Origin: Rhodothermus marinus
Lineage (GTDB): Bacteria > Bacteroidota > Rhodothermia > Rhodothermales > Rhodothermaceae
Direction of reading: 5' to 3'
DNA length: 64,000 bases
Assembly (NCBI RefSeq): GCF_009936275.1
Contig: NZ_AP019797.1
Location: 1,665,501 to 1,729,500 of the forward strand
Position 1 is the first letter of the stretch; every line of letters begins with the position of its first letter. Positions 1 through 64,000 of the stretch are shown here, piece by piece. Both the position numbers and the translations under genes were made by a program. Under the pieces are notes generated by a model. The model was not told the origin of the DNA. It did no database searches and was given only the letters and a program-made list of their open reading frames with translations.

Positions 1-565
1 TTACGGTAAAATTGCCTGGACGATCGCCTCCCCGGAAGAGGAAATTCTGGAATCTCTGGTGGTGCACCTGCTGCGGGCAAAAGTACTGCAAATAGGGCAA
101 GCAAAACTGGAGCTTCTTTCCGTTGAGGTGCCCGTGCCACCTTCATATCGGCGGCCGATCTGCCTGAGGGCGCTTTCGCCGATAACGGTCTACAGCACCT
201 TCGAAACCTCAGATGGTCGCAAAAAGACATACTACTACACGCCCAGAGAGCCGGAGTTCGGACGCCTGGTGCTGGAGAACCTGCGGCGCAAAATCCGCGC
301 CTGGATGGGGGAGGATATTCCTCTCGATGGTGCGACATTCAGGCCCGTGCGAGTGAGCAATCGCAATCTGGTGGTGGCGCGTTATAAAGACACCATCATC
401 AAGGGCTGGACAGGTATCTATGAACTGGACGCACCTGAATCCTACTTCCGTATGGCGTTGGACGCGGGGCTTGGAGCCAAGAACAGTCAGGGCTTCGGGT
501 GTGTAGAGGTATGGGCGCCGACGAAAAGCGTTTCGCTCAAGGAAGTCGAGGCCGGGAAAAGATGA
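1..565 (+). CDS. cas6: Cas6 pre-crRNA endoribonuclease, C-terminal part (start lies upstream of window)
   Basis: The frame is open from base 2 with no in-frame stop, so the 5' end of the gene lies outside the window; the GTG at 59 is internal. About 187 residues are visible. The C-terminus carries the glycine-rich RAMP signature (GLGAKNSQGFG) followed by a short beta strand, typical of Cas6, the enzyme that cuts CRISPR repeat RNA and keeps an 8-nt 5' handle on each crRNA. The gene is followed 46 bases later by cas8b in a type I-B operon, so it probably processes the ATTGAAAT-handled transcripts of the array at 8848-11793. The catalytic histidine is expected in the missing N-terminal part. A second, unrelated-looking Cas6 is encoded at 52605-53594. 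Confidence 0.88.
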   Translation, partial: YGKIAWTIASPEEEILESLVVHLLRAKVLQIGQAKLELLSVEVPVPPSYRRPICLRALSPITVYSTFETSDGRKKTYYYTPREPEFGRLVLENLRRKIRAWMGEDIPLDGATFRPVRVSNRNLVVARYKDTIIKGWTGIYELDAPESYFRMALDAGLGAKNSQGFGCVEVWAPTKSVSLKEVEAGKR

Positions 566-611
566 ATCATTGTACATTCTGAATCGGGTCAAGCATTCAG
601 GAGGAAGGACC

Positions 612-2363
612 ATGCTTTATGCTTTGCGCACCCTGGGCGAGATTTTGGGCGGGGCGCGGTTGCATGACCCCGTTGTCGCGGATCGGGTAATAACCCTGGA
701 GTTTGATGCGGGGGGACGGTATCTGGGTACTAGCCTCCATCAATTCAGTGCCAAGGATGTTCCTCGCTACCTTTACAAAAAGGCCAAAGGCAGTAACCCA
801 CCCACGCTCACGCCCACTCTGCTGCTCAATCGTAAGGAAATCCAGAAGAGCCTGAAGAATGCGCGCAATGCGTACCGCAAGCTGCGAAAACTAAACCGCG
901 ATCTGCCCGAACTGGAGTTGTTGACGAAGGAGGGAGAAACGCTTCGTAAGATGGAAAAGGGCATCGTATGTGCTCTTAAGAACATTCCCGAGAAGGAGCG
1001 TGTCCTCTTTACCGTGCGCATTGATGGTCAATGGATGGGCGAAAGGGAAGATTTTCGTAGCACTCTACGAAGCAAGTTTCGCGAAGAAGGTCGGGAAAGC
1101 GCTGTAGATGGCGTATGTGCTGTCTGTGGTGAAAAAACCGAGATCAGTGGTGATATTTCACCCTTTAAATTCTATACGATTGACAAACCTGGCTATGTGG
1201 TTGGAGGGTTCGATAAAGCACGGGCGTACAGGGCCTTTCCTCTGTGTTACGAGTGCCGCGATCTCATTCGGCGAGGGCGTCAGCATGCGGAAGAAAACCT
1301 GAGTTTTGATTTGGCGCCCAACATTCGCTATCTCATTATCCCGGACTTTATTTTGGGTGCCGATGTTGTACGCCAGGAGGTTCTCGCTATCCTGACTGAT
1401 GAGAGAGAACAACGCCAGAAACGCTTGCATACCTTAAGTCGTCGGGAGATCAGGCGTATCACCGAAGACGAAGAAGAGATTCTGGAACTGCTCAGCCAGG
1501 AGAAGGATGTGATGACGTTTCACTTCCTCTTCATGAGTCGCCAGCAGGGCCGCGAAACGATAGACCTGTACATTCAGGATGTATATCCTTCGCGGTTACG
1601 GGCTTTGTTGGAGGCCAAGGCCGCGGTGGATCGGTCGATGCGTGTTCCCCGGGAGGATGGCACATGGCTCGAGTACAACTTCACTTACGCCACGCTGCAC
1701 CGTTTTTTCTCCAGGTCTGATCCCAACAGGAGAAATTCCGATCTCCTGCGTCATCTTTATGACCTGGTAGACCAGACCTTCCGTGCCGTGCCGGTTTCGA
1801 CCGACTATCTCATGCCTTTTCTCATGCTCCAGATTCGTCACGATGTGGTCACGCCAGATCGACGTGATCAGGGTCTGTATCGCTTTACCATTCTTGACGC
1901 TCTAGCCGTGTTACTGTTTATATGGTGGACAACAAAAATGGAGGTGCCCATGACGGTTCCATCACCCACTACCCTGGAAGAGTTCTTGGATGGCCTGCCC
2001 GTATTGGACAGTGAACTCAAGAAAGGCCTATTCCTTCTGGGTGCGCTCACCGAGCGCCTGTTGCGAGTGCAGGGAAAAGAACGAGGAAGTGCGCCGTTCT
2101 GGAAAGTGCTCAAAGGTTTAAAGATGACCGAGGCTGATCTCAGAGGCCTGCTCCCGCGGGTACGCAACAAGCTACAAGAATATGATCGCTTTCGGGCCGG
2201 TGAGACTGCACTCTTTCAGAAGGCCGCGGATTACCTGGCCCAGACCGCCACGCCCTGGAAAATGAGCGTGGATGAACTCAATTTCTACTTTGCTTTGGGC
2301 ATGGGTCTGTTTCCCAGAGTGGCTCAATTTGTTTATCCTAAAAAGGAGGAGGTAGAGCTATGA
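612..2363 (+). CDS. cas8b: Cas8b large subunit of type I-B Cascade (TM1802/Csh1-like)
   Basis: A protein of 583 residues starting at the ATG at 612, which has a strong ribosome-binding site (AGGAGGAAGG at about 598-607); a TTG at 570 would only add 14 residues. Residues about 168-219 hold two paired-cysteine motifs (CAVCG and, about 45 residues on, CYEC), the zinc-finger-like insertion seen in TM1802-type Cas8b. The position between cas6 and cas7 and the 4-base overlap with cas7 fit the large subunit that recognises the PAM and recruits Cas3. Sequence conservation of this family is low, so the assignment rests on cysteine pattern, size and operon position. Type I-B subtype is inferred from the whole gene order. 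Confidence 0.85.
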   Translation: MLYALRTLGEILGGARLHDPVVADRVITLEFDAGGRYLGTSLHQFSAKDVPRYLYKKAKGSNPPTLTPTLLLNRKEIQKSLKNARNAYRKLRKLNRDLPELELLTKEGETLRKMEKGIVCALKNIPEKERVLFTVRIDGQWMGEREDFRSTLRSKFREEGRESAVDGVCAVCGEKTEISGDISPFKFYTIDKPGYVVGGFDKARAYRAFPLCYECRDLIRRGRQHAEENLSFDLAPNIRYLIIPDFILGADVVRQEVLAILTDEREQRQKRLHTLSRREIRRITEDEEEILELLSQEKDVMTFHFLFMSRQQGRETIDLYIQDVYPSRLRALLEAKAAVDRSMRVPREDGTWLEYNFTYATLHRFFSRSDPNRRNSDLLRHLYDLVDQTFRAVPVSTDYLMPFLMLQIRHDVVTPDRRDQGLYRFTILDALAVLLFIWWTTKMEVPMTVPSPTTLEEFLDGLPVLDSELKKGLFLLGALTERLLRVQGKERGSAPFWKVLKGLKMTEADLRGLLPRVRNKLQEYDRFRAGETALFQKAADYLAQTATPWKMSVDELNFYFALGMGLFPRVAQFVYPKKEEVEL

Positions 2364-3277
2364 GCACGCTTCAGAACCGACACGAGATTCTGTTTCTGTA
2401 CGATGTCTCATGGGCGAATCCCAACGGCGATCCCATGGACGAGAATAAGCCGCGTATCGATGAAGAGACTGGCGTTAATATCGTCACGGATGTGCGGCTC
2501 AAGCGCACCGTGCGGGATGCCCTGATGGAGTTGGGTTACGAAGTCTTTTTGAGGGAGGAGCGTGGTGAGGACGGCAGCCGAAGGACCAAAGAGGATATCA
2601 TGATCTACTATGAGAGCGATCCTCGAAAGGTGCTGGAGCAATGTATCGACATTCGCCTTTTCGGTGGCACGTTTGCGCTCAAGGGTGATGATCAGAATGC
2701 GTTCTCGCTGACCGGGCCGGTCCAGTTCAAGTTCGGCCGCTCTCTGCATCGCGTGAAGGTGGAGCTTATTAAGGGCACCAGCATTATGCCTTCAGCCGCA
2801 GACAAGCGTCAGGGGACTTTTACCGAAGTCTATGTGGTCCCATATTCCTTCATCGTTTTCTATGGCATAGCGAATGAAAAGGCCGCGGCTGCCACGCAAC
2901 TCACCGAGGAGGATCTGGAGGCCATGTTCAAAGCACTGTGGGTGGGGCATAAGGCCGGAACGGACGTCATTACGCGCTCCAAGTTTGGCCATGAGCCTCG
3001 GTTGCTCGTGGACATCGTCTACAAGCCCGGCACCCTGACCCATATGGGCGAATTGGACAAACTGGTAGCCTTCCGTAGCGAAAAGAACGATGAGGCCATT
3101 CGTGATATTTCAGACGGCATGCTGGACCTGAGTGGGCTGGTGGAAAAAATGGCGGCCTACAAGGACAAAATCGAAAAGGTGCGGCTACGGATGGATGGCC
3201 GGCTACGCTTGGTTCCGGATGTGAATGCGGCCCTGGAGGTTCCAGTAGAACCTTTTACCTGGAGTAAGGAAATATGA
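2360..3277 (+). CDS. cas7b: Cas7 backbone subunit of type I-B Cascade (Csh2 family)
   Basis: A 305-residue protein that starts with the Csh2 hallmark: a beta strand, then SWANPNGDPMDENKPR and VTDVRLKRTVRD. This family forms the helical backbone that coats the crRNA and the target strand. The length is normal for the family. The start codon overlaps the cas8b stop (ATGA) and the stop overlaps the cas5 start in the same way, so the three genes should be translated coupled. The conserved motifs appear intact and there is no frameshift. Confidence 0.93.
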   Translation: MSTLQNRHEILFLYDVSWANPNGDPMDENKPRIDEETGVNIVTDVRLKRTVRDALMELGYEVFLREERGEDGSRRTKEDIMIYYESDPRKVLEQCIDIRLFGGTFALKGDDQNAFSLTGPVQFKFGRSLHRVKVELIKGTSIMPSAADKRQGTFTEVYVVPYSFIVFYGIANEKAAAATQLTEEDLEAMFKALWVGHKAGTDVITRSKFGHEPRLLVDIVYKPGTLTHMGELDKLVAFRSEKNDEAIRDISDGMLDLSGLVEKMAAYKDKIEKVRLRMDGRLRLVPDVNAALEVPVEPFTWSKEI

Positions 3278-4050
3278 AAGTGGTTGCTTTTGACCTCTGG
3301 AGTGATTACGGTCATTTTCGCCGGTTCTTTACCACATCATCCCCGCTTACCTATTCCTTTCCGCCTCCCACGGCGGTGCGAGGCATCGTAGGAGCCATTC
3401 TGGGCAAAGGAAGGGACGAGTACCTGTTGGCCACCTCGGGCCTGGCCATTGGCGTGCGGGTGCTCACGGCGGTCAAGCGAGTGCGCTGGGGACAGAACTT
3501 TATTTTCACCAAAGGCACGAGTGGACAGTTTGATCCCACTCTCTTGGCTCAGCGCAAAGGGAACGCTCAGGGGATGGTGCGTACCCAGGTCAAGTACGAG
3601 TACCTCAGGGCTCCCCGTTTCCGCCTCTACGTAGGTGGCAATTCCGCACTCTTGGAGGAGTTGGAAGCTCTGCTGCGAGAGCACCGTACCCATTACACGG
3701 TTTCCATGGGCCTTTCGGAACTGCTGGCCGACTTTTCCTATGTGGGCACGTACGGAGCCACGGCTCTTCCTCCAGGTACGTACGAACTGGTTTCGGTTTT
3801 TCCTGTGGAAATTCTGGACCCTGAACGTGGGCTGGAGAATGTCCTGCGATCTGGCGTCAAACTGGCCAAGGAGAGGGCACCCGTTTACCTGGCTCCCGAC
3901 CGTACGCCGTTGCTCTACCAGGATGTTGTGCTCGAAATGGGCGGCCAACCGGTCCGGGTTACGGTGAGCGAGAAAGTATACCGACTGGATAATGGAGACG
4001 TGGTGTATTTATGGCCTCCGGTCTCTACTCTCATCCCGGCATCCCGCTAG
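3274..4050 (+). CDS. cas5b: Cas5 subunit of type I-B Cascade (Cas5h)
   Basis: A 258-residue RAMP protein. The N-terminus (FDLWSDYGHFRRFFTTSSP, then YSFPPPTAVRGIVGAILG) is the diagnostic Cas5 strand-loop-helix with the PPPTA(V/L)xG motif. Cas5 caps the 5' handle of the crRNA and contacts Cas8 in Cascade. It overlaps cas7 by 4 bases and cas3 by 40 bases. The long overlap with cas3 in a different frame is unusual but both reading frames look coding up to their ends, so no truncation is implied. Confidence 0.92.
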   Translation: MKVVAFDLWSDYGHFRRFFTTSSPLTYSFPPPTAVRGIVGAILGKGRDEYLLATSGLAIGVRVLTAVKRVRWGQNFIFTKGTSGQFDPTLLAQRKGNAQGMVRTQVKYEYLRAPRFRLYVGGNSALLEELEALLREHRTHYTVSMGLSELLADFSYVGTYGATALPPGTYELVSVFPVEILDPERGLENVLRSGVKLAKERAPVYLAPDRTPLLYQDVVLEMGGQPVRVTVSEKVYRLDNGDVVYLWPPVSTLIPASR

Positions 4051-6494
4051 AGGACCACAGCAACCGGGTGCTGGCCCTTGCCCGCAAGCTGCTGGACGAA
4101 ACCGCCCCGGCGTGGTGGAAGGATGCGCGTCTGCGCCTCCTGCTGGAAATGGCCATTGCTCTGCATGACTTCGGCAAAGCCACTTCCTTCTTTCAGGTTG
4201 CTCTGGAGGGAAAACGACGCACGGACGCCTTTTCTCGCCACGCACGGCTATCCGCCCTGTTCTTTCTTCACCGCGCTACTACGTGGCTGGGCGAAGACGC
4301 AGAGATTCACTGGCTGCCGCTTCTCTTTGCCTATCTGGTCGTACTGCGCCATCATACGAACCTGAAGAGTGTGGCCGACGAATTGCACCCACCTGATGAA
4401 AAGGAAATGGATGTGCTGAAATGCCAGATCCAGGCCATCCCGGTACAAAATGTCAACGCCTATCTGCAAGCGCTGGATGTACCCGATTGCATTCGGGCCG
4501 TACTAATCTTTTCCCCTGAAGCGTTTTTGGCCTGGCTGCGTGAAGATGCCCCGACTCTTCTGCGCGGTTGGCGTAAGCAGTGGCGATGCTGGAAGCAAAA
4601 GGCTCAGAATGCGGAGGCCTACTGGGCCTTCCTTATGGGCTTTTCTGTGCTACTGGATGCGGACAAGCTGGAAGCCGGGGCCAGAGGTCTCCTTCCTCGT
4701 CGGGAGGACATTCCCCCGAACGCTGTGGCTCTCTACAAAGAGAGGGTTTTCGGTCCGTCTTCCGTTGGCTCCCTGAATGAGATGCGAGAGAAAGCGTATC
4801 AGGAAGTGTTGGCCGCGCCCCTTTCCCCGGATAAACACCTGTACACCCTGACTTTGCCCACGGGTATGGGGAAAACGCTGACCGGCATGGCCGCAGCCCT
4901 CAAACTGCGCGCCCTGGTACATGAGAAGACGGGGTATGCGCCCCGCATCATCTACGCGTTGCCTTTCCTTTCCATCATTGACCAGAACGCGGACACGCTG
5001 GAGCAGGTGCTGGCCGTAGCCCTGGGTCTCACCGGGGGGATATCCGCGTCCGTGGCATTCTCCGATCACTGTGCCTCAGAGACCCGCAGCGATAGTCCCG
5101 TGGAGAGTCGTCTGCTCATCAAACACCACCACTTGGCCGATGTGCAGTATCGGCTGCAGGCACATGATGGGGTGGAGGAGCTGGATTATGCTACCTCAAG
5201 GCTTCTTACCGAGGGCTGGCACTCGGAAATCATAATTACAACTTTCGTGCAACTTTTCGATACATTGCTGGCCTGGCGTAATGCCTCGGCGCGGCGGGTG
5301 AACAGATTGCACCGCGCTATTTTACTACTCGACGAAGTGCAGGCCCTTCCAGCGTTGTACTGGCCGCTCGTGCGCAACCTGCTCATTGAATTGGCCGAAC
5401 GCCTGGGAGTGTATGTCGTCTTGATGACCGCAACTCAGCCATATCTTCTGGAAGACGCCTGTGAACTGGTGCCTGATCCGAGTGCTTACTTCAAGTCTCT
5501 GGATCGGCTGGACGTGTACATTCGTCTGGAACCACGGAGGCTGGAAGATTTTGTGGCTGACTTCAAACCAGAGCCGGACAAGTCTTATCTTTTTATGGTG
5601 AACACCATTGCCGCGGCGCAGAAGCTACACCGTCTGCTGGAAGAGACTCTGAACGAGAAGGTGGCCTTCCTTTCCACCGGCGTTACGCCCGGAGAACGAC
5701 GAAAGCGCATTCGCGACCTGAAGAAGGGACGCTACCGTTTTGCAGTGTCCACCCAACTTCTTGAGGCCGGAGTGGATGTGGATTTTGATGTGGTCTATCG
5801 CGACATGGCCCCGCTGGATTCGCTGGTGCAGGCCGCGGGGCGGTGTAACCGTAACCTGCGTGCAGGGCGACGAGGACAATTCCACATTGTGTACTGGATA
5901 GACGACAGGGATCGCTCCTACGCGCACTGGATTTACGACCCTGTACTACTGGCCCGTACGCAAACCCATCTAGAAAAGCATACCCATCTACGGGAACCAG
6001 AGTTTCTTAACCTGCTGCAGGATTACTTCCGGGATGTGTGGGAGACGGGCATCCCGAGGGATGTAGCCGACGCGCTGTGGGAGGCGGTGTGCACGCTGCG
6101 CTTTGACGGCGAGAAGGACAAGGCCTGCGTGCTCAAGGCTAAAGAGGCGCCGGGTGCGCATCTCAGCCAGTTCTGTTTGATTGAGCAGCAGCCTTACAAG
6201 CGGGATGTCTTTGTGCAGTTAGATGAGCGGGCAGAGGCCGTATGGAGCGAAGCAAAGAAGATTCTGCTGGATTTACGTCGCGATCATGATGTCTGGAAGG
6301 CCCGGGAGCGCTTCGCCCGTATAAGGTCCTGTTTTTACCAGTATGTGATCAGTGTGGCCCTCAAGCCCGAAACCGCACCTTATTGGGACGAGGACCTGCG
6401 CATTTATGTGGTGCAACGAGAGGTGCTGGAGCACTACTACGATGCTGTGATTGGTTTCAAGAGGGAGAGTGAGGGAGACGCCATGTTTGCGTGA
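4011..6494 (+). CDS. cas3: Cas3 HD nuclease-helicase
   Basis: An 827-residue Cas3 with an N-terminal HD nuclease and a superfamily 2 helicase. HD residues visible are H8, H16, H52-D53 (LHDFGKA) and a later HH pair near residue 112. Helicase motifs follow in order: Walker A (LPTGMGKT, about residues 280-287), the DEVQ box at about 441-444 (LLLDEVQAL), the TATQP motif III, and motifs V/VI (STQLLEAGVDVDFD then AAGRCNR). It should be recruited by Cascade to nick and degrade target DNA 3' to 5'. All catalytic motifs look intact, so interference by the type I-B system is probably functional. The ATG at 4011 gives a start just before the HD domain and overlaps cas5 by 40 bases. Confidence 0.96.
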   Translation: MASGLYSHPGIPLEDHSNRVLALARKLLDETAPAWWKDARLRLLLEMAIALHDFGKATSFFQVALEGKRRTDAFSRHARLSALFFLHRATTWLGEDAEIHWLPLLFAYLVVLRHHTNLKSVADELHPPDEKEMDVLKCQIQAIPVQNVNAYLQALDVPDCIRAVLIFSPEAFLAWLREDAPTLLRGWRKQWRCWKQKAQNAEAYWAFLMGFSVLLDADKLEAGARGLLPRREDIPPNAVALYKERVFGPSSVGSLNEMREKAYQEVLAAPLSPDKHLYTLTLPTGMGKTLTGMAAALKLRALVHEKTGYAPRIIYALPFLSIIDQNADTLEQVLAVALGLTGGISASVAFSDHCASETRSDSPVESRLLIKHHHLADVQYRLQAHDGVEELDYATSRLLTEGWHSEIIITTFVQLFDTLLAWRNASARRVNRLHRAILLLDEVQALPALYWPLVRNLLIELAERLGVYVVLMTATQPYLLEDACELVPDPSAYFKSLDRLDVYIRLEPRRLEDFVADFKPEPDKSYLFMVNTIAAAQKLHRLLEETLNEKVAFLSTGVTPGERRKRIRDLKKGRYRFAVSTQLLEAGVDVDFDVVYRDMAPLDSLVQAAGRCNRNLRAGRRGQFHIVYWIDDRDRSYAHWIYDPVLLARTQTHLEKHTHLREPEFLNLLQDYFRDVWETGIPRDVADALWEAVCTLRFDGEKDKACVLKAKEAPGAHLSQFCLIEQQPYKRDVFVQLDERAEAVWSEAKKILLDLRRDHDVWKARERFARIRSCFYQYVISVALKPETAPYWDEDLRIYVVQREVLEHYYDAVIGFKRESEGDAMFA

Positions 6495-6519
6495 TGCACT
6501 GGTCTGTTCGGTGTTGCGT

Positions 6520-7035
6520 ATGCCTGACCGTATTACCGGAACACTTGTCTGGTACGCAATGATCTGTGAGCGGGAAGTCTGGCTGATGGCCCATGAGCTG
6601 GAGCCGGACCGGGATGATGCACGTCTGGAGTGGGGGCGTTTCCTTGGACAAATGAGCTACCCACGCAGTCGAAAGCGAGAGATCAATCTACCGGGAATGA
6701 AGCTGGACATTGTGGAAAGACATGGTGCACGGATTGTGGTGGGCGAGATTAAATCGTCGTCCAGGTTCGTAGAGGCCACTCGAATGCAGATGTTATTCTA
6801 CCTGTGGCGTCTGCGTGAGTCTGGTGTAGAGGCCGAAGGGGAATTACGTTTTCCTCAGGAGCGGCGTCGTATGCGTATTGTCCTGGACGCATCCGCAGAA
6901 GCGGATTTACTTCGTGTTATAGAGCGTGTAAGGGCCATTATGCAGCAGCCGTTTCCGCCTCCTGCAAAACGTATCACTTATTGCCGCTCCTGTGCTTATA
7001 GAGAATTCTGTTGGAGTGACGACCCGGAGGAATGA
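6520..7035 (+). CDS. cas4: Cas4 RecB-like exonuclease of type I-B adaptation
   Basis: 171 residues from the ATG at 6520 (MPDRITGTLVWYAMICERE), which matches usual Cas4 starts; an upstream GTG at 6511 or the end of cas3 would only add unlikely residues. Family features: an N-terminal cysteine (ICERE), the RecB nuclease core with GMKLDIV and GEIKSSS (aspartate, then ExK), and a C-terminal CRSCAYREFC cluster that would complete a 4Fe-4S site. Cas4 trims prespacers and selects PAM-containing ends. It precedes cas1 by one base, so it is co-translated with the integrase. Confidence 0.93.
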   Translation: MPDRITGTLVWYAMICEREVWLMAHELEPDRDDARLEWGRFLGQMSYPRSRKREINLPGMKLDIVERHGARIVVGEIKSSSRFVEATRMQMLFYLWRLRESGVEAEGELRFPQERRRMRIVLDASAEADLLRVIERVRAIMQQPFPPPAKRITYCRSCAYREFCWSDDPEE

Positions 7036-7036
7036 C

Positions 7037-8029
7037 ATGAGAAAGCGATTGTATGTGGTTTCCAGCGGGCGTCTTCGGCGGCGCCAGAATACACTGGTCC
7101 TGGTGGGTGAGCAGGGGAATCGATATTTTCCAATTGAGCAGATTGAGGAAATTCATGTTTTTGGTGAAGTAGACTTGAACAAGCGTCTACTTGAATTTCT
7201 TACCAGACAGCATATTCTTCTGCATTTCTACAACTACAGAGGCTATTATGTAGGCACGTATTACCCACGGGAGCATTACAACTCCGGATATATGATTCTT
7301 CGTCAGGCGGAGCACTATATGGATGAAGCTAAGCGGTTGGATTTGGCTCGACGTTTTGTAAAAGGGGCTCTGTTTAATTTGTACAAGGTGGTACGCTATT
7401 ATCGTAATCGAGGTAAACCTCTTGAAGACATAGAGTTGTCGCTCGTCCAGCATCGCTCTCGTCTTGATGATATTCGAGATATCGCCGCTTTGATGCAGGC
7501 GGAAGGGCAAGCACGCAATGCCTATTATGCGGCATTTGACAAAATTCTGGAGAAACCGGATTTTGCCTTTGAACAGCGTTCACGTCGCCCTCCACGCAAT
7601 CGAATTAACGCCCTTATCTCTTTTGGAAATTCTCTTCTTTATACAGCTGTCCTATCGGAAATTTATCGCACTCATTTGGATCCACGTATTGGTTTCTTAC
7701 ATGCTACAAATTTTCGTCGTTTTACCTTGAATCTTGACGTTGCTGAAGTTTTCAAGCCAGCTCTTGTTGATCGCGTCATCTTTACCCTTGTATCGAAAGA
7801 TCAAATTAAGGCAAGCGATTTTAATGAAGAATTAAATGGTCTTTATCTCAATGATAGAGGGAGACGCGTGTTTTTGGAAGCATGGGAAAAGCGTCTGAAG
7901 AGCACGTTTTATCATCGAGGTTTGAAAAGAAACATTACATACCGTCGGGCTATTCGACTGGAATTATATAAACTGGAAAAACATTTTATGGATGAAAAAG
8001 CCTACATTCCTTTTCGTTTACGATGGTGA
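7037..8029 (+). CDS. cas1: Cas1 integrase, type I-B
   Basis: 330 residues from the ATG at 7037, which follows GGAGG by a few bases and the cas4 stop by one base; upstream in-frame starts fall inside cas4. The metal site can be seen as E156 (MQAEGQARNAYY), H222 (GFLHATNFRR) and D234 (TLNLDVAEVFKP). Cas1 with Cas2 inserts new spacers at the leader end of the array. The gene is visibly more AT-rich than cas3-cas8b. Unusually, cas2 is not the next gene on this strand; it is convergent with cas1. Confidence 0.96.
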   Translation: MRKRLYVVSSGRLRRRQNTLVLVGEQGNRYFPIEQIEEIHVFGEVDLNKRLLEFLTRQHILLHFYNYRGYYVGTYYPREHYNSGYMILRQAEHYMDEAKRLDLARRFVKGALFNLYKVVRYYRNRGKPLEDIELSLVQHRSRLDDIRDIAALMQAEGQARNAYYAAFDKILEKPDFAFEQRSRRPPRNRINALISFGNSLLYTAVLSEIYRTHLDPRIGFLHATNFRRFTLNLDVAEVFKPALVDRVIFTLVSKDQIKASDFNEELNGLYLNDRGRRVFLEAWEKRLKSTFYHRGLKRNITYRRAIRLELYKLEKHFMDEKAYIPFRLRW

Positions 8030-8040
8030 AAAACAGATCG

Positions 8041-8304
8041 TTAAACAATGTCCGATGGGGCGCCCTTGATGATTCCCAGTATTTCTTTGCGCAAATCATG
8101 TTCGGATCTTAAGGTGTAGAATAACACACTATCTTCATTTTTGTCAATTACTTTGAGAACTTCTTGCTTAAGGCGCTGATACTGCGTTTGGGTTAGTGCG
8201 CCTTCCATTACAGAATTTTGAACCCAGGTGAGATATTTTCGGCCAATCTGGAGCACTCTGGCTACACGCTTAACGCTAACGTCATATACCATAATTACGT
8301 ACAT
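8041..8304 (-). CDS. cas2: Cas2, type I-B, encoded on the strand opposite cas1
   Basis: 87 residues from the ATG at 8304 (MYVIMVYDVSVKRVARVLQIGRKY), a typical Cas2 start with the ferredoxin-like first strand ending in the conserved D; the longer frame upstream is not Cas2-like. Then VQNSVMEGALTQTQYQRLK is the normal second half. Cas2 bridges two Cas1 dimers in the adaptation complex. It is convergent with cas1 (11 bases apart) and divergent from the CRISPR array, so it must have its own promoter within the leader-side region 8305-8847 rather than sharing the cas operon transcript. Confidence 0.93.
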   Translation of the reverse strand: MYVIMVYDVSVKRVARVLQIGRKYLTWVQNSVMEGALTQTQYQRLKQEVLKVIDKNEDSVLFYTLRSEHDLRKEILGIIKGAPSDIV

Positions 8305-8847
8305 AATGTATTTACCTGGTTGGCTTATAGTAGTTAAATTGAAGGACAGAGTAGTTATGCGACCAGGGCTACCTTTAGTGCTTTCAACTGCTTTGCAGCG
8401 AGATTCTCTCCTTCCCGCTGTTGCAACAACAGTAGAAAACACGCTGCCGAGCGGCGATGATCCTGCATGAGCTGTCCCTTCTCATTATTCCGCGTTGGTG
8501 GCAAATCGTTTGCCATGGTCAAAGCGTTTGTTCCGACAATCATAAATATGCCCATCGTAACTCTGAAATCGATATTGCTATTTTCTTTTCGCCCCAAAGG
8601 ATCGGCATACACCTCCAACACCACTTCGACCCGAACTTGCCGCTTTCATTTTAGAACTCCGAGCACTGTCAATAGGGGGTAATGCTGCCAGAATTGGTGT
8701 CGTCGATGTAGAATAGCGTTGTAGCCTCCAGCGATCGACGACATAAAACGAAGTAAAAGACCCTTTCCGGGAAACAAAAAGGCCTGTTTTGTTCTATGAT
8801 TGAATGGATCGGATCAGAAATGTTGCTGAAATACATAGTTTGCTTGG
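8305..8847. promoter_or_regulatory. Leader region of the type I-B array and promoter region of cas2
   Basis: About 540 bases without a convincing gene, between cas2 (reading left) and the first repeat at 8848 (array reading right). It must hold the divergent promoters of cas2 and of the array; the AT-rich stretch next to the first repeat (8740-8847) is the best leader candidate. A weak 89-residue frame on the minus strand (8355-8624) is not supported. No promoter boxes are assigned with confidence. Confidence 0.55.
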
Positions 8848-10527
8848 GTTTGTAGCCTACCTATGAGGGATTGAAATCAAAACCGATATCAAAGTTTTCA
8901 CGGAGGTTGTTGGGTTTGTAGCCTACCTATGAGGGATTGAAATATCAGGAAGTTCGTCTACAATCTCATAGTTTCCGGATGTTTGTAGCCTACCTATGAG
9001 GGATTGAAATCGATTTCTCCGTTCACGTCAATGAGCATTGAATAAAAGTTTGTAGCCTACCTATGAGGGATTGAAATTCTGGATGGAAGGTGAGAAAGCC
9101 TATAAGCGGCTTCCGGTTTGTAGCCTACCTATGAGGGATTGAAATTCGCGTCGGTGCCGATGCGCCGAGCGCCGAGGTGCCGTTTGTAGCCTACCTATGA
9201 GGGATTGAAATAGCGCCAGGTTCGGATCGCAGTAGATCACGCCGCGCGCGTTTGTAGCCTACCTATGAGGGATTGAAATACGTGGCCGTCGAAGCCAAGC
9301 GCCAGGACGCGCCGGTCGTTTGTAGCCTACCTATGAGGGATTGAAATTGCGATGCACGCGACGGACGCACAGCAGGCGGATGCCCGTTTGTAGCCTACCT
9401 ATGAGGGATTGAAATATCGTCTTTTCCGTGGAGGCGGACGCCGATCAGGCGAGTTTGTAGCCTACCTATGAGGGATTGAAATTCACGCCTTCGCCGCGTC
9501 ATGGAGCCTCCTGCGCGCGGGTTTGTAGCCTACCTATGAGGGATTGAAATGACGCAGACGGCTCAGGCTCTTCGCCTTCCGCCTGGTTTGTAGCCTACCT
9601 ATGAGGGATTGAAATAATGGTAGCCTTTCCGGAAAAGCCATACTCCGTCCACCCGGTTTGTAGCCTACCTATGAGGGATTGAAATTTCAACCTGGTGGTA
9701 ATATCGGACGGTCTTAAGTAGAGTTTGTAGCCTACCTATGAGGGATTGAAATTGCGAAGCACGGCGGCAATGACGCCACTCGCCACATGTTTGTAGCCTA
9801 CCTATGAGGGATTGAAATACGAAGGTCAGATGCGCCTCGTCGGCGCTCGAGAACGTTTGTAGCCTACCTATGAGGGATTGAAATTAGTAGAAGGAGAGCG
9901 GGCCGCTGGCCCCGCGCTTGAGTTTGTAGCCTACCTATGAGGGATTGAAATGCTACGGCCACATGGTTCGGCCCCACGAGCAGTTTACGTTTGTAGCCTA
10001 CCTATGAGGGATTGAAATAGCGCAAACGGTCCGCGCGCCGCCGTGCGCGCGCAGGTTTGTAGCCTACCTATGAGGGATTGAAATACGCCTATGCCAGGGA
10101 TGCTGGCTACGAGAGCTTTGGGTTTGTAGCCTACCTATGAGGGATTGAAATCGCTTGATCCGTTCGCGAATGCGCTTACGGGTAGCTTGTTTGTAGCCTA
10201 CCTATGAGGGATTGAAATTGGAAGATAAAGGCGGCCACCAGCGAGCGTTTTTCGGGTTTGTAGCCTACCTATGAGGGATTGAAATCGTAGAAAACGTCCG
10301 TGTCGACGTCTTCCAGCGATTCGTTTGTAGCCTACCTATGAGGGATTGAAATCCGAGCCGGCCAGAGCGTGCCGTGCTCCAGCCGCTCAGTTTGTAGCCT
10401 ACCTATGAGGGATTGAAATCCGGTCTTCGGATGGACCTGGCGGTAGCTCCGCCAGGTTTGTAGCCTACCTATGAGGGATTGAAATACATGTACCTGCGCG
10501 GAATATCGGTTACGGAGATCGTTTGTA

Positions 10528-11364
10528 GAACTTATCCGGAAAATAGGGATACTCTGTAATCGCCACGATAATCGGAGCGGCCTCATGAAACTCACCGACG
10601 CACAATGGGCACGCATCGAGCCCCTGATCGTCTCCCCTCCTAAACGCCCTGATCGACGCGGCCGTCCCCGACGCGCCGACCGCGAGATCCTCGAAGCGAT
10701 CCTCTGGATACTCCAGACCGGCGCTCCCTGGGCCAAGCTCCCCGCCCACTTTCCGCCCAGGTCCACCTGCCACGATCGCTTCCAGGCATGGAACCGAAAC
10801 GGCACCCTCCAACGCATTTTGCAGGTGTTGGCCGAAGAACTCCACCAACAGGGCAAGCTCAAGCTTTCGGAGTGCTTTATCGATGCCTGCTTTGTCGCTG
10901 CTAAAAAGGGGGGACGTGTGTGGGCAAGACAAAGCGAGGTAAAGGAAGCAAACTCATGGCGATAGCCGATGCCAATGGGATGCCGCTGGCGGTGCTGGTG
11001 GCCAGTGCTTCGCCACATGAGACCCGGTTGGTCGAAGCCACTCTGGCGGCTCGTTTTACCGAGGCCAGGCCAGTACGTTTGATTGGAGATCGGGCATATG
11101 ACAGTGATCCGCTGGATAAGGCATTGGCGCAACAGGGTATAGAGATGATTGCCCCGCATCGGCGGAATCGGAAGCGGAAAAAGACGCAGGATGGGCGTAA
11201 GCTTCGTCGCTATCGACGCCGTTGGAAAGTAGAGCGGTTGTTTGCGTGGTTGGGGCATTTTCGCCGGATTGTGATGCGTCATGAGCGCTACGCGGAAAAC
11301 TACCTGGGTTTTGTATTGCTCGGGTGCCTCATGATCTTCTTGAGAACCTTTTTCGGATGACTTC
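10528..11364 (+). mobile_element. IS5-family (IS427-group) insertion sequence inside a CRISPR repeat
   Basis: 837 bases with imperfect terminal inverted repeats: the left end reads GAACTTATCCGGAAAA and the right end, reverse-complemented, GAAGTCATCCGAAAAA. The insertion sits in a repeat copy after GTTTGTA and the repeat resumes with TAGCC, so TA is present on both sides as a 2-bp target duplication, characteristic of the IS427 group. The transposase is encoded in two overlapping frames. Both ends and the transposase look intact, so the insertion is probably recent. Confidence 0.92.
10585..11360 (+). CDS. IS5/IS427-type transposase made by -1 frameshift (orfA 10585-10965, orfB ends 11360)
   Basis: OrfA (126 residues) carries the N-terminal helix-turn-helix/DUF4096-like region and the first catalytic aspartate (ECFIDACFV). 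OrfB continues with [12 protein letters not shown], the second aspartate ([10 protein letters not shown]) and the glutamate ([12 protein letters not shown]), completing a DDE transposase. The frames overlap and the second is -1 relative to the first. The run AAAAAGGGGGG at 10903-10913 is a good slippery site: in frame A it reads AAG GGG GGA and re-pairs one base back as AAA GGG GGG. A frameshifted product of about 258 residues is expected. Frame and motif order are seen directly; frameshifting itself is inferred from the IS427 group. Confidence 0.88.
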
Positions 11365-11863
11365 TAGCCTACCTATGAGGGATTGAAATACATGTACCTG
11401 CGCGGAATATCGGTTACGGAGATCGTTTGTAGCCTACCTATGAGGGATTGAAATCCGAGCACGCGGCCGCATTCCCAGCAGCGGATTTCGAGTTTGTAGC
11501 CTACCTATGAGGGATTGAAATATCTGACAATATCCAGCAGGCGTCCATACGTAAACCGTTTGTAGCCTACCTATGAGGGATTGAAATTCGTAGAAGACGT
11601 CCGCGTCGACGTCCTCCACCGACTCGTTTGTAGCCTACCTATGAGGGATTGAAATGACTGAGAAAACAGCTCTTGCGCCTGGGCCTCGAGATCGGTTTGT
11701 AGCCTACCTATGAGGGATTGAAATGAGCGGTATCGTGATGAGCTGGCCAGGGGTGCGCGGTTGGTTTGTAGCCTACCTATGAGGGATTGAAATCCGTGGC
11801 GATCTGAGCGATCGGTTGTCACTCTATGCAGTAGTGATTATAATTAGGGGCAGGAGGTGAACC

Positions 11864-12785
11864 ATGGCTCGAAAAGCATCACCGGACAACCCACCCTGTC
11901 CCCGTTGTGGCGACAAGCACACGGTCCGCAACGGCCATAAAGACGGCCGCCCGCGCTGGGTATGTCGCGGCTGCGGCCGTTCCTTCGGTCTCACCCTGGG
12001 CACCCCGATGTATCGTCTGCGCACCCCACCGGCCGAAGTGGCCCGTGCCCTGCTCATCGTCATGCGGCGGGGGAGTTTGAGCGCCGCCGAGGAGATCACC
12101 GGCCACAAGTATGAGACCATTGGTCGCTGGCTGCGTCGGGCGGCACACCATGCGGAGGCCATCACCTAGGCCCTGGTGTGCGAGCTCCAGCTGAGCCAGC
12201 TGGAAGTAGACGTCTTCTGGTCGTTTGTTAAAAAAAGCGGGGCGCGCTTAGAAGTAGGACAAGCACGCCGGACGGGGTGGGCCCGCGCTGGGGATGCATA
12301 AGCCAGGACCGTGCCTGCCGCTTTGTGGTGGCCTGGGCTTTTGGACCGACCGAGGATGAACTGGCGCCGGAAGTGGTCCGTCTGAGCCGTGAGCGCACTC
12401 GGGGGCAGGCTGGTGTGTGTTGGGTTAGTGATGGCCGGAAAGCCTATGAGAAGGCCATTCGGCGAGCGTATTGTGACTCCACTATGTGCACGAGGAACAC
12501 CTCAACGGAGTGTTGCGTGATCGGCGCAGCGCCTTGACGCGTAAAACGCATGCTTTTGCGAAGAAGCCGACAAGCTGGGATGCGCTGGTGTGGCTCTGTT
12601 TGTTCGATCACAACTGGATGCGCCTGCATCGGGTGTTGCGAGAGCGCGTTGCCGGCTTGCCGGGCGAGCGGCGCTATCGGCCAGGCACGTCAGCCAGGGC
12701 GATTGGCTTGGCTGAGCATGTTTGGAGTTGGGAAGAATTCCTGACCTTCAGACATTACCAAAAAGAGTGGCTACCAGGATTATAA
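11864..12785 (+). pseudogene. Decayed IS1-like transposase
   Basis: The first 101 residues are an InsA-like zinc ribbon and helix-turn-helix (CPRCG, then CRGCGRSF, then ITGHKYETIGRWLRR). An in-frame TAG at 12167 follows, after which the same frame continues with ALVCELQLSQLEVDVFWSFVKK until a stop near 12300. The rest is spread over two other frames: CRFVVAWAFG to WVSDGRKAYEKA (about 12277-12475) and HEEHLNGVLRDRRSAL to the end at 12785. DDE residues can be recognised in the three pieces, but one stop and at least two frameshifts make this non-functional. It lies directly at the distal end of the type I-B array and may have truncated it. No clear target duplication is visible. Confidence 0.8.
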
Positions 12786-12790
12786 TCCGA

Positions 12791-12837
12791 CCTTGTGTAA
12801 GTTAGAAAGTGAGTGACCGATCAATCCTTACACAAGG
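12791..12837. repeat. Dispersed hairpin repeat, copy A
   Basis: Perfect 11-bp inverted repeat (CCTTGTGTAAG and CTTACACAAGG) with a 25-nt loop. The same arm sequence recurs as intergenic hairpins at 13360-13404, 14413-14460 and 32914-32959, and in degenerate form at 20791-20832. There is no T-tract, so a simple intrinsic terminator is unlikely. Confidence 0.75.
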
Positions 12838-13613
12838 TAGGGCATTGCTCAGGTCTTGCCGTTTCAAAGCCGTGCGGAAGGTGGACGCTGGAGAATGATT
12901 GCGAGAGGTGGCGGGCCTGTCCGGGTTTCATGTTGCCTGGACGGGTTGATCGGCAAAGCCCGGATACATCATGTCCGGGCATGATGTAAAACGCGATGGT
13001 TTAGATGGCCGCAAGCGTGTGACAGGAAAGGTCGGAGCTTTTCCGTTATTGCTATACTAAACCCCCAACAAGACCAGCACGAAAGCTCAGAGCGCGGGTC
13101 TATTTTGAGTTGCGATAAATCCACTTATCAGAAGTAGAATACCAGCGGCGCTGCACCCGCTCCTCTCGTGGCTTTGGGCTGTTGCTGAGTGTGTGAGTAT
13201 AGCAATAACGGAACCGCTGCCCGCATCAACTCCAGCTCGCTCCAACAACCACTCTCGAACCTGCACGAATCTCCGGGTGCTACAGGCCACACGCCGCGGT
13301 CGCCTTCCTGAAAAAATATATACGTCTGCCTCTATGGTCCGGAATGTAGTGGCGCCGTTCTTGTGTAAGGCTAAAAGCGTACCGGCATATCAGCCTTACA
13401 CAAGGCGCTTCAATCTATTTGCATTGGCCTCCAGAGCCAACGTATTCGTTTCAGGCGGGTCGATTAGTCCAGTTTTCCACGCATAAACGGTCCACCTTCT
13501 AACCTTCAACGCTACCGTCGCTATTCAACTGCGGAAATTTTCTATCGACCTCGCGTAACAATGTCCTCTCTGAATTACTCAAACCGGCCTATACAAAAGC
13601 AAAAACACAGACT
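12838..13613. other. Intergenic region without recognised gene
   Basis: About 775 bases between the IS1-like remnant and a minus-strand gene. No frame resembles a known protein and none has a good ribosome-binding site. The only structure seen is the hairpin repeat copy B at 13360-13404. Confidence 0.6.
13360..13404. repeat. Dispersed hairpin repeat, copy B
   Basis: Perfect 13-bp inverted repeat (CTTGTGTAAGGCT and AGCCTTACACAAG) with a 19-nt loop, the longest stem of the family. The loop sequence is unrelated to that of the other copies, which is what selection on the stem rather than simple duplication would give. Confidence 0.75.
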
Positions 13614-14264
13614 TTATTCGGACGAACCTTCCCGCTTCGTCAGTGCCGCACGTCCCACTGCTCGCACCTGCTCCACCTTTTCTGGATACAGCAGGCAATA
13701 GCCTCCCTCCAACAGCCCCCGATCGATCAGATCAATCAACATCCCCGCATGGGCGATCGGAATATGCATAAAGTCCACCACTTCACAACCAGCATCCAAC
13801 ATCAAGCCGTCCAGATCTTCTTTTGAAAAGACGATATAGAGCGACTGATCTCCCTGAATGTCGATACGTGCCAGAAGGGGCAACGCGATGCTCCCGCACA
13901 GGGCCTCACCGCGACGAACCCGGCGAAGCAACAGGCGCACGTCTTCCAACCGATAGAAATAATCAAAGCGATATCCCCTACCGTTCTCAACAAAATCTGC
14001 CTGCTCAAGAGGCACCTCCTGCATCTCGGCAATCAGAGGATGTATACCCTGCTCTACCAGATGCGCGAGAACCCGGGCGGGAGCGTTCCAGTCCACTACC
14101 AGCTCCTCACAACCGCTCTTGCGAAAATGTGCCGCAATCTCCTCAGCCGAGACAAACGGTCGTTCGGCTTTCACCAGTTCTACGTCTTCTTCCAGCAGCT
14201 CGCGAAGTACTTCAAGCTGCGAAGGCGTCGGCTTCCGCGGATCGGCCCAGAAGACACGTACCAT
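13614..14264 (-). CDS. Hypothetical protein
   Basis: 216 residues from the ATG at 14264, which has AGGAG about nine bases upstream; an alternative start 78 bases earlier has no clear site. The protein is soluble, mixed alpha/beta and rich in E, L and R, with no signal peptide. I do not recognise the family. The N-terminus reads VRVFWADPRKPTPSQLEVL. It is flanked by hairpin repeats and stands alone on the minus strand between mobile-element remnants and a beta-lactamase-like gene, so context gives no function. Confidence 0.7.
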   Translation of the reverse strand: MVRVFWADPRKPTPSQLEVLRELLEEDVELVKAERPFVSAEEIAAHFRKSGCEELVVDWNAPARVLAHLVEQGIHPLIAEMQEVPLEQADFVENGRGYRFDYFYRLEDVRLLLRRVRRGEALCGSIALPLLARIDIQGDQSLYIVFSKEDLDGLMLDAGCEVVDFMHIPIAHAGMLIDLIDRGLLEGGYCLLYPEKVEQVRAVGRAALTKREGSSE

Positions 14265-14412
14265 CTCTACTGCTCCTATGGTCTGAGGTTTAACATGTAC
14301 TGCCATCACACCGTTCAGATTAGTACCTAGTAGTGACAGCATTATGTCACCTCCTTCTTACCTCACATTCCCGGGCGTCTCCTCATACTGCTATATGCCG
14401 TTGTTGGTGGAT

Positions 14413-14460
14413 GCCTTGTGTAAGAAGAGCACAGCAGACAGCATGTATTTTACACAAGGC
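14413..14460. repeat. Dispersed hairpin repeat, copy C
   Basis: Inverted repeat GCCTTGTGTAA / TTACACAAGGC with a 26-nt loop, lying between the end of the beta-lactamase-like gene and the start of the unknown minus-strand gene. It shares TAAGAAG after the left arm with copy D at 32914. Confidence 0.75.
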
Positions 14461-14521
14461 AATGAAAGAAACTCGGAGCGATTCGATTACCAAATCAGGG
14501 CATCGACCACCATGCGACCCC

Positions 14522-15415
14522 TCATCGAACATGCAGCCGCTCGTAGACCAGACGCGCCGCCTCGGCCACGGCCAGATTTCCCACCTGATCAACCGACCAG
14601 CGCGGATCCTTTATATGATCCGTCATCACAGCAAAGGCGATTGTATCGCGTGGACTGAAGATCAAACCCACATCACAGCGGGCCGTGCTGATCGCTCCGG
14701 TCTTATGGGCCACCTGCAGCGTGTCTGCCTCCACCGGAAGCAACCGCGGCGCCATCTCCGTCCACTGCTGACGCTTTAAGATCTCAATCATCTCGCGCGA
14801 GGCCTCCGCTGAAACCACTCTGTCCCGTGCCATCGCTATCATCAGCTGCATCAGCTCGCGCGGCGTGCCCATCCCGATCCCATAGCGACGCGCCTCCGGT
14901 GTGTTCTTGCGCGTGCTGAAGCCAAACGGCTTGTTCAACATACGCGTGCGTTGCAGACCGAGCGACCGAAGCGTGGCGTTGACCGAATCCAGCCGCGCAT
15001 CATGGTGCGGACCGAGCCGATCGAAAACAAGATTCGTGGCTGTGTTGTCACTCAGAATGATCATCAAAACGGCTGCATCCTGCAGCGAGAGCACACGGGG
15101 TACCGAAAGATGCTGCAGCACGCCGCTGCCCGGATAGATCCGCCCGGCCGTCAGCACCACCGTATCCTGCGGACTCAGATAGCCCTGCTCATACTGACGA
15201 TAAAGCTCGACCAGAACGGCCAGTTTGATGACCGATGCAGTAGGAAACAGCGTGTCGGCCCGATAGAACACCGACGCGCCCGTCGTGAGGTTGTAGGCCG
15301 CCACGCCGAGCGTGAGCTCGTAGCGGTGTTCGATCCTGCCAAACGGTTCCGTCTGGAAGGCAAGCGCCCACGGCAGCAGCCCTGCCGCCAGCACCAGGAA
15401 AAGCCATCGCACCAT
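14522..15415 (-). CDS. Class A beta-lactamase-like serine hydrolase
   Basis: 297 residues with a signal peptide (MVRWLFLVLAAGLLPWALA) and so exported. The serine penicillin-recognising motifs are present: S61-V-I-K64 (SxxK), S122-D-N (SDN) and K238-T-G (KTG). The spacing fits the class A fold (Beta-lactamase2 family). The omega-loop glutamate motif (ExxLN) expected about 36 residues after the SDN serine is not evident, so true beta-lactamase turnover is uncertain; it could be a DD-peptidase-like or other hydrolase. The gene begins 24 bases after the end of the large surface-protein gene and is probably cotranscribed with it. Confidence 0.85.
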   Translation of the reverse strand: MVRWLFLVLAAGLLPWALAFQTEPFGRIEHRYELTLGVAAYNLTTGASVFYRADTLFPTASVIKLAVLVELYRQYEQGYLSPQDTVVLTAGRIYPGSGVLQHLSVPRVLSLQDAAVLMIILSDNTATNLVFDRLGPHHDARLDSVNATLRSLGLQRTRMLNKPFGFSTRKNTPEARRYGIGMGTPRELMQLMIAMARDRVVSAEASREMIEILKRQQWTEMAPRLLPVEADTLQVAHKTGAISTARCDVGLIFSPRDTIAFAVMTDHIKDPRWSVDQVGNLAVAEAARLVYERLHVR

Positions 15416-15439
15416 TTGTAAAGAAAGAATCTATTATCG

Positions 15440-18400
15440 CTATTGCACCTTCACCATGGTTTTGGTAGTGCGAAATCCCTCACCTTCCAGCACCAGCAAA
15501 TACAATCCGCTGGCCAGGTCGGAAGCATCCCAGCTCTGCGTATGCCAGCCCGCCGTCTGCTCTCCTTCAAAAAGACGGGCTACCTCACGTCCCAGTACAT
15601 CGTAAAGTGTCAGACGAACCAATCCTGACCGAGGGATCCCTATGCGAATTTGCACCCGACCACCAAACGGATTCGGATAAACCTCCAGTCGCACCTGCTC
15701 CGGCAATTCGGCCTTTTCTACCGCGACCACCTGCTCCGGACGCGCCAGCAAAATCACTCCCCCGGCACTCTCCAGCGTGGCCTCCCAGAAGCCAGAAGCC
15801 GCTTCGACTTCAAGTGCCTCCCATGCGGTACCATCCCAGTAGAGGGCCTTTGGTCTGCCCTGATAGGCTCCACTCCAAAGCTGCATGCGGTAAGCAGACG
15901 TGGGTGCCACAGCCGTGGCCTGCGCCTGATCCCAGAAACTCCATCCAATGGCGGGGCCGATGGCCGTAAAGCCCGAGGGTAAGGCCGCCGGCAGCGAATC
16001 CACAACCGAAAGCAGCACCTCCGGCTGAAGCGCTGCGGCCAGTACCGATCGCGGTAGCTGCACACGGGCTACCACAACCCCATCCTCCGTAGCCTCGGCT
16101 TCCAGCACCTCCGGCACCTCGACGTCCGACGCTACCAGCACAAACGGCACCGACGCAAGAGTAATCGTATCGCCTTCTACCACTCCAACGAGGGCCATTT
16201 GACCAGGACCACTATAGCCCGAGAGACTGTCCGGCATGCGCCAGGCCACCGTAGCAACACCGTTCTCGTCAGGCATCACCGGGAGCCAGTAACGAGTTGT
16301 CGGGGTGCGTACCTCCACGGCAATCTGTTCGGGCCGTGCAACCCCATGAGCCCGCACCCGTACCTGAACCGATACCGTGTCGCTGGCGGTCAGGCTGCGG
16401 CGCGAAAGCGAGATCGCTCCCTCAAGGCCCGCCACATCCAACACGATCCGACGCGTGAATGCCTCGGCCTGCACCGTCAGCGTCGTGCTGCCCGGGTGTA
16501 GTCCCACCACCGAGGCCTGCCCGGGTCGTTCCGTTTCTGCAACTGCAGCAATCGTATCGCTCACCGACCATTGCACGTTCGTGGCAGGGAGGGTCAGCGT
16601 CGTGTCGCCATAGGTGGCAACAGCCTCGAGCGTCACGCTCAGACCCAGGCCTACGCGCACCGAGTCTCGCCGCTGACCCGCGAGCATCACAAATAGATCT
16701 GTCGCTTCCGGTAAACTCTGAAGCGTAGCTGAAGCAACTGCTTCTTCAGGACTTTCCACAACCAACTGCCAGCGATCCAGGGGCGAAACCTCTCCTGTCC
16801 AACGGCGCAAGACCGTCTCTTCGCCCAGCGAGTCCAACTGCAACAGCTCCAGGGCATACGTACCGCTGCCGCTGCCGTGCACGATCACCCGAAACGGTCC
16901 GATATCAGCCGGGAGCAAGATCGTCTCTTCCAGCGAATCACTGGCAGGCCAGTAACCAGCACCCGGAATTTCGTTGTAGAACTGTCCTGTAGCATCAGCA
17001 CCCGTGCGGCGTCCCTGCGTATCGACCACCATCAAACGTACGGGCGAGTGTACGCGCACCGCAAGCGCCGGTGCTTTCAGCGAAAAAGCCTGTCGCACGG
17101 CCGCAATCCCAGGCCGCCCATAATTGCCCTTCGGATGAATGGCCGACATAACTTCCAGGCCCGTGAGAATCATGGCCGCTTTCAGAACCAGCCCCACCGC
17201 CGTCGAAAGCCGATCCACAGCCACAGCCGCGGGTGTCAGAGCCCCTGAGGTCGCTACGCTCAACCCGAGCATGGCCGCTTTTATGGCATCCATAGCCGCA
17301 TTAGCCATCTCGTTCAGGCCAAGCAATCCCTCGCAGCGCCCCAGCAGCCGGGTGCGCTCCTGGCGCATTAGCTCCAGCCATCCGTTGCTGGCTCGACGGG
17401 CATGATAAAAACTCAGCGGATACGCTGAAAACTGACGCTGACGTGCCAGTTCGACCTCTTCTTGAAGCGTTGTGGCTACAACCGCACGCAGATCATCAAG
17501 CTGTCCCCGCAGAAGTATCTCCTTGATTGTGTCGCTAAGCGAGTTGAGTAGGCGATTCAAACCGCTTTGCTCCATTGCCTGGGAAAAGACAAATTCTCGA
17601 GAGAACTCATCCAGTTTGGTTTTCTTGGCCAGATCTGTCACCCTTTTGATCAGTTCAGCCAGCGGCTCAAAAATCCTCCCCCGCAAGAAATACATGGTAT
17701 TGAACGATGCAAAATCTCCATTTATAATAGCGTGCCGCATGCCTTCCAGAAGGTCGTTGGAGCTTTTCTGGGCCCATGCTTGAATCCTTTCCAGAATGTT
17801 GACCAATCTTATCTTGATACCTTCAAGCGCCTCCAGCGTGCGTCCCAGCTGACGAATCTTAGGGTCCGAGGATTGCTTCCAGTCAGCCGGCAGTTTGCTT
17901 CGAATGCTCTGGCTGATTTTCTCAAGCAATTTTATCTTTTCAACAATCAGTTTAACCACTTCAAAGAGGATCCCCAACGAGCCTTCCCAGATGGCTGTTT
18001 TGCCACAATCTGCCAGGTCGTGTGCTCCCTGAAACAGATCGTATGTGGCAAAAACGGCCTGCTGCAACCGCCGTACGGCTTCCTCATCCAACGCCCCAGT
18101 ACTGTCCTGACGGGCAATTTCTGACAGAAAGCCCACAATCTCTGGAATGACACGTAGATGCTGCAGCGAGTCCCGTACCGATTCCATGTCGAAGGTGATC
18201 TCGGGAATCCATCTTTGCAGCATCGGACCGACGGGCAACTCGGCCAGAAAGAGCAAGAGCGTATCGGGCACAGGGCCGCTTTCCGTAACAAAAACGCGCC
18301 CCTGGGTGCGGCTCCATTTCGGGAAGTTGTCGGGCCAGAACTCACGACGGCGCGCATAGACCTGATAGCTTCCCACCTCCGGTACACCCAGTTCGAAGTG

Positions 18401-20710
18401 GCCGTTGGCGTCGGTGCGCACGGTGCGGTCCGGTGGAAAATCGGGCTCCAGGCTGACCTCCACGTTGGCAAGCGGCAATAACCCGTCCCGGTCCGGGTCC
18501 TGCCGGAGCTTGGCGCCAGCATGGCGTTGCACGAGCTGCCCCTGAATAATCAAGTTGGAGACCTGGACCGTCGCGTCTTCCCACGTATCGCCAACGCGCA
18601 CGCGGAATCGGAAGCCATAAGGCATCGACTTGCCCTCAAACCAGTTCTTGGATGGAGGAATCCAGAAGAAGCTATAGATACCAAAAGCGTTCGTTTGCTG
18701 TGGCTCGTTCAGTAGCAGAAGGGCGTCGGTAGAGGGGATTTCGTCATCGGCGAAAGGACCCTCCACAGTTAGCGGCGTATTAGCAAGGGGCTGGCCGTTC
18801 TGATAGACCTGTACGATAAATTCAAAAGGCCGTCGATCATTCAAAGAACCTGCCAGATCCTGCAGCCGCTGCACCGAAGGATTGGCCAGCAGACGAATGT
18901 CGATCAACGGTGGCGAGGTTGTGTCTTCCGGAGATAATTGAGAAGATTTCGAGGGAAAGTTGAATATTGTTGTTATAACATGCGGAGAATAAAACAATTC
19001 ATTAAAATAGTTATGGAAAAACACTATGTCTCTATCATCGTAGCCATCAACAGCAAGCGAACCAGAAGGATTATTTTCACTTTTGTAGGTACCATTTAGG
19101 ATAACAGGTTCTAATCCGTAAGTACCTATGACATTACAATCGCTGGGTTTAATGGTGCACTGAATAACGAATCCCGGATATCCTATAATTTTTTTGGTAT
19201 AATTAAACTGGCCTAAAAAATAAGAATTTCTTAATGCATAAATAGGATGCAAAGTATCTGATAGAAAATTAGAATTATACCGCTCTCCCAATTCGAAAAC
19301 AACCCTTGCATTTTGATTAAAGACAGCGTAATAATTTTCTGTTTCATCTGTCGCGTCTCCTATTACTGAAGTATAAAATATTTTAGTATTATCTTCTCTT
19401 TCATTTTCTTCTTCTTCTTCCTTTAGTTTTTCTTCTAGTTCTTCTAATATTTCATTTATATCGGGTCTCTTATTTTTTGTTTTTCCCTTGTATTCCCAAA
19501 TTAACTTTCTAATATAGCTAAAACTAGAAGAAACACTCAGATTCACAAAACCATCATGGGCATAATTGGAAATTATGGATAAAGATCCTGTATTGCTATA
19601 TAAAAAAGAATAAACCGCTGTATCAGGTCCCGCTATAGAAGGACTTGGGCATATGTTTGATACTATTGTATATCCACTACATATTTCTTGAACCGTAGGT
19701 CGATTACTCCAATCATCCCCCCAAGTATAAAAAGATCCCGACGTATCCTTAAAGATAGGTGTTAGAAAGACATTGTTTTTGAGAAAGTCACCATATACAT
19801 AAAAGTTCAACTCCCTTCTAAAAAGCTCAACTCCTTCACGATAAAAAGCAGCCACGATTTTTCCTCGACTTTCATTTGGAGCCTCTGGCCTGGGAATAAC
19901 AAGTAAACGCCATGCATTATCAAGATATCTTTCATAATCTCCCGTATGATAAGGAACACTATTTGTTGTAAAGGTGTCCACAGGATCAATTCTGAAATAT
20001 TCTGAATCTTTGAAATATGAAACTTGCCATGTCACCAAACTGAAATCTTTTGTATCCATGGAAGGATTGATATGATACAAATAAAGTGGTCCCTCTACCC
20101 ATACCTTGAAAATTCCGTCTCCCCAAGGCCAAAGGGAAAATCTTACAAGACCCGGTTCCAATCCGAAGATGAGATACCCTGAACCTCGTGCGATAGGCAA
20201 CACTGTATTATCTCTTACCCCTCTGTTGATGAGATGCCATGAACCAGCCGATCTGTCTTCATATACAAGACCTCCTTCTGGAGACGTATAGTAGATATAC
20301 CTTGTATGCACCAAGGTTGAACAGAACTGTTCCTCCTCTCTTTCCTCTCCACTCTTCAAACGCCAACGAACTGGAGGCTGCTTGCCAATAACCATATCCC
20401 TGCTCCAGTTGTCCGGAGTATCTGGTACCCGCAGGATAACCTGGAGCGATTTACTCCCATCCTCAACCATCTCTATGTATCGATAACCTACAACCTCTAA
20501 TGGAGACCAATCAAAATCCTGCGGGATGTAAACCGTATCTACGGCTGAACTCGCGCGGTAGTCAAAGCGAAAAGCGAAGGTTTCCCCAGGAAAAACAACC
20601 TCAGGATAACATCCCGCGCGAACGGTTACCACGGTCGAGTCGTAAGTCTGGGCCCAGAGCAAGCGACCAAGTGCGGCCCAGAAAAACAAAACGGGCAGGC
20701 TGCGCCTCAT
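15440..20710 (-). CDS. Very large secreted surface protein with T9SS C-terminal sorting domain
   Basis: 1756 residues with a signal peptide (MRRSLPVLFFWAALGRLLWAQ). The last 80 residues are a type IX secretion sorting domain (VEVYPNPFGG, then LYDVLGREVARL, then SGLYLLVLEG, then TTKTMVKVQ). Other regions: an acidic coiled segment (LEELEEKLKEEEEENERED) near residue 430, a carboxypeptidase-regulatory-like beta domain near 740-800 (VRTDANGHFELGVP), a long helical region near 860-1200, and a Big/Ig-like domain near 1360-1420 (WSVSDTIAAVAE, GSTTLTVQA). The DNA for roughly residues 100-590 is much more AT-rich than the rest, suggesting a recombined N-terminal half. Likely a surface-exposed protein of unknown ligand. 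Confidence 0.85.
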   Translation of the reverse strand: MRRSLPVLFFWAALGRLLWAQTYDSTVVTVRAGCYPEVVFPGETFAFRFDYRASSAVDTVYIPQDFDWSPLEVVGYRYIEMVEDGSKSLQVILRVPDTPDNWSRDMVIGKQPPVRWRLKSGEEREEEQFCSTLVHTRYIYYTSPEGGLVYEDRSAGSWHLINRGVRDNTVLPIARGSGYLIFGLEPGLVRFSLWPWGDGIFKVWVEGPLYLYHINPSMDTKDFSLVTWQVSYFKDSEYFRIDPVDTFTTNSVPYHTGDYERYLDNAWRLLVIPRPEAPNESRGKIVAAFYREGVELFRRELNFYVYGDFLKNNVFLTPIFKDTSGSFYTWGDDWSNRPTVQEICSGYTIVSNICPSPSIAGPDTAVYSFLYSNTGSLSIISNYAHDGFVNLSVSSSFSYIRKLIWEYKGKTKNKRPDINEILEELEEKLKEEEEENEREDNTKIFYTSVIGDATDETENYYAVFNQNARVVFELGERYNSNFLSDTLHPIYALRNSYFLGQFNYTKKIIGYPGFVIQCTIKPSDCNVIGTYGLEPVILNGTYKSENNPSGSLAVDGYDDRDIVFFHNYFNELFYSPHVITTIFNFPSKSSQLSPEDTTSPPLIDIRLLANPSVQRLQDLAGSLNDRRPFEFIVQVYQNGQPLANTPLTVEGPFADDEIPSTDALLLLNEPQQTNAFGIYSFFWIPPSKNWFEGKSMPYGFRFRVRVGDTWEDATVQVSNLIIQGQLVQRHAGAKLRQDPDRDGLLPLANVEVSLEPDFPPDRTVRTDANGHFELGVPEVGSYQVYARRREFWPDNFPKWSRTQGRVFVTESGPVPDTLLLFLAELPVGPMLQRWIPEITFDMESVRDSLQHLRVIPEIVGFLSEIARQDSTGALDEEAVRRLQQAVFATYDLFQGAHDLADCGKTAIWEGSLGILFEVVKLIVEKIKLLEKISQSIRSKLPADWKQSSDPKIRQLGRTLEALEGIKIRLVNILERIQAWAQKSSNDLLEGMRHAIINGDFASFNTMYFLRGRIFEPLAELIKRVTDLAKKTKLDEFSREFVFSQAMEQSGLNRLLNSLSDTIKEILLRGQLDDLRAVVATTLQEEVELARQRQFSAYPLSFYHARRASNGWLELMRQERTRLLGRCEGLLGLNEMANAAMDAIKAAMLGLSVATSGALTPAAVAVDRLSTAVGLVLKAAMILTGLEVMSAIHPKGNYGRPGIAAVRQAFSLKAPALAVRVHSPVRLMVVDTQGRRTGADATGQFYNEIPGAGYWPASDSLEETILLPADIGPFRVIVHGSGSGTYALELLQLDSLGEETVLRRWTGEVSPLDRWQLVVESPEEAVASATLQSLPEATDLFVMLAGQRRDSVRVGLGLSVTLEAVATYGDTTLTLPATNVQWSVSDTIAAVAETERPGQASVVGLHPGSTTLTVQAEAFTRRIVLDVAGLEGAISLSRRSLTASDTVSVQVRVRAHGVARPEQIAVEVRTPTTRYWLPVMPDENGVATVAWRMPDSLSGYSGPGQMALVGVVEGDTITLASVPFVLVASDVEVPEVLEAEATEDGVVVARVQLPRSVLAAALQPEVLLSVVDSLPAALPSGFTAIGPAIGWSFWDQAQATAVAPTSAYRMQLWSGAYQGRPKALYWDGTAWEALEVEAASGFWEATLESAGGVILLARPEQVVAVEKAELPEQVRLEVYPNPFGGRVQIRIGIPRSGLVRLTLYDVLGREVARLFEGEQTAGWHTQSWDASDLASGLYLLVLEGEGFRTTKTMVKVQ

Positions 20711-20770
20711 GGCTCCATTGGTATTGAGATATAGCTCCGTAAGATTTTAACCCCTCTTTAGTAGGGCGTC

Positions 20771-20788
20771 AATCACCCGAATGGGTGA
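20771..20788. terminator. Short hairpin downstream of the amidase gene
   Basis: ATCACCC-GAAT-GGGTGAT, a 7-bp stem with a 4-nt loop, in the gap between the amidase gene and the next minus-strand gene. It could end the upstream transcript; there is no strong T-tract, so this is tentative. Confidence 0.35.
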
Positions 20789-20790
20789 TA

Positions 20791-20832
20791 TTGTGTACAA
20801 AAGATGGCGGAGCAGTACGTAGGCCTACACAA
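20791..20832. repeat. Dispersed hairpin repeat, degenerate copy E
   Basis: TTGTGTA / TACACAA arms with a 28-nt loop, two bases from the hairpin at 20771-20788. The arms match the core of the longer hairpins at 12791, 13360, 14413 and 32914, but the outer bases differ. Confidence 0.5.
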
Positions 20833-20966
20833 AAATTGCGTCTCCTGCCTTCGTGAAAGCCTCCGATTTAGAGACCTGCTTCTTTGAGAAGAATCGTTCC
20901 GGGAATAGCAAACCTTGCCGAAATCAGAAATCAAATCATAAGCCCAGGCCCAACGGCTATGAGCAT

Positions 20967-22595
20967 CTAAAGTCCTCCCACGTACACGACGGGGATCACC
21001 CGCACGAATTCCCGATTGCCGATCAGACTGGCACGGAAACGCACATAGTACATCCCGGTAGCCGCTCCCCGAAGGGCAAAGGAAACGCCATGCCAGCCCG
21101 AGGTGACATATCCCCGGATCAGACGACGCACCGGGCGCCCGAGCACGTCAAACAGGTCGGCCTCGACCCAGGCCGTGGTGCGCAGGTAGTAACGAAGGCG
21201 CGCTTCCTCAACGAAAGGTGACGGGAAGACCGCCACACGAAGCCAGTCGGCATAGTGCGGCAGTTGAACCGTGTCCTCCGCGAGAACGAATGGATAGCCC
21301 GTATCAGAGAAGACCACGAACTGGTAGACCAGCTGGGCCGATGTGGGAGCCGTCACGTCGGCAAATTCCCCGGACGCCAGTTCTGTTGTCTGGTAGATCG
21401 TATCCGCCCGCACCCCGGCCTGTCGCACAATCGCAAGTCGGCTGGCATTACGAAGGGTGACGACGTTCCAGCGCAGACGCACCACCCCATCGGCATCGAC
21501 ACTTACCTCCGCCACAAGCTCGGCCGGCTGTGTGGTGCCCCGCTTGAGCAGTTCGGCCACCTCTTCTCGGATGGCGGGTAGCAGCGCCATGTTATTGTCA
21601 CCCGGACAGGCCGTCGAGGCCGAGGGCCATTCACGATGCCCGCGGATGTGCAGCGGATCGATGCCGTAGGTGTCGATCAGGTAGGCCAGCAGCAACACGA
21701 GCGAGTCGCGGGCCGCAGGCGTGAGCTGATCAATGCAATGCGAGCCCTCGGGCGGATGAAAACACCCCATGATGGCCACGCCGATATTGCCCGTGTTGTG
21801 TCCTCCAACGTGGGCTCCGATCACAAGCGGCGGGCCCTGATCGAACGGAATGCTCTCATCGGCAAAAGGGCGTCCCTGGTAAATGCGCCCCTCCAGATCG
21901 AGCAGAAAGTGATAGCCGATGTCGCTCCAGCCCCGCACGTCCTGATGAAACTGCTGAATGTTGCGCACCTCCTGAATTCCTTCCTCGTAGGTGCGCGGTG
22001 CAAATCCGGCCGTATGATGAAAGGTCTCGTAGTCGTAGTAGGGCTGCGGTGTCGGTGTGCCGACGAAAGGGCGAGCGCCCCACTCGCTTCGACGAATAAG
22101 GTGGGGCGCCCGAATATGACCGGATGGACGCCCGGGCACGATGTGCCACTTCAGGGCCCCTTGCAACGAGTCGTCAAGGTGATTAAAGGTGCCCGCCTCA
22201 ATGATCTGTAACACGCCGGCCCCTTCGCCCTCGAAGCGAACGCGGAAAAACGGTGCATGCAACAGGCTATCGCTTCGATAGCCCGCCCAGAAAATGGCCG
22301 ACCGTTGCTGCCGCAGGATTGTCAGTTCATGCCAGTCGTCGCGGTCGCCCAGCCGGATCCATCCCCGGAGCGTCGCGCCCGGCCTGGTCGTTCCCCGGAG
22401 TATGATCCCGGTAAATGGTCCAGGGAGCGTGTCACTACGAGCCTCCCAGACCGTGTGACCGCCTTCCTTTTTGAGAGCGGGCGTCTGAATCCTGACCGGG
22501 CGCTCGACCACATCGGAGCGCTGCTGCGCCCGTGCAACCGGCACCAGAACCAGCAACGCCAGCAACAGAAGTCGTCTTGGCATACGCATGGCCAT
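20967..22595 (-). CDS. Secreted N-acetylmuramoyl-L-alanine amidase (PGRP/amidase-2) with T9SS sorting domain
   Basis: 542 residues from the ATG at 22595, which overlaps the stop of the preceding gene by one base (TGATG); later ATGs at 22589 and 22583 are also possible. A signal peptide (RRLLLLALLVLVPVARAQ) is followed by a beta-rich region and a peptidoglycan-recognition amidase domain. The zinc ligands are visible: FHHTAG, HIRGHREW and TACPGDN. A C-terminal sorting domain (LRYYLRTTAWVEADLFDVLGR, SGWH) follows. It should cleave the amide bond between MurNAc and L-Ala, at the cell surface or on other bacteria. Expression appears coupled to the PorV-like gene. Confidence 0.88.
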   Translation of the reverse strand: MAMRMPRRLLLLALLVLVPVARAQQRSDVVERPVRIQTPALKKEGGHTVWEARSDTLPGPFTGIILRGTTRPGATLRGWIRLGDRDDWHELTILRQQRSAIFWAGYRSDSLLHAPFFRVRFEGEGAGVLQIIEAGTFNHLDDSLQGALKWHIVPGRPSGHIRAPHLIRRSEWGARPFVGTPTPQPYYDYETFHHTAGFAPRTYEEGIQEVRNIQQFHQDVRGWSDIGYHFLLDLEGRIYQGRPFADESIPFDQGPPLVIGAHVGGHNTGNIGVAIMGCFHPPEGSHCIDQLTPAARDSLVLLLAYLIDTYGIDPLHIRGHREWPSASTACPGDNNMALLPAIREEVAELLKRGTTQPAELVAEVSVDADGVVRLRWNVVTLRNASRLAIVRQAGVRADTIYQTTELASGEFADVTAPTSAQLVYQFVVFSDTGYPFVLAEDTVQLPHYADWLRVAVFPSPFVEEARLRYYLRTTAWVEADLFDVLGRPVRRLIRGYVTSGWHGVSFALRGAATGMYYVRFRASLIGNREFVRVIPVVYVGGL

Positions 22596-23662
22596 CAGAA
22601 GGCGACACCCACGCTGACCCACCGGGTCGACCCCAGCCGGCCAAAACTCGCGTGCGCAAAGTCGAAATGAGCACGCAATCCGGCAGACACCAGCGTCAAT
22701 CCGCCTCCGAGCGTCAATCCCTGCTCGCCGTCGCGCTCGAAGACATTCTTGTAGCCGATCCGCAGGGCCAGTAGATCGCGGAGATTCAGCTCGGCGCCGA
22801 AATTCATGTACTCCGTGTTATCGTTCGGGTGCGCCGCATCACTCAGCAGCATAAACCGAACATCTCGATTTTCATAGGCAGTAAAGGCCACACCAAAGCG
22901 AAACAGCAGCGGCAGGTCGTACGAATCCAGCAGATAAGCCGCGTTGACCACCTCGACGTTGCCCTGGTTTTGCAGGTCCGGATCCACACTGAAGTAGATG
23001 TCCCTTCCGTCCATGCGCATCTTGGGACCGAAATTCGAGATGCTGGCGCCTATGACCAGGCGCTCAAACGGCGTGATGAAGCGCACCCCGATGTCCACGG
23101 CCACGGCCGAGGCGCTGCTATGCCAGATCGACTCCCGGATGTATTTGACCGAGCCGCCCAGCGCAAAGCGATCGGTGAGGTTGCGTGCATAGGAGAGCTG
23201 CAGCGCAAGGTTCTGCACCGAAAAGCGCTCACCGGTACCTTCCGGCTCTTCCACGGTACGCACCGGCATCTCTCCGGAGTTCAGGTAATAGAGTCCAGCT
23301 CCGATGGAGCCGGCCGATCCCAGCGAGATGGCCACCAGCGCGACGTCATAGGAGATCCCGGCCAGATAGTCGGTGTGCGTGAACTGGGCCGCTCCCCCAC
23401 GAAACCACGCCAGACCCGCCACATTCCAGTAGATCGCCGGCAGATCGGTCCCCAGTGCCACGTAGGCACCGCCCAGTGCCAGCGGCCGGGCCCCCACCCC
23501 CAGCTTCAGGAACTGTGCGCCCGTCGTCCCCACCTTGGTGATGGTGCCCCGCGCCGGCCCTTCGTTGGAGAGCTGGGCCCGGACTGCCGGCGCTCCGCCC
23601 ACCAGAAAAACGACGGCCAGCAGTTTCAGCAGGTTATTTGATGACCGCAAACTTCCCGACAT
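22595..23662 (-). CDS. PorV/PorQ-family outer-membrane beta-barrel protein (UPF0164-like)
   Basis: 355 residues from the ATG at 23662, giving a signal peptide (LLKLLAVVFLVGGAPAVRAQ). It starts inside the 3' end of the upstream gene (29-base overlap). The mature protein begins TKVGTTGAQFLKLGVGARPLALGGAYVAL and continues as an amphipathic beta-barrel ending in a C-terminal phenylalanine. This matches PorV-type proteins, which carry type IX cargo at the outer membrane. Its place among genes for surface proteins with sorting domains supports this. It may equally be a cargo-specific PorV paralogue rather than the core subunit. Confidence 0.82.
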   Translation of the reverse strand: MSGSLRSSNNLLKLLAVVFLVGGAPAVRAQLSNEGPARGTITKVGTTGAQFLKLGVGARPLALGGAYVALGTDLPAIYWNVAGLAWFRGGAAQFTHTDYLAGISYDVALVAISLGSAGSIGAGLYYLNSGEMPVRTVEEPEGTGERFSVQNLALQLSYARNLTDRFALGGSVKYIRESIWHSSASAVAVDIGVRFITPFERLVIGASISNFGPKMRMDGRDIYFSVDPDLQNQGNVEVVNAAYLLDSYDLPLLFRFGVAFTAYENRDVRFMLLSDAAHPNDNTEYMNFGAELNLRDLLALRIGYKNVFERDGEQGLTLGGGLTLVSAGLRAHFDFAHASFGRLGSTRWVSVGVAF

Positions 23663-26600
23663 AGGTACCCTCTTCCGACTCGACGTGGAAGATGTAAAGT
23701 CCGTAGGCAATGTCCATGTTGTCACGACTGCGCAGATCCCAGTAAGCAATTCCGTTGTCGATCGGGCTATCGTGCTCGATCACGTCCACCAGTTCGCCTG
23801 CCAGCGTGTAAATGCGGATGGTGCAGCGAGGCGGTAGATTCGCAAAGTACAGGCGCCGATCTCCGCGCCGCGTGCGCGAAACCGGATTGCGCGGCTCGAG
23901 CACGTTGGTGGCCACGTAAGGATTGGGCACCACGTAGATCTCCCGCATCTGCCGACGCACCTTTTCCGGTTCGGTACGGGCCGCGCGCGTGCGGAAGGTG
24001 AAGACATCCTCTATCGTGAAGGGCTTGCGCGTCACCACCTGAAACACGTCCCCCTCTCCCGGCAGCGTGCCCCGGTTTTCCGGATCGAAGAAACGCACCT
24101 CCCAGGTAGCGATCGGTGAGCCGTCCTGATATTCCAGAAAGATGATGCGCTCGTCGATGTCCCAGCGACCGTTGCGGTTTACATCCGGCACAAAGACATC
24201 GACTGGCTCATTGGCCCGCGTCCGGTTATAGACCCGGAACGGCAGGGGCAGCCGCGTGGAGAAGCTGGTATCAACGATCTGATTGGCAAAGCGGATTTCG
24301 TAGTCGTAGGGGACCCCTCGGCGGCCGGGACCGGCCGTGGCCACCCGCACCTGATAGGTGAAGCCCGATCCACCCTGCACCCAGCCGGTGTGTACCGAGT
24401 CGATCGCCAGCGGGTCGTTCCGAACGAACAGGTGCAGGCCGTCAAAGATGGGATTGGCTTCCTCAAAGTTAAGCAGGCTGCTGCGGTCAATCGGACGGTA
24501 CTGGAAACGGGCCACCAGTTCCATGCCGGGCTCGATGGCCCCACCGTCCAGATAGATCACCCGGCCTGCCCGAGCGTTGAGCGTGTAGTCGACGCCTTCC
24601 TGCAGGGGCTGACCGTTATGCAGCAGTTCGAAGGTTTCCGGAATGATGTTGCGGTAGCCCAGCCCCGCCGATTTCCCCACCTTGCCAACCTGAATCGTTA
24701 CTTCTACCGGCTTCTCATCGATCACGGAATAGACGAGCTGGCCATCCACCTCCTCGAAGATCAGCCGATAGGGGTTATCATCCTCCACCGCCATCGGATC
24801 GATCACCTCGATGTGGATCGTACCCGTGCCGTGTCCCGACACGTGTGCCACAGGTCCCGTGGCCGACGGTTCATCGGCAACCACCTCCGGCGGCACGTAT
24901 CCGGCGGCCGGGGGACGCGGTACCACAGACACCGTGTTGACGTCGAAAATGTAGGTGTCGGTCTCCGGATTATAGGTGATGGTTTTGCTGGTCTCGCTGG
25001 GTGGGATGCCCAGGTCCGGGGCCCCGTGATCGTAGGCCACCACTGCGTAGAAGTACCGCTGACCGTTAATGACGTTGTTGGAATCCATGAACGTGTGGCG
25101 CAGGCCCGTGTCGTTTCCCAGGAAGTAGGCCACGCCACGCCGCGGATAGGGCACCGGGGAAAGCCCCTGGATGCCGTTGATCCGATCGAAGCGAGCGGGC
25201 ACGCCCGTAACCATCTTCAGCGGCTCATAGAGAAACGGCGTGCCGTTGATGTCGGTGATGGTCTGCAGGTCGGCAAATTCAGGATCGGTCGAGCGGTAGA
25301 TCACGTAGCCCTCGAAGTCGTTCTCTCCGCTGAGCGGATCTACCGAGTACTCGGCCCGGTCGTCCCAGTAGAGCGTCACCTTGCGGTCGCCCGGCACGGC
25401 CACGACGTGAGGCTTCTCGGGCGGTTTGGCAAAGCGGTAACCTGCGTTGTAGATCTCCTGGACCGTCTCCGCGTTGAGCATCAGGTCGTCCAGGTTTTCG
25501 CCCATCAGCAGCGCAATGGAAAAGCGCTTGGTCTCGCCGGCCCGCAGGCGGAAGGGTCCCGATCCATAGATGAACACGTAGTCGCCCGGTTCGGGCGGCA
25601 CCTCGTCGAAGCGTCCCGGCTGCACGAAGCTCCACACCCGCTCGTCGTTGCTGATGCGGTTTCCGGCAAACGGCGGCGAGGCGAAGCTGGTCAGCCCGAT
25701 CATGTCGCTCTCGTCGATGTCCGTAAAGTCGATGTTGGGCTCGCCCGGCCGCCGGATGTCGTAAGGATCGCCCGGCGTGGGCAGCCCGTCCCCTTCGCCT
25801 TCGTCACCGGTACCCGGAATGCCGTCGATGCCCACGTCATCTCGCTCGGGATCCCAGTCGCCGTCGTTGTCGATCCCATCGTACCAGGATTCGTCGACCA
25901 TCCCGTCGCCGTCGTTATCGATCCCGTCGTAGTCGATACCCGGGCTTTCCAGGAACTTGTAGCCGAAATAGCCCGGCTTGCGTCCCGGTATGTCCGAGCG
26001 ACCGTCGGCATCCCAGGCATAGACCATGTTCAGACGGCGGTCGAAGTAGGCCAGGTCATCGTGCCAGTCGCCCGGGCCGCCCACGTGCGGGTCGCCCCAC
26101 ATGCCGAAGATAACCTTCTCCAGGTCCTTCGGACTTTTGTTGGTGATCTTGTACACGAAGAAGATGGCATCTTCGGCCAGCGGATTGGACCACTGGTAGA
26201 TGCGTACCTCGACCTCGAGCCCGAGCCCACGTTTGGTCGAGTCATCCGGGAAAGGATAGTAGTGGAATTCCTTATTGCTATAGTCGTTCATGAAGTAGAG
26301 CGCCTCTTTGTCAGCGTTGGAGACACCCTGCCGCAATGCGCCGGGCCAGACGTACTGGCGCAGGTTCGGGTTGTACCAGCTCTCGGGCCACGAGTCGGGG
26401 CGTCCGTCCAGGTCACGATCCGGTGCGTCGTTGGTGGGGATTTCGTCAGATTCCGGGTTGACGACCTCCAGCCCTTCGAACGAGCCGACCGGCTGGGCGC
26501 AGGGAATGGGCTGCCAGCCCCACCACTCCTTTCCATCCGGCGAGCGCTCGCCACCGTTCGAGACCAGCCCGTCCGAGACGATGTGCATCACCCAGATGGT

Positions 26601-27029
26601 GTCGCCATTGGCATCGTAGACCACGTTCCCCTGCTCGTCCCGCATGGGCACGCTCTGGGGATCTTTATGGCCCTCGTCGATCACTTCGGCAGCCACGAAC
26701 GGCCCGAACTCGTAACCGTAGCCAAGCCCGTTCCAGACAATGTCCGTGATCGTATTGCCCGGACTGGAGATAGAGCCAAAGTTGGTGATCTGCGTGGTGA
26801 TCTTGTTGCCGTTCATCACCACATCCCGGCGCGTGGTGTAGTCCGGGCAGTCCAGCTGATTCTGTTGCAACGGCTGCCGCTCCAGGTAGGTGTACCAGCG
26901 GTAGACCTGCTTGAGCGTCCATTCGCGTCGGCGCCCCTCACGCCATTCTTTTTCCGACTGAGCCCGGGCAAACCGCTCACCGAACAGGCTCAGCACCAGC
27001 AGGATGCCAAGTACGGCCGTCTTACGCAT
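23634..27029 (-). CDS. Large secreted protein with calcium-binding-like repeats and C-terminal FlgD/T9SS-type domain
   Basis: 1131 residues from the ATG at 27029, which follows GGGGAG (an ATG at 27032 is in frame directly before). A signal peptide (AVLGILLVLSLFGERFARAQ) is present. Residues about 385-460 hold aspartate-rich repeats (GIDYDGIDNDGDGMVDES, DGIDNDGDW), typical of calcium-binding thrombospondin-3-like loops. A fibronectin-III-like segment follows, and the C-terminus (IRIYTLAGELVDVIEHD, GLYIFHVESEEGTYVGKFAVIK) is FlgD-like/T9SS-like. It sits directly between the TonB-dependent receptor and the PorV-like gene, an order repeated in Bacteroidota/Rhodothermota surface-export loci. The exact function is unknown. 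Confidence 0.82.
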   Translation of the reverse strand: MRKTAVLGILLVLSLFGERFARAQSEKEWREGRRREWTLKQVYRWYTYLERQPLQQNQLDCPDYTTRRDVVMNGNKITTQITNFGSISSPGNTITDIVWNGLGYGYEFGPFVAAEVIDEGHKDPQSVPMRDEQGNVVYDANGDTIWVMHIVSDGLVSNGGERSPDGKEWWGWQPIPCAQPVGSFEGLEVVNPESDEIPTNDAPDRDLDGRPDSWPESWYNPNLRQYVWPGALRQGVSNADKEALYFMNDYSNKEFHYYPFPDDSTKRGLGLEVEVRIYQWSNPLAEDAIFFVYKITNKSPKDLEKVIFGMWGDPHVGGPGDWHDDLAYFDRRLNMVYAWDADGRSDIPGRKPGYFGYKFLESPGIDYDGIDNDGDGMVDESWYDGIDNDGDWDPERDDVGIDGIPGTGDEGEGDGLPTPGDPYDIRRPGEPNIDFTDIDESDMIGLTSFASPPFAGNRISNDERVWSFVQPGRFDEVPPEPGDYVFIYGSGPFRLRAGETKRFSIALLMGENLDDLMLNAETVQEIYNAGYRFAKPPEKPHVVAVPGDRKVTLYWDDRAEYSVDPLSGENDFEGYVIYRSTDPEFADLQTITDINGTPFLYEPLKMVTGVPARFDRINGIQGLSPVPYPRRGVAYFLGNDTGLRHTFMDSNNVINGQRYFYAVVAYDHGAPDLGIPPSETSKTITYNPETDTYIFDVNTVSVVPRPPAAGYVPPEVVADEPSATGPVAHVSGHGTGTIHIEVIDPMAVEDDNPYRLIFEEVDGQLVYSVIDEKPVEVTIQVGKVGKSAGLGYRNIIPETFELLHNGQPLQEGVDYTLNARAGRVIYLDGGAIEPGMELVARFQYRPIDRSSLLNFEEANPIFDGLHLFVRNDPLAIDSVHTGWVQGGSGFTYQVRVATAGPGRRGVPYDYEIRFANQIVDTSFSTRLPLPFRVYNRTRANEPVDVFVPDVNRNGRWDIDERIIFLEYQDGSPIATWEVRFFDPENRGTLPGEGDVFQVVTRKPFTIEDVFTFRTRAARTEPEKVRRQMREIYVVPNPYVATNVLEPRNPVSRTRRGDRRLYFANLPPRCTIRIYTLAGELVDVIEHDSPIDNGIAYWDLRSRDNMDIAYGLYIFHVESEEGTYVGKFAVIK

Positions 27030-27043
27030 CATCTCCCCGCGTT

Positions 27044-29737
27044 TTAAAAGGACAGCGACATTCCGACACGTACCTCTCGTGGCGGCCCGAACCAGTGCGG
27101 GCGCGTCAGATATTCGTCCAGCGTGTGAATGCCCGGTTTGCCGTAATACGGCTCCCACGTGGCGTGCAGGTTGCGATAGCGAGCCAGCGAGTAGGTGGCC
27201 CGCCCGGTATCATTGAAGACAAACCGCTCGTTGAGGCGGTCAGACAGGTTGTAAACGCGGGCAAAAAGCTGCAGCGAGGCGGGCCCCAGTGTGAACGTGC
27301 GATACAGGTACAGGTCCACGGTCATCTGCGAGGGCTTGCGCGCACTGTTGGGCTTGAGATCCACCTTCTGGTTGATTAGCTCGGGCGTATAGGGGTACCC
27401 GGTGGCAAACTGGCCCTTCAGACTGACGCCCCAGCTTCCCGTCCCATAGGTGACCGTGCTCGACACCACGTGTCGCTGATCGAAGTCCAGCGGCACCAGC
27501 TCCAGCGGCGTCTCACGACCCGACAGAAAGTTGAAATAGAAGGCATTGGCGTCGTCACGGTTACCTTCGGCAATCTGGAAGGTGTAGTCCAGCGTGGCGG
27601 CCAGCCGATCGTCCCGCCCGCGCCGCTTCGTAAGCGAAAACGTCAGTCCCTTGACGTTCGCGTAGTCCTTGTTCAGGTAGATCCGATAGAGCGGATCGCT
27701 GGCCGTGCGAAACTGCACGGTCTGCAGCGTGAGATAATCCCGGATGTCCTTGTAGTAGGCCGTCACGTCGATGGCCACCAGCGCGCCGAGCTGCTGCTGC
27801 AGGCCGATCTCGTACATCACCGTGCGTTCCGGGCGCAGGTTGGCGTTGCCGAACGTGGGCGTGGTCCCGACGCCAAACTCGAATTCCGGGTTGATGTAGA
27901 TATTTCGCAGCGGGGGCATCTGGTAAAAGTGGCCATAGGACAGGTGAATGAAGCCCGTTTCGGTAATGGGGAAGGAGATGCCCAGTCGCGGACTGAAACG
28001 ATAGCGTGGACGCGACCGCCGGCGAGGTCCCAGGGGATCGAGCAAATCAGGAATGTACTCCCCCTCGGGCCAGAAGTAGTCGAAACGAACACCTGCGTTC
28101 ACGATGAATTGCTCGAATTCCATCTTGTCCTGCACGTAGGCACTCCAGATGAGCACGCGCCGGTTACGGTAGCGATCGTGGGCGGGCGAGTCGAGCGGCG
28201 GCACGGTGGGCTCGCGGTACTGGTTGCCGTCGTAGAGTACCACAAAGTTCTCGCGCGACAGGTAGTGTACATTCCAGTCGATGCCCGCCTTGGCCTGATG
28301 AATGCGCCCGAACTGGTGGGTGATGTCGAGTTTGGCCCGCCAGGAGCGGCTGTCCTCGTAGACGTGGCCTTTCTGATCGCCGCCAAAGAGAAACTGATTC
28401 CCGGGGAAACCCACGATGCGCCCGTCCGACACGTAGCGCGGGTCCGTGGGATTCTCGTAGAGGTAGGACCGGAAGGAATGCGTTGCGTAGGAAAGCCGGA
28501 TCGTGTAGAAAGTCCGGGAAGAAAGCGTGTGCGTAAGGTGCAGCGCGTGGTTGCGGCTCCAGTCTCGATAGGTGACCACCCCGTCCGGGTTGAAACGATA
28601 CTCGAAGGCGAAAGGTCTGGTGCGGGCACGGTCCCGCATGTGCGTATACTCCACTTTAAGTGTCTGGAAGGGGCGGGCGGTAAGCTTTAAGAGCAGGTTG
28701 GAGCTGGTACGTGGGTTCATGGGCACACGCTCGTCGGGCACGGGTAGCGAGTCGACATAGGCCGTCCAGGGACGTCCCTGGATTTCGTAATACCAGGGAT
28801 TGACGTTGAAATTGGCCGAGTCCGAAGGCAGGTGCTCCCGGATGCCCCAGAGATGCCCGTCCGACTGATCGCGCCGTGCCGAGAAGAAAAAACGTACTTT
28901 TTTGCCGGTCAGCGGCACCGGACCGCCCAGCGTTCCCTCGATCGTGGTGGTATTTCGCTGGATGCCCGGAGGTAGATAGAAAATATCTTCGTGGCGCGTC
29001 AGGTAGTCGCCGGCGTAAGCGCTGAAGGTTCCCTCGAGCTTTTCGCCCCCCTCTTTCGTCACCACGTTGACGATACCCGACATGGCCTGTCCGTACTCCG
29101 CGTTGAAGGTGCCGGAGACCACGGTCAGCTCCTGGATGGCGTTGGTGGCCACTTCCGTGGCCAGGCCATTGGCATTGAAGGGATTGCCCACCGAGAGCCC
29201 ATCGACCAGGTAGGCGATCTCCGTGCTTCGCCCGCCACGGATGTGGAGTTCTCCAGATGGGCCGCGGTTCACCCCGGCCTGAAGGGCCAGCACGTCCAGA
29301 AAGCTCTCCACCGGAAGCGCCTGGATCTCCTCGGCCACCACGGTCTTCCGTGATGAGGTAAGGTCTCGCTGCACGAGCGGCCGCTGAGCCGTAATGACCA
29401 CCTCCTCCCCCGCCACCACCGAGGGACGAAGGCGCACCTCAAGTTCGCGCGTCTGGTCCGAGACGATGCGTACGTCCGTGTAGCGGACCGTTTCGTACCC
29501 CACGTAAGAAAAACGCACGGTATAGAGGCCCGGCCGCAGATTCAGCACCACGTAGTAGCCCTGCGCGTCGGTTACCGCTCCCTGGCCGGTCTCCTCGATG
29601 TAGACGGTAGCACCGATGAGCGGTTGGCCGGTCTCGGCATCCCGGACGTAGCCGGCCAGCTTTCCGGTCTGCGCCCACACCGGAACCACCAGCATGAGCA
29701 GCAATCCCGGCAACAGTCCATACCTTGTCGCCATCAT
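27044..29737 (-). CDS. TonB-dependent receptor with N-terminal carboxypeptidase-regulatory domain
   Basis: 897 residues with a signal peptide (LLPGLLLMLVVPVWA). Residues about 25-105 are a CarboxypepD_reg-like domain (GYVRDAETGQPLIGATVYIE, VRFSYVGYETV). The plug domain follows (RPLVQRDLTSSRKTVVAEEI, LHIRGGRSTEIAYLVDGLSV, YGQAMSGIVNVVTKEGG), then a 22-strand barrel ending in VGMSLSF with the terminal phenylalanine. It would move a ligand across the outer membrane with TonB energy. The substrate is not evident and no SusD partner is adjacent. It ends 15 bases before the next gene of the same operon. Confidence 0.93.
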   Translation of the reverse strand: MMATRYGLLPGLLLMLVVPVWAQTGKLAGYVRDAETGQPLIGATVYIEETGQGAVTDAQGYYVVLNLRPGLYTVRFSYVGYETVRYTDVRIVSDQTRELEVRLRPSVVAGEEVVITAQRPLVQRDLTSSRKTVVAEEIQALPVESFLDVLALQAGVNRGPSGELHIRGGRSTEIAYLVDGLSVGNPFNANGLATEVATNAIQELTVVSGTFNAEYGQAMSGIVNVVTKEGGEKLEGTFSAYAGDYLTRHEDIFYLPPGIQRNTTTIEGTLGGPVPLTGKKVRFFFSARRDQSDGHLWGIREHLPSDSANFNVNPWYYEIQGRPWTAYVDSLPVPDERVPMNPRTSSNLLLKLTARPFQTLKVEYTHMRDRARTRPFAFEYRFNPDGVVTYRDWSRNHALHLTHTLSSRTFYTIRLSYATHSFRSYLYENPTDPRYVSDGRIVGFPGNQFLFGGDQKGHVYEDSRSWRAKLDITHQFGRIHQAKAGIDWNVHYLSRENFVVLYDGNQYREPTVPPLDSPAHDRYRNRRVLIWSAYVQDKMEFEQFIVNAGVRFDYFWPEGEYIPDLLDPLGPRRRSRPRYRFSPRLGISFPITETGFIHLSYGHFYQMPPLRNIYINPEFEFGVGTTPTFGNANLRPERTVMYEIGLQQQLGALVAIDVTAYYKDIRDYLTLQTVQFRTASDPLYRIYLNKDYANVKGLTFSLTKRRGRDDRLAATLDYTFQIAEGNRDDANAFYFNFLSGRETPLELVPLDFDQRHVVSSTVTYGTGSWGVSLKGQFATGYPYTPELINQKVDLKPNSARKPSQMTVDLYLYRTFTLGPASLQLFARVYNLSDRLNERFVFNDTGRATYSLARYRNLHATWEPYYGKPGIHTLDEYLTRPHWFGPPREVRVGMSLSF

Positions 29738-29809
29738 CGCCCGCTTTACGACCAGATCGGGCGGCCCCGGAAGCCATGCGACCTCCGGAGCCGCCCCTTC
29801 GGCAATTTA

Positions 29810-32542
29810 CTACCGCACCAGCATTACCTGTCCCACCTTGCGGAAGTGGCCGAATTCCAGTGTGTAGAAGTAAAGGCCACTGGCCACACGCTGCCCTGCT
29901 GCATCCGTGCCATCCCAGCTGAAGGTATGGGTGCCGGGTCCGTACAGCGCATCGCGGGCCAGCGTGCGCACTTCACGGCCGAGCATATCGTAGATGCGCA
30001 CGGTGATGCGCTTGGCCAGCGGCAACGTAACCGTAAACTGCATGCGCTCACGGAACGGGTTGGGGTAGGCGGCCGAAAGCCTGTAGTCGGAGGGAAGGAT
30101 GACCCGTTCCTGGTCGATATCCACCGTCAGCCCGTCCGAAGCAATGATCCGCATGAACGCACGGGCCGGGGCTGCCCTGCGCTCCCGAAGCGTGCGCACG
30201 TATCCGTACTGGAACGGATGCGCTACAAGGGAAGCCCCCGCGTTCACGCCGACGATCTGGCGCTGACGGGTGTCGAAGGCCACCCCGCCACCCACTCCGC
30301 TGATCAGCGATCCGCTCCCACCGGAGGTGGTCCCTACCAGACGCGGATTCTGAGTGTCGGTCACGTCGACCAGATAAAACACGCCGGCGTTGTCCGGACC
30401 GATCGCGAGCAATTCCGCCGAGAAGCCGGCAAAGTCGGGGGTGAACCGATAGTAGGCGACGCCCGCCGCATCCAGTGGCACAACGCTGTCATCAATCGTG
30501 GCCAGCACCTGCCCCGTGTCGTCGATCAACCGCACGGGCTGACCTGCGCCATTGATCCAGAGACGCGTGGCGCTGACCGGCGCAATGCCGCCGGAAGCCG
30601 CTCCCTGCGCAGGCAGATCGATCAGGAAGTTCTGCCCATCGGTGCCTGTACGGAAAATCTGCGTATCCCCACCGATAAAAGCAATGGAGTCGGTGCTGAT
30701 GTAAGCACCCAGCGCGTTGCCAAAGCGGCCACCCGACGCCAGCATCGTGTCCAGCACCACCTCTGGTGCTCCGGTAAAGGCTCCGGTCCACTGATAGAGC
30801 CGAATGGCCGCCGTGCTGGCATCGTTGACCAGATTGACGGCGATCAGCGCCGATCCGCTGGCTGCCAGGGCGTTGAGCACCTCGTCTCCGCCGGCCACGC
30901 CGGTCATGTCCAGCGTGTCCACAGCAGTCCCGTCGTCCGGATCAAGCGCCAGGAGCATCGGTGCCCCGGCATCCTTCACCAGCGCAAGCACCAGGTTGTT
31001 GCCTGAAGAATAGGCCACATCCCGGGCGTCTGCCGTGAAAGACCACTGCTGCGCCTCGACTGCTTCCGTCCACACCTCATCGTAGGTATCCAGGCTGTCA
31101 TCCACACCCTGGAAGGAGACCACCACCTCCCGCTGGCCGTCTCCATCGGGATCACCAAGGTAGGAGAGCTTGGCCGGGAAGTAGGGGTCGTTTCCACCGC
31201 TGGGCTCATAGTAACGGCTCGGCACGCCGGCCGAGTCGCGGAAGATCACGTTGAAGGTGGTGCTGTCAATCGGAAGCGCCGTGTTGACGTCCATCAACGT
31301 ATAGGAATTCGGATCTTCCGGATCGGTGCCGGTAAATTCCGCCACACGGATAAAATAGGAAGGCTCGCCCGCCGTGAAGGCACTTCCGGAATACGAATAA
31401 CCTGCACCGATCAGCTCCGGATGACCATCACCGTCCAGATCGCCGGTGGTAATACCAAGGTTCGTCGGACCCTCCAGCAGCGGAAAGATGAGCTGATCGG
31501 TAGTGATCTCCAGGGGATTTTCGCCGCTTTCGTAGTTCAGGACGGCCAGCTGTCCAGTGTGGAAGTTAGGATAAAAGACCTCATCGTCTCCATCGCCGTT
31601 GATGTCCACCACTACGCCCCCGAACAGCGCGACGTGGTCGCCACTGGAAGCATGCACGTACACGTTCTGTGCATTCGCATCGGGAAACTGATATTGATCC
31701 GGGCCGAGTACGTCTCCATTGGTAAAGTTAAAGTTGTTCCAGGAGTGCATGGACAGTTCGTAGGTCCCGTCACCATCCAGATCGGCCGGTAGGATCGCAT
31801 AGGGACTGCCGCCGCCACGATTGACCGGATCAAAGTCTTCCGAGGCGCGGCTGCTGATGCGCACTTCTTCGACCCACACCTCAAAGCCGCTCCCGATATC
31901 TCCGGTCACGGATAGAATGTACCAGTTGTCGTAGCGGTTATTGCTGCCATTGTTTGGGAAAAGCAACTCCTGTTGACCATCGCCATCTACATCAGCTACG
32001 ACCATCTGCTCGCTAACCCAACGATCGGGCAAATCGTCGGGAAAGTCGTAGATGGAAGCGGGACCCGTTCCGTAATCGTCATCGGTGCCGGTGAACTCGT
32101 AGACGAAGAGCCCCGGCCGCAGGTTAAGTTGACCCACCAGCGGGTTGGTCGCACTATAGCTTCTTCCCGACAGAAACATGAACTCGCCCTTTCCGTCACC
32201 GTCCAGGTCGCCACAGACGGCATAACGGGCGTTCTGCGAGGTACTGGTCGAATCCATCCATGGCGTAGCATAGACCAGCTCCCAGGTGTCCACTCCCTTG
32301 TTCTCAATCACATAGACGCGGCCGCCGCCCGAATAGTCCGTCACCAGCACCTCCACCAGACCGTCGCCATCCATGTCGCAGGGACCATAGGCACCGCGCG
32401 CGCCAGAGTGGAATCCCACAGTATAGGGATCCTTGAAGTTGTCGCTGACCGGTACGTTGAAGACGTAATCCGTCTTCTGCGCCTGCAATGGCCAGGCAAT
32501 GATCAAAACGGCCAGCATACAGAGCGGAGTAGCTTTGGACAT
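29810..32542 (-). CDS. Secreted FG-GAP/VCBS-repeat protein with T9SS sorting domain
   Basis: 910 residues from the ATG at 32542, with GGAAAAG upstream; an ATG at 32578 would lengthen the signal peptide (LCMLAVLIIAWPLQAQ) by 12 residues. Several DxDGDG loops (CDMDGDGLVEVLV, GDLDGDGKGEFMF, ADVDGDGQQELLF, VDINGDGDDEVFY) mark FG-GAP/VCBS beta-propeller blades. The C-terminus is a sorting domain (YPNPFRERMQFTVTLP, VRIYDMLGREVRTL, SGLYFYTLEFGHFRKVGQVMLVR). It is the first gene of the minus-strand surface-protein operon running to 20967. The role is probably a surface-attached structural or binding protein. Confidence 0.85.
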   Translation of the reverse strand: MSKATPLCMLAVLIIAWPLQAQKTDYVFNVPVSDNFKDPYTVGFHSGARGAYGPCDMDGDGLVEVLVTDYSGGGRVYVIENKGVDTWELVYATPWMDSTSTSQNARYAVCGDLDGDGKGEFMFLSGRSYSATNPLVGQLNLRPGLFVYEFTGTDDDYGTGPASIYDFPDDLPDRWVSEQMVVADVDGDGQQELLFPNNGSNNRYDNWYILSVTGDIGSGFEVWVEEVRISSRASEDFDPVNRGGGSPYAILPADLDGDGTYELSMHSWNNFNFTNGDVLGPDQYQFPDANAQNVYVHASSGDHVALFGGVVVDINGDGDDEVFYPNFHTGQLAVLNYESGENPLEITTDQLIFPLLEGPTNLGITTGDLDGDGHPELIGAGYSYSGSAFTAGEPSYFIRVAEFTGTDPEDPNSYTLMDVNTALPIDSTTFNVIFRDSAGVPSRYYEPSGGNDPYFPAKLSYLGDPDGDGQREVVVSFQGVDDSLDTYDEVWTEAVEAQQWSFTADARDVAYSSGNNLVLALVKDAGAPMLLALDPDDGTAVDTLDMTGVAGGDEVLNALAASGSALIAVNLVNDASTAAIRLYQWTGAFTGAPEVVLDTMLASGGRFGNALGAYISTDSIAFIGGDTQIFRTGTDGQNFLIDLPAQGAASGGIAPVSATRLWINGAGQPVRLIDDTGQVLATIDDSVVPLDAAGVAYYRFTPDFAGFSAELLAIGPDNAGVFYLVDVTDTQNPRLVGTTSGGSGSLISGVGGGVAFDTRQRQIVGVNAGASLVAHPFQYGYVRTLRERRAAPARAFMRIIASDGLTVDIDQERVILPSDYRLSAAYPNPFRERMQFTVTLPLAKRITVRIYDMLGREVRTLARDALYGPGTHTFSWDGTDAAGQRVASGLYFYTLEFGHFRKVGQVMLVR

Positions 32543-32578
32543 GGCGCTTTTCCGGTTGGTGAGTGGATGCGCTTTCAT

Positions 32579-33337
32579 GATTAGTTAATGAAGCCTCCAG
32601 AAAAAGTCAACTTTTATGCGATTGAAAGCGGTCCCAGACTCAGGCAATCACAGGATGAAAAGACTTCTACCAGGCGGTGCCCCTGCTGGCCGGGACGATT
32701 CCCACAGGCCACCTGGAGAGCAGGCAGCGCCCGGGCCGTTACCACTGGGTGGCCGGACAAACGCCTACCTGACCCAACCCGATGGGCCGGCTTTGCGTCT
32801 GACGGGCGCATTCGAGCCAGGCTCGTGAAGCGTTCCTCCGACCGGGTTGTGTCCGCCCCTCCTGAAGTGCCAATCTTGTCCGTCTGACGCTCAAAGCCGC
32901 ATAGAGACCAGAACCTTGTGTAAGAAGTCGTTTGCGCAGCACCACCTCTTTACACAAGGCCAACGACCACTTGAAAGGCGCCTCGCGTCAGACCCAAACC
33001 GCCATGCTTTATCAACTCGGATCCAGAGACACGTGCCGTTCCGAAATCCATGGAATTTTATTCCCGGACTTCTTCCTGCTTCATCGACCCATGACTCGGA
33101 GGGTTCCGCCGTCAGAGGAGTCTCCACAGGCGTCACTTCCCGCGGAACTCGCGGTAGGGCCCGTCAGGTGGGCCAGCCCATACGGTCACAAGTCCTACGC
33201 CGTCTTGTAAGAGACGCCGTGCTTGCTGGCCTAATCGGACAGCTTCATAATTCCACAGAAATATCATAAAGTTCTATGAGTGATACCTCAAACTTCAGCT
33301 GTTGTCAACCCTCGACTCATGAATGGCGACGTCCCTC
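32579..33337. other. Intergenic region upstream of the surface-protein operon
   Basis: About 760 bases between the VCBS-repeat gene and array 2. Open frames on both strands lack ribosome-binding sites and recognisable domains. The only structured element seen is the hairpin repeat copy D (32914-32959). The promoter of the surface operon should lie near 32580-32700. Confidence 0.55.
32914..32959. repeat. Dispersed hairpin repeat, copy D
   Basis: CCTTGTGTAA / TTACACAAGG, 10-bp perfect arms and a 26-nt loop. It shares TAAGAAG with copy C, 18 kb away. Confidence 0.75.
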
Positions 33338-33993
33338 GTCGTAATCCCCTTTTCATCGGGTCAGGTCTTCAGACTTCTTTTTGAACGGCGGCGGGCTGTT
33401 GAACATATCTTTAACCGTCGTAATCCCCTTTTCATCGGGTCAGGTCTTCAGACTGAAGACGGTGAAAGAAATATTTATGGCGCATTACCGTCGTAATCCC
33501 CTTTTCATCGGGTCAGGTCTTCAGACTGGATAGTCTTATCGTTCACGACAGCGTCGATCCAGACGGTCGTAATCCCCTTTTCATCGGGTCAGGTCTTCAG
33601 ACAAAATCGTCCATTTTCGTTTTGAGCGGTTCCGATCCTATCCAAGTCGTAATCCCCTTTTCATCGGGTCAGGTCTTCAGACATAAGAACTTGCCCTACA
33701 ACATTGTGAGGGAGACAGGTCGTAATCCCCTTTTCATCGGGTCAGGTCTTCAGACAAAGAGCGTCGGCTTTTGAGCTGGGAGGCCTACAAGCGTCGTAAT
33801 CCCCTTTTCATCGGGTCAGGTCTTCAGACTTCATTGACCCGGTAGAACTTGGCGTCCATGGCTGTGTCGTAATCCCCTTTTCATCGGGTCAGGTCTTCAG
33901 ACGCAGTACGAAAACAAAACGGCCCGCTTGCTTAGCGAGATGCTCGCCTACATTCGGTCGTAATCCCCTTTTCATCGGGTCAGGTCTTCAGAC
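33338..33993 (-). CRISPR. Type III array 2: nine 37-nt repeats, eight spacers
   Basis: On the plus strand repeats begin GTCGTAATCCCCTTTTCATC and end AGGTCTTCAGAC; all copies carry C in AGGTCTTC, unlike arrays 3 and 4. Starts: 33338, 33417, 33490, 33566, 33646, 33719, 33793, 33866, 33957. Transcription is inferred to be on the minus strand because the reverse complement ends in GGGGATTACGAC, resembling type III handles of the ATTGCGAC kind, and because the conserved leader lies at the right end. Spacers are 36-54 nt. The spacer 33603-33645 reads KIVHFRFERFRSYP on the plus strand, a homologue of the protein encoded at 48759-49151. Spacer 33527-33565 reads DSLIVHDSVDPD. Confidence 0.97.
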
Positions 33994-34122
33994 CCCATTG
34001 TTACGGGGCTCGTTGGAACCGGCCTGTTTGCCCTCAAAAAGGCCGATTTTTTCGCCAACAACACGTCAAAAAACGGAATAGAATTTGCTCCGAAAACCCT
34101 GTGACAATTCCGTGTCACACCC
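33994..34122 (-). promoter_or_regulatory. Leader of type III array 2
   Basis: About 130 bases nearly identical to the sequences right of arrays 3 (42063) and 4 (60475). Shared parts: a CCCC-ATTGTTAC-GGGG hairpin touching the first repeat, an inverted repeat CGGCC/GGCCG with a T/A tract, an AT-rich block containing AAAAAACGGAATAGAATTTG, and the palindrome at 34100-34119. On the minus strand TTGTCA is followed 17 bases later by ATTCTA, a possible but weak -35/-10 pair. Confidence 0.85.
34100..34119. promoter_or_regulatory. Palindromic operator candidate, leader 2
   Basis: TGTGACAATTCCGTGTCACA: perfect 7-bp arms around a 6-base centre, identical in all three type III leaders. A dimeric regulator site is the simplest reading. 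It differs from the CRP consensus, whose TGTGA/TCACA arms are 6 rather than 10 bases apart. Confidence 0.6.
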
Positions 34123-34182
34123 CCTCCTCCATCCTGATCGCATTATAAACAGTCAGGCCATAGAAGTCAACCTCTCGCGGAA

Positions 34183-35838
34183 TCAAACCCGAATGCTCTG
34201 CACCCTGAACATGGCCGGGCGTCCCTCCTTCTTGTTCCACTGGGCCACCTGTACCCGGATACGCTGCCCCACTTCAAGCACCCTGTGATTGGCGCCCCCA
34301 CAGGGAAACCTTTCATTCTCCAGGCCGCGCACAAAAACACGAATCGTAAACGGTGAACGACTGTTGTCCACCACCTCGGCAACGATGTCCTGGCTCTTGG
34401 GCCCGATCTCATCCAACCACAGGTCCGAGTCATCCTCGGCGGCTTCTTCCTCTTCGGCGGTGGCTTCCGCTTCAGATGCCGGCCAGGGCCATTCCAGCTC
34501 CACCCAGCCCATTGGCTCCGCTATCATCGCACCTTCTCCGTCCAGAGCCATGCGCCGCGATGTCGGGAAAGTCTGCAGCAGATCCTCCCGCTCCTTCAGG
34601 GAAAAGAGACGATACAGTAAATCTTCGAGCGTTTCCTGCCAGGCCGGCTTTTCGCGCAGGGCCAGATAGACCGTAGCGGCGGCAAATCCACTCCCCCATC
34701 CCAGCCGCAGCATATCCTCTGGCATTTCGTCATAAAAACGCTGCAGACGACGAGAGATCTGAAGCGTGCTTCCTCGTTCCGCCCTTCGACACCATTCTTT
34801 TTCAAATGTCTTCAATGCACGGGCAAAGTTGCGCGCAGCAGTACGCACCCGCTCCAGCAAGCGGCGCTCCAGCTCTTCGGGAGCCATGGCCGCCGCCTCC
34901 TCCAGAGAAAAACCGTAAAGCCGCTGGAATTTCTCCGGAAGGCCAATCCATATTTCTGTCCCCATTCCCTGCGCTCCCTGCTTCAGCAAATCGGTCGCTG
35001 CCCGGAAAAAGGACACATCGAAGCTTACAGACATCGATAACTCCACACCGGCCTCCAGAGCCTCCACTGGCGGAGCCTGCGGCTGCGGATTTGAGCCCGG
35101 TAGTAAGATCTGCACATCCGTCACGACACCACCTTCATCGGCCGCCACGGGCACCGAATCGCTTACCTTCAGAAACTTGAGCAGATCGAACTGGGCATCT
35201 TTCCAGCTAACTTTTTCTTTCTTTTTCAGACCACAATAGAAAATATCCTGCTCAAGCCAGCGGGCAAAAAACACGCGATCTCTGCCGCCCAGTCTCTTCC
35301 CTGCCGCTGGCAGGGCTGCGCGCATACGCTCAAGCCAGCGCTGCAGGTTTCGCTCATCGGCCTCCACAAGAACCTGGTAGAGCAGACAGGTGCGCAACGC
35401 TCCTTTGAGCGAAGACCCGGGAATGTAAAGACGCCCGTCCGGATCTTTGAGCTGTTCACGCACGAGTTGTCTGAACTCGGAAAAGGGCGTGCGCATCGCA
35501 TAGCGCGAAAGCTCAGAAAGCTGCTGCAGCAGCCGGGCGTCTACGTCGGGCCGGCCCAATTCATTGCGCACGAAGGTGCGCAGCGTAAGGCTACGACGTA
35601 TTTCAGACTGCGTCCTGTTGTCCCGGGCGTTGGCAAGACGCTCGGTATTACGCTCAATCCACGACGCAAATTGCTCAATGGACTCCTCGCCGATTTCGTC
35701 CAGCAGAAAAGCCGTCACCCGATCAATGTCCAGTCGCCAGAAAAACCCGTCGTGGATAATGTACTCGAAGGATTCAAGCTCATGGCCCGAGCCGATATGG
35801 ACCGGCGACCGCGTTATGAGCTTCAACGTAATCGGCAT
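34183..35838 (-). CDS. csm5: Csm5 of type III-A effector complex, with C-terminal extension
   Basis: 551 residues. The N-terminus (LKLITRSPVHIGSGHELESFEYII) and the IPGSSLKGALR motif near residue 140 are diagnostic of Csm5, the Cas7-like cap at the 3' end of the crRNA. The family is usually about 350-500 residues. Here an acidic linker (EEEEAAEDDSDL, about residues 455-470) leads to a C-terminal segment of about 75 residues (QDIVAEVVDNSRSPFTIRVF to RIRVQVAQWNKKEGRPAMFRV) that looks like a small beta-barrel of the OB kind, which I do not recall as a normal part of Csm5. It follows csm4 by 17 bases and is the last gene before array 2. Confidence 0.9.
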   Translation of the reverse strand: MPITLKLITRSPVHIGSGHELESFEYIIHDGFFWRLDIDRVTAFLLDEIGEESIEQFASWIERNTERLANARDNRTQSEIRRSLTLRTFVRNELGRPDVDARLLQQLSELSRYAMRTPFSEFRQLVREQLKDPDGRLYIPGSSLKGALRTCLLYQVLVEADERNLQRWLERMRAALPAAGKRLGGRDRVFFARWLEQDIFYCGLKKKEKVSWKDAQFDLLKFLKVSDSVPVAADEGGVVTDVQILLPGSNPQPQAPPVEALEAGVELSMSVSFDVSFFRAATDLLKQGAQGMGTEIWIGLPEKFQRLYGFSLEEAAAMAPEELERRLLERVRTAARNFARALKTFEKEWCRRAERGSTLQISRRLQRFYDEMPEDMLRLGWGSGFAAATVYLALREKPAWQETLEDLLYRLFSLKEREDLLQTFPTSRRMALDGEGAMIAEPMGWVELEWPWPASEAEATAEEEEAAEDDSDLWLDEIGPKSQDIVAEVVDNSRSPFTIRVFVRGLENERFPCGGANHRVLEVGQRIRVQVAQWNKKEGRPAMFRVQSIRV

Positions 35839-35855
35839 AGCCCGTTCGCTTCCCG

Positions 35856-36869
35856 TTATGATGACCGAAGATAAGCGGGCAAATCCAGCGCAAGTCCGCT
35901 GTGGCGCACCTGAATCCCTGCCGATTCCATCACGGTATGCACGGTGCCGCGCAACGGATGGCCGGGATCAGGCATAAGTGACCCTTCGGCAAACATATAA
36001 AGCGGCTTTTTCCGGTAAGCACTCCCGGGTAGCCGATGGGCACCGGCATACCCCTGCCGCCGCTCCAGTTGATAGAACGTTTGATCCCGATGCCGCCGAA
36101 TGTGCGCCAGCTCTTCAGGATTCGGACTGTAAAGCGAAAGCAGCAGACGATGCGTGGGCTTCGCGGGCACCTGGAGCTCCAGCCGACGCAATGCCCAGTC
36201 GAAGTGCCCTTTGCCTACCGAACTGTCGCCACCCCACCCCACATGGTGCAGATAGCGCAGGGCCGGCGCGATGCGTTCCACGTCTCCCTCGCACAGGAAA
36301 AACAGCCCGTGTCCCCGCTTCAGGTAGTATTCGTGGCTGTAAAAGAGCTGGCCGGCATCATTCTCCATGCGCGTGGTACCCGTAAGCCGGTCGATCGACG
36401 TATGCAGGTTGTCCTGCGTGAGGATCACGGGCCATTGCTTTTGCTCACCGGATTGCTGAAGTGCCTGTTGCAATCCGGCCTCGTCGAGCTCGCCCTGCAG
36501 CACCCGTTCAAAAAGCTCCTGCGGGAGCCATCGAATCTGACGAAGTTTTTTTCCCTGCTTCATCTGCTCGAAAACGGTGCGGGCGTCGGCCCGGGACGGC
36601 TCCAGCAGAGGCGGCGGTGGCAGCACCGGCCTCGGGAAAAAATGCCGGATCACGGGCGCTCCATCGCCGCGCGAAACTTCAACAAAGGGAAAAGCAGAAG
36701 AAAGCCGAACCGGCGGCTGGCCCGCCTCGCAGGCGGCAATGAAATCATCGGCCTCTCGATCGCCCGCCACCACACGCAGCGCCACCACGAGCAGGCCCCA
36801 GAGCGTATCGGAGCGCAACGGCGTGCGAAAAGAGGCCCGCGGATACAGATAAATCGCCTGTAACGTCAT
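35856..36869 (-). CDS. csm4: Csm4 of type III-A effector complex
   Basis: 337 residues. The start (IYLYPRASFRTPLRSDTLWGLL) and the glycine-rich loop (GWGGDSSVGKGHF, about residue 210) are typical of Csm4, the Cas5-group subunit that binds the crRNA 5' handle and anchors Cas10. Its ATG overlaps the csm3 stop (ATGA), so the two are translationally coupled. The length is normal. Confidence 0.93.
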   Translation of the reverse strand: MTLQAIYLYPRASFRTPLRSDTLWGLLVVALRVVAGDREADDFIAACEAGQPPVRLSSAFPFVEVSRGDGAPVIRHFFPRPVLPPPPLLEPSRADARTVFEQMKQGKKLRQIRWLPQELFERVLQGELDEAGLQQALQQSGEQKQWPVILTQDNLHTSIDRLTGTTRMENDAGQLFYSHEYYLKRGHGLFFLCEGDVERIAPALRYLHHVGWGGDSSVGKGHFDWALRRLELQVPAKPTHRLLLSLYSPNPEELAHIRRHRDQTFYQLERRQGYAGAHRLPGSAYRKKPLYMFAEGSLMPDPGHPLRGTVHTVMESAGIQVRHSGLALDLPAYLRSS

Positions 36870-37660
36870 GCCTGATTCGTCGCAAGCTTTTCGGCAACCT
36901 GGCGAAATGCCTGCTTGATTGATTCGAACCGGCCCTCGTCGAAGCTGGCCGTCTCCAGATCGAACGTCAGCTCCTCATGGGGGAGATTGGCCCGGCGATA
37001 TGCCTCCCCACCATTCAGGTAATCGTTGAGCGTAACGATGATCGGCTCGGCCAGCTTGAATTTTACCTGACCATAGCCGCGCGTGCCGCTGCGTCCCAGC
37101 CAGGAATGCTCCAGCAGCCGCAGCCCATCGATGATGTACCTGAAGTAATCGGCGTCCCTGACCTCATAGACCCCGAAGACAAACTCGACGTTGAAACGAG
37201 AACCGCGCACGACCCGCTCGGGAAATCGCGGGTTGGCGGCCGAGGTGAGACGGTCGATGCCGTTTTCTGCTTTGATTTCGGTGTAGAGCAGCTCAGTATC
37301 CAGGTTTTCCCACATCTGGATTGTTTCCTCATCCGGAAACGCATCGCGCACGATCAGACGCGAAGGGCCAATGTTACGGGCTTCGGCCGAAGTACCAAAG
37401 ACGCGCTGCAGCGGGCAATCTGGATCAAAGCTCCTGAAATTGGGATCTTCGTGGGCCTTACCCAGCGCGAACGCCAGCAACGACCGCATCTTGCCCTTGA
37501 GTGAAGAGCCGGGCACGTAGGGATAGTTCGTCGCCGGGTCGCGAATGACGGGCTGATCGACGCCGCCGATTTCAAACTTTTCCTTCGAACCGCCGATGTG
37601 CAGCCCTGTCAGACATTCCATTTTGCCCTTGAGGACGATATTGCCCAGAAAACCGGCCAT
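36866..37660 (-). CDS. csm3: Csm3 target-RNA cleaving backbone subunit
   Basis: 264 residues from the ATG at 37660 (MAGFLGNIVLKGKMECLTGL); the longer upstream frame runs into csm2. The motifs are HIGGSKEKFEIGGVDQPVIRDP and YVPGSSLKGKMRSLLAF. D35 in GGVDQPVIRD corresponds to the catalytic aspartate that cuts target RNA at 6-nt intervals, so slicing should be active. It lies 16 bases after csm2 and overlaps csm4. Confidence 0.95.
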   Translation of the reverse strand: MAGFLGNIVLKGKMECLTGLHIGGSKEKFEIGGVDQPVIRDPATNYPYVPGSSLKGKMRSLLAFALGKAHEDPNFRSFDPDCPLQRVFGTSAEARNIGPSRLIVRDAFPDEETIQMWENLDTELLYTEIKAENGIDRLTSAANPRFPERVVRGSRFNVEFVFGVYEVRDADYFRYIIDGLRLLEHSWLGRSGTRGYGQVKFKLAEPIIVTLNDYLNGGEAYRRANLPHEELTFDLETASFDEGRFESIKQAFRQVAEKLATNQA

Positions 37661-37676
37661 GACGCACCTCCCGGTT

Positions 37677-38063
37677 TTAGTTATCCTTTCCGCCGTAGAA
37701 CTTGTGATAGGCCACAATGCCCTCCACAAGATCAAAGAAATTCTGCAGCGCTTTCTCAAAGCTCTGCGAGTTCAGCACGGCATTCACCACCTGCCTGAGG
37801 TCTTCGCTCATAGGACGAACCTTCTCCTGTCGCCCTCCGGCATAGGCCAGGCGCGGTTTGAGCATGACCAGATCGCGTTTTATTATTTCGGGACTGACAC
37901 TCCGATTGCGACGCAGGCGCGTGCGCATGCGGTTGATGTGGGCAAAGACGTTGCGCACCTGGGCTGTCTTGATCTCCTTTTCTGCGTACTTACGACCCAT
38001 ATCATGGGCCAGTCTGTCGATCGCCTCCGGCTCCAGTTCGGCCAGATCCTTTGGGATGTCCAT
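37677..38063 (-). CDS. csm2: Csm2 small subunit (Cas11) of type III-A complex
   Basis: 128 residues, almost entirely helical, with the family pattern KEIKTAQVRNVFAHINRMR and DLVMLKPRLAYAGGR. Csm2 lines the target RNA channel. Its presence, with csm5 and a Csm1-type Cas10, makes this III-A rather than III-B. It starts 29 bases after the cas10 stop. Confidence 0.92.
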   Translation of the reverse strand: MDIPKDLAELEPEAIDRLAHDMGRKYAEKEIKTAQVRNVFAHINRMRTRLRRNRSVSPEIIKRDLVMLKPRLAYAGGRQEKVRPMSEDLRQVVNAVLNSQSFEKALQNFFDLVEGIVAYHKFYGGKDN

Positions 38064-38092
38064 GGCAGCATCAGGGCTGGTTTATGTACAGA

Positions 38093-40306
38093 TCAGTTGC
38101 GCTGTTTGCGGGTTTTCAGCAGGACGTAGGCGGCCGGGATGACGAACGTACGAAACCATTCGCTACGATCGGGCCCCTCCAGCAAAAAGCCCCGGGCCAG
38201 CCGCATTTTCGGGGACTCACCCTCCTGCGTGTCCGTCTCCAGCACCCTGGCATGCACTCCCCGGCGGGCAAAGGTGTAGTGCAACAGATGATTGAATCGG
38301 GCCAACGCAGCCAGATCGATGCGCCCTTCTTCGTCGAGCACCTCGCGGCTGTAGCGAAGCAGCGTATGCAGAAAGGTGCGAGGAAGGCGGTCTTCGTCGG
38401 GCAGGGTTTCGTCCGACACGGCCAGCAGCAGCGGCTCGCCCAGTTCGTCCAGGAGAACGCTCAGGCGTTCCCAGGTCACCGGGGTCTCGAAAACAGAAAT
38501 CCTGTTCTTGCCGGCCGCTTTGGCCCGATCTTCTTCCTCGCCGGCCGTCTCGGCCGCCACGGTGATCGGAAAATGCTCCTTGTGAATCGACAGACCGGCC
38601 GAGATCGTCACCGACGGATTGCCTGCGCAGTATTCACGCAGCTTTTCACGGATGCTCCGGGCAAAGCGCAGCACGCGAATCCAGGAGCCAACGGCAAACA
38701 GATCGTCCCCGCCGGCATAGACCAGGTACACGTCATGGCCCCGGGCCAGGGCGTTGACCTGGCCCCCGAAGAATCGATCCAGCTCCCGGGAAAGCGCCGC
38801 CGTACGGTGCAGACCAAAGGGCTGGTTACCAAAAGCCGCATGCAATCCCACCACGAAAAGCGCTCCCAGGTTGTCCACGTCCATCCGCAGAAAGCCCAGG
38901 AGCGGGTAGTTTTCACTTTCGATCGCGGCCAGCTCCTCGAACATGAGCGGTCGCGAATCGTCCGCAAGCATCGGCACATACACGCCGGCGGGTAGAAAGC
39001 GCCGGCCGACCTGCATCGCTCCCGGTAAGTTCGGGATTCGTGGGGTGCGTATATTGAAAACGGTGCCCCGGCGCGTGCCCAGTTGCCCCACTATCGCCTC
39101 GATCCTGTCCTCTTCCACAAAGAGCCACGTTACCGCAAAGCCCCGCAGCTCCAGAGCGCACCGCACGCCATCCGGCGCCTGGTTCGCGGCAAGCCCCGGC
39201 ACCTCCACCAGGTAGTGCGTATAGGGCAGCGCCTGCCCGACGCGATGGAGCTTCGGGGTCTGGTTTGCCTCCTCGATGGGCTGCCCCACAAGCGTGTCGA
39301 GCACGTTCCACCCCTTGCGCAGTTTGGCCATCTGCAGTGCTTCTTCCAGTTGCCGCAGTGCCTCATGGGGGCGGCGTTCGACCTCCTCAATGCTGACGGG
39401 TACCGAGGCCTGCACCAGCTGAATGGCGCCGCGCAGCTCCTCGAAAAGTGCCTGATTGATCTGGCGGTCTGCTTCGTCGAGCTGTTGCGGCGCCGCCTCG
39501 GTATTCGGGATCAGCAGCAGAAAATGCCCACCGCTACTGTAGAGCACGCAGCCATCGGGCAACCGGAACTGGCGCTGCAGGTGGCGCACCACGGTGCGCG
39601 TCAGCAGCGCCACAAAGAACGAGCGGCCACGCAGCAACTGGGCGGGGTTTTCGGTTGCATCACCCCGCAATTCGCGGTAGATGAACGACTGGATGCCCGA
39701 GACGTCGCCCTTGACCAGCAACACGGCGGGTTCACTTCCCGCGCGGGCCCGGCACAGATGCAGCGCGGCCGTTACCCTGCTGTAGTCGAACAGCGAAATA
39801 CCACGCGCTCCGGCATCGGGCGCCGGGACGTAGGCGGTATATTTCTCCAGCAGCGTGTAGAGCGTCTCCAGAGCAGCCTCGACATCCTGAATTCCCCGCA
39901 ATGCGCGGGTCGTCTCGGCCTGCAATTCCTGCCAGAGATTACGGCAGGCTTCCCGGCCGTCGCCGACCTCCTCGGGCGCAACGGGGTACACGGTGCCCTC
40001 CGAAAGCGGGCGCGGGGGATAAACGCGCCCGGCCGCTGGCTCCGGATGGCCGGGCAACCGCACCTGCTGCAGCAGCGACTCCAGCCAGGACGAAGGGCGC
40101 GCTGCAGGTAACGCCTCGGCCGCCGCACGCACCGCCTCGCGAATGGCTCCGGCATGCGGTCCGAAAGCCGGACAGGCCTCCAGCACCTGATCGGTGAAAT
40201 GCAGGCTCGCCTCGGCAGGCGACCGAAACGTCTGAGGGCCCAGTTGTTCGAGCACGCCGACTGCGTGCAGCAGCCCGCTCAGATAGGCAATCTGTCCCTG
40301 GTCCAT
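38093..40306 (-). CDS. cas10: Cas10 (Csm1) with intact cyclase site and degenerate HD motif
   Basis: 737 residues. The second palm domain carries YAGGDDLFAVG with GGDD at residues 532-535, the site that makes cyclic oligoadenylates from ATP on target RNA binding. The first palm (VKGDVSGIQSFIYRELRG) and the LRMDVDNLGALF segment are also normal. At the N-terminus the usual LLHDIGK is LLHAVGV: H14 is kept but the metal-binding aspartate is A15, although a later histidine (SLHFTDQVL) remains. DNase activity of the HD domain is therefore probably lost. It heads the csm operon; the next gene upstream is a CARF-HTH protein 102 bases away. Confidence 0.95.
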   Translation of the reverse strand: MDQGQIAYLSGLLHAVGVLEQLGPQTFRSPAEASLHFTDQVLEACPAFGPHAGAIREAVRAAAEALPAARPSSWLESLLQQVRLPGHPEPAAGRVYPPRPLSEGTVYPVAPEEVGDGREACRNLWQELQAETTRALRGIQDVEAALETLYTLLEKYTAYVPAPDAGARGISLFDYSRVTAALHLCRARAGSEPAVLLVKGDVSGIQSFIYRELRGDATENPAQLLRGRSFFVALLTRTVVRHLQRQFRLPDGCVLYSSGGHFLLLIPNTEAAPQQLDEADRQINQALFEELRGAIQLVQASVPVSIEEVERRPHEALRQLEEALQMAKLRKGWNVLDTLVGQPIEEANQTPKLHRVGQALPYTHYLVEVPGLAANQAPDGVRCALELRGFAVTWLFVEEDRIEAIVGQLGTRRGTVFNIRTPRIPNLPGAMQVGRRFLPAGVYVPMLADDSRPLMFEELAAIESENYPLLGFLRMDVDNLGALFVVGLHAAFGNQPFGLHRTAALSRELDRFFGGQVNALARGHDVYLVYAGGDDLFAVGSWIRVLRFARSIREKLREYCAGNPSVTISAGLSIHKEHFPITVAAETAGEEEDRAKAAGKNRISVFETPVTWERLSVLLDELGEPLLLAVSDETLPDEDRLPRTFLHTLLRYSREVLDEEGRIDLAALARFNHLLHYTFARRGVHARVLETDTQEGESPKMRLARGFLLEGPDRSEWFRTFVIPAAYVLLKTRKQRN

Positions 40307-40408
40307 CGGTTCGTACTACACCGTGAAACTACCGAAGAGAACGGCCGCCTGGCTCGATTCGTGTTTCGGGAATATCAGAATTCCGGCGGCTCATACGCAA
40401 GGGATGCC

Positions 40409-41326
40409 TTACCCGAAAGTCTGTAGGCTTTCCTCCCTACAGGGCTCGCCAATTCGATCCAGCACCGGCGCGAAGTGGGCCACCAGTTCGGCCCGCGACA
40501 GCGGCACGCCTTCGGCAAGTCCGGCAAACGCCCGGTACTTGTCGGCCACCGTGGCCAGTTGATTGGCCACGGTTTTGGGGCTGCGCTTCAGCATGCGGGC
40601 CAGCTCGCTGTTGGAAGCGCCGGTGCGTGCCAGCGCGACGAGCAGCGTGCGCTCGGCCGGTGTCAGCTCGTGCAGCAGAAACCAGGCGCGCTGCCGCCGG
40701 CTTTCTTCGTCGAGCCAGGCCTCATGCAGGCGCATTGCCTCGAAGGGATCGCCGGTGACGGCCAGGCGCGTGGCGGCCGGTGGAAGGGCGCTCCAGCGCA
40801 CGAAAGGTACGGGCACCAGGTGCACCCGGTCGCCCGGCTCCGGATGCATGCGCCCGGAAGCGAGCAGTTCCCCCTCCGAGATCAGATGCCACACCTGATC
40901 TCCGGCTTCGCCAAGGAGCTGGACCACGGCCATGCCGTACGCGGCCATGACCTTACGGCCTCCGGCGATCAGAAAATGCAACGGGCGCCGCTGCCGTTTG
41001 ACCTCCAGCACCTCCCGAAAAAGTATCCGAAACACCTGCCGCGCTTCCTGCTCGGTACGCACGTCGGTCAACTCCCGACCGGCTTCATCCCGCAAAAGCA
41101 CACGACGGACCGTCAGCGATCTGTAGGCCGGCCATTGCCTGAGCTCCGCATCGAGCAGTTCGAGCGAGCGGCGAAGTGCCGGATAGTGAGCAGCCGTGTG
41201 AAACACGACCAACTCCTCCACCTCCATTCGTTGCGCCGCCAGCAGATCCAGCGTCAGCGTGACCACCTGGGGCTGTTCGCCCAGCGTGGCCATCAGTACC
41301 GGACCCTGACGACGCGCAACCGACAT
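40409..41326 (-). CDS. CARF (NE0113-like) protein with C-terminal helix-turn-helix
   Basis: 305 residues. The N-terminal ~190 residues match the Cas_NE0113 type of CARF fold: MATLGEQPQVVTLTLDLL, VVFHTAAHYP, and HFLIAGGRKVMAAYGMAVV, the glycine-rich nucleotide loop. Residues about 215-265 (LTPAERTLLVALARTGASNSELARMLKRSPKTVANQL) form a LuxR-like helix-turn-helix. The combination suggests a cyclic-oligoadenylate-sensing transcription regulator, as known for Csa3/Can-type CARF-HTH proteins; the NE0113 part may also degrade the signal. It lies between array 3 and cas10 in the same direction, so it could control this operon or the palindrome-bearing leaders. Confidence 0.82.
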   Translation of the reverse strand: MSVARRQGPVLMATLGEQPQVVTLTLDLLAAQRMEVEELVVFHTAAHYPALRRSLELLDAELRQWPAYRSLTVRRVLLRDEAGRELTDVRTEQEARQVFRILFREVLEVKRQRRPLHFLIAGGRKVMAAYGMAVVQLLGEAGDQVWHLISEGELLASGRMHPEPGDRVHLVPVPFVRWSALPPAATRLAVTGDPFEAMRLHEAWLDEESRRQRAWFLLHELTPAERTLLVALARTGASNSELARMLKRSPKTVANQLATVADKYRAFAGLAEGVPLSRAELVAHFAPVLDRIGEPCREESLQTFG

Positions 41327-41466
41327 GCACTGAGCTCCAGAAACTCCGTCAAATCCTTATAGCAAAGAAAAGCAAGCGGTCTTTTTGCTGTCAAGACCCC
41401 GGGCCTCTGGAGTGCAAAGAAAGCCTCCCGATCAACGGACTTCCCCTGCCGAAAGGCGCCCGTCTT

Positions 41467-42062
41467 TTTGTAATCCCCTTTTCATCGGGTCAGGTTTTCA
41501 GACACGGTTCGGCGGTGCAGGTCTTCCGGTTTGCGGGAACGGCGAAGTAGTCGTAATCCCCTTTTCATCGGGTCAGGTTTTCAGACACGGTTCGGCGGTG
41601 CAGGTCTTCCGGTTTGCGGGAACGGCGAAGTAGTCGTAATCCCCTTTTCATCGGGTCAGGTTTTCAGACACGGTTCGGCGGTGCAGGTCTTCCGGTTTGC
41701 GGGAACGGCGAAGTAGTCGTAATCCCCTTTTCATCGGGTCAGGTTTTCAGACCACAAGACCGGAGGCGGCCATCATGCAGGCACTCCGAGTCGTAATCCC
41801 CTTTTCATCGGGTCAGGTTTTCAGACGCACAAAACAATGGAGGTGTTATGCAGTACATCGTAACCGGTCGTAATCCCCTTTTCATCGGGTCAGGTTTTCA
41901 GACGGAAAGTGAGCATCACGCCGAACTCACGGAGCGCCGCATCCCAGTCGTAATCCCCTTTTCATCGGGTCAGGTTTTCAGACATTACCGATTTGCGTTT
42001 TGTCAACGAGGCTTTCATGTTGGTGGTCGTAATCCCCTTTTCATCGGGTCAGGTTTTCAGAC
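41467..42062 (-). CRISPR. Type III array 3: eight repeats, one spacer present three times
   Basis: 37-nt repeats as in array 2 but with T in AGGTTTTC. Starts: 41467 (degenerate first bases), 41550, 41633, 41716, 41790, 41867, 41947, 42026. The degenerate copy is at the left end, opposite the leader, which supports minus-strand transcription. The 46-nt spacer beginning ACGGTTCGGCGG occurs identically at 41504, 41587 and 41670. Spacers at 41753-41789 and 41827-41866 contain GGAGG followed by ATG on the plus strand, so they cover gene starts in sense. Spacer 41984-42025 reads ITDLRFVNEAFMLV, similar to the DxRFxNE motif of phage nucleotide kinases. Confidence 0.97.
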
Positions 42063-42191
42063 CCCATTGTTACGGGGCCCGTTGGAACCGGCCTGTTTGC
42101 CCTCAAAAAGGCCGATTTTTTCGTCGTCAACACGTCAAAAAACGGAATAGAATTTGCTCTGAAAACCCTGTGACAATTCCGTGTCACACCC
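42063..42191 (-). promoter_or_regulatory. Leader of type III array 3
   Basis: Near-identical to the leaders at 33994 and 60475, differing by a handful of bases and a short change in the A/T-rich block (TTTTTTCGTCGTCAAC). It keeps the CCCC/GGGG hairpin at the repeat junction and the palindrome at 42169-42188. A transcript from here would read array 3 and then the CARF-HTH gene. Confidence 0.85.
42169..42188. promoter_or_regulatory. Palindromic operator candidate, leader 3
   Basis: The same 20-base palindrome TGTGACAATTCCGTGTCACA as in leaders 2 and 4, without a single change. Confidence 0.6.
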
Positions 42192-42342
42192 CTTCCGTTC
42201 TGAACACGTCGAAGCATAAGTGATTTTCAGCGGAATGTCAAGCCCCGTATTCGCCGAAGTTCTCTCCCTTTTTCGGAAATTCGGAAAAGCATCCCGGACG
42301 CGCCCTGCACGTTGATCCGGTGCATCCCTGAAAAAAACCTTA

Positions 42343-42537
42343 ATGCGCACCATGCCACTGCACCTGTACCGCACGTTTCGACTGGGTCCCGTACGGCTGA
42401 CGATCAGCCATCGGGGAATCGGCCTGAGCATCGGCACCCGCGGTCTGCGCATCGGACGCACGCCCTCCGGACGGCCCTACATCCGGCTGGGACGCGGCCG
42501 CTGGCGCCTGGAAAAGCGCCTGCCCGAACGCCCTTAG
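42343..42537 (+). CDS. Small DUF4236-like protein
   Basis: 64 residues. FRLGPVRLTISHRGIGLSIGTRGLRIGRTPSGRPYIRLG has the pattern of DUF4236 proteins, which are short, basic and beta-rich with repeated GxRG/IGR turns. An ATG at 42352 could be the true start. It lies between leader 3 and the membrane-protein operon, in the direction of the latter. The function of this family is unknown. Confidence 0.6.
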   Translation: MRTMPLHLYRTFRLGPVRLTISHRGIGLSIGTRGLRIGRTPSGRPYIRLGRGRWRLEKRLPERP

Positions 42538-42620
42538 GCTTCATCCATCGGCGCATTAATCTGTAGCCGATCGCTGTACGCCGATATGCGGCGCAGCAAG
42601 GTAGTTCCCACAACTACCGG

Positions 42621-43688
42621 ATGGATCTGATGTCATCCCACAGCGCCATCATGGAAGTGATCCGACACCCTGCAACGGAAGCGTCCACCGAGGCGCCCTC
42701 GTCGATCCTGACGGAAGCGCCGGACTGGATCGCCGACGACGGCCTGTTGCGCGACGAGGGGGTCATCGTGGGGCGTGCCCTCGGCACCGACCCGCTTTCC
42801 GAAAATAATGGCCCCCACTTCTGGAAACTGGAAACAATTCGGGCTTACTACGACGAGCGCCGGGCACCGCTGAAGGCGCAGCTGGAGGCGATCCGCCGGC
42901 AACTGACGCGGCTCCAGCACCGCGAAGCCGAACTGCGCGAGGAGCTGGTCCGGCACGAGCGGGCGCTGGCCGCCCTGGCGGAAGTCGAAACCCGCCTGCC
43001 GCTGACGGGACGCAACCTGCTGCTTGCCGCCATTCTGACGGTGGTGTGCGCCCTTACGCCTTTTGTCGTAGCCGAATTGCTCCCGTCCGAACGCTTCGAG
43101 CATCCGCTGGCGGTAGCCATGGCGCTCAGCCTTTTGGGGCTGTTCGCCCTGTTTCAGGGGCGCTCGTTGCTGGTTGCGGCCGATGCCCGCCTGTCCGGAG
43201 CACCGATGCGACCGGAGCGGTGGAAGCTCTACGCCATGGAATTGCTCCCGCCACTGGCCGTGGCACTGCTGGTGGCCGCGCTCGCCCATCGCTCCGAGGA
43301 GGGCTGGCTGCCCACGCTGGTGATCGGGTTCGCGCTGTTGCTGTTGCTGCTGATCCCCGGCCGGCTGCTCATGAGCCTGCTGGCCCGGACGCTTCCCGAG
43401 CTGAGCGGCTGGTGGCGCATGGCCTCGCATCGGTGGCGCCTGCGCCGGCACCACCGCAGGGCGGCCGCCGCCCTCCGCAGGGATCTGGAAAAGCTGACCC
43501 GACTGCGCATGCAGCTCGAAGACGAAACGATCCCTCTGCTCGAGCGCAAGCTGGCATTCCTGGATGCCCGTTGCCGCCGCAAAGAAGCGCTCTTCCGCTC
43601 CGAGATGGAGCTGGCCCGCCAGCGCAACCTGCTGCGGGCGCGCTACGAGTCTAACGGCCAGCAGCATTCTCCGGAAATCTCCCTGTAG
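42621..43688 (+). CDS. Four-TM membrane protein with flanking coiled coils
   Basis: 355 residues; the start is uncertain (ATG at 42621, 42630 or 42651, none with a clear ribosome-binding site). Residues about 70-125 form a charged coiled coil (YYDERRAPLKAQLEAI, LQHREAELREEL). Four hydrophobic helices follow: LLLAAILTVVCALTPFVVAELL, HPLAVAMALSLLGLFALF, ELLPPLAVALLVAALA and LVIGFALLLLLLIPGRLL. A second basic coiled coil closes the protein. The same architecture recurs in the next gene, 20 bases downstream. I do not recognise the family. The cotranscribed VWA lipoprotein and CARF genes suggest a membrane component of a type III CRISPR-linked response. Confidence 0.75.
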   Translation: MDLMSSHSAIMEVIRHPATEASTEAPSSILTEAPDWIADDGLLRDEGVIVGRALGTDPLSENNGPHFWKLETIRAYYDERRAPLKAQLEAIRRQLTRLQHREAELREELVRHERALAALAEVETRLPLTGRNLLLAAILTVVCALTPFVVAELLPSERFEHPLAVAMALSLLGLFALFQGRSLLVAADARLSGAPMRPERWKLYAMELLPPLAVALLVAALAHRSEEGWLPTLVIGFALLLLLLIPGRLLMSLLARTLPELSGWWRMASHRWRLRRHHRRAAAALRRDLEKLTRLRMQLEDETIPLLERKLAFLDARCRRKEALFRSEMELARQRNLLRARYESNGQQHSPEISL

Positions 43689-43708
43689 AACCATCCCGGT
43701 TACAGCCC

Positions 43709-45496
43709 ATGCTTCAGATTTTCCGCAGAAAGTCGCATCCCGAGGCTTCGTCTCCGGCGGACAATATCCTGATGCTACCGGTCGGCGCCGAGGAGCCCGA
43801 CCCGAACCGGCCGCATCTGTACGGTCAGTATGATGGCGGCCTGGCCGTCGAAAACGATGCGTTTGCGGAGTTTCTGCAGGCCGCCTCACGCCGGGAGCAT
43901 CTTGCCGAGCGCATCACCGCGCTCCTCGAGCAGCGCCATCAGATCCAGGAGCAGCTCCGGCAGGCGGAGGCTGCCCACATCAGTGCGCAGACACTTCCAG
44001 AGCGCCTGCAGGCACTCGAACGCGCCCTGCCGGAGGCGCGCCAGCGCCACGAGCAGCTGCGCCAGCAACGGGAGGCGTGCGAGAAGGAACTGGAAACGCT
44101 GCACCAGTCGCACGAGGCCTACTCGCTCGTCCAGATGCTCATGTACGGAACGGCCGGCCTTGCCTTCCTGCTGGGCGACATTATCGTTTCAAAGGAAATC
44201 GTGGCCCAGGTGCTCTACCTGCCCCTCGAATACGAGCGCTGGTTGTTTGCCGTGGGCCTGGCATGCATCACCTTCGTACTGAAGGTGGCCTACGACCGGC
44301 TGGTGGAGCTACCCTTCTGGCAGCGTGTCCAGAAGCGATTCGAGGTGGTGATTCTGAGTATCTCGACGCTGGCGCTGATCACACTCATCTTCATGGGCGC
44401 ACTGCGCACCCAGGAGATTCAACGGCAGCACATGCTGCGCAGCACCGAACAGACCACCTGGTCGCTCGAGGCAGACGCGCCGTCCATCCAGCAGGAGATT
44501 CCGGGTCCCGACGGGACCGTGCTGCTCGTGACGTTTATGCTGGCGGCGGTTATGTTTGCCACCGCCGGCGCCGTGTGCTTCAGCACGGCCCATACGCACG
44601 CACGGGGATATTTCCATCGGTACCGTCCCCTGCGCCAGAAGTGCGCCCGGCTTTCTGACCAGGAGCGGGAGGCCGCCCTGCGTCTGGAAACGCTCGAAGA
44701 AAATCTGACCCGGGGACGCGAGGAGCTTGCCCGTGCCACCGCCACGCTGGCGCTGGTGGGCACGCCGGAAGTTCTCCGTCAGGATCTGCAGAAGCTGGAA
44801 GATCGTATTGCCCAACTTCAGGACCAGCTGGCCGATCTGCTGGTCGCACAACGACAGGCCAGCTATCGGAGCGGCCGGGAGCGGGCATTGCACTATCAGC
44901 GCCTGCTGGCCAGTCAGTCGTCGAAGGAGGAAACAGACGAGCTACCGGACGCATCCTCCGAGCAAGAGGAGCACGAGGAGGCGGCAGATGCGCTCCCCGA
45001 AGCTACGGCCGCGCAAGAAATGTCCGAGAAGGAAGCAGACGCGCTGATCGAAATGCTGACCGCTCAGGACAACCAGGAGGATGCAACCTCCACGCTCCCC
45101 GAGGTCTCGGTCGCGCAAAACGACCGGGAAGACCTTCATGAGGCTGAAGCAGCTACCGATGAGCTCCCCGGAGAACGCTCCGAGAGTCGGGAAGCAACCC
45201 CGGAAAGTCTTCCCGGCGAGCATGAAGCCGCGCAGCCGGTAGCTCTGACGGTCGCGCATTCCGATGCTGCCCCTGAGGACTCCGAAGCGTTTCAGACGGG
45301 ATCCAATGGGGCTGCGAGCCCGATGCCAATCGGATCTTCCGTAACTTCGGACGTCGAAGGGGAATCGGCTGCTGTGGGCGGCGACGGTGCCGAAAGATCG
45401 ACCGAGAGGCGCAGTCGCCGCGAACGGGGCGTCCGGCACGGCCTGCGCCGCCCCTTCCTCGACATTCGCGATGAAATCCTGGACCTGACCGCATAG
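43709..45496 (+). CDS. Four-TM coiled-coil membrane protein with long acidic C-terminal tail
   Basis: 595 residues. A long N-terminal coiled coil (about 55-135) precedes two hydrophobic helices (LVQMLMYGTAGLAFLLGDII, FAVGLACITFVLKVAY), then two more (VVILSISTLALITLIFMGAL, LLVTFMLAAVMFATAGAVCF), and a second coiled coil (about 295-390). The last 200 residues are acidic and low-complexity with repeated units like TAQDNQEDATSTLPEVSVAQ. The CC-4TM-CC plan matches the upstream gene, so the two may form a hetero-oligomer. It ends 6 bases before the VWA lipoprotein gene. No known effector family is recognised. Confidence 0.75.
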   Translation: MLQIFRRKSHPEASSPADNILMLPVGAEEPDPNRPHLYGQYDGGLAVENDAFAEFLQAASRREHLAERITALLEQRHQIQEQLRQAEAAHISAQTLPERLQALERALPEARQRHEQLRQQREACEKELETLHQSHEAYSLVQMLMYGTAGLAFLLGDIIVSKEIVAQVLYLPLEYERWLFAVGLACITFVLKVAYDRLVELPFWQRVQKRFEVVILSISTLALITLIFMGALRTQEIQRQHMLRSTEQTTWSLEADAPSIQQEIPGPDGTVLLVTFMLAAVMFATAGAVCFSTAHTHARGYFHRYRPLRQKCARLSDQEREAALRLETLEENLTRGREELARATATLALVGTPEVLRQDLQKLEDRIAQLQDQLADLLVAQRQASYRSGRERALHYQRLLASQSSKEETDELPDASSEQEEHEEAADALPEATAAQEMSEKEADALIEMLTAQDNQEDATSTLPEVSVAQNDREDLHEAEAATDELPGERSESREATPESLPGEHEAAQPVALTVAHSDAAPEDSEAFQTGSNGAASPMPIGSSVTSDVEGESAAVGGDGAERSTERRSRRERGVRHGLRRPFLDIRDEILDLTA

Positions 45497-45502
45497 CAGT
45501 AC

Positions 45503-46321
45503 ATGCGCTGGTTCTGCCTGTTCTTCCTGATTGCTACGCTCGGGTGCAGTTCCGAAGCGCAGCGCGATCCGCTGACGGCCTGCGCAGACGAAAACCTTGC
45601 CCATGAGTCGCTCACGGGCATTCCTCGGACCGCACTGGTTTTCATCGATCGTAGCTCGAGCGTAACGGCCTCGCCCGACACGCGCCGCGCCTTCGAGGCG
45701 GCGCTGCGTCAGCAGGTTGAGGCGATCCTGCCCGTCCGCGGCGGGACGATCCAGGTCTTTTTCGTACACAGTCGCACGACAGGCAAGGCCGATGCACGCA
45801 CGTTCGTGCAGGATGCGCCCCTGCCACGTGTATCGCCTTACGATTCGGAGCAGCGTCAGGCCTGCCGTCAGTACGTTTCGGAGGTGCAATACCGCATGCG
45901 GGCCGCCCGCGATTCGCTGCTCCGCTTGCTCGACGAACAGGTAACCACCAGCGTAACGGAGGCTACCGACCTGTGGGGCATCTTCGAGGTGATCTCGGAA
46001 ACCCTCCCTGCTTCAAACGAGATGCCCCCCGCCACCGTGCTGGTGCTGAGCGACCTGCTCGAGTGTATGCCGGGTCCCGAGCGCCGTTGCTTCGAAAGTC
46101 GCCCGCCGACCAGCAGAGCACAGGCCGAAGCCTGGGCCCGCGAAGATGCCGAGCGCATTCAGCGCAGCTATCGCATCCGTCCGGAGGTGCTGCGCCAGGC
46201 CCATTACGTGCTGATCTCCGGCGACTTCGCCAACCGCGAGGAAAGCCGCTACGTACGCTACTACTGGTTCGCCCTGCTGGAAGCCTTCGGCGTCCCCTAC
46301 GAACAGATCAGCATCCAGTAA
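45503..46321 (+). CDS. VWA-domain lipoprotein
   Basis: 272 residues. The N-terminus (MRWFCLFFLIATLGCSSEAQ) is a lipoprotein signal with lipobox LGC. The domain after it is a von Willebrand factor A fold: LVFIDRSSSV gives the MIDAS motif D49-x-S51-x-S53 and VLVLSDLLEC supplies the distal aspartate. VWA domains bind proteins through a metal. It lies 6 bases after the membrane-protein gene and 3 bases before a CARF gene, so it should be translated from the same mRNA. A lipid-anchored sensor or assembly factor for the two membrane proteins is a reasonable guess. Confidence 0.8.
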   Translation: MRWFCLFFLIATLGCSSEAQRDPLTACADENLAHESLTGIPRTALVFIDRSSSVTASPDTRRAFEAALRQQVEAILPVRGGTIQVFFVHSRTTGKADARTFVQDAPLPRVSPYDSEQRQACRQYVSEVQYRMRAARDSLLRLLDEQVTTSVTEATDLWGIFEVISETLPASNEMPPATVLVLSDLLECMPGPERRCFESRPPTSRAQAEAWAREDAERIQRSYRIRPEVLRQAHYVLISGDFANREESRYVRYYWFALLEAFGVPYEQISIQ

Positions 46322-47120
46322 GCCATGCGCGTGCAGCTTTCGTTTATCGGAACCGGCAAGTATCAGCCCTGCATTTACGTCTGGAACGACCAGCGCTGCG
46401 AAACGCCCTATTTCCAGGAGGCGGCCTTTCAGTTTTTCGAGCCGGAGGATTGCCTGGTGCTCATGACCGAAGAGGCCGAACGCATACACGGGCAGGCCCT
46501 GAGCGCGCGCATCGCCTACCAGCCGATTCGCATTCCCGACGGCCGCACCGAAGACGAGCTCTGGGAGATCTTCTCGACGCTGACGGAACACGTTCCCCAG
46601 GACGCCACGCTGATCGTGGACGTGACGCACGGCTTTCGCACGCAACCCATGCTGGCGCTGGCGGCCCTGTACTATCTGCGCGTGACCCGCAACGTCGAGA
46701 TTGAGCGCATCGTCTACGGTGCCTTCGAGGCCCACAACCCCGAAACCAACGAGGCGCCGGTCTTTGACCTGACCCCCTTTCTCACGCTTATCGACTGGAG
46801 CGTGGCGGCCCACCAGTTCATGCGTTACGGACAGGCCGAAGATCTGGCCCGGCTGATCCGGGAAATCCATCGGAGGACGCACGTGGAACGTGCCGGGGTG
46901 CAGGCCCGGCATGCCGCCCCGGCAGCTTCCTGGCTGCAGGGCTTTGCCCGCGGTCTGGCACTGGCGCGTGTGACCGAGGTGATGACAAAGCATGCCTGCT
47001 GTCTGCCGGAAGCCCTCGAGCAGGTGCGCCAGGAGGTGAACCGCATCGCCCGGCTCCGCCCCTTCGAGCTTTTGCTCGACCAGACGGCCGAGCGCGTGCG
47101 TCTGCTGTATCACGACAATC

Positions 47121-48373
<1,253 letters not shown>

Positions 48374-48380
48374 GACAATC

Positions 48381-48778
48381 CACTCTCGCTCGATGGGCTC
48401 CATCTGCAGGCCGAACTGATCCGTCTGCTACGCGACTACGGTCTGGTGCAGCAGGCCGTCACCGTAGCCCGCGAAGCCGTCGTCACGCGCTATGCGCTCG
48501 ACCTCGGGCGTGATCCCCTGCAGGATCGCGAAGCGGTCGAGCACGAACTGGGCCGCCTCGCCAGCGGCCTGCAGGATCAGGCTGTGCGCGCCGGGTATAC
48601 GTCCGAAACGCACCGGCTGGCGGAGCTGTGGAACGCGCTGACCAACGTGCGCAACGACATCAACCACGCCGGCATGCGCAGCCATCCGGAAACGACAGCC
48701 AATCTGCATCGCCTTGCCTCCGAGCTGGCAGAAAAGGCAGCAAACTGGATCGCCCGCAATGTTGATCAACCTGAGTAA
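48381..48778 (+). pseudogene. CARF-HEPN ribonuclease, C-terminal HEPN part after the TnpB insertion
   Basis: About 132 codons in the same frame as the N-terminal part at 46325. The segment is helical and ends in a HEPN domain with the RNase motif R-N-D-I-N-H (RX4H) within LTNVRNDINHAGMRSHPE. It has no start codon or ribosome-binding site of its own; a spurious upstream extension would read from inside tnpB. The last 20 bases overlap the start of the next gene, showing that the original gene was translationally coupled to it. Confidence 0.82.
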
Positions 48779-49151
48779 TCACCCGGCCTCGACCTGGGGA
48801 GAAGCGCAGCGTGCGGCAGCCCGAATCTATGGAGAGATTGAGGACTGGAAATTCCCACTCATTCCACCCGAGTGGGACGAAAGTCAGGTGGCCGACCTGG
48901 CGAAGACCTACGCCGAACGTATCGTTCGGCGCCTGAACGAAGCCGGCAAGGGCTGCCATGCCGTCCACGTGATGGGAGAGATGACCTTTACCTGTACACT
49001 GGTACGGCTCCTGCACCAGCGAGGCATTCTCTGCCTTGCGTCCACCTCGCAGCGCATGGTCGAGGAGGACCCTGCTTCGGGGAAGAAGATCGCCTATTTT
49101 CGTTTTGAGCGCTTTCGCCCCTATCCCTGTCTGCAGGCGCTCTCCTTTTGA
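48759..49151 (+). CDS. Small CRISPR-associated protein, candidate ring nuclease; homologues targeted by three type III spacers
   Basis: 130 residues from the ATG at 48759 (MLINLSNHPASTWGEAQRAA), overlapping the CARF-HEPN end by 20 bases. Alternating strands and helices suggest a small Rossmann-like fold. Conserved-looking parts are NLSNHP at the start, HVMGEMTFTCTLVRLL (residues 70-85), ASTSQRMVEE and GKKIAYFRFERFRPYP (108-123). Small Rossmann proteins near type III loci (Csx15, Csx16, Csx20 groups) are predicted ring nucleases that destroy cyclic oligoadenylate; I suspect the same here but cannot name the family. Spacers at 58727-58778 (again at 59213-59264), 60010-60051 and 33603-33645 encode diverged copies of these two regions, showing that invaders carry homologues. 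Confidence 0.8.
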   Translation: MLINLSNHPASTWGEAQRAAARIYGEIEDWKFPLIPPEWDESQVADLAKTYAERIVRRLNEAGKGCHAVHVMGEMTFTCTLVRLLHQRGILCLASTSQRMVEEDPASGKKIAYFRFERFRPYPCLQALSF

Positions 49152-49263
49152 CGAAATTCCCCGTCGTTTTCCGAAGTGCCGTTTCTGCCGTCGAAATTCC
49201 GATTTGCATCAGGCCGTGTCATGGGTGCGTATCAGGCGCGCTAACAAACAAAACGGGCCGCCG

Positions 49264-49662
49264 ATGCGCACCACGCACAACCTGATCCTTTACATCACGG
49301 ACATGGAGCCGGACGACCTGCGGACGGCCGAACGTCTGATCGAGGCGTTCGAGGAGGAACTCGGCTGCGTGCTTGAATACGACCCCGAGCATCGCATGCT
49401 CAGCCTGTATACCGCGATGGTCGTGGAGCCCGCCGAGGCCTCGGGTGCGGCGCTCCGCCAGATGCTTCATTGCGTTTATCATCTGGTCGGACGCTTCCTG
49501 CAGGAGTATCGGCTGATCTTTTCGGTCTCTACGAGCTCCGGTGCCTCGGGCTCGCGTCCGCTGGGTACGATACTGGAGCGCAGCCCCTACGACCGACTGC
49601 TCAGCCAGTTGATCACCCCGGAGTATCCGCGTCTTCTTCCCCCGGAACCACCCCTGTGCTGA
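49264..49662 (+). CDS. Hypothetical protein of the CARF operon
   Basis: 132 residues from the ATG at 49264 (MRTTHNLILYITDMEPDDLRTAERLIEAFEEELGC); earlier in-frame starts fall inside the previous gene's sequence. Predicted order is strand, helix, two strands, long helix, strand, with no known motif. It ends 3 bases before the next small gene, so both are cotranslated within the ancillary operon. I do not recognise it. Confidence 0.68.
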   Translation: MRTTHNLILYITDMEPDDLRTAERLIEAFEEELGCVLEYDPEHRMLSLYTAMVVEPAEASGAALRQMLHCVYHLVGRFLQEYRLIFSVSTSSGASGSRPLGTILERSPYDRLLSQLITPEYPRLLPPEPPLC

Positions 49663-49665
49663 ACC

Positions 49666-50031
49666 ATGCGCGTCTGGTTTACGAACTTCTTCGCCCGGGA
49701 AGTCCCGTGCACCCTGGAGATCTCCGTAACGCTGGAGGGCGGCGAGCACCCCCCTCAGCTGGTGGACTTCCTGCGGAAGCGGGCCGACCGTCTCTGGACG
49801 AACCCGGACGGGTCGATGCTGGCCGTCTTTATTCGGGAGTTCAGATTGGAGAGCCTTCAGCAGCGGCTTCCCCGGTTTCTCCGGGCGCTGGAGCTGCGCC
49901 TCCTACGCCTTGGGGCTTGCCGCGGAACGCTCGCCTGGCGTCCGGCCTTCGCCTACAACTGGAGCCTTGAAGGATGGGGTTGCTCGCGAGAACAGGCCCT
50001 CGAGCACCTCCTGAGGCTGCAACGCAACTGA
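49666..50031 (+). CDS. Hypothetical protein of the CARF operon
   Basis: 121 residues (MRVWFTNFFAREVPCTLEISVTLEGGE), apparently a small alpha/beta protein with a long amphipathic helix (QQRLPRFLRALELRLLRLG) and an aromatic C-terminal strand (LAWRPAFAYNWSLEGWG). Its stop overlaps an ATG that could start the next frame (TGATG at 50029). No family recognised. Position between two CARF genes suggests an accessory role in the same response. Confidence 0.68.
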   Translation: MRVWFTNFFAREVPCTLEISVTLEGGEHPPQLVDFLRKRADRLWTNPDGSMLAVFIREFRLESLQQRLPRFLRALELRLLRLGACRGTLAWRPAFAYNWSLEGWGCSREQALEHLLRLQRN

Positions 50032-50084
50032 TGATTGTCGCATTGGAGCCCGTCGTTTATCTTTCAGCCCACACGACAGACGAC

Positions 50085-51269
50085 ATGGAACGATACAACC
50101 TGCTGATTGCCCTGGGAATTTCGCCGGCCGTCCTGACCGAGACGATCTGGACGCTGGCCGTCGAACATCCGCAGCCGGCCATCCCGGCAGAAATCCACGT
50201 GGTGACCACCCTTACGGGCGAGCGTACACTTCGCAACCGTCTGTTCGACACGCCCGATGAGGAGGGGCTCTCGGTCTGGGCGCGTTTCTGCCGCGAAGTG
50301 TTGCAACTCGATCCCGAAGCCCCCGAGGCTCCCCGGTTTCACATTCACGTGCCGCTCCGCGGCAACGGACTCAAGCTCGACGACATTCGCACGTGGGACG
50401 ACGACCGCCGCTATGCCGAACTCTGCTATCGTGTGGTGGCGCAGCTGTGCGCCGATCCCGACGCGCCCCGTGTGGTCGCCTCGATCGCCGGCGGTCGCAA
50501 GACCATGAGCGCCCACCTGCTCACGGCCTTTTCGCTGTATGCCCGTCCCCGAGACGAAAGCATCCACGTGCTGGTGCATCCGGAGCGCCCCGTGCTCGAA
50601 GACCCGACGTTTTTCTATCCACGCCCCGGTTCCGGGATGGACGTGCGCATCGAGCGGGTGGACCTGCACCTGGTGCGCTTTCGCAACCAGCTCGAGGAAC
50701 TGGCCCGGCTGCACCGTGGAGGCCAGCTTCCGCGCACGCTGCAGGAGCTGGAGTCGCTGCCCGGGCTGGGACTGCGACCGGCCCGGCCCGCCCTCGTCGA
50801 GGTCGTGCTGGGCGACCGGACCGAGCGCAGCCTGCGCCTGCTCGACGCCGAAGGCAACGAAATGGCCGCCCTGAAACCCGTGGCCCCGCTGCCTCTCGTG
50901 ACGTTGATCACCCTCTACGAAATGCTGCGCCGTGCCGACTCGCCGGAGATCTCCAACCTGCAGCTGGTCGAAAACGAACAGGTCGAGGCGCTCCGCAACG
51001 CGGCCTACGCCTTCTGCCGGGATCTGGCCCAGCTTCGCCCCTGGGGCGACACGATCGCCCTCTCACGCAGCATCTCCGAGCTGAACCAGCTCCTGGCCGG
51101 CAACCCGCTCTGCAATCGTTACCTCCGGATTCACTCACGCCGCACCTGGGATGAAACCTTTTATGCATTCGGCACCGAACCTCCCGCCCTCCGGGTCTGC
51201 GTTCCGCGTGCACTGGATTACATTCAGAACTGGCCGTTTCAGCATGTTCCGTTAACCTACATCGACTGA
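50085..51269 (+). CDS. CARF protein of the Cas_NE0113 (TIGR02584) type
   Basis: 394 residues from the ATG at 50085 (MERYNLLIALGISPAVLTETIWTL), the usual start of this family; an ATG at 50031 overlapping the previous stop would add 18 residues. CARF signatures: the strand-loop LLIALGISPAVLTETI, EIHVVTTLTGER, and PRVVASIAGGRKTMSAHLLTAFSLYA. The C-terminal half is helical and shows no HEPN RX4H or other nuclease motif. NE0113-type CARF proteins are related to ring nucleases of the SSO2081 group, so it may bind and degrade cyclic oligoadenylate. It ends 6 bases before the CARF-HEPN gene. Confidence 0.85.
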   Translation: MERYNLLIALGISPAVLTETIWTLAVEHPQPAIPAEIHVVTTLTGERTLRNRLFDTPDEEGLSVWARFCREVLQLDPEAPEAPRFHIHVPLRGNGLKLDDIRTWDDDRRYAELCYRVVAQLCADPDAPRVVASIAGGRKTMSAHLLTAFSLYARPRDESIHVLVHPERPVLEDPTFFYPRPGSGMDVRIERVDLHLVRFRNQLEELARLHRGGQLPRTLQELESLPGLGLRPARPALVEVVLGDRTERSLRLLDAEGNEMAALKPVAPLPLVTLITLYEMLRRADSPEISNLQLVENEQVEALRNAAYAFCRDLAQLRPWGDTIALSRSISELNQLLAGNPLCNRYLRIHSRRTWDETFYAFGTEPPALRVCVPRALDYIQNWPFQHVPLTYID

Positions 51270-51275
51270 AGTGCC

Positions 51276-52619
51276 ATGTCCGAAAAGCTGCTGACGTTCC
51301 TCGGCGTCGGCGACCGGAATCGCCAGCTCGAAGCCCAGCTGCAAGACCGCGAATACCAAAGGGTCCGCTATTTTCTACCCGATGCACCCGACAAAGAGAT
51401 CGAAACCCCTTTTGTGGGCCAGGCCATTCTGGAGCTTCATCCCGATCGCTTCTCGCAGGTCGTGATTCTGGGCACGGTCGATTCGATGTGGGATACCCTG
51501 CTCATCCACTTCTTATCCGACACCCAGACGGAAGCGGAAATTGAGCTCTATACGGAACTGTTCGAAGCTATCGAGCACAAAAGAGAAGCCGAAGTTGAGA
51601 ACCTGCTACCTCGACTGACCCGGGTCCTCGAAAAACGCTGGCGTCCGGGACTTCAGTTGAAACTCATCCCGGTTGGCCGCACCCAGGAGGAACTCTGGCA
51701 GATTTTCGAAACCCTCACGGGCCTGAAGCCCTCGAACACCACCCTTTCGATCGACATCACGCACGGACTGCGGTATCAGCCGTTTTTTCTGCTGCTGGCG
51801 CTGCAGTATTTCCATCTCACCAGACCAAACGTCCGGCTCGGCTCGGTCTTCTACGGAGCCCTGGAACTGCACGACTACTATGAGGGCCGTGCCCCTCTTT
51901 TCGATCTGCGCCCGATGCTGGAGTTGATGCAGTGGAGCCTGGCCGCCCAGGCGTTCGTCCAGTATCAGGATCCAGAGCCACTGCTCGGATTGCTGCGGGA
52001 CCCCAGACAGGAACGCCTGCGCCATGAGCTGCGTCAGTTTGCCCGCCAGATCAACCTGAACCTGTTCAACGACTTCCGTAACCGTGCGCAGAAGCTGAGC
52101 CATCAACTACGCGGACTGTCCCAGCGAGAGGAAAACATGCCCGCCCCTTTCCGGCTGGTGGAGCCGTTTCTGGTGGACTTCTGCGAGACGTTTGCCGGTG
52201 CGCAAAGCGACTGGGAGGCGCTGCTCCGACTGGCCAGGCGTCATCTGAAGTACAGACGACCCGCGCTGGCCGTTCTGGCCGCCTACGAAGCGGTCGTCCA
52301 CCGTCTGTGCGAAATCTACGGAGTAAGGCCCGCCGCCAAAAATTCGCGAGGAAAGCGCTATAGCAGCGAGCTAATTCAGGCTTTGAAACGGGGCTCTATT
52401 ATCAGCAGGGCATTGCCCGAGCTCAAAGAACTGATCAAAGCCGTCAACGAGCTACAGGAGATCCGTAACAACACGGCCCATTTCAGGACGGACTCCGAGG
52501 GTCCCGATCCCGGCTATCGTCTTACCAAGATCAAAACGCTGCTGACCATTCTGGAAGAGAAGCTCGGCCACCCCACGCTGGAGCAATTGCCTCATCTGTA
52601 TCCCTTAGAGAGGCCGTAG
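51276..52619 (+). CDS. CARF-HEPN ribonuclease (Csx1/Csx2, TM1812 type), intact
   Basis: 447 residues. The CARF domain has LLTFLGVGDRNRQ, RVRYFLPD and LSIDITHGLRYQPFFLLLALQYF, with DITHGLR as the signature loop. The C-terminal helical HEPN domain contains EIRNNTAHFR with the RNase motif R-N-N-T-A-H (RX4H). Such proteins bind cyclic oligoadenylate made by Cas10 and cut RNA non-specifically, causing dormancy. It is the last gene of the plus-strand ancillary operon, and its 3' end overlaps the convergent cas6 by 15 bases. It resembles the interrupted gene at 46325 and may cover for its loss. Confidence 0.88.
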   Translation: MSEKLLTFLGVGDRNRQLEAQLQDREYQRVRYFLPDAPDKEIETPFVGQAILELHPDRFSQVVILGTVDSMWDTLLIHFLSDTQTEAEIELYTELFEAIEHKREAEVENLLPRLTRVLEKRWRPGLQLKLIPVGRTQEELWQIFETLTGLKPSNTTLSIDITHGLRYQPFFLLLALQYFHLTRPNVRLGSVFYGALELHDYYEGRAPLFDLRPMLELMQWSLAAQAFVQYQDPEPLLGLLRDPRQERLRHELRQFARQINLNLFNDFRNRAQKLSHQLRGLSQREENMPAPFRLVEPFLVDFCETFAGAQSDWEALLRLARRHLKYRRPALAVLAAYEAVVHRLCEIYGVRPAAKNSRGKRYSSELIQALKRGSIISRALPELKELIKAVNELQEIRNNTAHFRTDSEGPDPGYRLTKIKTLLTILEEKLGHPTLEQLPHLYPLERP

Positions 52620-53594
52620 CTCGTAGGCGCCCAACCCCATGACGGTGCTGTGGCCCACATGCAGTGCGGCCCCCAGGCGCAGCATGGGCCAGGTCTCGGG
52701 CGGTACGCCCTCGAAGACGATCTCGCCCACCAGCCCGCCCTGGCGCATGGTGGTGCGCTGACGGCCGGAGTAGCGCTGCAGGTCGTCCCGCCACTGCATG
52801 CGGTCTTCGCGCACGCGTACCGCCTCGGCTCTTCGCAGCAGATCGGCGTAGTCGAGCTGAAGCTCGGTCTCGGCATGAAAGGCGGCCAGGCTGGACAGGC
52901 GGCCGAGCACCGAGCGTAGCAGTATGCGATAGGTGAGCCGACGCACAAGCCGCCCCTGGGCCTTCAGGCGAAGCGGTACCGGAGCCCGGAGCAGTACGGT
53001 GCTGGCCGGGGATTCACCGGCCAGCAGTTCGGCGGCCGTCCATTCGGGCACATCAGCCAGCACCTGCCGCGCTCCGGCATCGTACACCTGCTGCAGCGAA
53101 CCGTCGGGCCGCAGCGCCTGCGCAGCAACCAGCCGAAAGCGACCGCCTCCGTCGCGCCGCCCGCGTCCCAGACCGCTTTCCTCCAGACGCACCAGTGCCA
53201 GCGTCAGATAGGGCAGGTACATCCGGGCGCGCCCCACCAGCAGCAGCTCTACCGTCAGACGCTCGCCCGGAGCAAACCGTCGCTCCTCCAGCCCGGGGCG
53301 CCGGACGACGTAGGGCCGGGGGACATCCTGCAATCCACGAAGGAAACGGCCATCGGGAGGCGGCGGCGTCTCGAAAAGGTAGCCATAGACGCAGGGCCAG
53401 CGAAACGGACAGTCCGTGCAGGTCGGAAGCCGCGTAATGCATACCATCCGCCGCAGTGCCGCTCCCAGCGCTCCACGGACCGTCGAGGCGGGGAGATCTC
53501 CCAGGTCGATGGGCGAGACCGCCTCCAGCTCGAAGCGCACCACCGACCAGCGCAGACGCGCAAGTCCGGACGACTGCAACAACGTTTCGTACAT
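52605..53594 (-). CDS. cas6: Cas6-type pre-crRNA endoribonuclease of the type III locus
   Basis: 329 residues from the ATG at 53594 (MYETLLQSSGLARLRWSVVRFELEA); the track upstream adds 18 unlikely residues. RAMP features: LPASTVRGALGAALRRMVC, then a cysteine set (CTDCPFRWPC) and YGYLFETPPPP as in COG5551 Cas6 proteins, and the C-terminal glycine-rich loop GHSTVMGLGAYEL. It should process the 37-nt type III repeats. It is last in a minus-strand operon after cas4-cas1, cas2 and a J-domain gene, and is unlike the Cas6 fragment at the start of the window. Confidence 0.88.
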   Translation of the reverse strand: MYETLLQSSGLARLRWSVVRFELEAVSPIDLGDLPASTVRGALGAALRRMVCITRLPTCTDCPFRWPCVYGYLFETPPPPDGRFLRGLQDVPRPYVVRRPGLEERRFAPGERLTVELLLVGRARMYLPYLTLALVRLEESGLGRGRRDGGGRFRLVAAQALRPDGSLQQVYDAGARQVLADVPEWTAAELLAGESPASTVLLRAPVPLRLKAQGRLVRRLTYRILLRSVLGRLSSLAAFHAETELQLDYADLLRRAEAVRVREDRMQWRDDLQRYSGRQRTTMRQGGLVGEIVFEGVPPETWPMLRLGAALHVGHSTVMGLGAYELRPL

Positions 53595-53655
53595 ATTCGG
53601 TGTGGCATACCGGCAGAGAAGGTAGCCACCCGAAGCGCTCTCCCGCAAGCACCAC

Positions 53656-54531
53656 TCAGAAATTCAGCCGGGCCCGGAAGTACTCATAGGCTTCGTTCAG
53701 TTCGCGCGCCCGCTCCTCGGCCTGTCTGCGCTCGGCCGCCGAGGCCTGCTGCATGCGGTCCGGATGACAGGTTTTGATCAGCCTCCGGTAGTTGCGGCGC
53801 ACCTTCTCGGGCGTGTAGGGGGCCTCGAGCTCCAGCACGGCGGCATAATGGCGTTCCAGTGCACGATCCAGATCGGCCCCGGCCTCCGAAGCCCCATAGC
53901 GTTCTTCTCTGAGGATCTCCTCGATCTCCTGCTCCAGTGCCTCACGACCTGTCCGGAGTTTCTGGTAAAGATTCCAGTGTTGCAAACCGTAAAGTAGCAG
54001 GCATATAAAAAGAATCGTATCGAAATCATGAGTACGTTCATCGCCAACCTCCGCCTCGAGCTGCGAGACGATCCGATGCAGGTTCTTCTCCTGCGTCGGA
54101 GCAATCAGCACCGGGAGCAGCTCATCGAAACGCTCGAAGGATTCTTTCGCGATGAAGTAAACGACGAGCAGGTCACGCAGAATGCGTGCGGGATTCTCTG
54201 CCGTGATTACGATTTCGGCGAAGTGCTTGATCATGAGCAGGCGCAGATTCAATGCCTCCCATAGCAGTGCTCCAGCTTCTTCGGGCTTCATGGTTCCACC
54301 TCCGAAGAAGCGGGCCGCCTTGTAGGCCAGTGGTCCAATAATCAGGTCCTCCAGCCCCAGGCCACCTGTAAGCAGAGAAAGCCCTATCCCCAGAATGGTC
54401 CCGTTGCGACGTGCCCGGCGATCGGCCTCGAGTTCCCGAAGCGCCAGGTCCACACTGTCTCCCAGCAGCAGAAACGCCGCTTCGTAGTTGCCTCGTTCGA
54501 TCAACGTACTAACTCGTTCAAACTGATCCAT
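53656..54531 (-). CDS. Membrane-associated J-domain (DnaJ-like) protein
   Basis: 291 residues from the ATG at 54531 (MDQFERVSTLIERGNYEAAF). The C-terminal 70 residues are a J domain with the HPD motif (YRRLIKTCHPDRMQQAS), which stimulates Hsp70. Two hydrophobic stretches (TILGIGLSLLTGGLGLEDLIIGP and TILFICLLLYGLQHW) suggest membrane association, with an alpha-helical N-terminal region. It starts 14 bases after cas2 and precedes cas6 by 61 bases in the same direction, so it is embedded in the adaptation operon. A J-domain protein is not a known Cas component; the link may be functional or accidental. Confidence 0.82.
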   Translation of the reverse strand: MDQFERVSTLIERGNYEAAFLLLGDSVDLALRELEADRRARRNGTILGIGLSLLTGGLGLEDLIIGPLAYKAARFFGGGTMKPEEAGALLWEALNLRLLMIKHFAEIVITAENPARILRDLLVVYFIAKESFERFDELLPVLIAPTQEKNLHRIVSQLEAEVGDERTHDFDTILFICLLLYGLQHWNLYQKLRTGREALEQEIEEILREERYGASEAGADLDRALERHYAAVLELEAPYTPEKVRRNYRRLIKTCHPDRMQQASAAERRQAEERARELNEAYEYFRARLNF

Positions 54532-54545
54532 GGTACTCCCGAGGT

Positions 54546-54827
54546 TCAGACGATCCAGTGGTTCTGTCTGAGGTCCACGCCTTTCCCCTGGCCGATCTGC
54601 TCGAGGGCTTCGATACAACCCTGACAGAGACGCAGAAAGAACAGGCGGTCTTCTTCAAGATCGACGATGCGCAGCAGCCCGCGACGGAGCTGCCGTATCG
54701 CTTCGGCCTCAAGCCGACACAGAAACACACTGTACTGCAACCGCTGCCCGTAGTCTTCAAGCAGCCGCGCCACCCGCTGCAGGCGGCGGGGGTCGGCAAT
54801 GTCGTATCCGATCAGCCAGAATGCCAT
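54546..54827 (-). CDS. cas2: Cas2 of the type III adaptation operon
   Basis: 93 residues. MAFWLIGYDIADPRRLQRVARLLEDYGQRLQYSVFLCRL is a textbook Cas2 start, with the DI-x-D-x-RR-LxxV pattern and SVF. Its ATG directly follows the stop of the cas4-cas1 fusion with no spacer base, so it is translationally coupled. It is not closely similar to the type I-B Cas2 at 8041, so the two adaptation modules are separate. Confidence 0.94.
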   Translation of the reverse strand: MAFWLIGYDIADPRRLQRVARLLEDYGQRLQYSVFLCRLEAEAIRQLRRGLLRIVDLEEDRLFFLRLCQGCIEALEQIGQGKGVDLRQNHWIV

Positions 54828-56405
54828 CTATGCAACAAACGGCGTGTATTCGGCGCCGGGCTCCTGGAGGGTACGCGCCAGCAATCGCGCCTGCGCCTCG
54901 AAGTGGCGCATCTGCGACATTTCAAGACCGAGCACCGGATGCCGACTTACCTGCTGCCGCCATTCCTGCCAGGCAGCCAGCACAACCGCACGGCCTTCTT
55001 CGTTCAGGTACACCCCACCACTACGCTCCTCGAAGTGGCGGGGACGCAATTTCCCGCGATTGAACAGGTGCAGCGTCAGCCGGTCGGCTATCGGGGCGCG
55101 AAACTCCTCCATCAGGTCGAGCGCCAGCGAGGGGCGTCCATAGGCCGGTGTGTGCAGATAGCCCACATAGGGATCGAGCCCGGCTACTGCACAGGCCGTT
55201 ACGAGATTGCCGAGCAGCAGGGCGTAGAGATAGCCCAGCGTGGCATTGACCGGATCGGTGGGGGGGCGCCGGTTGCGCCCGGGGAAAACCGGCCAGTCGA
55301 TCGGTTCGTGCGCTTCCGGCCGCAGCATTTCATTGAAAACCGAGAAATAGCGGCGGGTAGCGGCTCCCTCCAGTCCCCGCACGGCGTCCGGCGACTTCAG
55401 CTCGGACAGATGCTGCAGATCGCTTTCGATTGCTGCAGCGGTGGCCTCGAGCGTGCTGTTTCGATAGTCCTGCGCGTAGTGGCGAAGCAACCGGGCCATA
55501 TTCTGCAGTTTTCCGCGCACAAACTGCCGCGCCAGTGGCAGGGCGCGCTGCGGATCACGGGCTGCCTCGTACTGCGCCAACCGGAGGGCCACGTGCGGAT
55601 GGAACTCGGTCGCCAGTCGTCCCTCAAAGCGCCCTTCGGTCGAGAGATATACGATGTCCACGTTCTGGCGCAGCAGCAGCCGCAGGGCCTGCGAGGTGAT
55701 CTGCACGGGTCCGACGAGCACGACCTGATCCACCAGCAATGCGGGCAGTCGCAGCAATTCCCGGCGGGTGCCGTTGCGGCTGACGGTCACCACCAGCTGC
55801 CGCCCATCACGGCGCACGACGGCTCCGATTTCATCCACGTAGAGCGTGCGGGCCTGACGCACCGGAGGCAGAACGTTCAACTGGGCCGCAGTTTCGGCTG
55901 CACCAGAAGGGTTACAGACTTCAAGCCGTGGACAGGCCGGGCAACGCTGGTCGGCCCGTGGTGCAGGTAGCCTTCCTTCATGAATAACCGCCCGGATCTC
56001 CGCATCGAGGCGTTGCCATGCGGCCCGCAGGCGCTCGTCCAGGGTTACCACTTCCTGCCGGCCGGTAGGACCGTACTGCACGATGCCGCGGGCAACGGAC
56101 TGGCCTGTTTCGGCTTCGATCAGTCGGGCAAGCGCGGCCAGCATCAGATGCTCCGGCCGCTCGGCCGTGTCGCTTTCCGCTACATGCGCCAACCGGATCA
56201 CCGGCACAGGGCTTCCATGGCCGTCTCGGATGAACTGCACCGGTCCGCACCAGCCATCGGCCGCCATCCATGTGCCCTCGCCCGAAGAGAGGGCAACTGG
56301 TTCGCCCGGCCCCTCCACCCAGGCATAGTAGCCTCGCCGCAGGCAGTAGGCAAACTCATACACCCATGCCACCGGCCAACAGGGGCCTTCGTATGGTGCC
56401 TGCAT
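54828..56405 (-). CDS. cas1: Cas4-Cas1 fusion protein
   Basis: 525 residues. The N-terminal ~180 residues resemble Cas4: a cysteine in YEFAYCLRRGYYAWVEGP and the CPACPRLEVC triad near residue 165, expected iron-sulphur ligands. The RecB catalytic E-x-K after the conserved aspartate is not seen; the corresponding region reads PVPVIRLAHVAES, so the nuclease is probably dead. The rest is a full Cas1 with E346 (GLEGAATRRYF), H418 (GYLHTPAYGRPS) and D430 (LALDLMEEF). Cas4-Cas1 fusions are known from I-G/I-U and some other loci. It would serve the 37-nt repeat arrays, the closest being array 4. Confidence 0.92.
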   Translation of the reverse strand: MQAPYEGPCWPVAWVYEFAYCLRRGYYAWVEGPGEPVALSSGEGTWMAADGWCGPVQFIRDGHGSPVPVIRLAHVAESDTAERPEHLMLAALARLIEAETGQSVARGIVQYGPTGRQEVVTLDERLRAAWQRLDAEIRAVIHEGRLPAPRADQRCPACPRLEVCNPSGAAETAAQLNVLPPVRQARTLYVDEIGAVVRRDGRQLVVTVSRNGTRRELLRLPALLVDQVVLVGPVQITSQALRLLLRQNVDIVYLSTEGRFEGRLATEFHPHVALRLAQYEAARDPQRALPLARQFVRGKLQNMARLLRHYAQDYRNSTLEATAAAIESDLQHLSELKSPDAVRGLEGAATRRYFSVFNEMLRPEAHEPIDWPVFPGRNRRPPTDPVNATLGYLYALLLGNLVTACAVAGLDPYVGYLHTPAYGRPSLALDLMEEFRAPIADRLTLHLFNRGKLRPRHFEERSGGVYLNEEGRAVVLAAWQEWRQQVSRHPVLGLEMSQMRHFEAQARLLARTLQEPGAEYTPFVA

Positions 56406-56512
56406 GTACTGTATGAAGCCAATCAGTTGCCTTGATATGCAGACAATCTATCGTCTCGGGAAAGCGTAATGCATGGGCAAACGAGCCCATTATCTATAGG
56501 AAAAGATTCCCT

Positions 56513-57238
56513 TTAGCCATACAGGTCGCAAGAGAGACGCGGATGCGGAGGCTCAAACCAGCCGGAGATCATCAGCCAGCACATCTCTGTTTCTCGATGC
56601 CATCTCGAAAGGGATACGCGAATAAGCGAACCTTCCTTTATGACAGGTGGTGTTTTTGAAAAGACTCCTACGTAGGGTATATAGTAAAGTCTATTATTAT
56701 CTGCTTTATACCGATAGCATAGTTTATTGTTAGAATCATAGCTTTTATAAAGATTCTTATCGGGCAACCAAAATCCAGTGCTGCATTTCGAAACGTTATT
56801 TTTATCTATATATCCCTTTCCATTCTTATTAAACTGAATCTTTCCGTCAAATAAGTTGTTAGGATCGCCGCGCCACAAAATTGGCAATCTCGATTTTTGA
56901 AGCATATAGAGGATTCTGTCATACATTTCACTTACTCTGATCTTTTTCAAAAGTATGGCATCTTCAACAATCACGTCTTCTACATGAGGAGGAATTTTTT
57001 GTTCAAGCTCTCTTACAGTGAGCTCCCAGACATCTCCAATCCGATAGGGCGCAGACGTATCCCAGAAACCTTTAAACCCTCGCCTGATTATCCTTCCTCT
57101 ATAAAGATCACGAGGGTTCATCAGGCGAACACTATAACATTGGGCCTCATTTTCCTCCCAAGCCAGTCCACCTATACATCTCATCTGATCATTGTTGGTA
57201 CGAGTACGAGCAACAATCAGTACTTTTATTTTATTCAT
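56513..57238 (-). CDS. Dual-OB-domain-like protein of a DUF488 cassette
   Basis: 241 residues (MNKIKVLIVARTRTNNDQMRCIGGLAWEENEAQCYSVRLMNP). The N-terminal pattern of a strand, then CIGG and (V)RL, resembles proteins annotated as dual OB-containing domain proteins; the rest is beta-rich with many lysines, asparagines and tyrosines. Its ATG overlaps the preceding DUF488 stop (ATGA). Together with two DUF488 genes it forms a three-gene minus-strand cassette, far more AT-rich than its surroundings, between the cas4-cas1 operon and array 4. The function is unknown; a nucleic-acid-linked defence role is inferred only from fold and location. Confidence 0.62.
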   Translation of the reverse strand: MNKIKVLIVARTRTNNDQMRCIGGLAWEENEAQCYSVRLMNPRDLYRGRIIRRGFKGFWDTSAPYRIGDVWELTVRELEQKIPPHVEDVIVEDAILLKKIRVSEMYDRILYMLQKSRLPILWRGDPNNLFDGKIQFNKNGKGYIDKNNVSKCSTGFWLPDKNLYKSYDSNNKLCYRYKADNNRLYYIPYVGVFSKTPPVIKEGSLIRVSLSRWHRETEMCWLMISGWFEPPHPRLSCDLYG

Positions 57239-57717
57239 AGATGAACTACGGGTATATTTTCCTTTTGTTCAATCCAGTCGGTCAAGATAGATCTATGACA
57301 GGCGCGAGGATCTTTCTCCACACAGAAAAACACGATGCGTTTTGAATCTACTGGAAGTTTTGCAAAGATATCAACAGGAGATATTTTAGATAGACAAGCC
57401 TGTTTATATGCTTCAATAAATGCATGGGAAAGCAGGGTACGCTGGCGCTTGAGAATGGATTTTTTTTGATCGACTGCTCTCTGGATGGCCCTTACTTCTC
57501 TGGGAGGTGCCAATTCTTTCAGGTAAACATACCTGATACCCAGTTTGTCCAACTTTTGACACAGATAATTTTTATTTACGAATTTATATTCACGACCCCT
57601 TACTCCTCTGCGTTGACGAATATCACAGAAGGTATCGATTTTATTTTGCTGCAAAGTGTCAAAAAAACTATCCTCGTCTCTCCCATAGACACCAATTGTA
57701 AAGATTTGCTCAATCAT
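57235..57717 (-). CDS. DUF488 family protein (first copy)
   Basis: 160 residues. FTIGVYGRDEDSFFDTLQQNKIDTFCDIRQRRGVRG is the DUF488 start (TIG.y......f...L....i....DiR), and CVEKDPRACHRSILTDWI the conserved C-x(7)-CHR end. DUF488 proteins have an alpha/beta fold and no settled activity. It lies 2 bases after the second copy and overlaps the dual-OB gene. AT-rich with codon use unlike the adjacent cas genes, so recently acquired. Confidence 0.85.
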   Translation of the reverse strand: MIEQIFTIGVYGRDEDSFFDTLQQNKIDTFCDIRQRRGVRGREYKFVNKNYLCQKLDKLGIRYVYLKELAPPREVRAIQRAVDQKKSILKRQRTLLSHAFIEAYKQACLSKISPVDIFAKLPVDSKRIVFFCVEKDPRACHRSILTDWIEQKENIPVVHL

Positions 57718-57719
57718 TT

Positions 57720-58316
57720 TCAGGCATCTTTTTTAATTTTCTTTCCGGAAACGGCAATTTTGCTTTCGAAGTCAAAACCAAAAAGATTTAACTGACCGCT
57801 GACAATTTTCAAAATAACTTTGTCCTGTTCGATAACTTTATATTCACCATTTTTATCTTTGTAAATATGAATAATACGTATATCGTTGTCACTTCTGGTC
57901 TCATATATATATTGTCCAACGAGCTTACTTCGATGACATTTATCAGGATACTGACAGGCACACATTAGAGCAATTCGCTGTGGCTGATAGTATCTCCACA
58001 ACGAAAGTAACTTCCGAATTCCCTCTTTGAAAAAATCTTTTTCTTTTATTACAGAAAATATCGGTTTATCGTTTTCGAGGCAGCTTTCGTCTGTAGGTTT
58101 ACCCCCAAGAGTATCCCCCATGTACTCATATGCAATTCCATTTTTTTCTAAATGATTCTTCAGCGTTCCTATAGAAAAGTCGGGATTGAATTTTGAATAA
58201 GGATTCGAGCGTATGTCCACAATGCATTTAATTTCATACTGTTTGAGCACATTGATAAACTCCTCTATTGAGGAAGTGCCATATCCCACTGTGAAAAGCG
58301 GCTGCACCTCATTCAT
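57720..58316 (-). CDS. DUF488 family protein (second copy)
   Basis: 198 residues from the ATG at 58316, which has GGAG five bases upstream; a start at 58355 is less likely. FTVGYGTSSIEEFINVLKQYEIKCIVDIRSNPYSKFNPDFS and CACQYPDKCHRSKLVGQYI are the two diagnostic DUF488 blocks. A C-terminal extension of about 60 residues (IRIIHIYKDKNGEYKVIEQDK onward) is absent from the first copy. It is the first gene of the cassette, whose promoter would lie in 58317-58442 beside the distal end of array 4. Confidence 0.85.
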   Translation of the reverse strand: MNEVQPLFTVGYGTSSIEEFINVLKQYEIKCIVDIRSNPYSKFNPDFSIGTLKNHLEKNGIAYEYMGDTLGGKPTDESCLENDKPIFSVIKEKDFFKEGIRKLLSLWRYYQPQRIALMCACQYPDKCHRSKLVGQYIYETRSDNDIRIIHIYKDKNGEYKVIEQDKVILKIVSGQLNLFGFDFESKIAVSGKKIKKDA

Positions 58317-58442
58317 TTGATCTCCAGGTTGAAACTTTTGGCGCGCCCAATACACCAGCCTTTCCGGAAAATAAAAAGGTCTTTCAGGAAGATCAACCGC
58401 AGAGCATTACCTCTTACGAGCGACCTTACACCCAAGACTATC

Positions 58443-60474
58443 AACGCTATCTCCTTTTCATCAGGTCAAGTCTTCAGGGTTGGCTGACATGGGCCCGCTC
58501 ATGCGCAGGCGGGCCACGCAGGTCGTAATCCCCTTTTCATCGGGTCAGGTTTTCAGACCACCGCGTAGCCCAGGATATCCTGGGTTACACGAACCGCGCG
58601 AACAGGTCGTAATCCCCTTTTCATCGGGTCAGGTTTTCAGACTAGAGGCACTGGCCGAACTCTCGGAGGCTGCCGAGATTCTGGAACGCGTCGTAATCCC
58701 CTTTTCATCGGGTCAGGTTTTCAGACCACGTCATGGGTGAGATGACCTTCACCTGCGCGCTGGTCCGGTTACTACAGCGTCGTAATCCCCTTTTCATCGG
58801 GTCAGGTTTTCAGACCGAATGGTATGTGCCGGGCTTGCCATGATCTATCTTGTCGTAATCCCCTTTTCATCGGGTCAGGTTTTCAGACTCAAACAAGCCC
58901 TTAAGGCAAGGGGCTTGCTAATCGAATAAAACGGCTACGGCCAACCGTCGTAATCCCCTTTTCATCGGGTCAGGTTTTCAGACGCCGACAGGTCCGAACC
59001 CAAGCTCGGCTTGGACGATAGTCGTAATCCCCTTTTCATCGGGTCAGGTTTTCAGACCGATCCCAGTCGATTTCCCCATTCTCTCCGGTACAATACTGTC
59101 GTAATCCCCTTTTCATCGGGTCAGGTTTTCAGACCCAATAACCAACCGCGCATGGAGAAATGGTACGCTACTCTCGTCGTAATCCCCTTTTCATCGGGTC
59201 AGGTTTTCAGACCACGTCATGGGTGAGATGACCTTCACCTGCGCGCTGGTCCGGTTACTACAGCGTCGTAATCCCCTTTTCATCGGGTCAGGTTTTCAGA
59301 CCGTCTCGGCTTGAGAGTGGCGGAGCGCCCGCGTCGATCATGGCGACGGTGTGGGGTCGTAATCCCCTTTTCATCGGGTCAGGTTTTCAGACGGTGGAGG
59401 TGTCGCCCGTGCGCACGGATGTGTACGTGAGTCGTAATCCCCTTTTCATCGGGTCAGGTTTTCAGACTTGGCGGACACGGTATATTCTTCGGAGCGATGG
59501 CTGGTCGTAATCCCCTTTTCATCGGGTCAGGTTTTCAGACGCAGCCCCATGTGTACCTGCTGAGCAAGCGCTCAGCAGGTCTCACCATGTCGTAATCCCC
59601 TTTTCATCGGGTCAGGTTTTCAGACCCCAGTTAGCCAAGTTAGAAAAGATAGCCCAGGAAAGGGGCGTCGTAATCCCCTTTTCATCGGGTCAGGTTTTCA
59701 GACGGCACAGGTGATCGGCAGCGTGGAGCGCATTAACCTGCGTCGTAATCCCCTTTTCATCGGGTCAGGTTTTCAGACTGCCTACATATTTCTGCACAAA
59801 AACATGCACGTCCGCGCGCAGTCGTAATCCCCTTTTCATCGGGTCAGGTTTTCAGACTTTCCGTGAATTGAATAAAAATAACACGAAGTTATTAAGTCGT
59901 AATCCCCTTTTCATCGGGTCAGGTTTTCAGACCGCCAATTTTTGCCTCCGTCTCGGTGAGCACCGTTTCTCCGTCGTAATCCCCTTTTCATCGGGTCAGG
60001 TTTTCAGACCCACAGGAAAGAAAGTCGCCTACTTCCATTTCATACAATTCAGTCGTAATCCCCTTTTCATCGGGTCAGGTTTTCAGACGTTCCTGTGCTG
60101 AAAGAGCGATGAAGACCGGACGTTGCTGCCGTGTCGTAATCCCCTTTTCATCGGGTCAGGTTTTCAGACGGTGGCGCCAGAAGGTGTACCTGCTAGACAA
60201 CGACGAACGGTCGTAATCCCCTTTTCATCGGGTCAGGTTTTCAGACCGGCCCGGCGAGGTAAGCCGGGCGGTGGCTGGCTATCTGGTCGTAATCCCCTTT
60301 TCATCGGGTCAGGTTTTCAGACCGCCAATTTTTGCCTCCGTCTCGGTGAGCACCGTTTCTCCGTCGTAATCCCCTTTTCATCGGGTCAGGTTTTCAGACT
60401 TCGGCAACGGCTTCGATCAGCTTGGGAAGCGTTTCGTGTCGTAATCCCCTTTTCATCGGGTCAGGTTTTCAGAC
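58443..60474 (-). CRISPR. Type III array 4: 25 intact repeats and a degenerate distal repeat
   Basis: 37-nt repeats of the AGGTTTTC variant, starting at 58443 (degenerate), 58522, 58606, 58690, 58779, 58852, 58947, 59021, 59098, 59176, 59265, 59356, 59431, 59504, 59589, 59667, 59742, 59821, 59896, 59973, 60052, 60133, 60210, 60286, 60363, 60438. The decayed copy is at the left and the leader at the right, so it is transcribed leftward. Two spacers occur twice: 58727-58778 = 59213-59264, and 59933-59972 = 60323-60362. The first duplicated spacer and that at 60010-60051 encode homologues of the protein at 48759-49151. Nearly every spacer has an open frame on the plus strand, for example QLAKLEKIAQERG (59626) and AYIFLHKNMHVRA (59779). 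Confidence 0.97.
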
Positions 60475-60603
60475 CCCATTGTTACGGGGTCCATCCGAAC
60501 CGGCCTGTTTGCCCTCAAAAAGGCCGATTTTTTCGCCGTCAGCACGTCAAAAAACGGAATAGAATTTGCTTCGAAAACCCTGTGACAATTCCGTGTCACA
60601 CCC
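60475..60603 (-). promoter_or_regulatory. Leader of type III array 4
   Basis: Matches the leaders at 33994 and 42063 over about 130 bases, with most differences just after the CCCC/GGGG junction hairpin (GTCCATCCGAACC against CTCGTTGGAACC). Similarity fades beyond the palindrome at 60581-60600, which marks the outer limit of the conserved leader in all three cases. Confidence 0.85.
60581..60600. promoter_or_regulatory. Palindromic operator candidate, leader 4
   Basis: TGTGACAATTCCGTGTCACA, identical to the copies at 34100 and 42169. Confidence 0.6.
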
Positions 60604-60692
60604 TCTCCCGGTCGCATCGATCTGCCAGGGAGCATACGTGTTTTTCAATGGAATGTCAAGAGGGGTGGCCGAAGCCGGCCACCCCTCCGACA

Positions 60693-61067
60693 TCAGTTGC
60701 AGAGCTGCTGGACCTGCGCGCAGATGCGCTCACGCCGCCGATTCATAAACTCCCGGGCTTCTTCGTAACGAATCCGCATTCGCCCCACTAACATGCGAGG
60801 CACCTTCCATGAAATCGAGCCGTAAGGCTCGCGCCCGTTCAGATGCGAGCGCGCCCAGCTTTTGATCGTTTCGCAGATACGCTCCACCTCGTCATAGATG
60901 CGCTCGGCTTCCACCTCGATCAGACAGCTCACTTCCAGATCGAACGCCCCGGGCCAGGCATTCACCTCCGCCTCCGGAAGGCGCTGTCGGAGCCCTTCCA
61001 GGTCTTTCTCAAGATCGTTTTCGCCCTCAATGTAAAGCAGGAATTCAAGCAGTACCGGACAGGCCAT
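60693..61067 (-). CDS. Hypothetical protein
   Basis: 124 residues (MACPVLLEFLLYIEGENDLEKDLEGLRQRLPEAEVNAWPG), predicted strand-helix-strand-helix with a basic, arginine-rich C-terminus (RMRIRYEEAREFMNRRRERI). No family recognised. It reads away from leader 4 and is followed by nothing on this strand until the array. Its size and predicted layout resemble the small genes at 49264 and 49666, but I see no clear sequence similarity. Confidence 0.65.
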   Translation of the reverse strand: MACPVLLEFLLYIEGENDLEKDLEGLRQRLPEAEVNAWPGAFDLEVSCLIEVEAERIYDEVERICETIKSWARSHLNGREPYGSISWKVPRMLVGRMRIRYEEAREFMNRRRERICAQVQQLCN

Positions 61068-61127
61068 AGGGACATCGGGTTGGTTGCAGGTAATGCGCTA
61101 CACCGGGCCGTGCTAAGAGGCGCTTCC

Positions 61128-61448
61128 TCAGCGGCTTAACTCGGGCCAGCCCTCCAGGTCCGGCGAGAGTTCTTCACCAAACAGATCGACGCGGCCGGCC
61201 GCTACAGCCGCCGGTCCGTAGGAGACGGTCACTTCTTCTCCCGGAGCACCTGATCGTGCCAGCTCGCGACAGATCCGGAGCTGCAGTTTCTTCAGCACCT
61301 GATCCAGTTGGGGCTGCTCGAACGTCCAGATGAACGCAGGACCGGTTACCGGCCCATAGCCCATCTGGCTCAGCGCTCGAATCAGTGCCGGCATAAGCTC
61401 GGGGTTACTGCCCCGGTAATGCAGCATAAATCGGTACGAGGTCCGCAT
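61128..61448 (-). CDS. Hypothetical protein
   Basis: 106 residues from the ATG at 61448 (MRTSYRFMLHYRGSNPELMPALIRALSQMGYG); a TTG at 61487 with GGGGGAAG just before it is an alternative start. Small alpha/beta protein without recognisable motif. It is 60 bases upstream of the previous hypothetical gene on the same strand, so the two may form an operon. Confidence 0.6.
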   Translation of the reverse strand: MRTSYRFMLHYRGSNPELMPALIRALSQMGYGPVTGPAFIWTFEQPQLDQVLKKLQLRICRELARSGAPGEEVTVSYGPAAVAAGRVDLFGEELSPDLEGWPELSR

Positions 61449-61706
61449 ACGTGCAGATCGGCTGGTGCGTGGTTGGGTCGAGGACAATCTTCCCCCATCA
61501 CGGAGATCAACCGCACCGATCTATTTCATGAGGTTGTTTTTGCCCGGGGATGCTCGGCGAAGCGTACAGTGCAGAGAAGGCTGTGTGGAAAAGTGGGAAC
61601 GTGAGATCCGGTAATCGAACCGGCTGCCGATAAATCCCATGCTCGAGGCGGCTGGTCTGGGAAGGATAGCTCCTAACGGAACACGTTGCGCACGGGTTCC
61701 CGAACG
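61449..61706. other. Intergenic region
   Basis: About 260 bases. On the minus strand it contains a CCGGT-TCGATT-ACCGG hairpin (61593-61608 area) and short inverted repeats after the SSB-like stop. It looks superficially like a tRNA T-arm but no complete tRNA fold is found. It probably holds the end of the SSB-like operon and the promoter of the next gene. Confidence 0.4.
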
Positions 61707-62063
61707 TTACGCGGAAGGCTCGCCCGCATCCCAGGAGGCCACCAGCAGCTTGCGCACCAGCACCACGACCGGCATCGCATTACGCTCCGGCCATTCGTTG
61801 CGCCGCAACATGCCCTCGACGTAAAGGATCTGGCCTACCGTCAGGTGCCGCAGGCAGAAATCCCTTAGCGCAGCATCTTCGACCTGCAGCAGGTGAGGTT
61901 CCAGGCGCACGGCAGGTTCGCCCGTAGGCCCGATGGCCTGCTCCTGAGTGGTCAGCACCATCTGGCAGACGTTGCCGGCCTCCGAAACCGGCTCTGGCGG
62001 CGCGGCCAACCGCCCCAGCAGGATCACGCGGTTGACCGTCCGCTTCGGCTGCAATGGTTCCAT
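61707..62063 (-). CDS. SSB-like OB-fold protein
   Basis: 118 residues. VNRVILLGRLAAPPEP is the typical first strand of bacterial single-stranded-DNA-binding proteins, and FCLRHLTVGQILYVEGMLRRNEW matches the SSB block with GxxVxVEGxLxxxxW. It lacks the long disordered C-terminal tail and acidic tip of canonical SSB, so it is more likely an accessory or PriB-like single-domain protein. It starts 7 bases after the acidic zinc protein gene on the same strand. Confidence 0.8.
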   Translation of the reverse strand: MEPLQPKRTVNRVILLGRLAAPPEPVSEAGNVCQMVLTTQEQAIGPTGEPAVRLEPHLLQVEDAALRDFCLRHLTVGQILYVEGMLRRNEWPERNAMPVVVLVRKLLVASWDAGEPSA

Positions 62064-62070
62064 GGGGCCT

Positions 62071-62340
62071 TCAATCTCCGTACATTTGATCCCGGCAATC
62101 CTCGCACAGGGTCATGTACCCATCGTCATAGCCATATCGTCCGACAGGTGCTCCGCAGATATCGCAGGTCGCCAGCCCGTCGTCCAGCTCATCGTCCCAG
62201 TCGTCCCATTCGTCGTCCCAGTCTTCTTCCCAGTCTCTGGCATCGGGCAGGTCCTGGAAGCCTTCGTAGTCGCCGGACTCCGGATCGCCTTCGAATTCAT
62301 CGTCGAATTCGAAGTCCTCTTCGTACCAGAAGTCATTCAT
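62071..62340 (-). CDS. Small acidic zinc-ribbon protein
   Basis: 89 residues. The first 55 are extremely acidic and aromatic (FEFDDEFEGDPESG, WDDEWDDWDDELDD). The C-terminal part has two paired-cysteine knuckles, CDICG and CEDC, that would bind one zinc. Such proteins are often accessory factors, but I do not know this one. It is cotranscribed with the SSB-like gene and divergent from the helicase gene. Confidence 0.7.
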   Translation of the reverse strand: MNDFWYEEDFEFDDEFEGDPESGDYEGFQDLPDARDWEEDWDDEWDDWDDELDDGLATCDICGAPVGRYGYDDGYMTLCEDCRDQMYGD

Positions 62341-62519
62341 AGTGAATCTGCGCTAAAAGTGCAACATATCTTTCGCCCACATTATACGGCACTTTCTGCA
62401 CGCTGGCCCTTTTTCGGAAAACCCGGATTGACGGGGCAACTTTCGGGGAAATTCCCGAACGAGGCGGCACGGCCGGCTGCTGCGTAAACGCCCCGAAAAA
62501 ATCTCCACCACCAAACCCG

Positions 62520-64000
62520 ATGCAGTTGATGGTAGAACTTTCAGGCGAACAGCAGCGCATACTTGATCAGCTACTTGCCTGGCTTGATCGGCCCGAAGCG
62601 CCTCCGATCTTCATCCTCACGGGCAGTGCCGGGACCGGCAAAACCCTGCTGATCCGGCACCTGGTGCAAGCGTTGCACCAGCGCCGTATCAAGTACGCGC
62701 TGGCTGCCCCCACCGGACGTGCCGCCCGTCTGCTGGCGGATCGTACCGGAGAGGATGCGCGCACGCTGCACAGCCTGATCTACATCCTCGACCGTTATCA
62801 GCTCATCGAAGAGGCCGAGGCGCAGGCCGAAGATCCGTTGAGCCTGCGCCTTCACTTTGCGTTGCGGTCTGCCGAGCTCGACGCGCGCCTCATCATTGTG
62901 GACGAAGCCTCCATGGTGGGCGACGTGGTTGGCGAGCAGGAACTGTATCGGTTTGGCTCGGGCCGGCTACTGCTCGACCTGCTGAGCTACGCGCGCCTGA
63001 TGCCACGACGCGCCGGGGAGGTGTCCTCCCGACTGCTGTTCGTCGGCGATCCGGCCCAGCTCCCACCGGTCGGCCAGTCGATCTCGCCCGCACTCTCCGC
63101 CGAATATCTCCGGGAAACCTTCGGTCTTTCGGCCGAGACGGCCCATCTGCAAACGGTCTTCCGCCAGCGCAAAGGGCATCCCATTCTGGAGGCGGCCACG
63201 GCGCTGCGCAACGCGCTCGAGAACAACCGCTTTCACACGTTTCAACTTCCTGCACAGCCCCCCGACCTTCGCCCGGTCGGTATCGAGGAGGCCATCCAGA
63301 TTGCCGCGCAGGACTTCGAGCGTCAGACGCCCTCCGTGCTGCTGTGCCGGACCAACGCCCTTGCCCGTAAGCTCAATGAAGCCGTCCGCGCCCTGCTCTG
63401 GGGAAAGGAAAGCCTGCCATTACAGCCCGGCGACCTGCTGCTCGTCAACCGCAATGCCCCGCTCTACAGCCTTTTCAACGGCGATCTGGTGCTGGTCGAG
63501 ACCGTCGGCCCCCTCGAGCATCGTCGCGTGGGACGCCGGGGTCGCCCGCCCGTGGACCTCTACTTTCGCGACGTGATTCTACGCTATCCGCACGACAACC
63601 CCCGGAGACGCATCACCTGCAAATTGCTCGAAAACCTGCTCGAGAGCCCGGACGGCCAGCTCTCTCCAGACCTCATTCAGGCGCTGCTGATCGACTTCTA
63701 CCTGCGCAACCGAACGCTCAAGCCCGGCTCGCCTGAGTTTCATCTGGAACTGGCACGCGACCCGTACTTCAACGCACTGCACGTCCGCTACGGCTATGCC
63801 ATGACCGTCCACAAGGCGCAGGGTGGTGAGTGGCGCCGGGCGGCCGTGGTGTTCACCGACTGGAAACACTTCCGCCATGCCGACTTCTTCCGCTGGGCCT
63901 ACACGGCCATCACTCGTGCCCGCGAGGAATTGCTGACCATCGATGCACCCGCCTTCGAGGCGTTTTCGGAGATGCGCTGGCAGCCGGCCGCTTCCGTCCC
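62520..64000 (+). CDS. RecD-like superfamily 1B DNA helicase (3' end beyond window)
   Basis: At least 493 residues, open to the end of the window, from the ATG at 62520 (MQLMVELSGEQQRILDQLL). Helicase motifs in order: Walker A LTGSAGTGKTLLI (about 34-46), TPAGRAA-type block APTGRAARLL, Walker B IIVDEASMVGD (about 128-138), motif III LLFVGDPAQLPPVG (about 175-188), QTVFRQRKG, and the C-terminal GYAMTVHKAQGGEW and YTAITRARE motifs. These are typical of RecD2/Pif1-like 5'-3' helicases. No CRISPR link is evident. Confidence 0.9.
   Translation, partial: MQLMVELSGEQQRILDQLLAWLDRPEAPPIFILTGSAGTGKTLLIRHLVQALHQRRIKYALAAPTGRAARLLADRTGEDARTLHSLIYILDRYQLIEEAEAQAEDPLSLRLHFALRSAELDARLIIVDEASMVGDVVGEQELYRFGSGRLLLDLLSYARLMPRRAGEVSSRLLFVGDPAQLPPVGQSISPALSAEYLRETFGLSAETAHLQTVFRQRKGHPILEAATALRNALENNRFHTFQLPAQPPDLRPVGIEEAIQIAAQDFERQTPSVLLCRTNALARKLNEAVRALLWGKESLPLQPGDLLLVNRNAPLYSLFNGDLVLVETVGPLEHRRVGRRGRPPVDLYFRDVILRYPHDNPRRRITCKLLENLLESPDGQLSPDLIQALLIDFYLRNRTLKPGSPEFHLELARDPYFNALHVRYGYAMTVHKAQGGEWRRAAVVFTDWKHFRHADFFRWAYTAITRAREELLTIDAPAFEAFSEMRWQPAASV

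What the first reader, a model, noticed from the sequence alone, without database searches (positions are those of the whole stretch)
56513..58316. AT-rich cassette: dual-OB-like protein with two DUF488 proteins, between cas operon and array
Three overlapping or abutting genes (gap of 2 bases, ATGA overlap) have base composition clearly unlike the neighbouring cas genes, and the arrangement lies within defence DNA. The two DUF488 copies differ strongly and one has a C-terminal extension, so they are partners rather than a recent duplication. It looks like a transferred, self-contained functional unit of unknown activity.
Basis: partly seen in the sequence, partly recalled or inferred. Interest (0 to 1): 0.6.

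Follow-up and report, generated by a model that had tools for sequence, protein, structure and literature searches.

The report
Clamp-docking defence trio beside CRISPR array
Three small genes wedged between a bacterium's CRISPR genes and its CRISPR array form a widespread, barely studied defence-linked unit; one of its proteins ends in a peptide that looks made to dock on the ring that holds the DNA-copying machine on DNA.

Summary
Three AT-rich, coupled minus-strand genes (DUF488a 58316-57720, DUF488b 57717-57235, DuOB 57238-56513) lie between a CRISPR array and cas4-cas1/cas2 of a type III-A system. The trio is a conserved unit: 40 of 48 loci hold all three parts by HMM, 45 of 48 counting weaker or broken DuOB, in at least five phyla. 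It is a divergent branch of PADLOC's candidate system PDC-M45 (A = DuOB, B and C = two DUF488): a known but uncharacterised kind. It lies in type III CRISPR loci in two distant branches (Rhodothermus, Allochromatium), inside Hma operons, and near Wadjet/Mokosh, CBASS or R-M genes elsewhere; many copies have no known defence neighbour. What I did not find described: the tail of the first DUF488 carries a beta-sliding-clamp-binding motif. It is QLNLF here, as in UmuC; canonical motifs occur in 12 of 41 partners against 0.9 expected, and in 0 of 38 DUF488b. DuOB models well as a tandem OB fold (SSB/HIN/RPA-like); DUF488a has a phosphatase-like fold with conserved Cys and Arg. Best reading: a clamp-tethered, DNA-binding, paired phosphatase-fold enzyme acting on replicating invader DNA. 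Chemistry and anti-phage activity are inferred, not shown.

The parts
57720..58316 (-). DUF488a (PDC-M45B-like), 198 aa, phosphatase-like fold with C-terminal extension
   Evidence: Pfam DUF488 E 2e-18; PADLOC PDC-M45B E 1e-37; AF2 pLDDT 85.7, pTM 0.81; fold matches
57780..57794 (-). candidate beta-sliding-clamp-binding motif QLNLF, residues 175-179 of DUF488a, in its low-confidence tail
   Evidence: read; pLDDT of the last three blocks 55, 50, 46; canonical motif in 12 of 41 partners against 0.89 expected; motif definition in PMC11139829
57930..57962 (-). conserved Cys119...Cys127-His-Arg129 of DUF488a (candidate active-site loop)
   Evidence: Cys-(x5-9)-CH[RG] in 41 of 41 a-type and 38 of 38 b-type proteins
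57235..57717 (-). DUF488b, 160 aa, second DUF488 without tail
   Evidence: Pfam DUF488 E 3e-15 and DUF488-N3a E 9e-7; PDC-M19A E 1e-16, PDC-M45B 2e-13, PDC-M45C 3e-9
56513..57238 (-). DuOB, tandem OB-fold protein, 241 aa
   Evidence: Pfam DuOB E 2e-14; AF2 pLDDT 88.8, pTM 0.87; SSB/HIN/telomere-end/RPA matches
57235..57238 (-). ATGA overlap of DUF488b stop and DuOB start
54828..56405 (-). cas4-cas1 fusion gene downstream, same strand (context)
   Evidence: Pfam Cas_Cas1 E 7e-94, Cas_Cas4 E 1e-5; NCBIfam cas4g_cas1g below its cut-off
52605..54827 (-). cas2, J-domain protein and cas6 genes (context)
   Evidence: homologues in the same order in R. marinus pRMAR01, annotated there; DnaJ domain E 3e-8
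58443..60474 (+). CRISPR array next to the trio, with a degenerate repeat at the trio end

Best explanation
The trio is a divergent, horizontally acquired member of the DuOB plus paired-DUF488 group (PADLOC candidate PDC-M45), riding in a type III-A CRISPR locus. Proposed working: DUF488a and DUF488b form a heterodimer of phosphatase-fold (rhodanese-phosphatase-type) enzymes with conserved Cys and Arg. DuOB supplies nucleic-acid binding through its two OB folds. The disordered tail of DUF488a docks on the beta sliding clamp through QLNLF, so that the complex acts on DNA under replication, processing or modifying DNA ends or nascent strands of invading elements. Shown here: conserved gene unit, coupling, folds predicted with good confidence, conserved Cys/Arg, statistical enrichment of the clamp motif, defence neighbourhoods in several lineages. 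Inferred: complex formation, actual clamp binding, DNA-end chemistry, anti-invader outcome.
For: Conserved unit: 40 of 48 loci; same site in R. marinus; an a-b fusion in one chain with QLHLF in the linker. Clamp motif (pattern Q[LIVMA]x[LM][FLI] or the hexamer form, slightly wider than the published one): 12 of 41 tails against 0.89 expected in shuffled tails (maximum 5 in 5,000); 8 of 20 after 50% dereplication against 0.41 (maximum 5); 0 of 38 in DUF488b. It recurs at the extreme C-terminus of diverged partners (QLSLF, QIALF, QLKLDL). QLNLF is the UmuC clamp motif. DNA binding: DuOB model pLDDT 88.8 resembling SSB, HIN, telomere-end and RPA OB proteins; DuOB-HRDC fusion. Enzyme fold: DUF488a resembles PRL phosphatases (Z 8.3-9.1) and an RNA 5'-phosphatase (Z 7.8). 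Defence: trio between HmaB and HmaC in L115 and L114, beside JetC/JetD and MkoC in L106, CBASS 2-5 kb away in L058, between csx16 and csm6 in L063, BglII-like R-M in L020.
Against: No activity is measured anywhere. 20 of 41 tails miss the wider Gln pattern: 15 of them have only a [DT][LMF]F, one has QLSLI, one DIF, one DLW, and two (L099, L100) nothing. The DUF4326 partners that replace DUF488a on some plasmids lack the motif by eye. Tails are related by descent, so shuffling overstates independence. An SRKxY-like block follows LF in many tails and could mean an internal interface. Of 20 further neighbour proteins scanned with PADLOC, 17 gave no hit at E 1e-10, and some loci lie in ordinary surroundings by eye. 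In Foldseek DUF488a has no PDB hit under E 0.001; the first is the CARF protein Csa3; the best rows are cobalamin-pathway proteins (Z 10.2, 9.4), above the phosphatases. DuOB's matches have low TM-scores.
Confidence: 0.5

Rival explanations
1. Replication or repair accessory, not defence: the trio is a clamp- and DNA-bound end-processing factor that helps the host or its plasmids and prophages, and sits in defence islands only because both are mobile.
For: Clamp motif, OB folds, HRDC fusion, SSB-like acidic tips on two DuOB; ordinary surroundings with a PolB-type 3'-5' exonuclease gene just upstream in L011 and L012; SSB genes nearby on the Moraxella and R. marinus plasmids.
Against: Sparse, patchy distribution (7 of 394, 4 of 297, 12 of 398, 12 of 295 genomes). 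Insertion inside Hma operons and in type III CRISPR loci is not typical of repair genes.
Confidence: 0.22
2. Dedicated type III CRISPR accessory: the trio helps cyclic-oligoadenylate signalling or spacer acquisition by cas4-cas1/cas2.
For: Position between array and cas4-cas1 in two Rhodothermus species and, with another gene order, between csx16 and csm6 in Allochromatium; Foldseek first hit of DUF488a is Csa3 bound to cA4 (E 2.3e-3).
Against: Of 48 other loci (3-20 kb each) searched with 14 type III and adaptation proteins, only L004 and L063 match; 46 do not (other CRISPR types were not sought). The trio stands with Hma, Wadjet, CBASS and R-M elsewhere. No CARF domain is named in it.
Confidence: 0.12
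3. Selfish or counter-defence passenger: a toxin-like or anti-defence cassette carried by plasmids and prophages for its own upkeep.
For: Found on plasmids, IMG/VR contigs and an E. coli prophage.
Against: No antitoxin-like small gene seen in the unit; conserved three-part layout; also on chromosomes; tblastn with two DuOB queries found nothing among 50,697 phage records, and DUF488a matched one.
Confidence: 0.08
4. The QxxLF tail is not a clamp motif but an interface inside the trio, binding DuOB or DUF488b. (This rivals one step only and can be true together with the others.)
For: LF plus the following SRKxY-like block is conserved in many tails, also where Gln is lost.
Against: The motif recurs at the very C-terminus of diverged partner proteins without the SRKxY block and matches the published clamp definition, in which Gln is not strictly needed.
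Confidence: 0.25

Closest known systems
PADLOC candidate system PDC-M45 (A, B, C)
   Same: Same three-part make-up: A is DuOB, B and C are the two DUF488 (the Agrobacterium trio hits A 2e-88, B 4e-84, C 5e-73). Window DUF488a hits B at 1e-37.
   Different: The window's DuOB hits no PDC-M45A model at E up to 1 and its gene order is a-b-DuOB; Agrobacterium, Rhodovastum and Allochromatium have DuOB-a-b. PADLOC gives no function.
DuOB / DUF488-N3 / mSLOG-DUF4326 systems (Pfam PF22557, PF22751, PF22565; I recall Burroughs and Aravind 2023 as the source, not readable here)
   Same: DuOB family and paired DUF488-type subunits; plasmid variants with a DUF4326 protein in place of DUF488a, mSLOG-DUF4326 in the one scanned.
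   Different: Window copy lies in a type III-A CRISPR locus and carries a QLNLF tail; whether the 2023 paper mentions either is unknown to me.
beta-clamp-binding proteins (UmuC, Pol II, Pol IV, Hda)
   Same: QLNLF is letter for letter the UmuC motif; a flexible tail location as in Pol II and Pol IV.
   Different: No polymerase or known replication domain; binding untested.
SSB / RPA / HIN OB-fold proteins
   Same: DuOB model matches two-OB SSBs (E 8e-5) and HIN domains (E 4e-4, probability 0.99).
   Different: TM-scores are low (0.17-0.36), sequence identity about 9%, no SSB tip in the window copy (2 of 52 DuOB have one).
Rhodanese-phosphatase superfamily (PRL, RNA 5'-phosphatases)
   Same: Fold (Z 8.3-9.1 to PRL, 7.8 to baculovirus RNA 5'-phosphatase) and conserved Cys and Arg.
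   Different: Spacing Cys119 to Arg129 is x9, not the x5 of the classical phosphatase loop (recalled); activity unknown.

Membership tests
PADLOC PDC-M45 | component B (DUF488 with tail) | tested here: met
   E 1.1e-37
PADLOC PDC-M45 | component A (DuOB) by PADLOC's own models | tested here: not met
   0 hits at E up to 1; same Pfam family DuOB at 2e-14; so a divergent relative, not a called member
PADLOC PDC-M45 | component C (second DUF488) | tested here: inconclusive
   M45C E 3.3e-9 but better hits to PDC-M19A 1.3e-16 and M45B 2.3e-13
DuOB family (Pfam PF22557) | profile match over full length above cut-off | tested here: met
   54.5 bits against cut-off 27, residues 4-227 on 1-210 of 210
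DUF488 family (Pfam PF04343) | profile match above cut-off | tested here: met
   67.6 and 57.2 bits against 22.2
beta-clamp-binding proteins | canonical Q-phi-x-[LM]-[FL] peptide in a flexible stretch | tested here: met
   QLNLF at residues 175-179, block pLDDT 55
beta-clamp-binding proteins | physical binding to the clamp pocket | not testable with these tools
Type III CRISPR ancillary proteins | CARF or SAVED ligand domain named by sequence profile | tested here: not met
   no such Pfam, NCBIfam or PADLOC match in the three window proteins; by fold the question stays open, as Foldseek ranks the CARF protein Csa3 first for DUF488a
Type III CRISPR ancillary proteins | consistent linkage to type III cas genes | tested here: not met
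   window plus 2 of 48 other loci; 46 of 48 without a match to 14 query proteins in 3-20 kb
Rhodanese-phosphatase superfamily | fold plus catalytic Cys and loop Arg | tested here: inconclusive
   phosphatase rows at Z 8-9 but cobalamin-pathway proteins rank higher and Foldseek is weak; Cys/CH[RG] in 41 of 41 and 38 of 38; spacing unusual, activity untested
Anti-phage defence system | measured protection against phage or plasmid | not testable with these tools
   no experiment

The most novel reading that the evidence does not exclude
DuOB-DUF488 trios are a general replication-fork module of bacterial immunity: a paired phosphatase-fold enzyme delivered to DNA by the beta sliding clamp and a tandem-OB subunit, which attacks or marks nascent DNA ends of invaders and has been plugged into unrelated defence operons (type III CRISPR, Hma, Wadjet, CBASS, R-M). 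In Rhodothermus it works alongside CRISPR and may feed DNA ends to cas4-cas1/cas2 acquisition.
Probability: 0.3. Interest if true: 0.85.

Novelty: new variant of a known kind. Interest (0 to 1): 0.6.

Why it matters
PDC-M45-like trios are a catalogued but uncharacterised defence candidate. A clamp-binding tail would explain how the unit reaches DNA, would make its target (replicating DNA) directly testable with one peptide and one mutant, and would tie an enzyme family of unknown chemistry (DUF488) to the replication fork. It also shows a branch that a current defence finder misses, because the PADLOC DuOB models do not see the window's copy.

Tried and rejected
Recent duplication of DUF488: rejected (25% identity, distinct HMM classes across loci). 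Housekeeping YeaO-like DUF488: the genome's third copy (C1:2832073) matches the DUF488-N3i model and lies elsewhere. Solved-structure sequence search gave nothing meaningful (kinase and hnRNP matches that I take as chance; none for DuOB). The Pfam DuOB model through the genome search missed even the window's own copy (0 of 1 and 0 of 7), so those zeros mean nothing; a protein query and alignments were used instead. The G195 hit (E 6e-4 inside a 1,053-aa frame) was dropped as chance. SSB-like acidic tips were first taken as a possible general feature of DuOB; a count showed 2 of 52, both from one bacterial family, so the idea was dropped for the window. A model of the natural a-b fusion was given up because the b rows aligned to the a half. 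PADLOC neighbour scans were on proteins I chose (10, of which 9 had hits at E 1e-5, one of them only generic ATPase-type; 10; 10; 2), without a control set: examples, not an enrichment test. Standalone DUF488 as control for the tail: 0 of 9 with the motif, but two of the nine (L141, L148) proved to be trio members, leaving 7. Promoter scan of the cassette: 10 sites against 4.9 expected, no terminator; not used. DuOB searches of viral contigs with the window's or the Agrobacterium protein alone found nothing; an alignment found two.
Full report
Observation. The three genes are present as described. On the minus strand, DUF488a (58316-57720), DUF488b (57717-57235) and DuOB (57238-56513) follow each other with a 2-base gap and an ATGA overlap. 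Their G+C (0.36-0.41) is far below that of the cas genes beside them (0.58-0.68). Downstream on the same strand come a cas4-cas1 fusion, cas2, a J-domain gene and cas6; upstream lies a CRISPR array. The csm genes at 34-40 kb make the system type III-A.

Same place in a second species. R. marinus DSM 4252 plasmid pRMAR01 has the trio at the same spot: two repeats of an array, DUF488a, DUF488b, DuOB, cas1, cas2, J, cas6. Protein identity is 70, 81 and 68%, much like that of cas1, cas2 and J (74, 84, 77%). Synonymous sites are saturated in two trio genes (pS 0.81; 0.66 in DUF488b), less so in cas1, cas2 and J (0.54-0.60), and trio G+C is nearer the host in R. marinus (0.44-0.46). I read this as foreign DNA acquired before the two copies parted, now ameliorating, under purifying selection on protein (dN/dS 0.08 for DUF488b; not calculable for the other two); separate acquisition is not excluded.

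A conserved unit elsewhere. Protein and profile searches found DuOB in 6 of 293 relatives (one dropped as chance); in 7 of 394 genomes of the window's phylum with a window-type profile, five of them already seen; in 4 of 297, 12 of 398 and 12 of 295 genomes of the phyla of an Acidobacteria, a Bacillota and a Nitrospirales MAG; in 6 loci of the one genome-contig scan, one of them apparently the contig already held as G032; and in 1 and 19 plasmid records with two queries. In 48 loci read with local HMMs, 40 have DuOB, a b-type DUF488 and an a-type partner together. Of the 40, L064-L066 have DUF4326 as the partner; L099 and L104 have a DUF488 split in two frames, L105 and L120 a truncated DuOB, and L111 a DuOB cut by the contig end. 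Five more (L108, L119, L121, L122, L154) have both partners and a DuOB that is broken or matched only in other calls. The last three are L013 and L110, near a contig end, and L152, with no b gene. The loci were picked by DuOB (three, L152, L154 and L156, by DUF488a), so this tests partners, not DuOB itself. Three more trios turned up in a DUF488 control survey (L141, L143, L148) and one in E. coli. An IMG/VR contig (L154) fuses a and b in one 377-aa chain, which is direct support for partnership.

Relation to known candidates. PADLOC models identify the Agrobacterium trio as PDC-M45A, B and C with E 2e-88, 4e-84 and 5e-73. The window's DUF488a is B (1e-37), but its DuOB hits no A model, although Pfam DuOB matches at 2e-14. 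A profile comparison of the two DuOB branches gives E 1.3e-4 at 54% probability. The window thus belongs to a branch whose DuOB PADLOC does not see. Pfam names (DuOB, DUF488-N3a, mSLOG) suggest that the group has been described; I recall a 2023 paper by Burroughs and Aravind on the rhodanese-phosphatase superfamily but could not read it. In the held library no paper has both 'DUF488' and 'dual OB'; 25 papers mention DUF488 and 5 of them CRISPR (listings only).

Defence neighbourhoods. Type III CRISPR: window, R. marinus, and independently Allochromatium tepidum, where a PcfJ gene and the trio (order DuOB-a-b) stand between csx16 and csm6 with cas1 nearby. The other 46 of 48 loci searched with 14 type III and adaptation proteins gave no match, so CRISPR linkage is the exception. 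Hma: in L115 the frames run HmaA, a 181-aa frame, HmaB, DuOB, a, b, HmaC (HmaA 1,711 bits, HmaB 1,540, HmaC 1,139); 6 bases part HmaB from DuOB, and the HmaC frame opens 11 bases after b, though the profile matches it only from residue 168, so its true start may be later. L114 has HmaB and HmaC around the trio (483 and 367 bits). L106 has JetC and JetD just upstream and MkoC 1.6 kb downstream. Agrobacterium pAt1D1108a has CBASS genes 2-5 kb away. L020 has a BglII-like enzyme, an MT-A70 methylase and a IIG enzyme just upstream. In G032 DUF488a ends one contig (L055) and DuOB lies near the end of another (L013), with what looks by eye like an HsdR C-terminal end beside it. Against this: 17 of 20 neighbour proteins had no PADLOC hit, and L011, L012 and L018 show mostly ordinary genes by eye. 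The proteins were chosen by me and there is no control set.

The tail. In 17 aligned DUF488a from both branches the C-terminal extension has a nearly invariant aromatic position after a Leu-like residue (F179 of the window). The review PMC11139829 (passages) defines clamp-binding motifs as Q-phi-x-[L/M]-[F/L] and a hexamer form, says that Gln helps but is not necessary and that the LF pair can bind alone, and lists QLNLF for Pol V; PMC3716654 (abstract and passages) gives UmuC 357-QLNLF-361. The window and R. marinus tails read QLNLF. Canonical motifs (my pattern also allowed Ile last and Ala or Met second) are in 12 of 41 a-type partners against 0.89 in shuffled tails (maximum 5 in 5,000 shuffles); after dereplication at 50% identity 8 of 20 against 0.41 (maximum 5); with a looser pattern 21 of 41 against 3.3 (maximum 11) and 11 of 20 against 1.6 (maximum 7). 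In the last 60 residues of DUF488b it is 0 of 38 (looser 4 of 38). Of the 20 tails without the looser pattern, 15 keep a [DT][LMF]F; L101 has QLSLI, L113 DIF, L020 DLW; L099 and L100 have nothing. Not in the 41: the viral partners L152 (ELDLF), L156 (QYSMF) and L155 (DFF), found later, and L141, L143 and L148 (GDMF). A diverged class of partners (X488; DUF488-N3a by Pfam for the three scanned) ends in QGRLF, TTLF, QLKLDL, QLTLFG, QIALF or QPSLF: the motif is kept in five of six though the rest differs. The L154 fusion has QLHLF in its linker. The DUF4326 partners (L064-L066) lack it by eye. AlphaFold gives the window's tail block pLDDT of 55, 50 and 46, against 79-98 for the rest. Caveats: shared descent inflates the statistics, and the SRKxY-like block after LF could point to another role.

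Folds. DuOB models with pLDDT 88.8 and pTM 0.87. Foldseek's best PDB hits are two-OB SSBs, HIN domains, telomere-end protein and RPA, with low TM-scores. VIA-align covers mainly residues 1-118 (RecO, RPA, SSB among others, also tRNA synthetase OB domains; best Z 7.5, in the range where only a common arrangement may be meant). In viral models baculovirus LEF-3, a single-strand binding protein (role recalled), leads. DUF488a: no Foldseek hit under E 0.001, the CARF protein Csa3 first (E 2e-3) followed by PRL phosphatases; VIA-align ranks cobalamin-pathway proteins at Z 10.2 and 9.4, PRL at 8.3-9.1 and the baculovirus RNA 5'-phosphatase at 7.8. Cys-(x5-9)-CH[RG] is in 41 of 41 a-type and 38 of 38 b-type proteins, so both members look active; this is inference.

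How it most likely works. DuOB binds DNA, the a-b pair is the enzyme, and the tail of a brings the set to the sliding clamp, hence to replicating DNA. What is done there (removal or transfer of phosphate or other groups at DNA ends) is inferred from the fold and from what I recall of the superfamily. Why it sits in a CRISPR locus may be no more than defence-gene clustering; a link to cas4-cas1 acquisition is possible and untested.

Variants. On three Enterobacteriaceae and Moraxellaceae plasmids read and in an E. coli prophage by icd the set is DuOB-DUF488b-DUF4326, with mSLOG on the one DUF4326 protein scanned; by DNA similarity 3 of 5,426 E. coli genomes show a relative, none covering 80% of the query.

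Verdict. Real, conserved, defence-associated, already catalogued as a candidate, not characterised as far as I could see. The window copy is a divergent branch in an unusual place, and the clamp motif gives a concrete, cheap test of mechanism.

Noticed in passing
window 53656-54534: A J-domain (DnaJ) protein gene sits between cas2 and cas6, conserved in R. marinus pRMAR01.
   Followed up: no
window from 33338 and 58443-60474: Another array with the same repeat (one mismatch) lies about 25 kb away; 42 repeat matches in the window in all.
   Followed up: no
window about 58728-58780 and 59212-59265: The same spacer (cacgtcatgggtgagatgacc...) appears twice in the array next to the trio.
   Followed up: no
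window 60693-61067 and 61128-61487: Two small genes with no Pfam match beyond the array are conserved in order in R. marinus; the first has pS 0.29, far lower than the trio.
   Followed up: partly
window 47224-48372: 382-aa frame with a C-terminal zinc-ribbon that looks TnpB-like by eye.
   Followed up: no
L053:9648-10349 and L054:9665-10324: DuOB proteins ending in DDDDDDLPF and EDDDLPF, like the SSB C-terminal tip; 2 of 52 DuOB (DDDIPF as SSB tip in an abstract listed).
   Followed up: yes
L119:757-1968: DuOB fused to an HRDC domain (E 3e-20).
   Followed up: partly
window 56513-57238: Cys21, Arg38 and Glu87 of DuOB are invariant in 19 aligned DuOB of both branches, with Ser209 and Leu210; a binding pocket or activity in the first OB fold is possible.
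   Followed up: no
L017:7812-7960: Remnant of a second DUF488a tail (QQDLFG...SRKQY) and of a DUF488b between DUF488b and DuOB: a decayed tandem copy.
   Followed up: no
L063:2990-4876: A PcfJ-domain gene lies between csx16 and DuOB in the Allochromatium CRISPR locus.
   Followed up: no
L054:6579-6944: Frame that looks like the start of a cas9 gene, cut short, about 1.7 kb before the trio (by eye).
   Followed up: no
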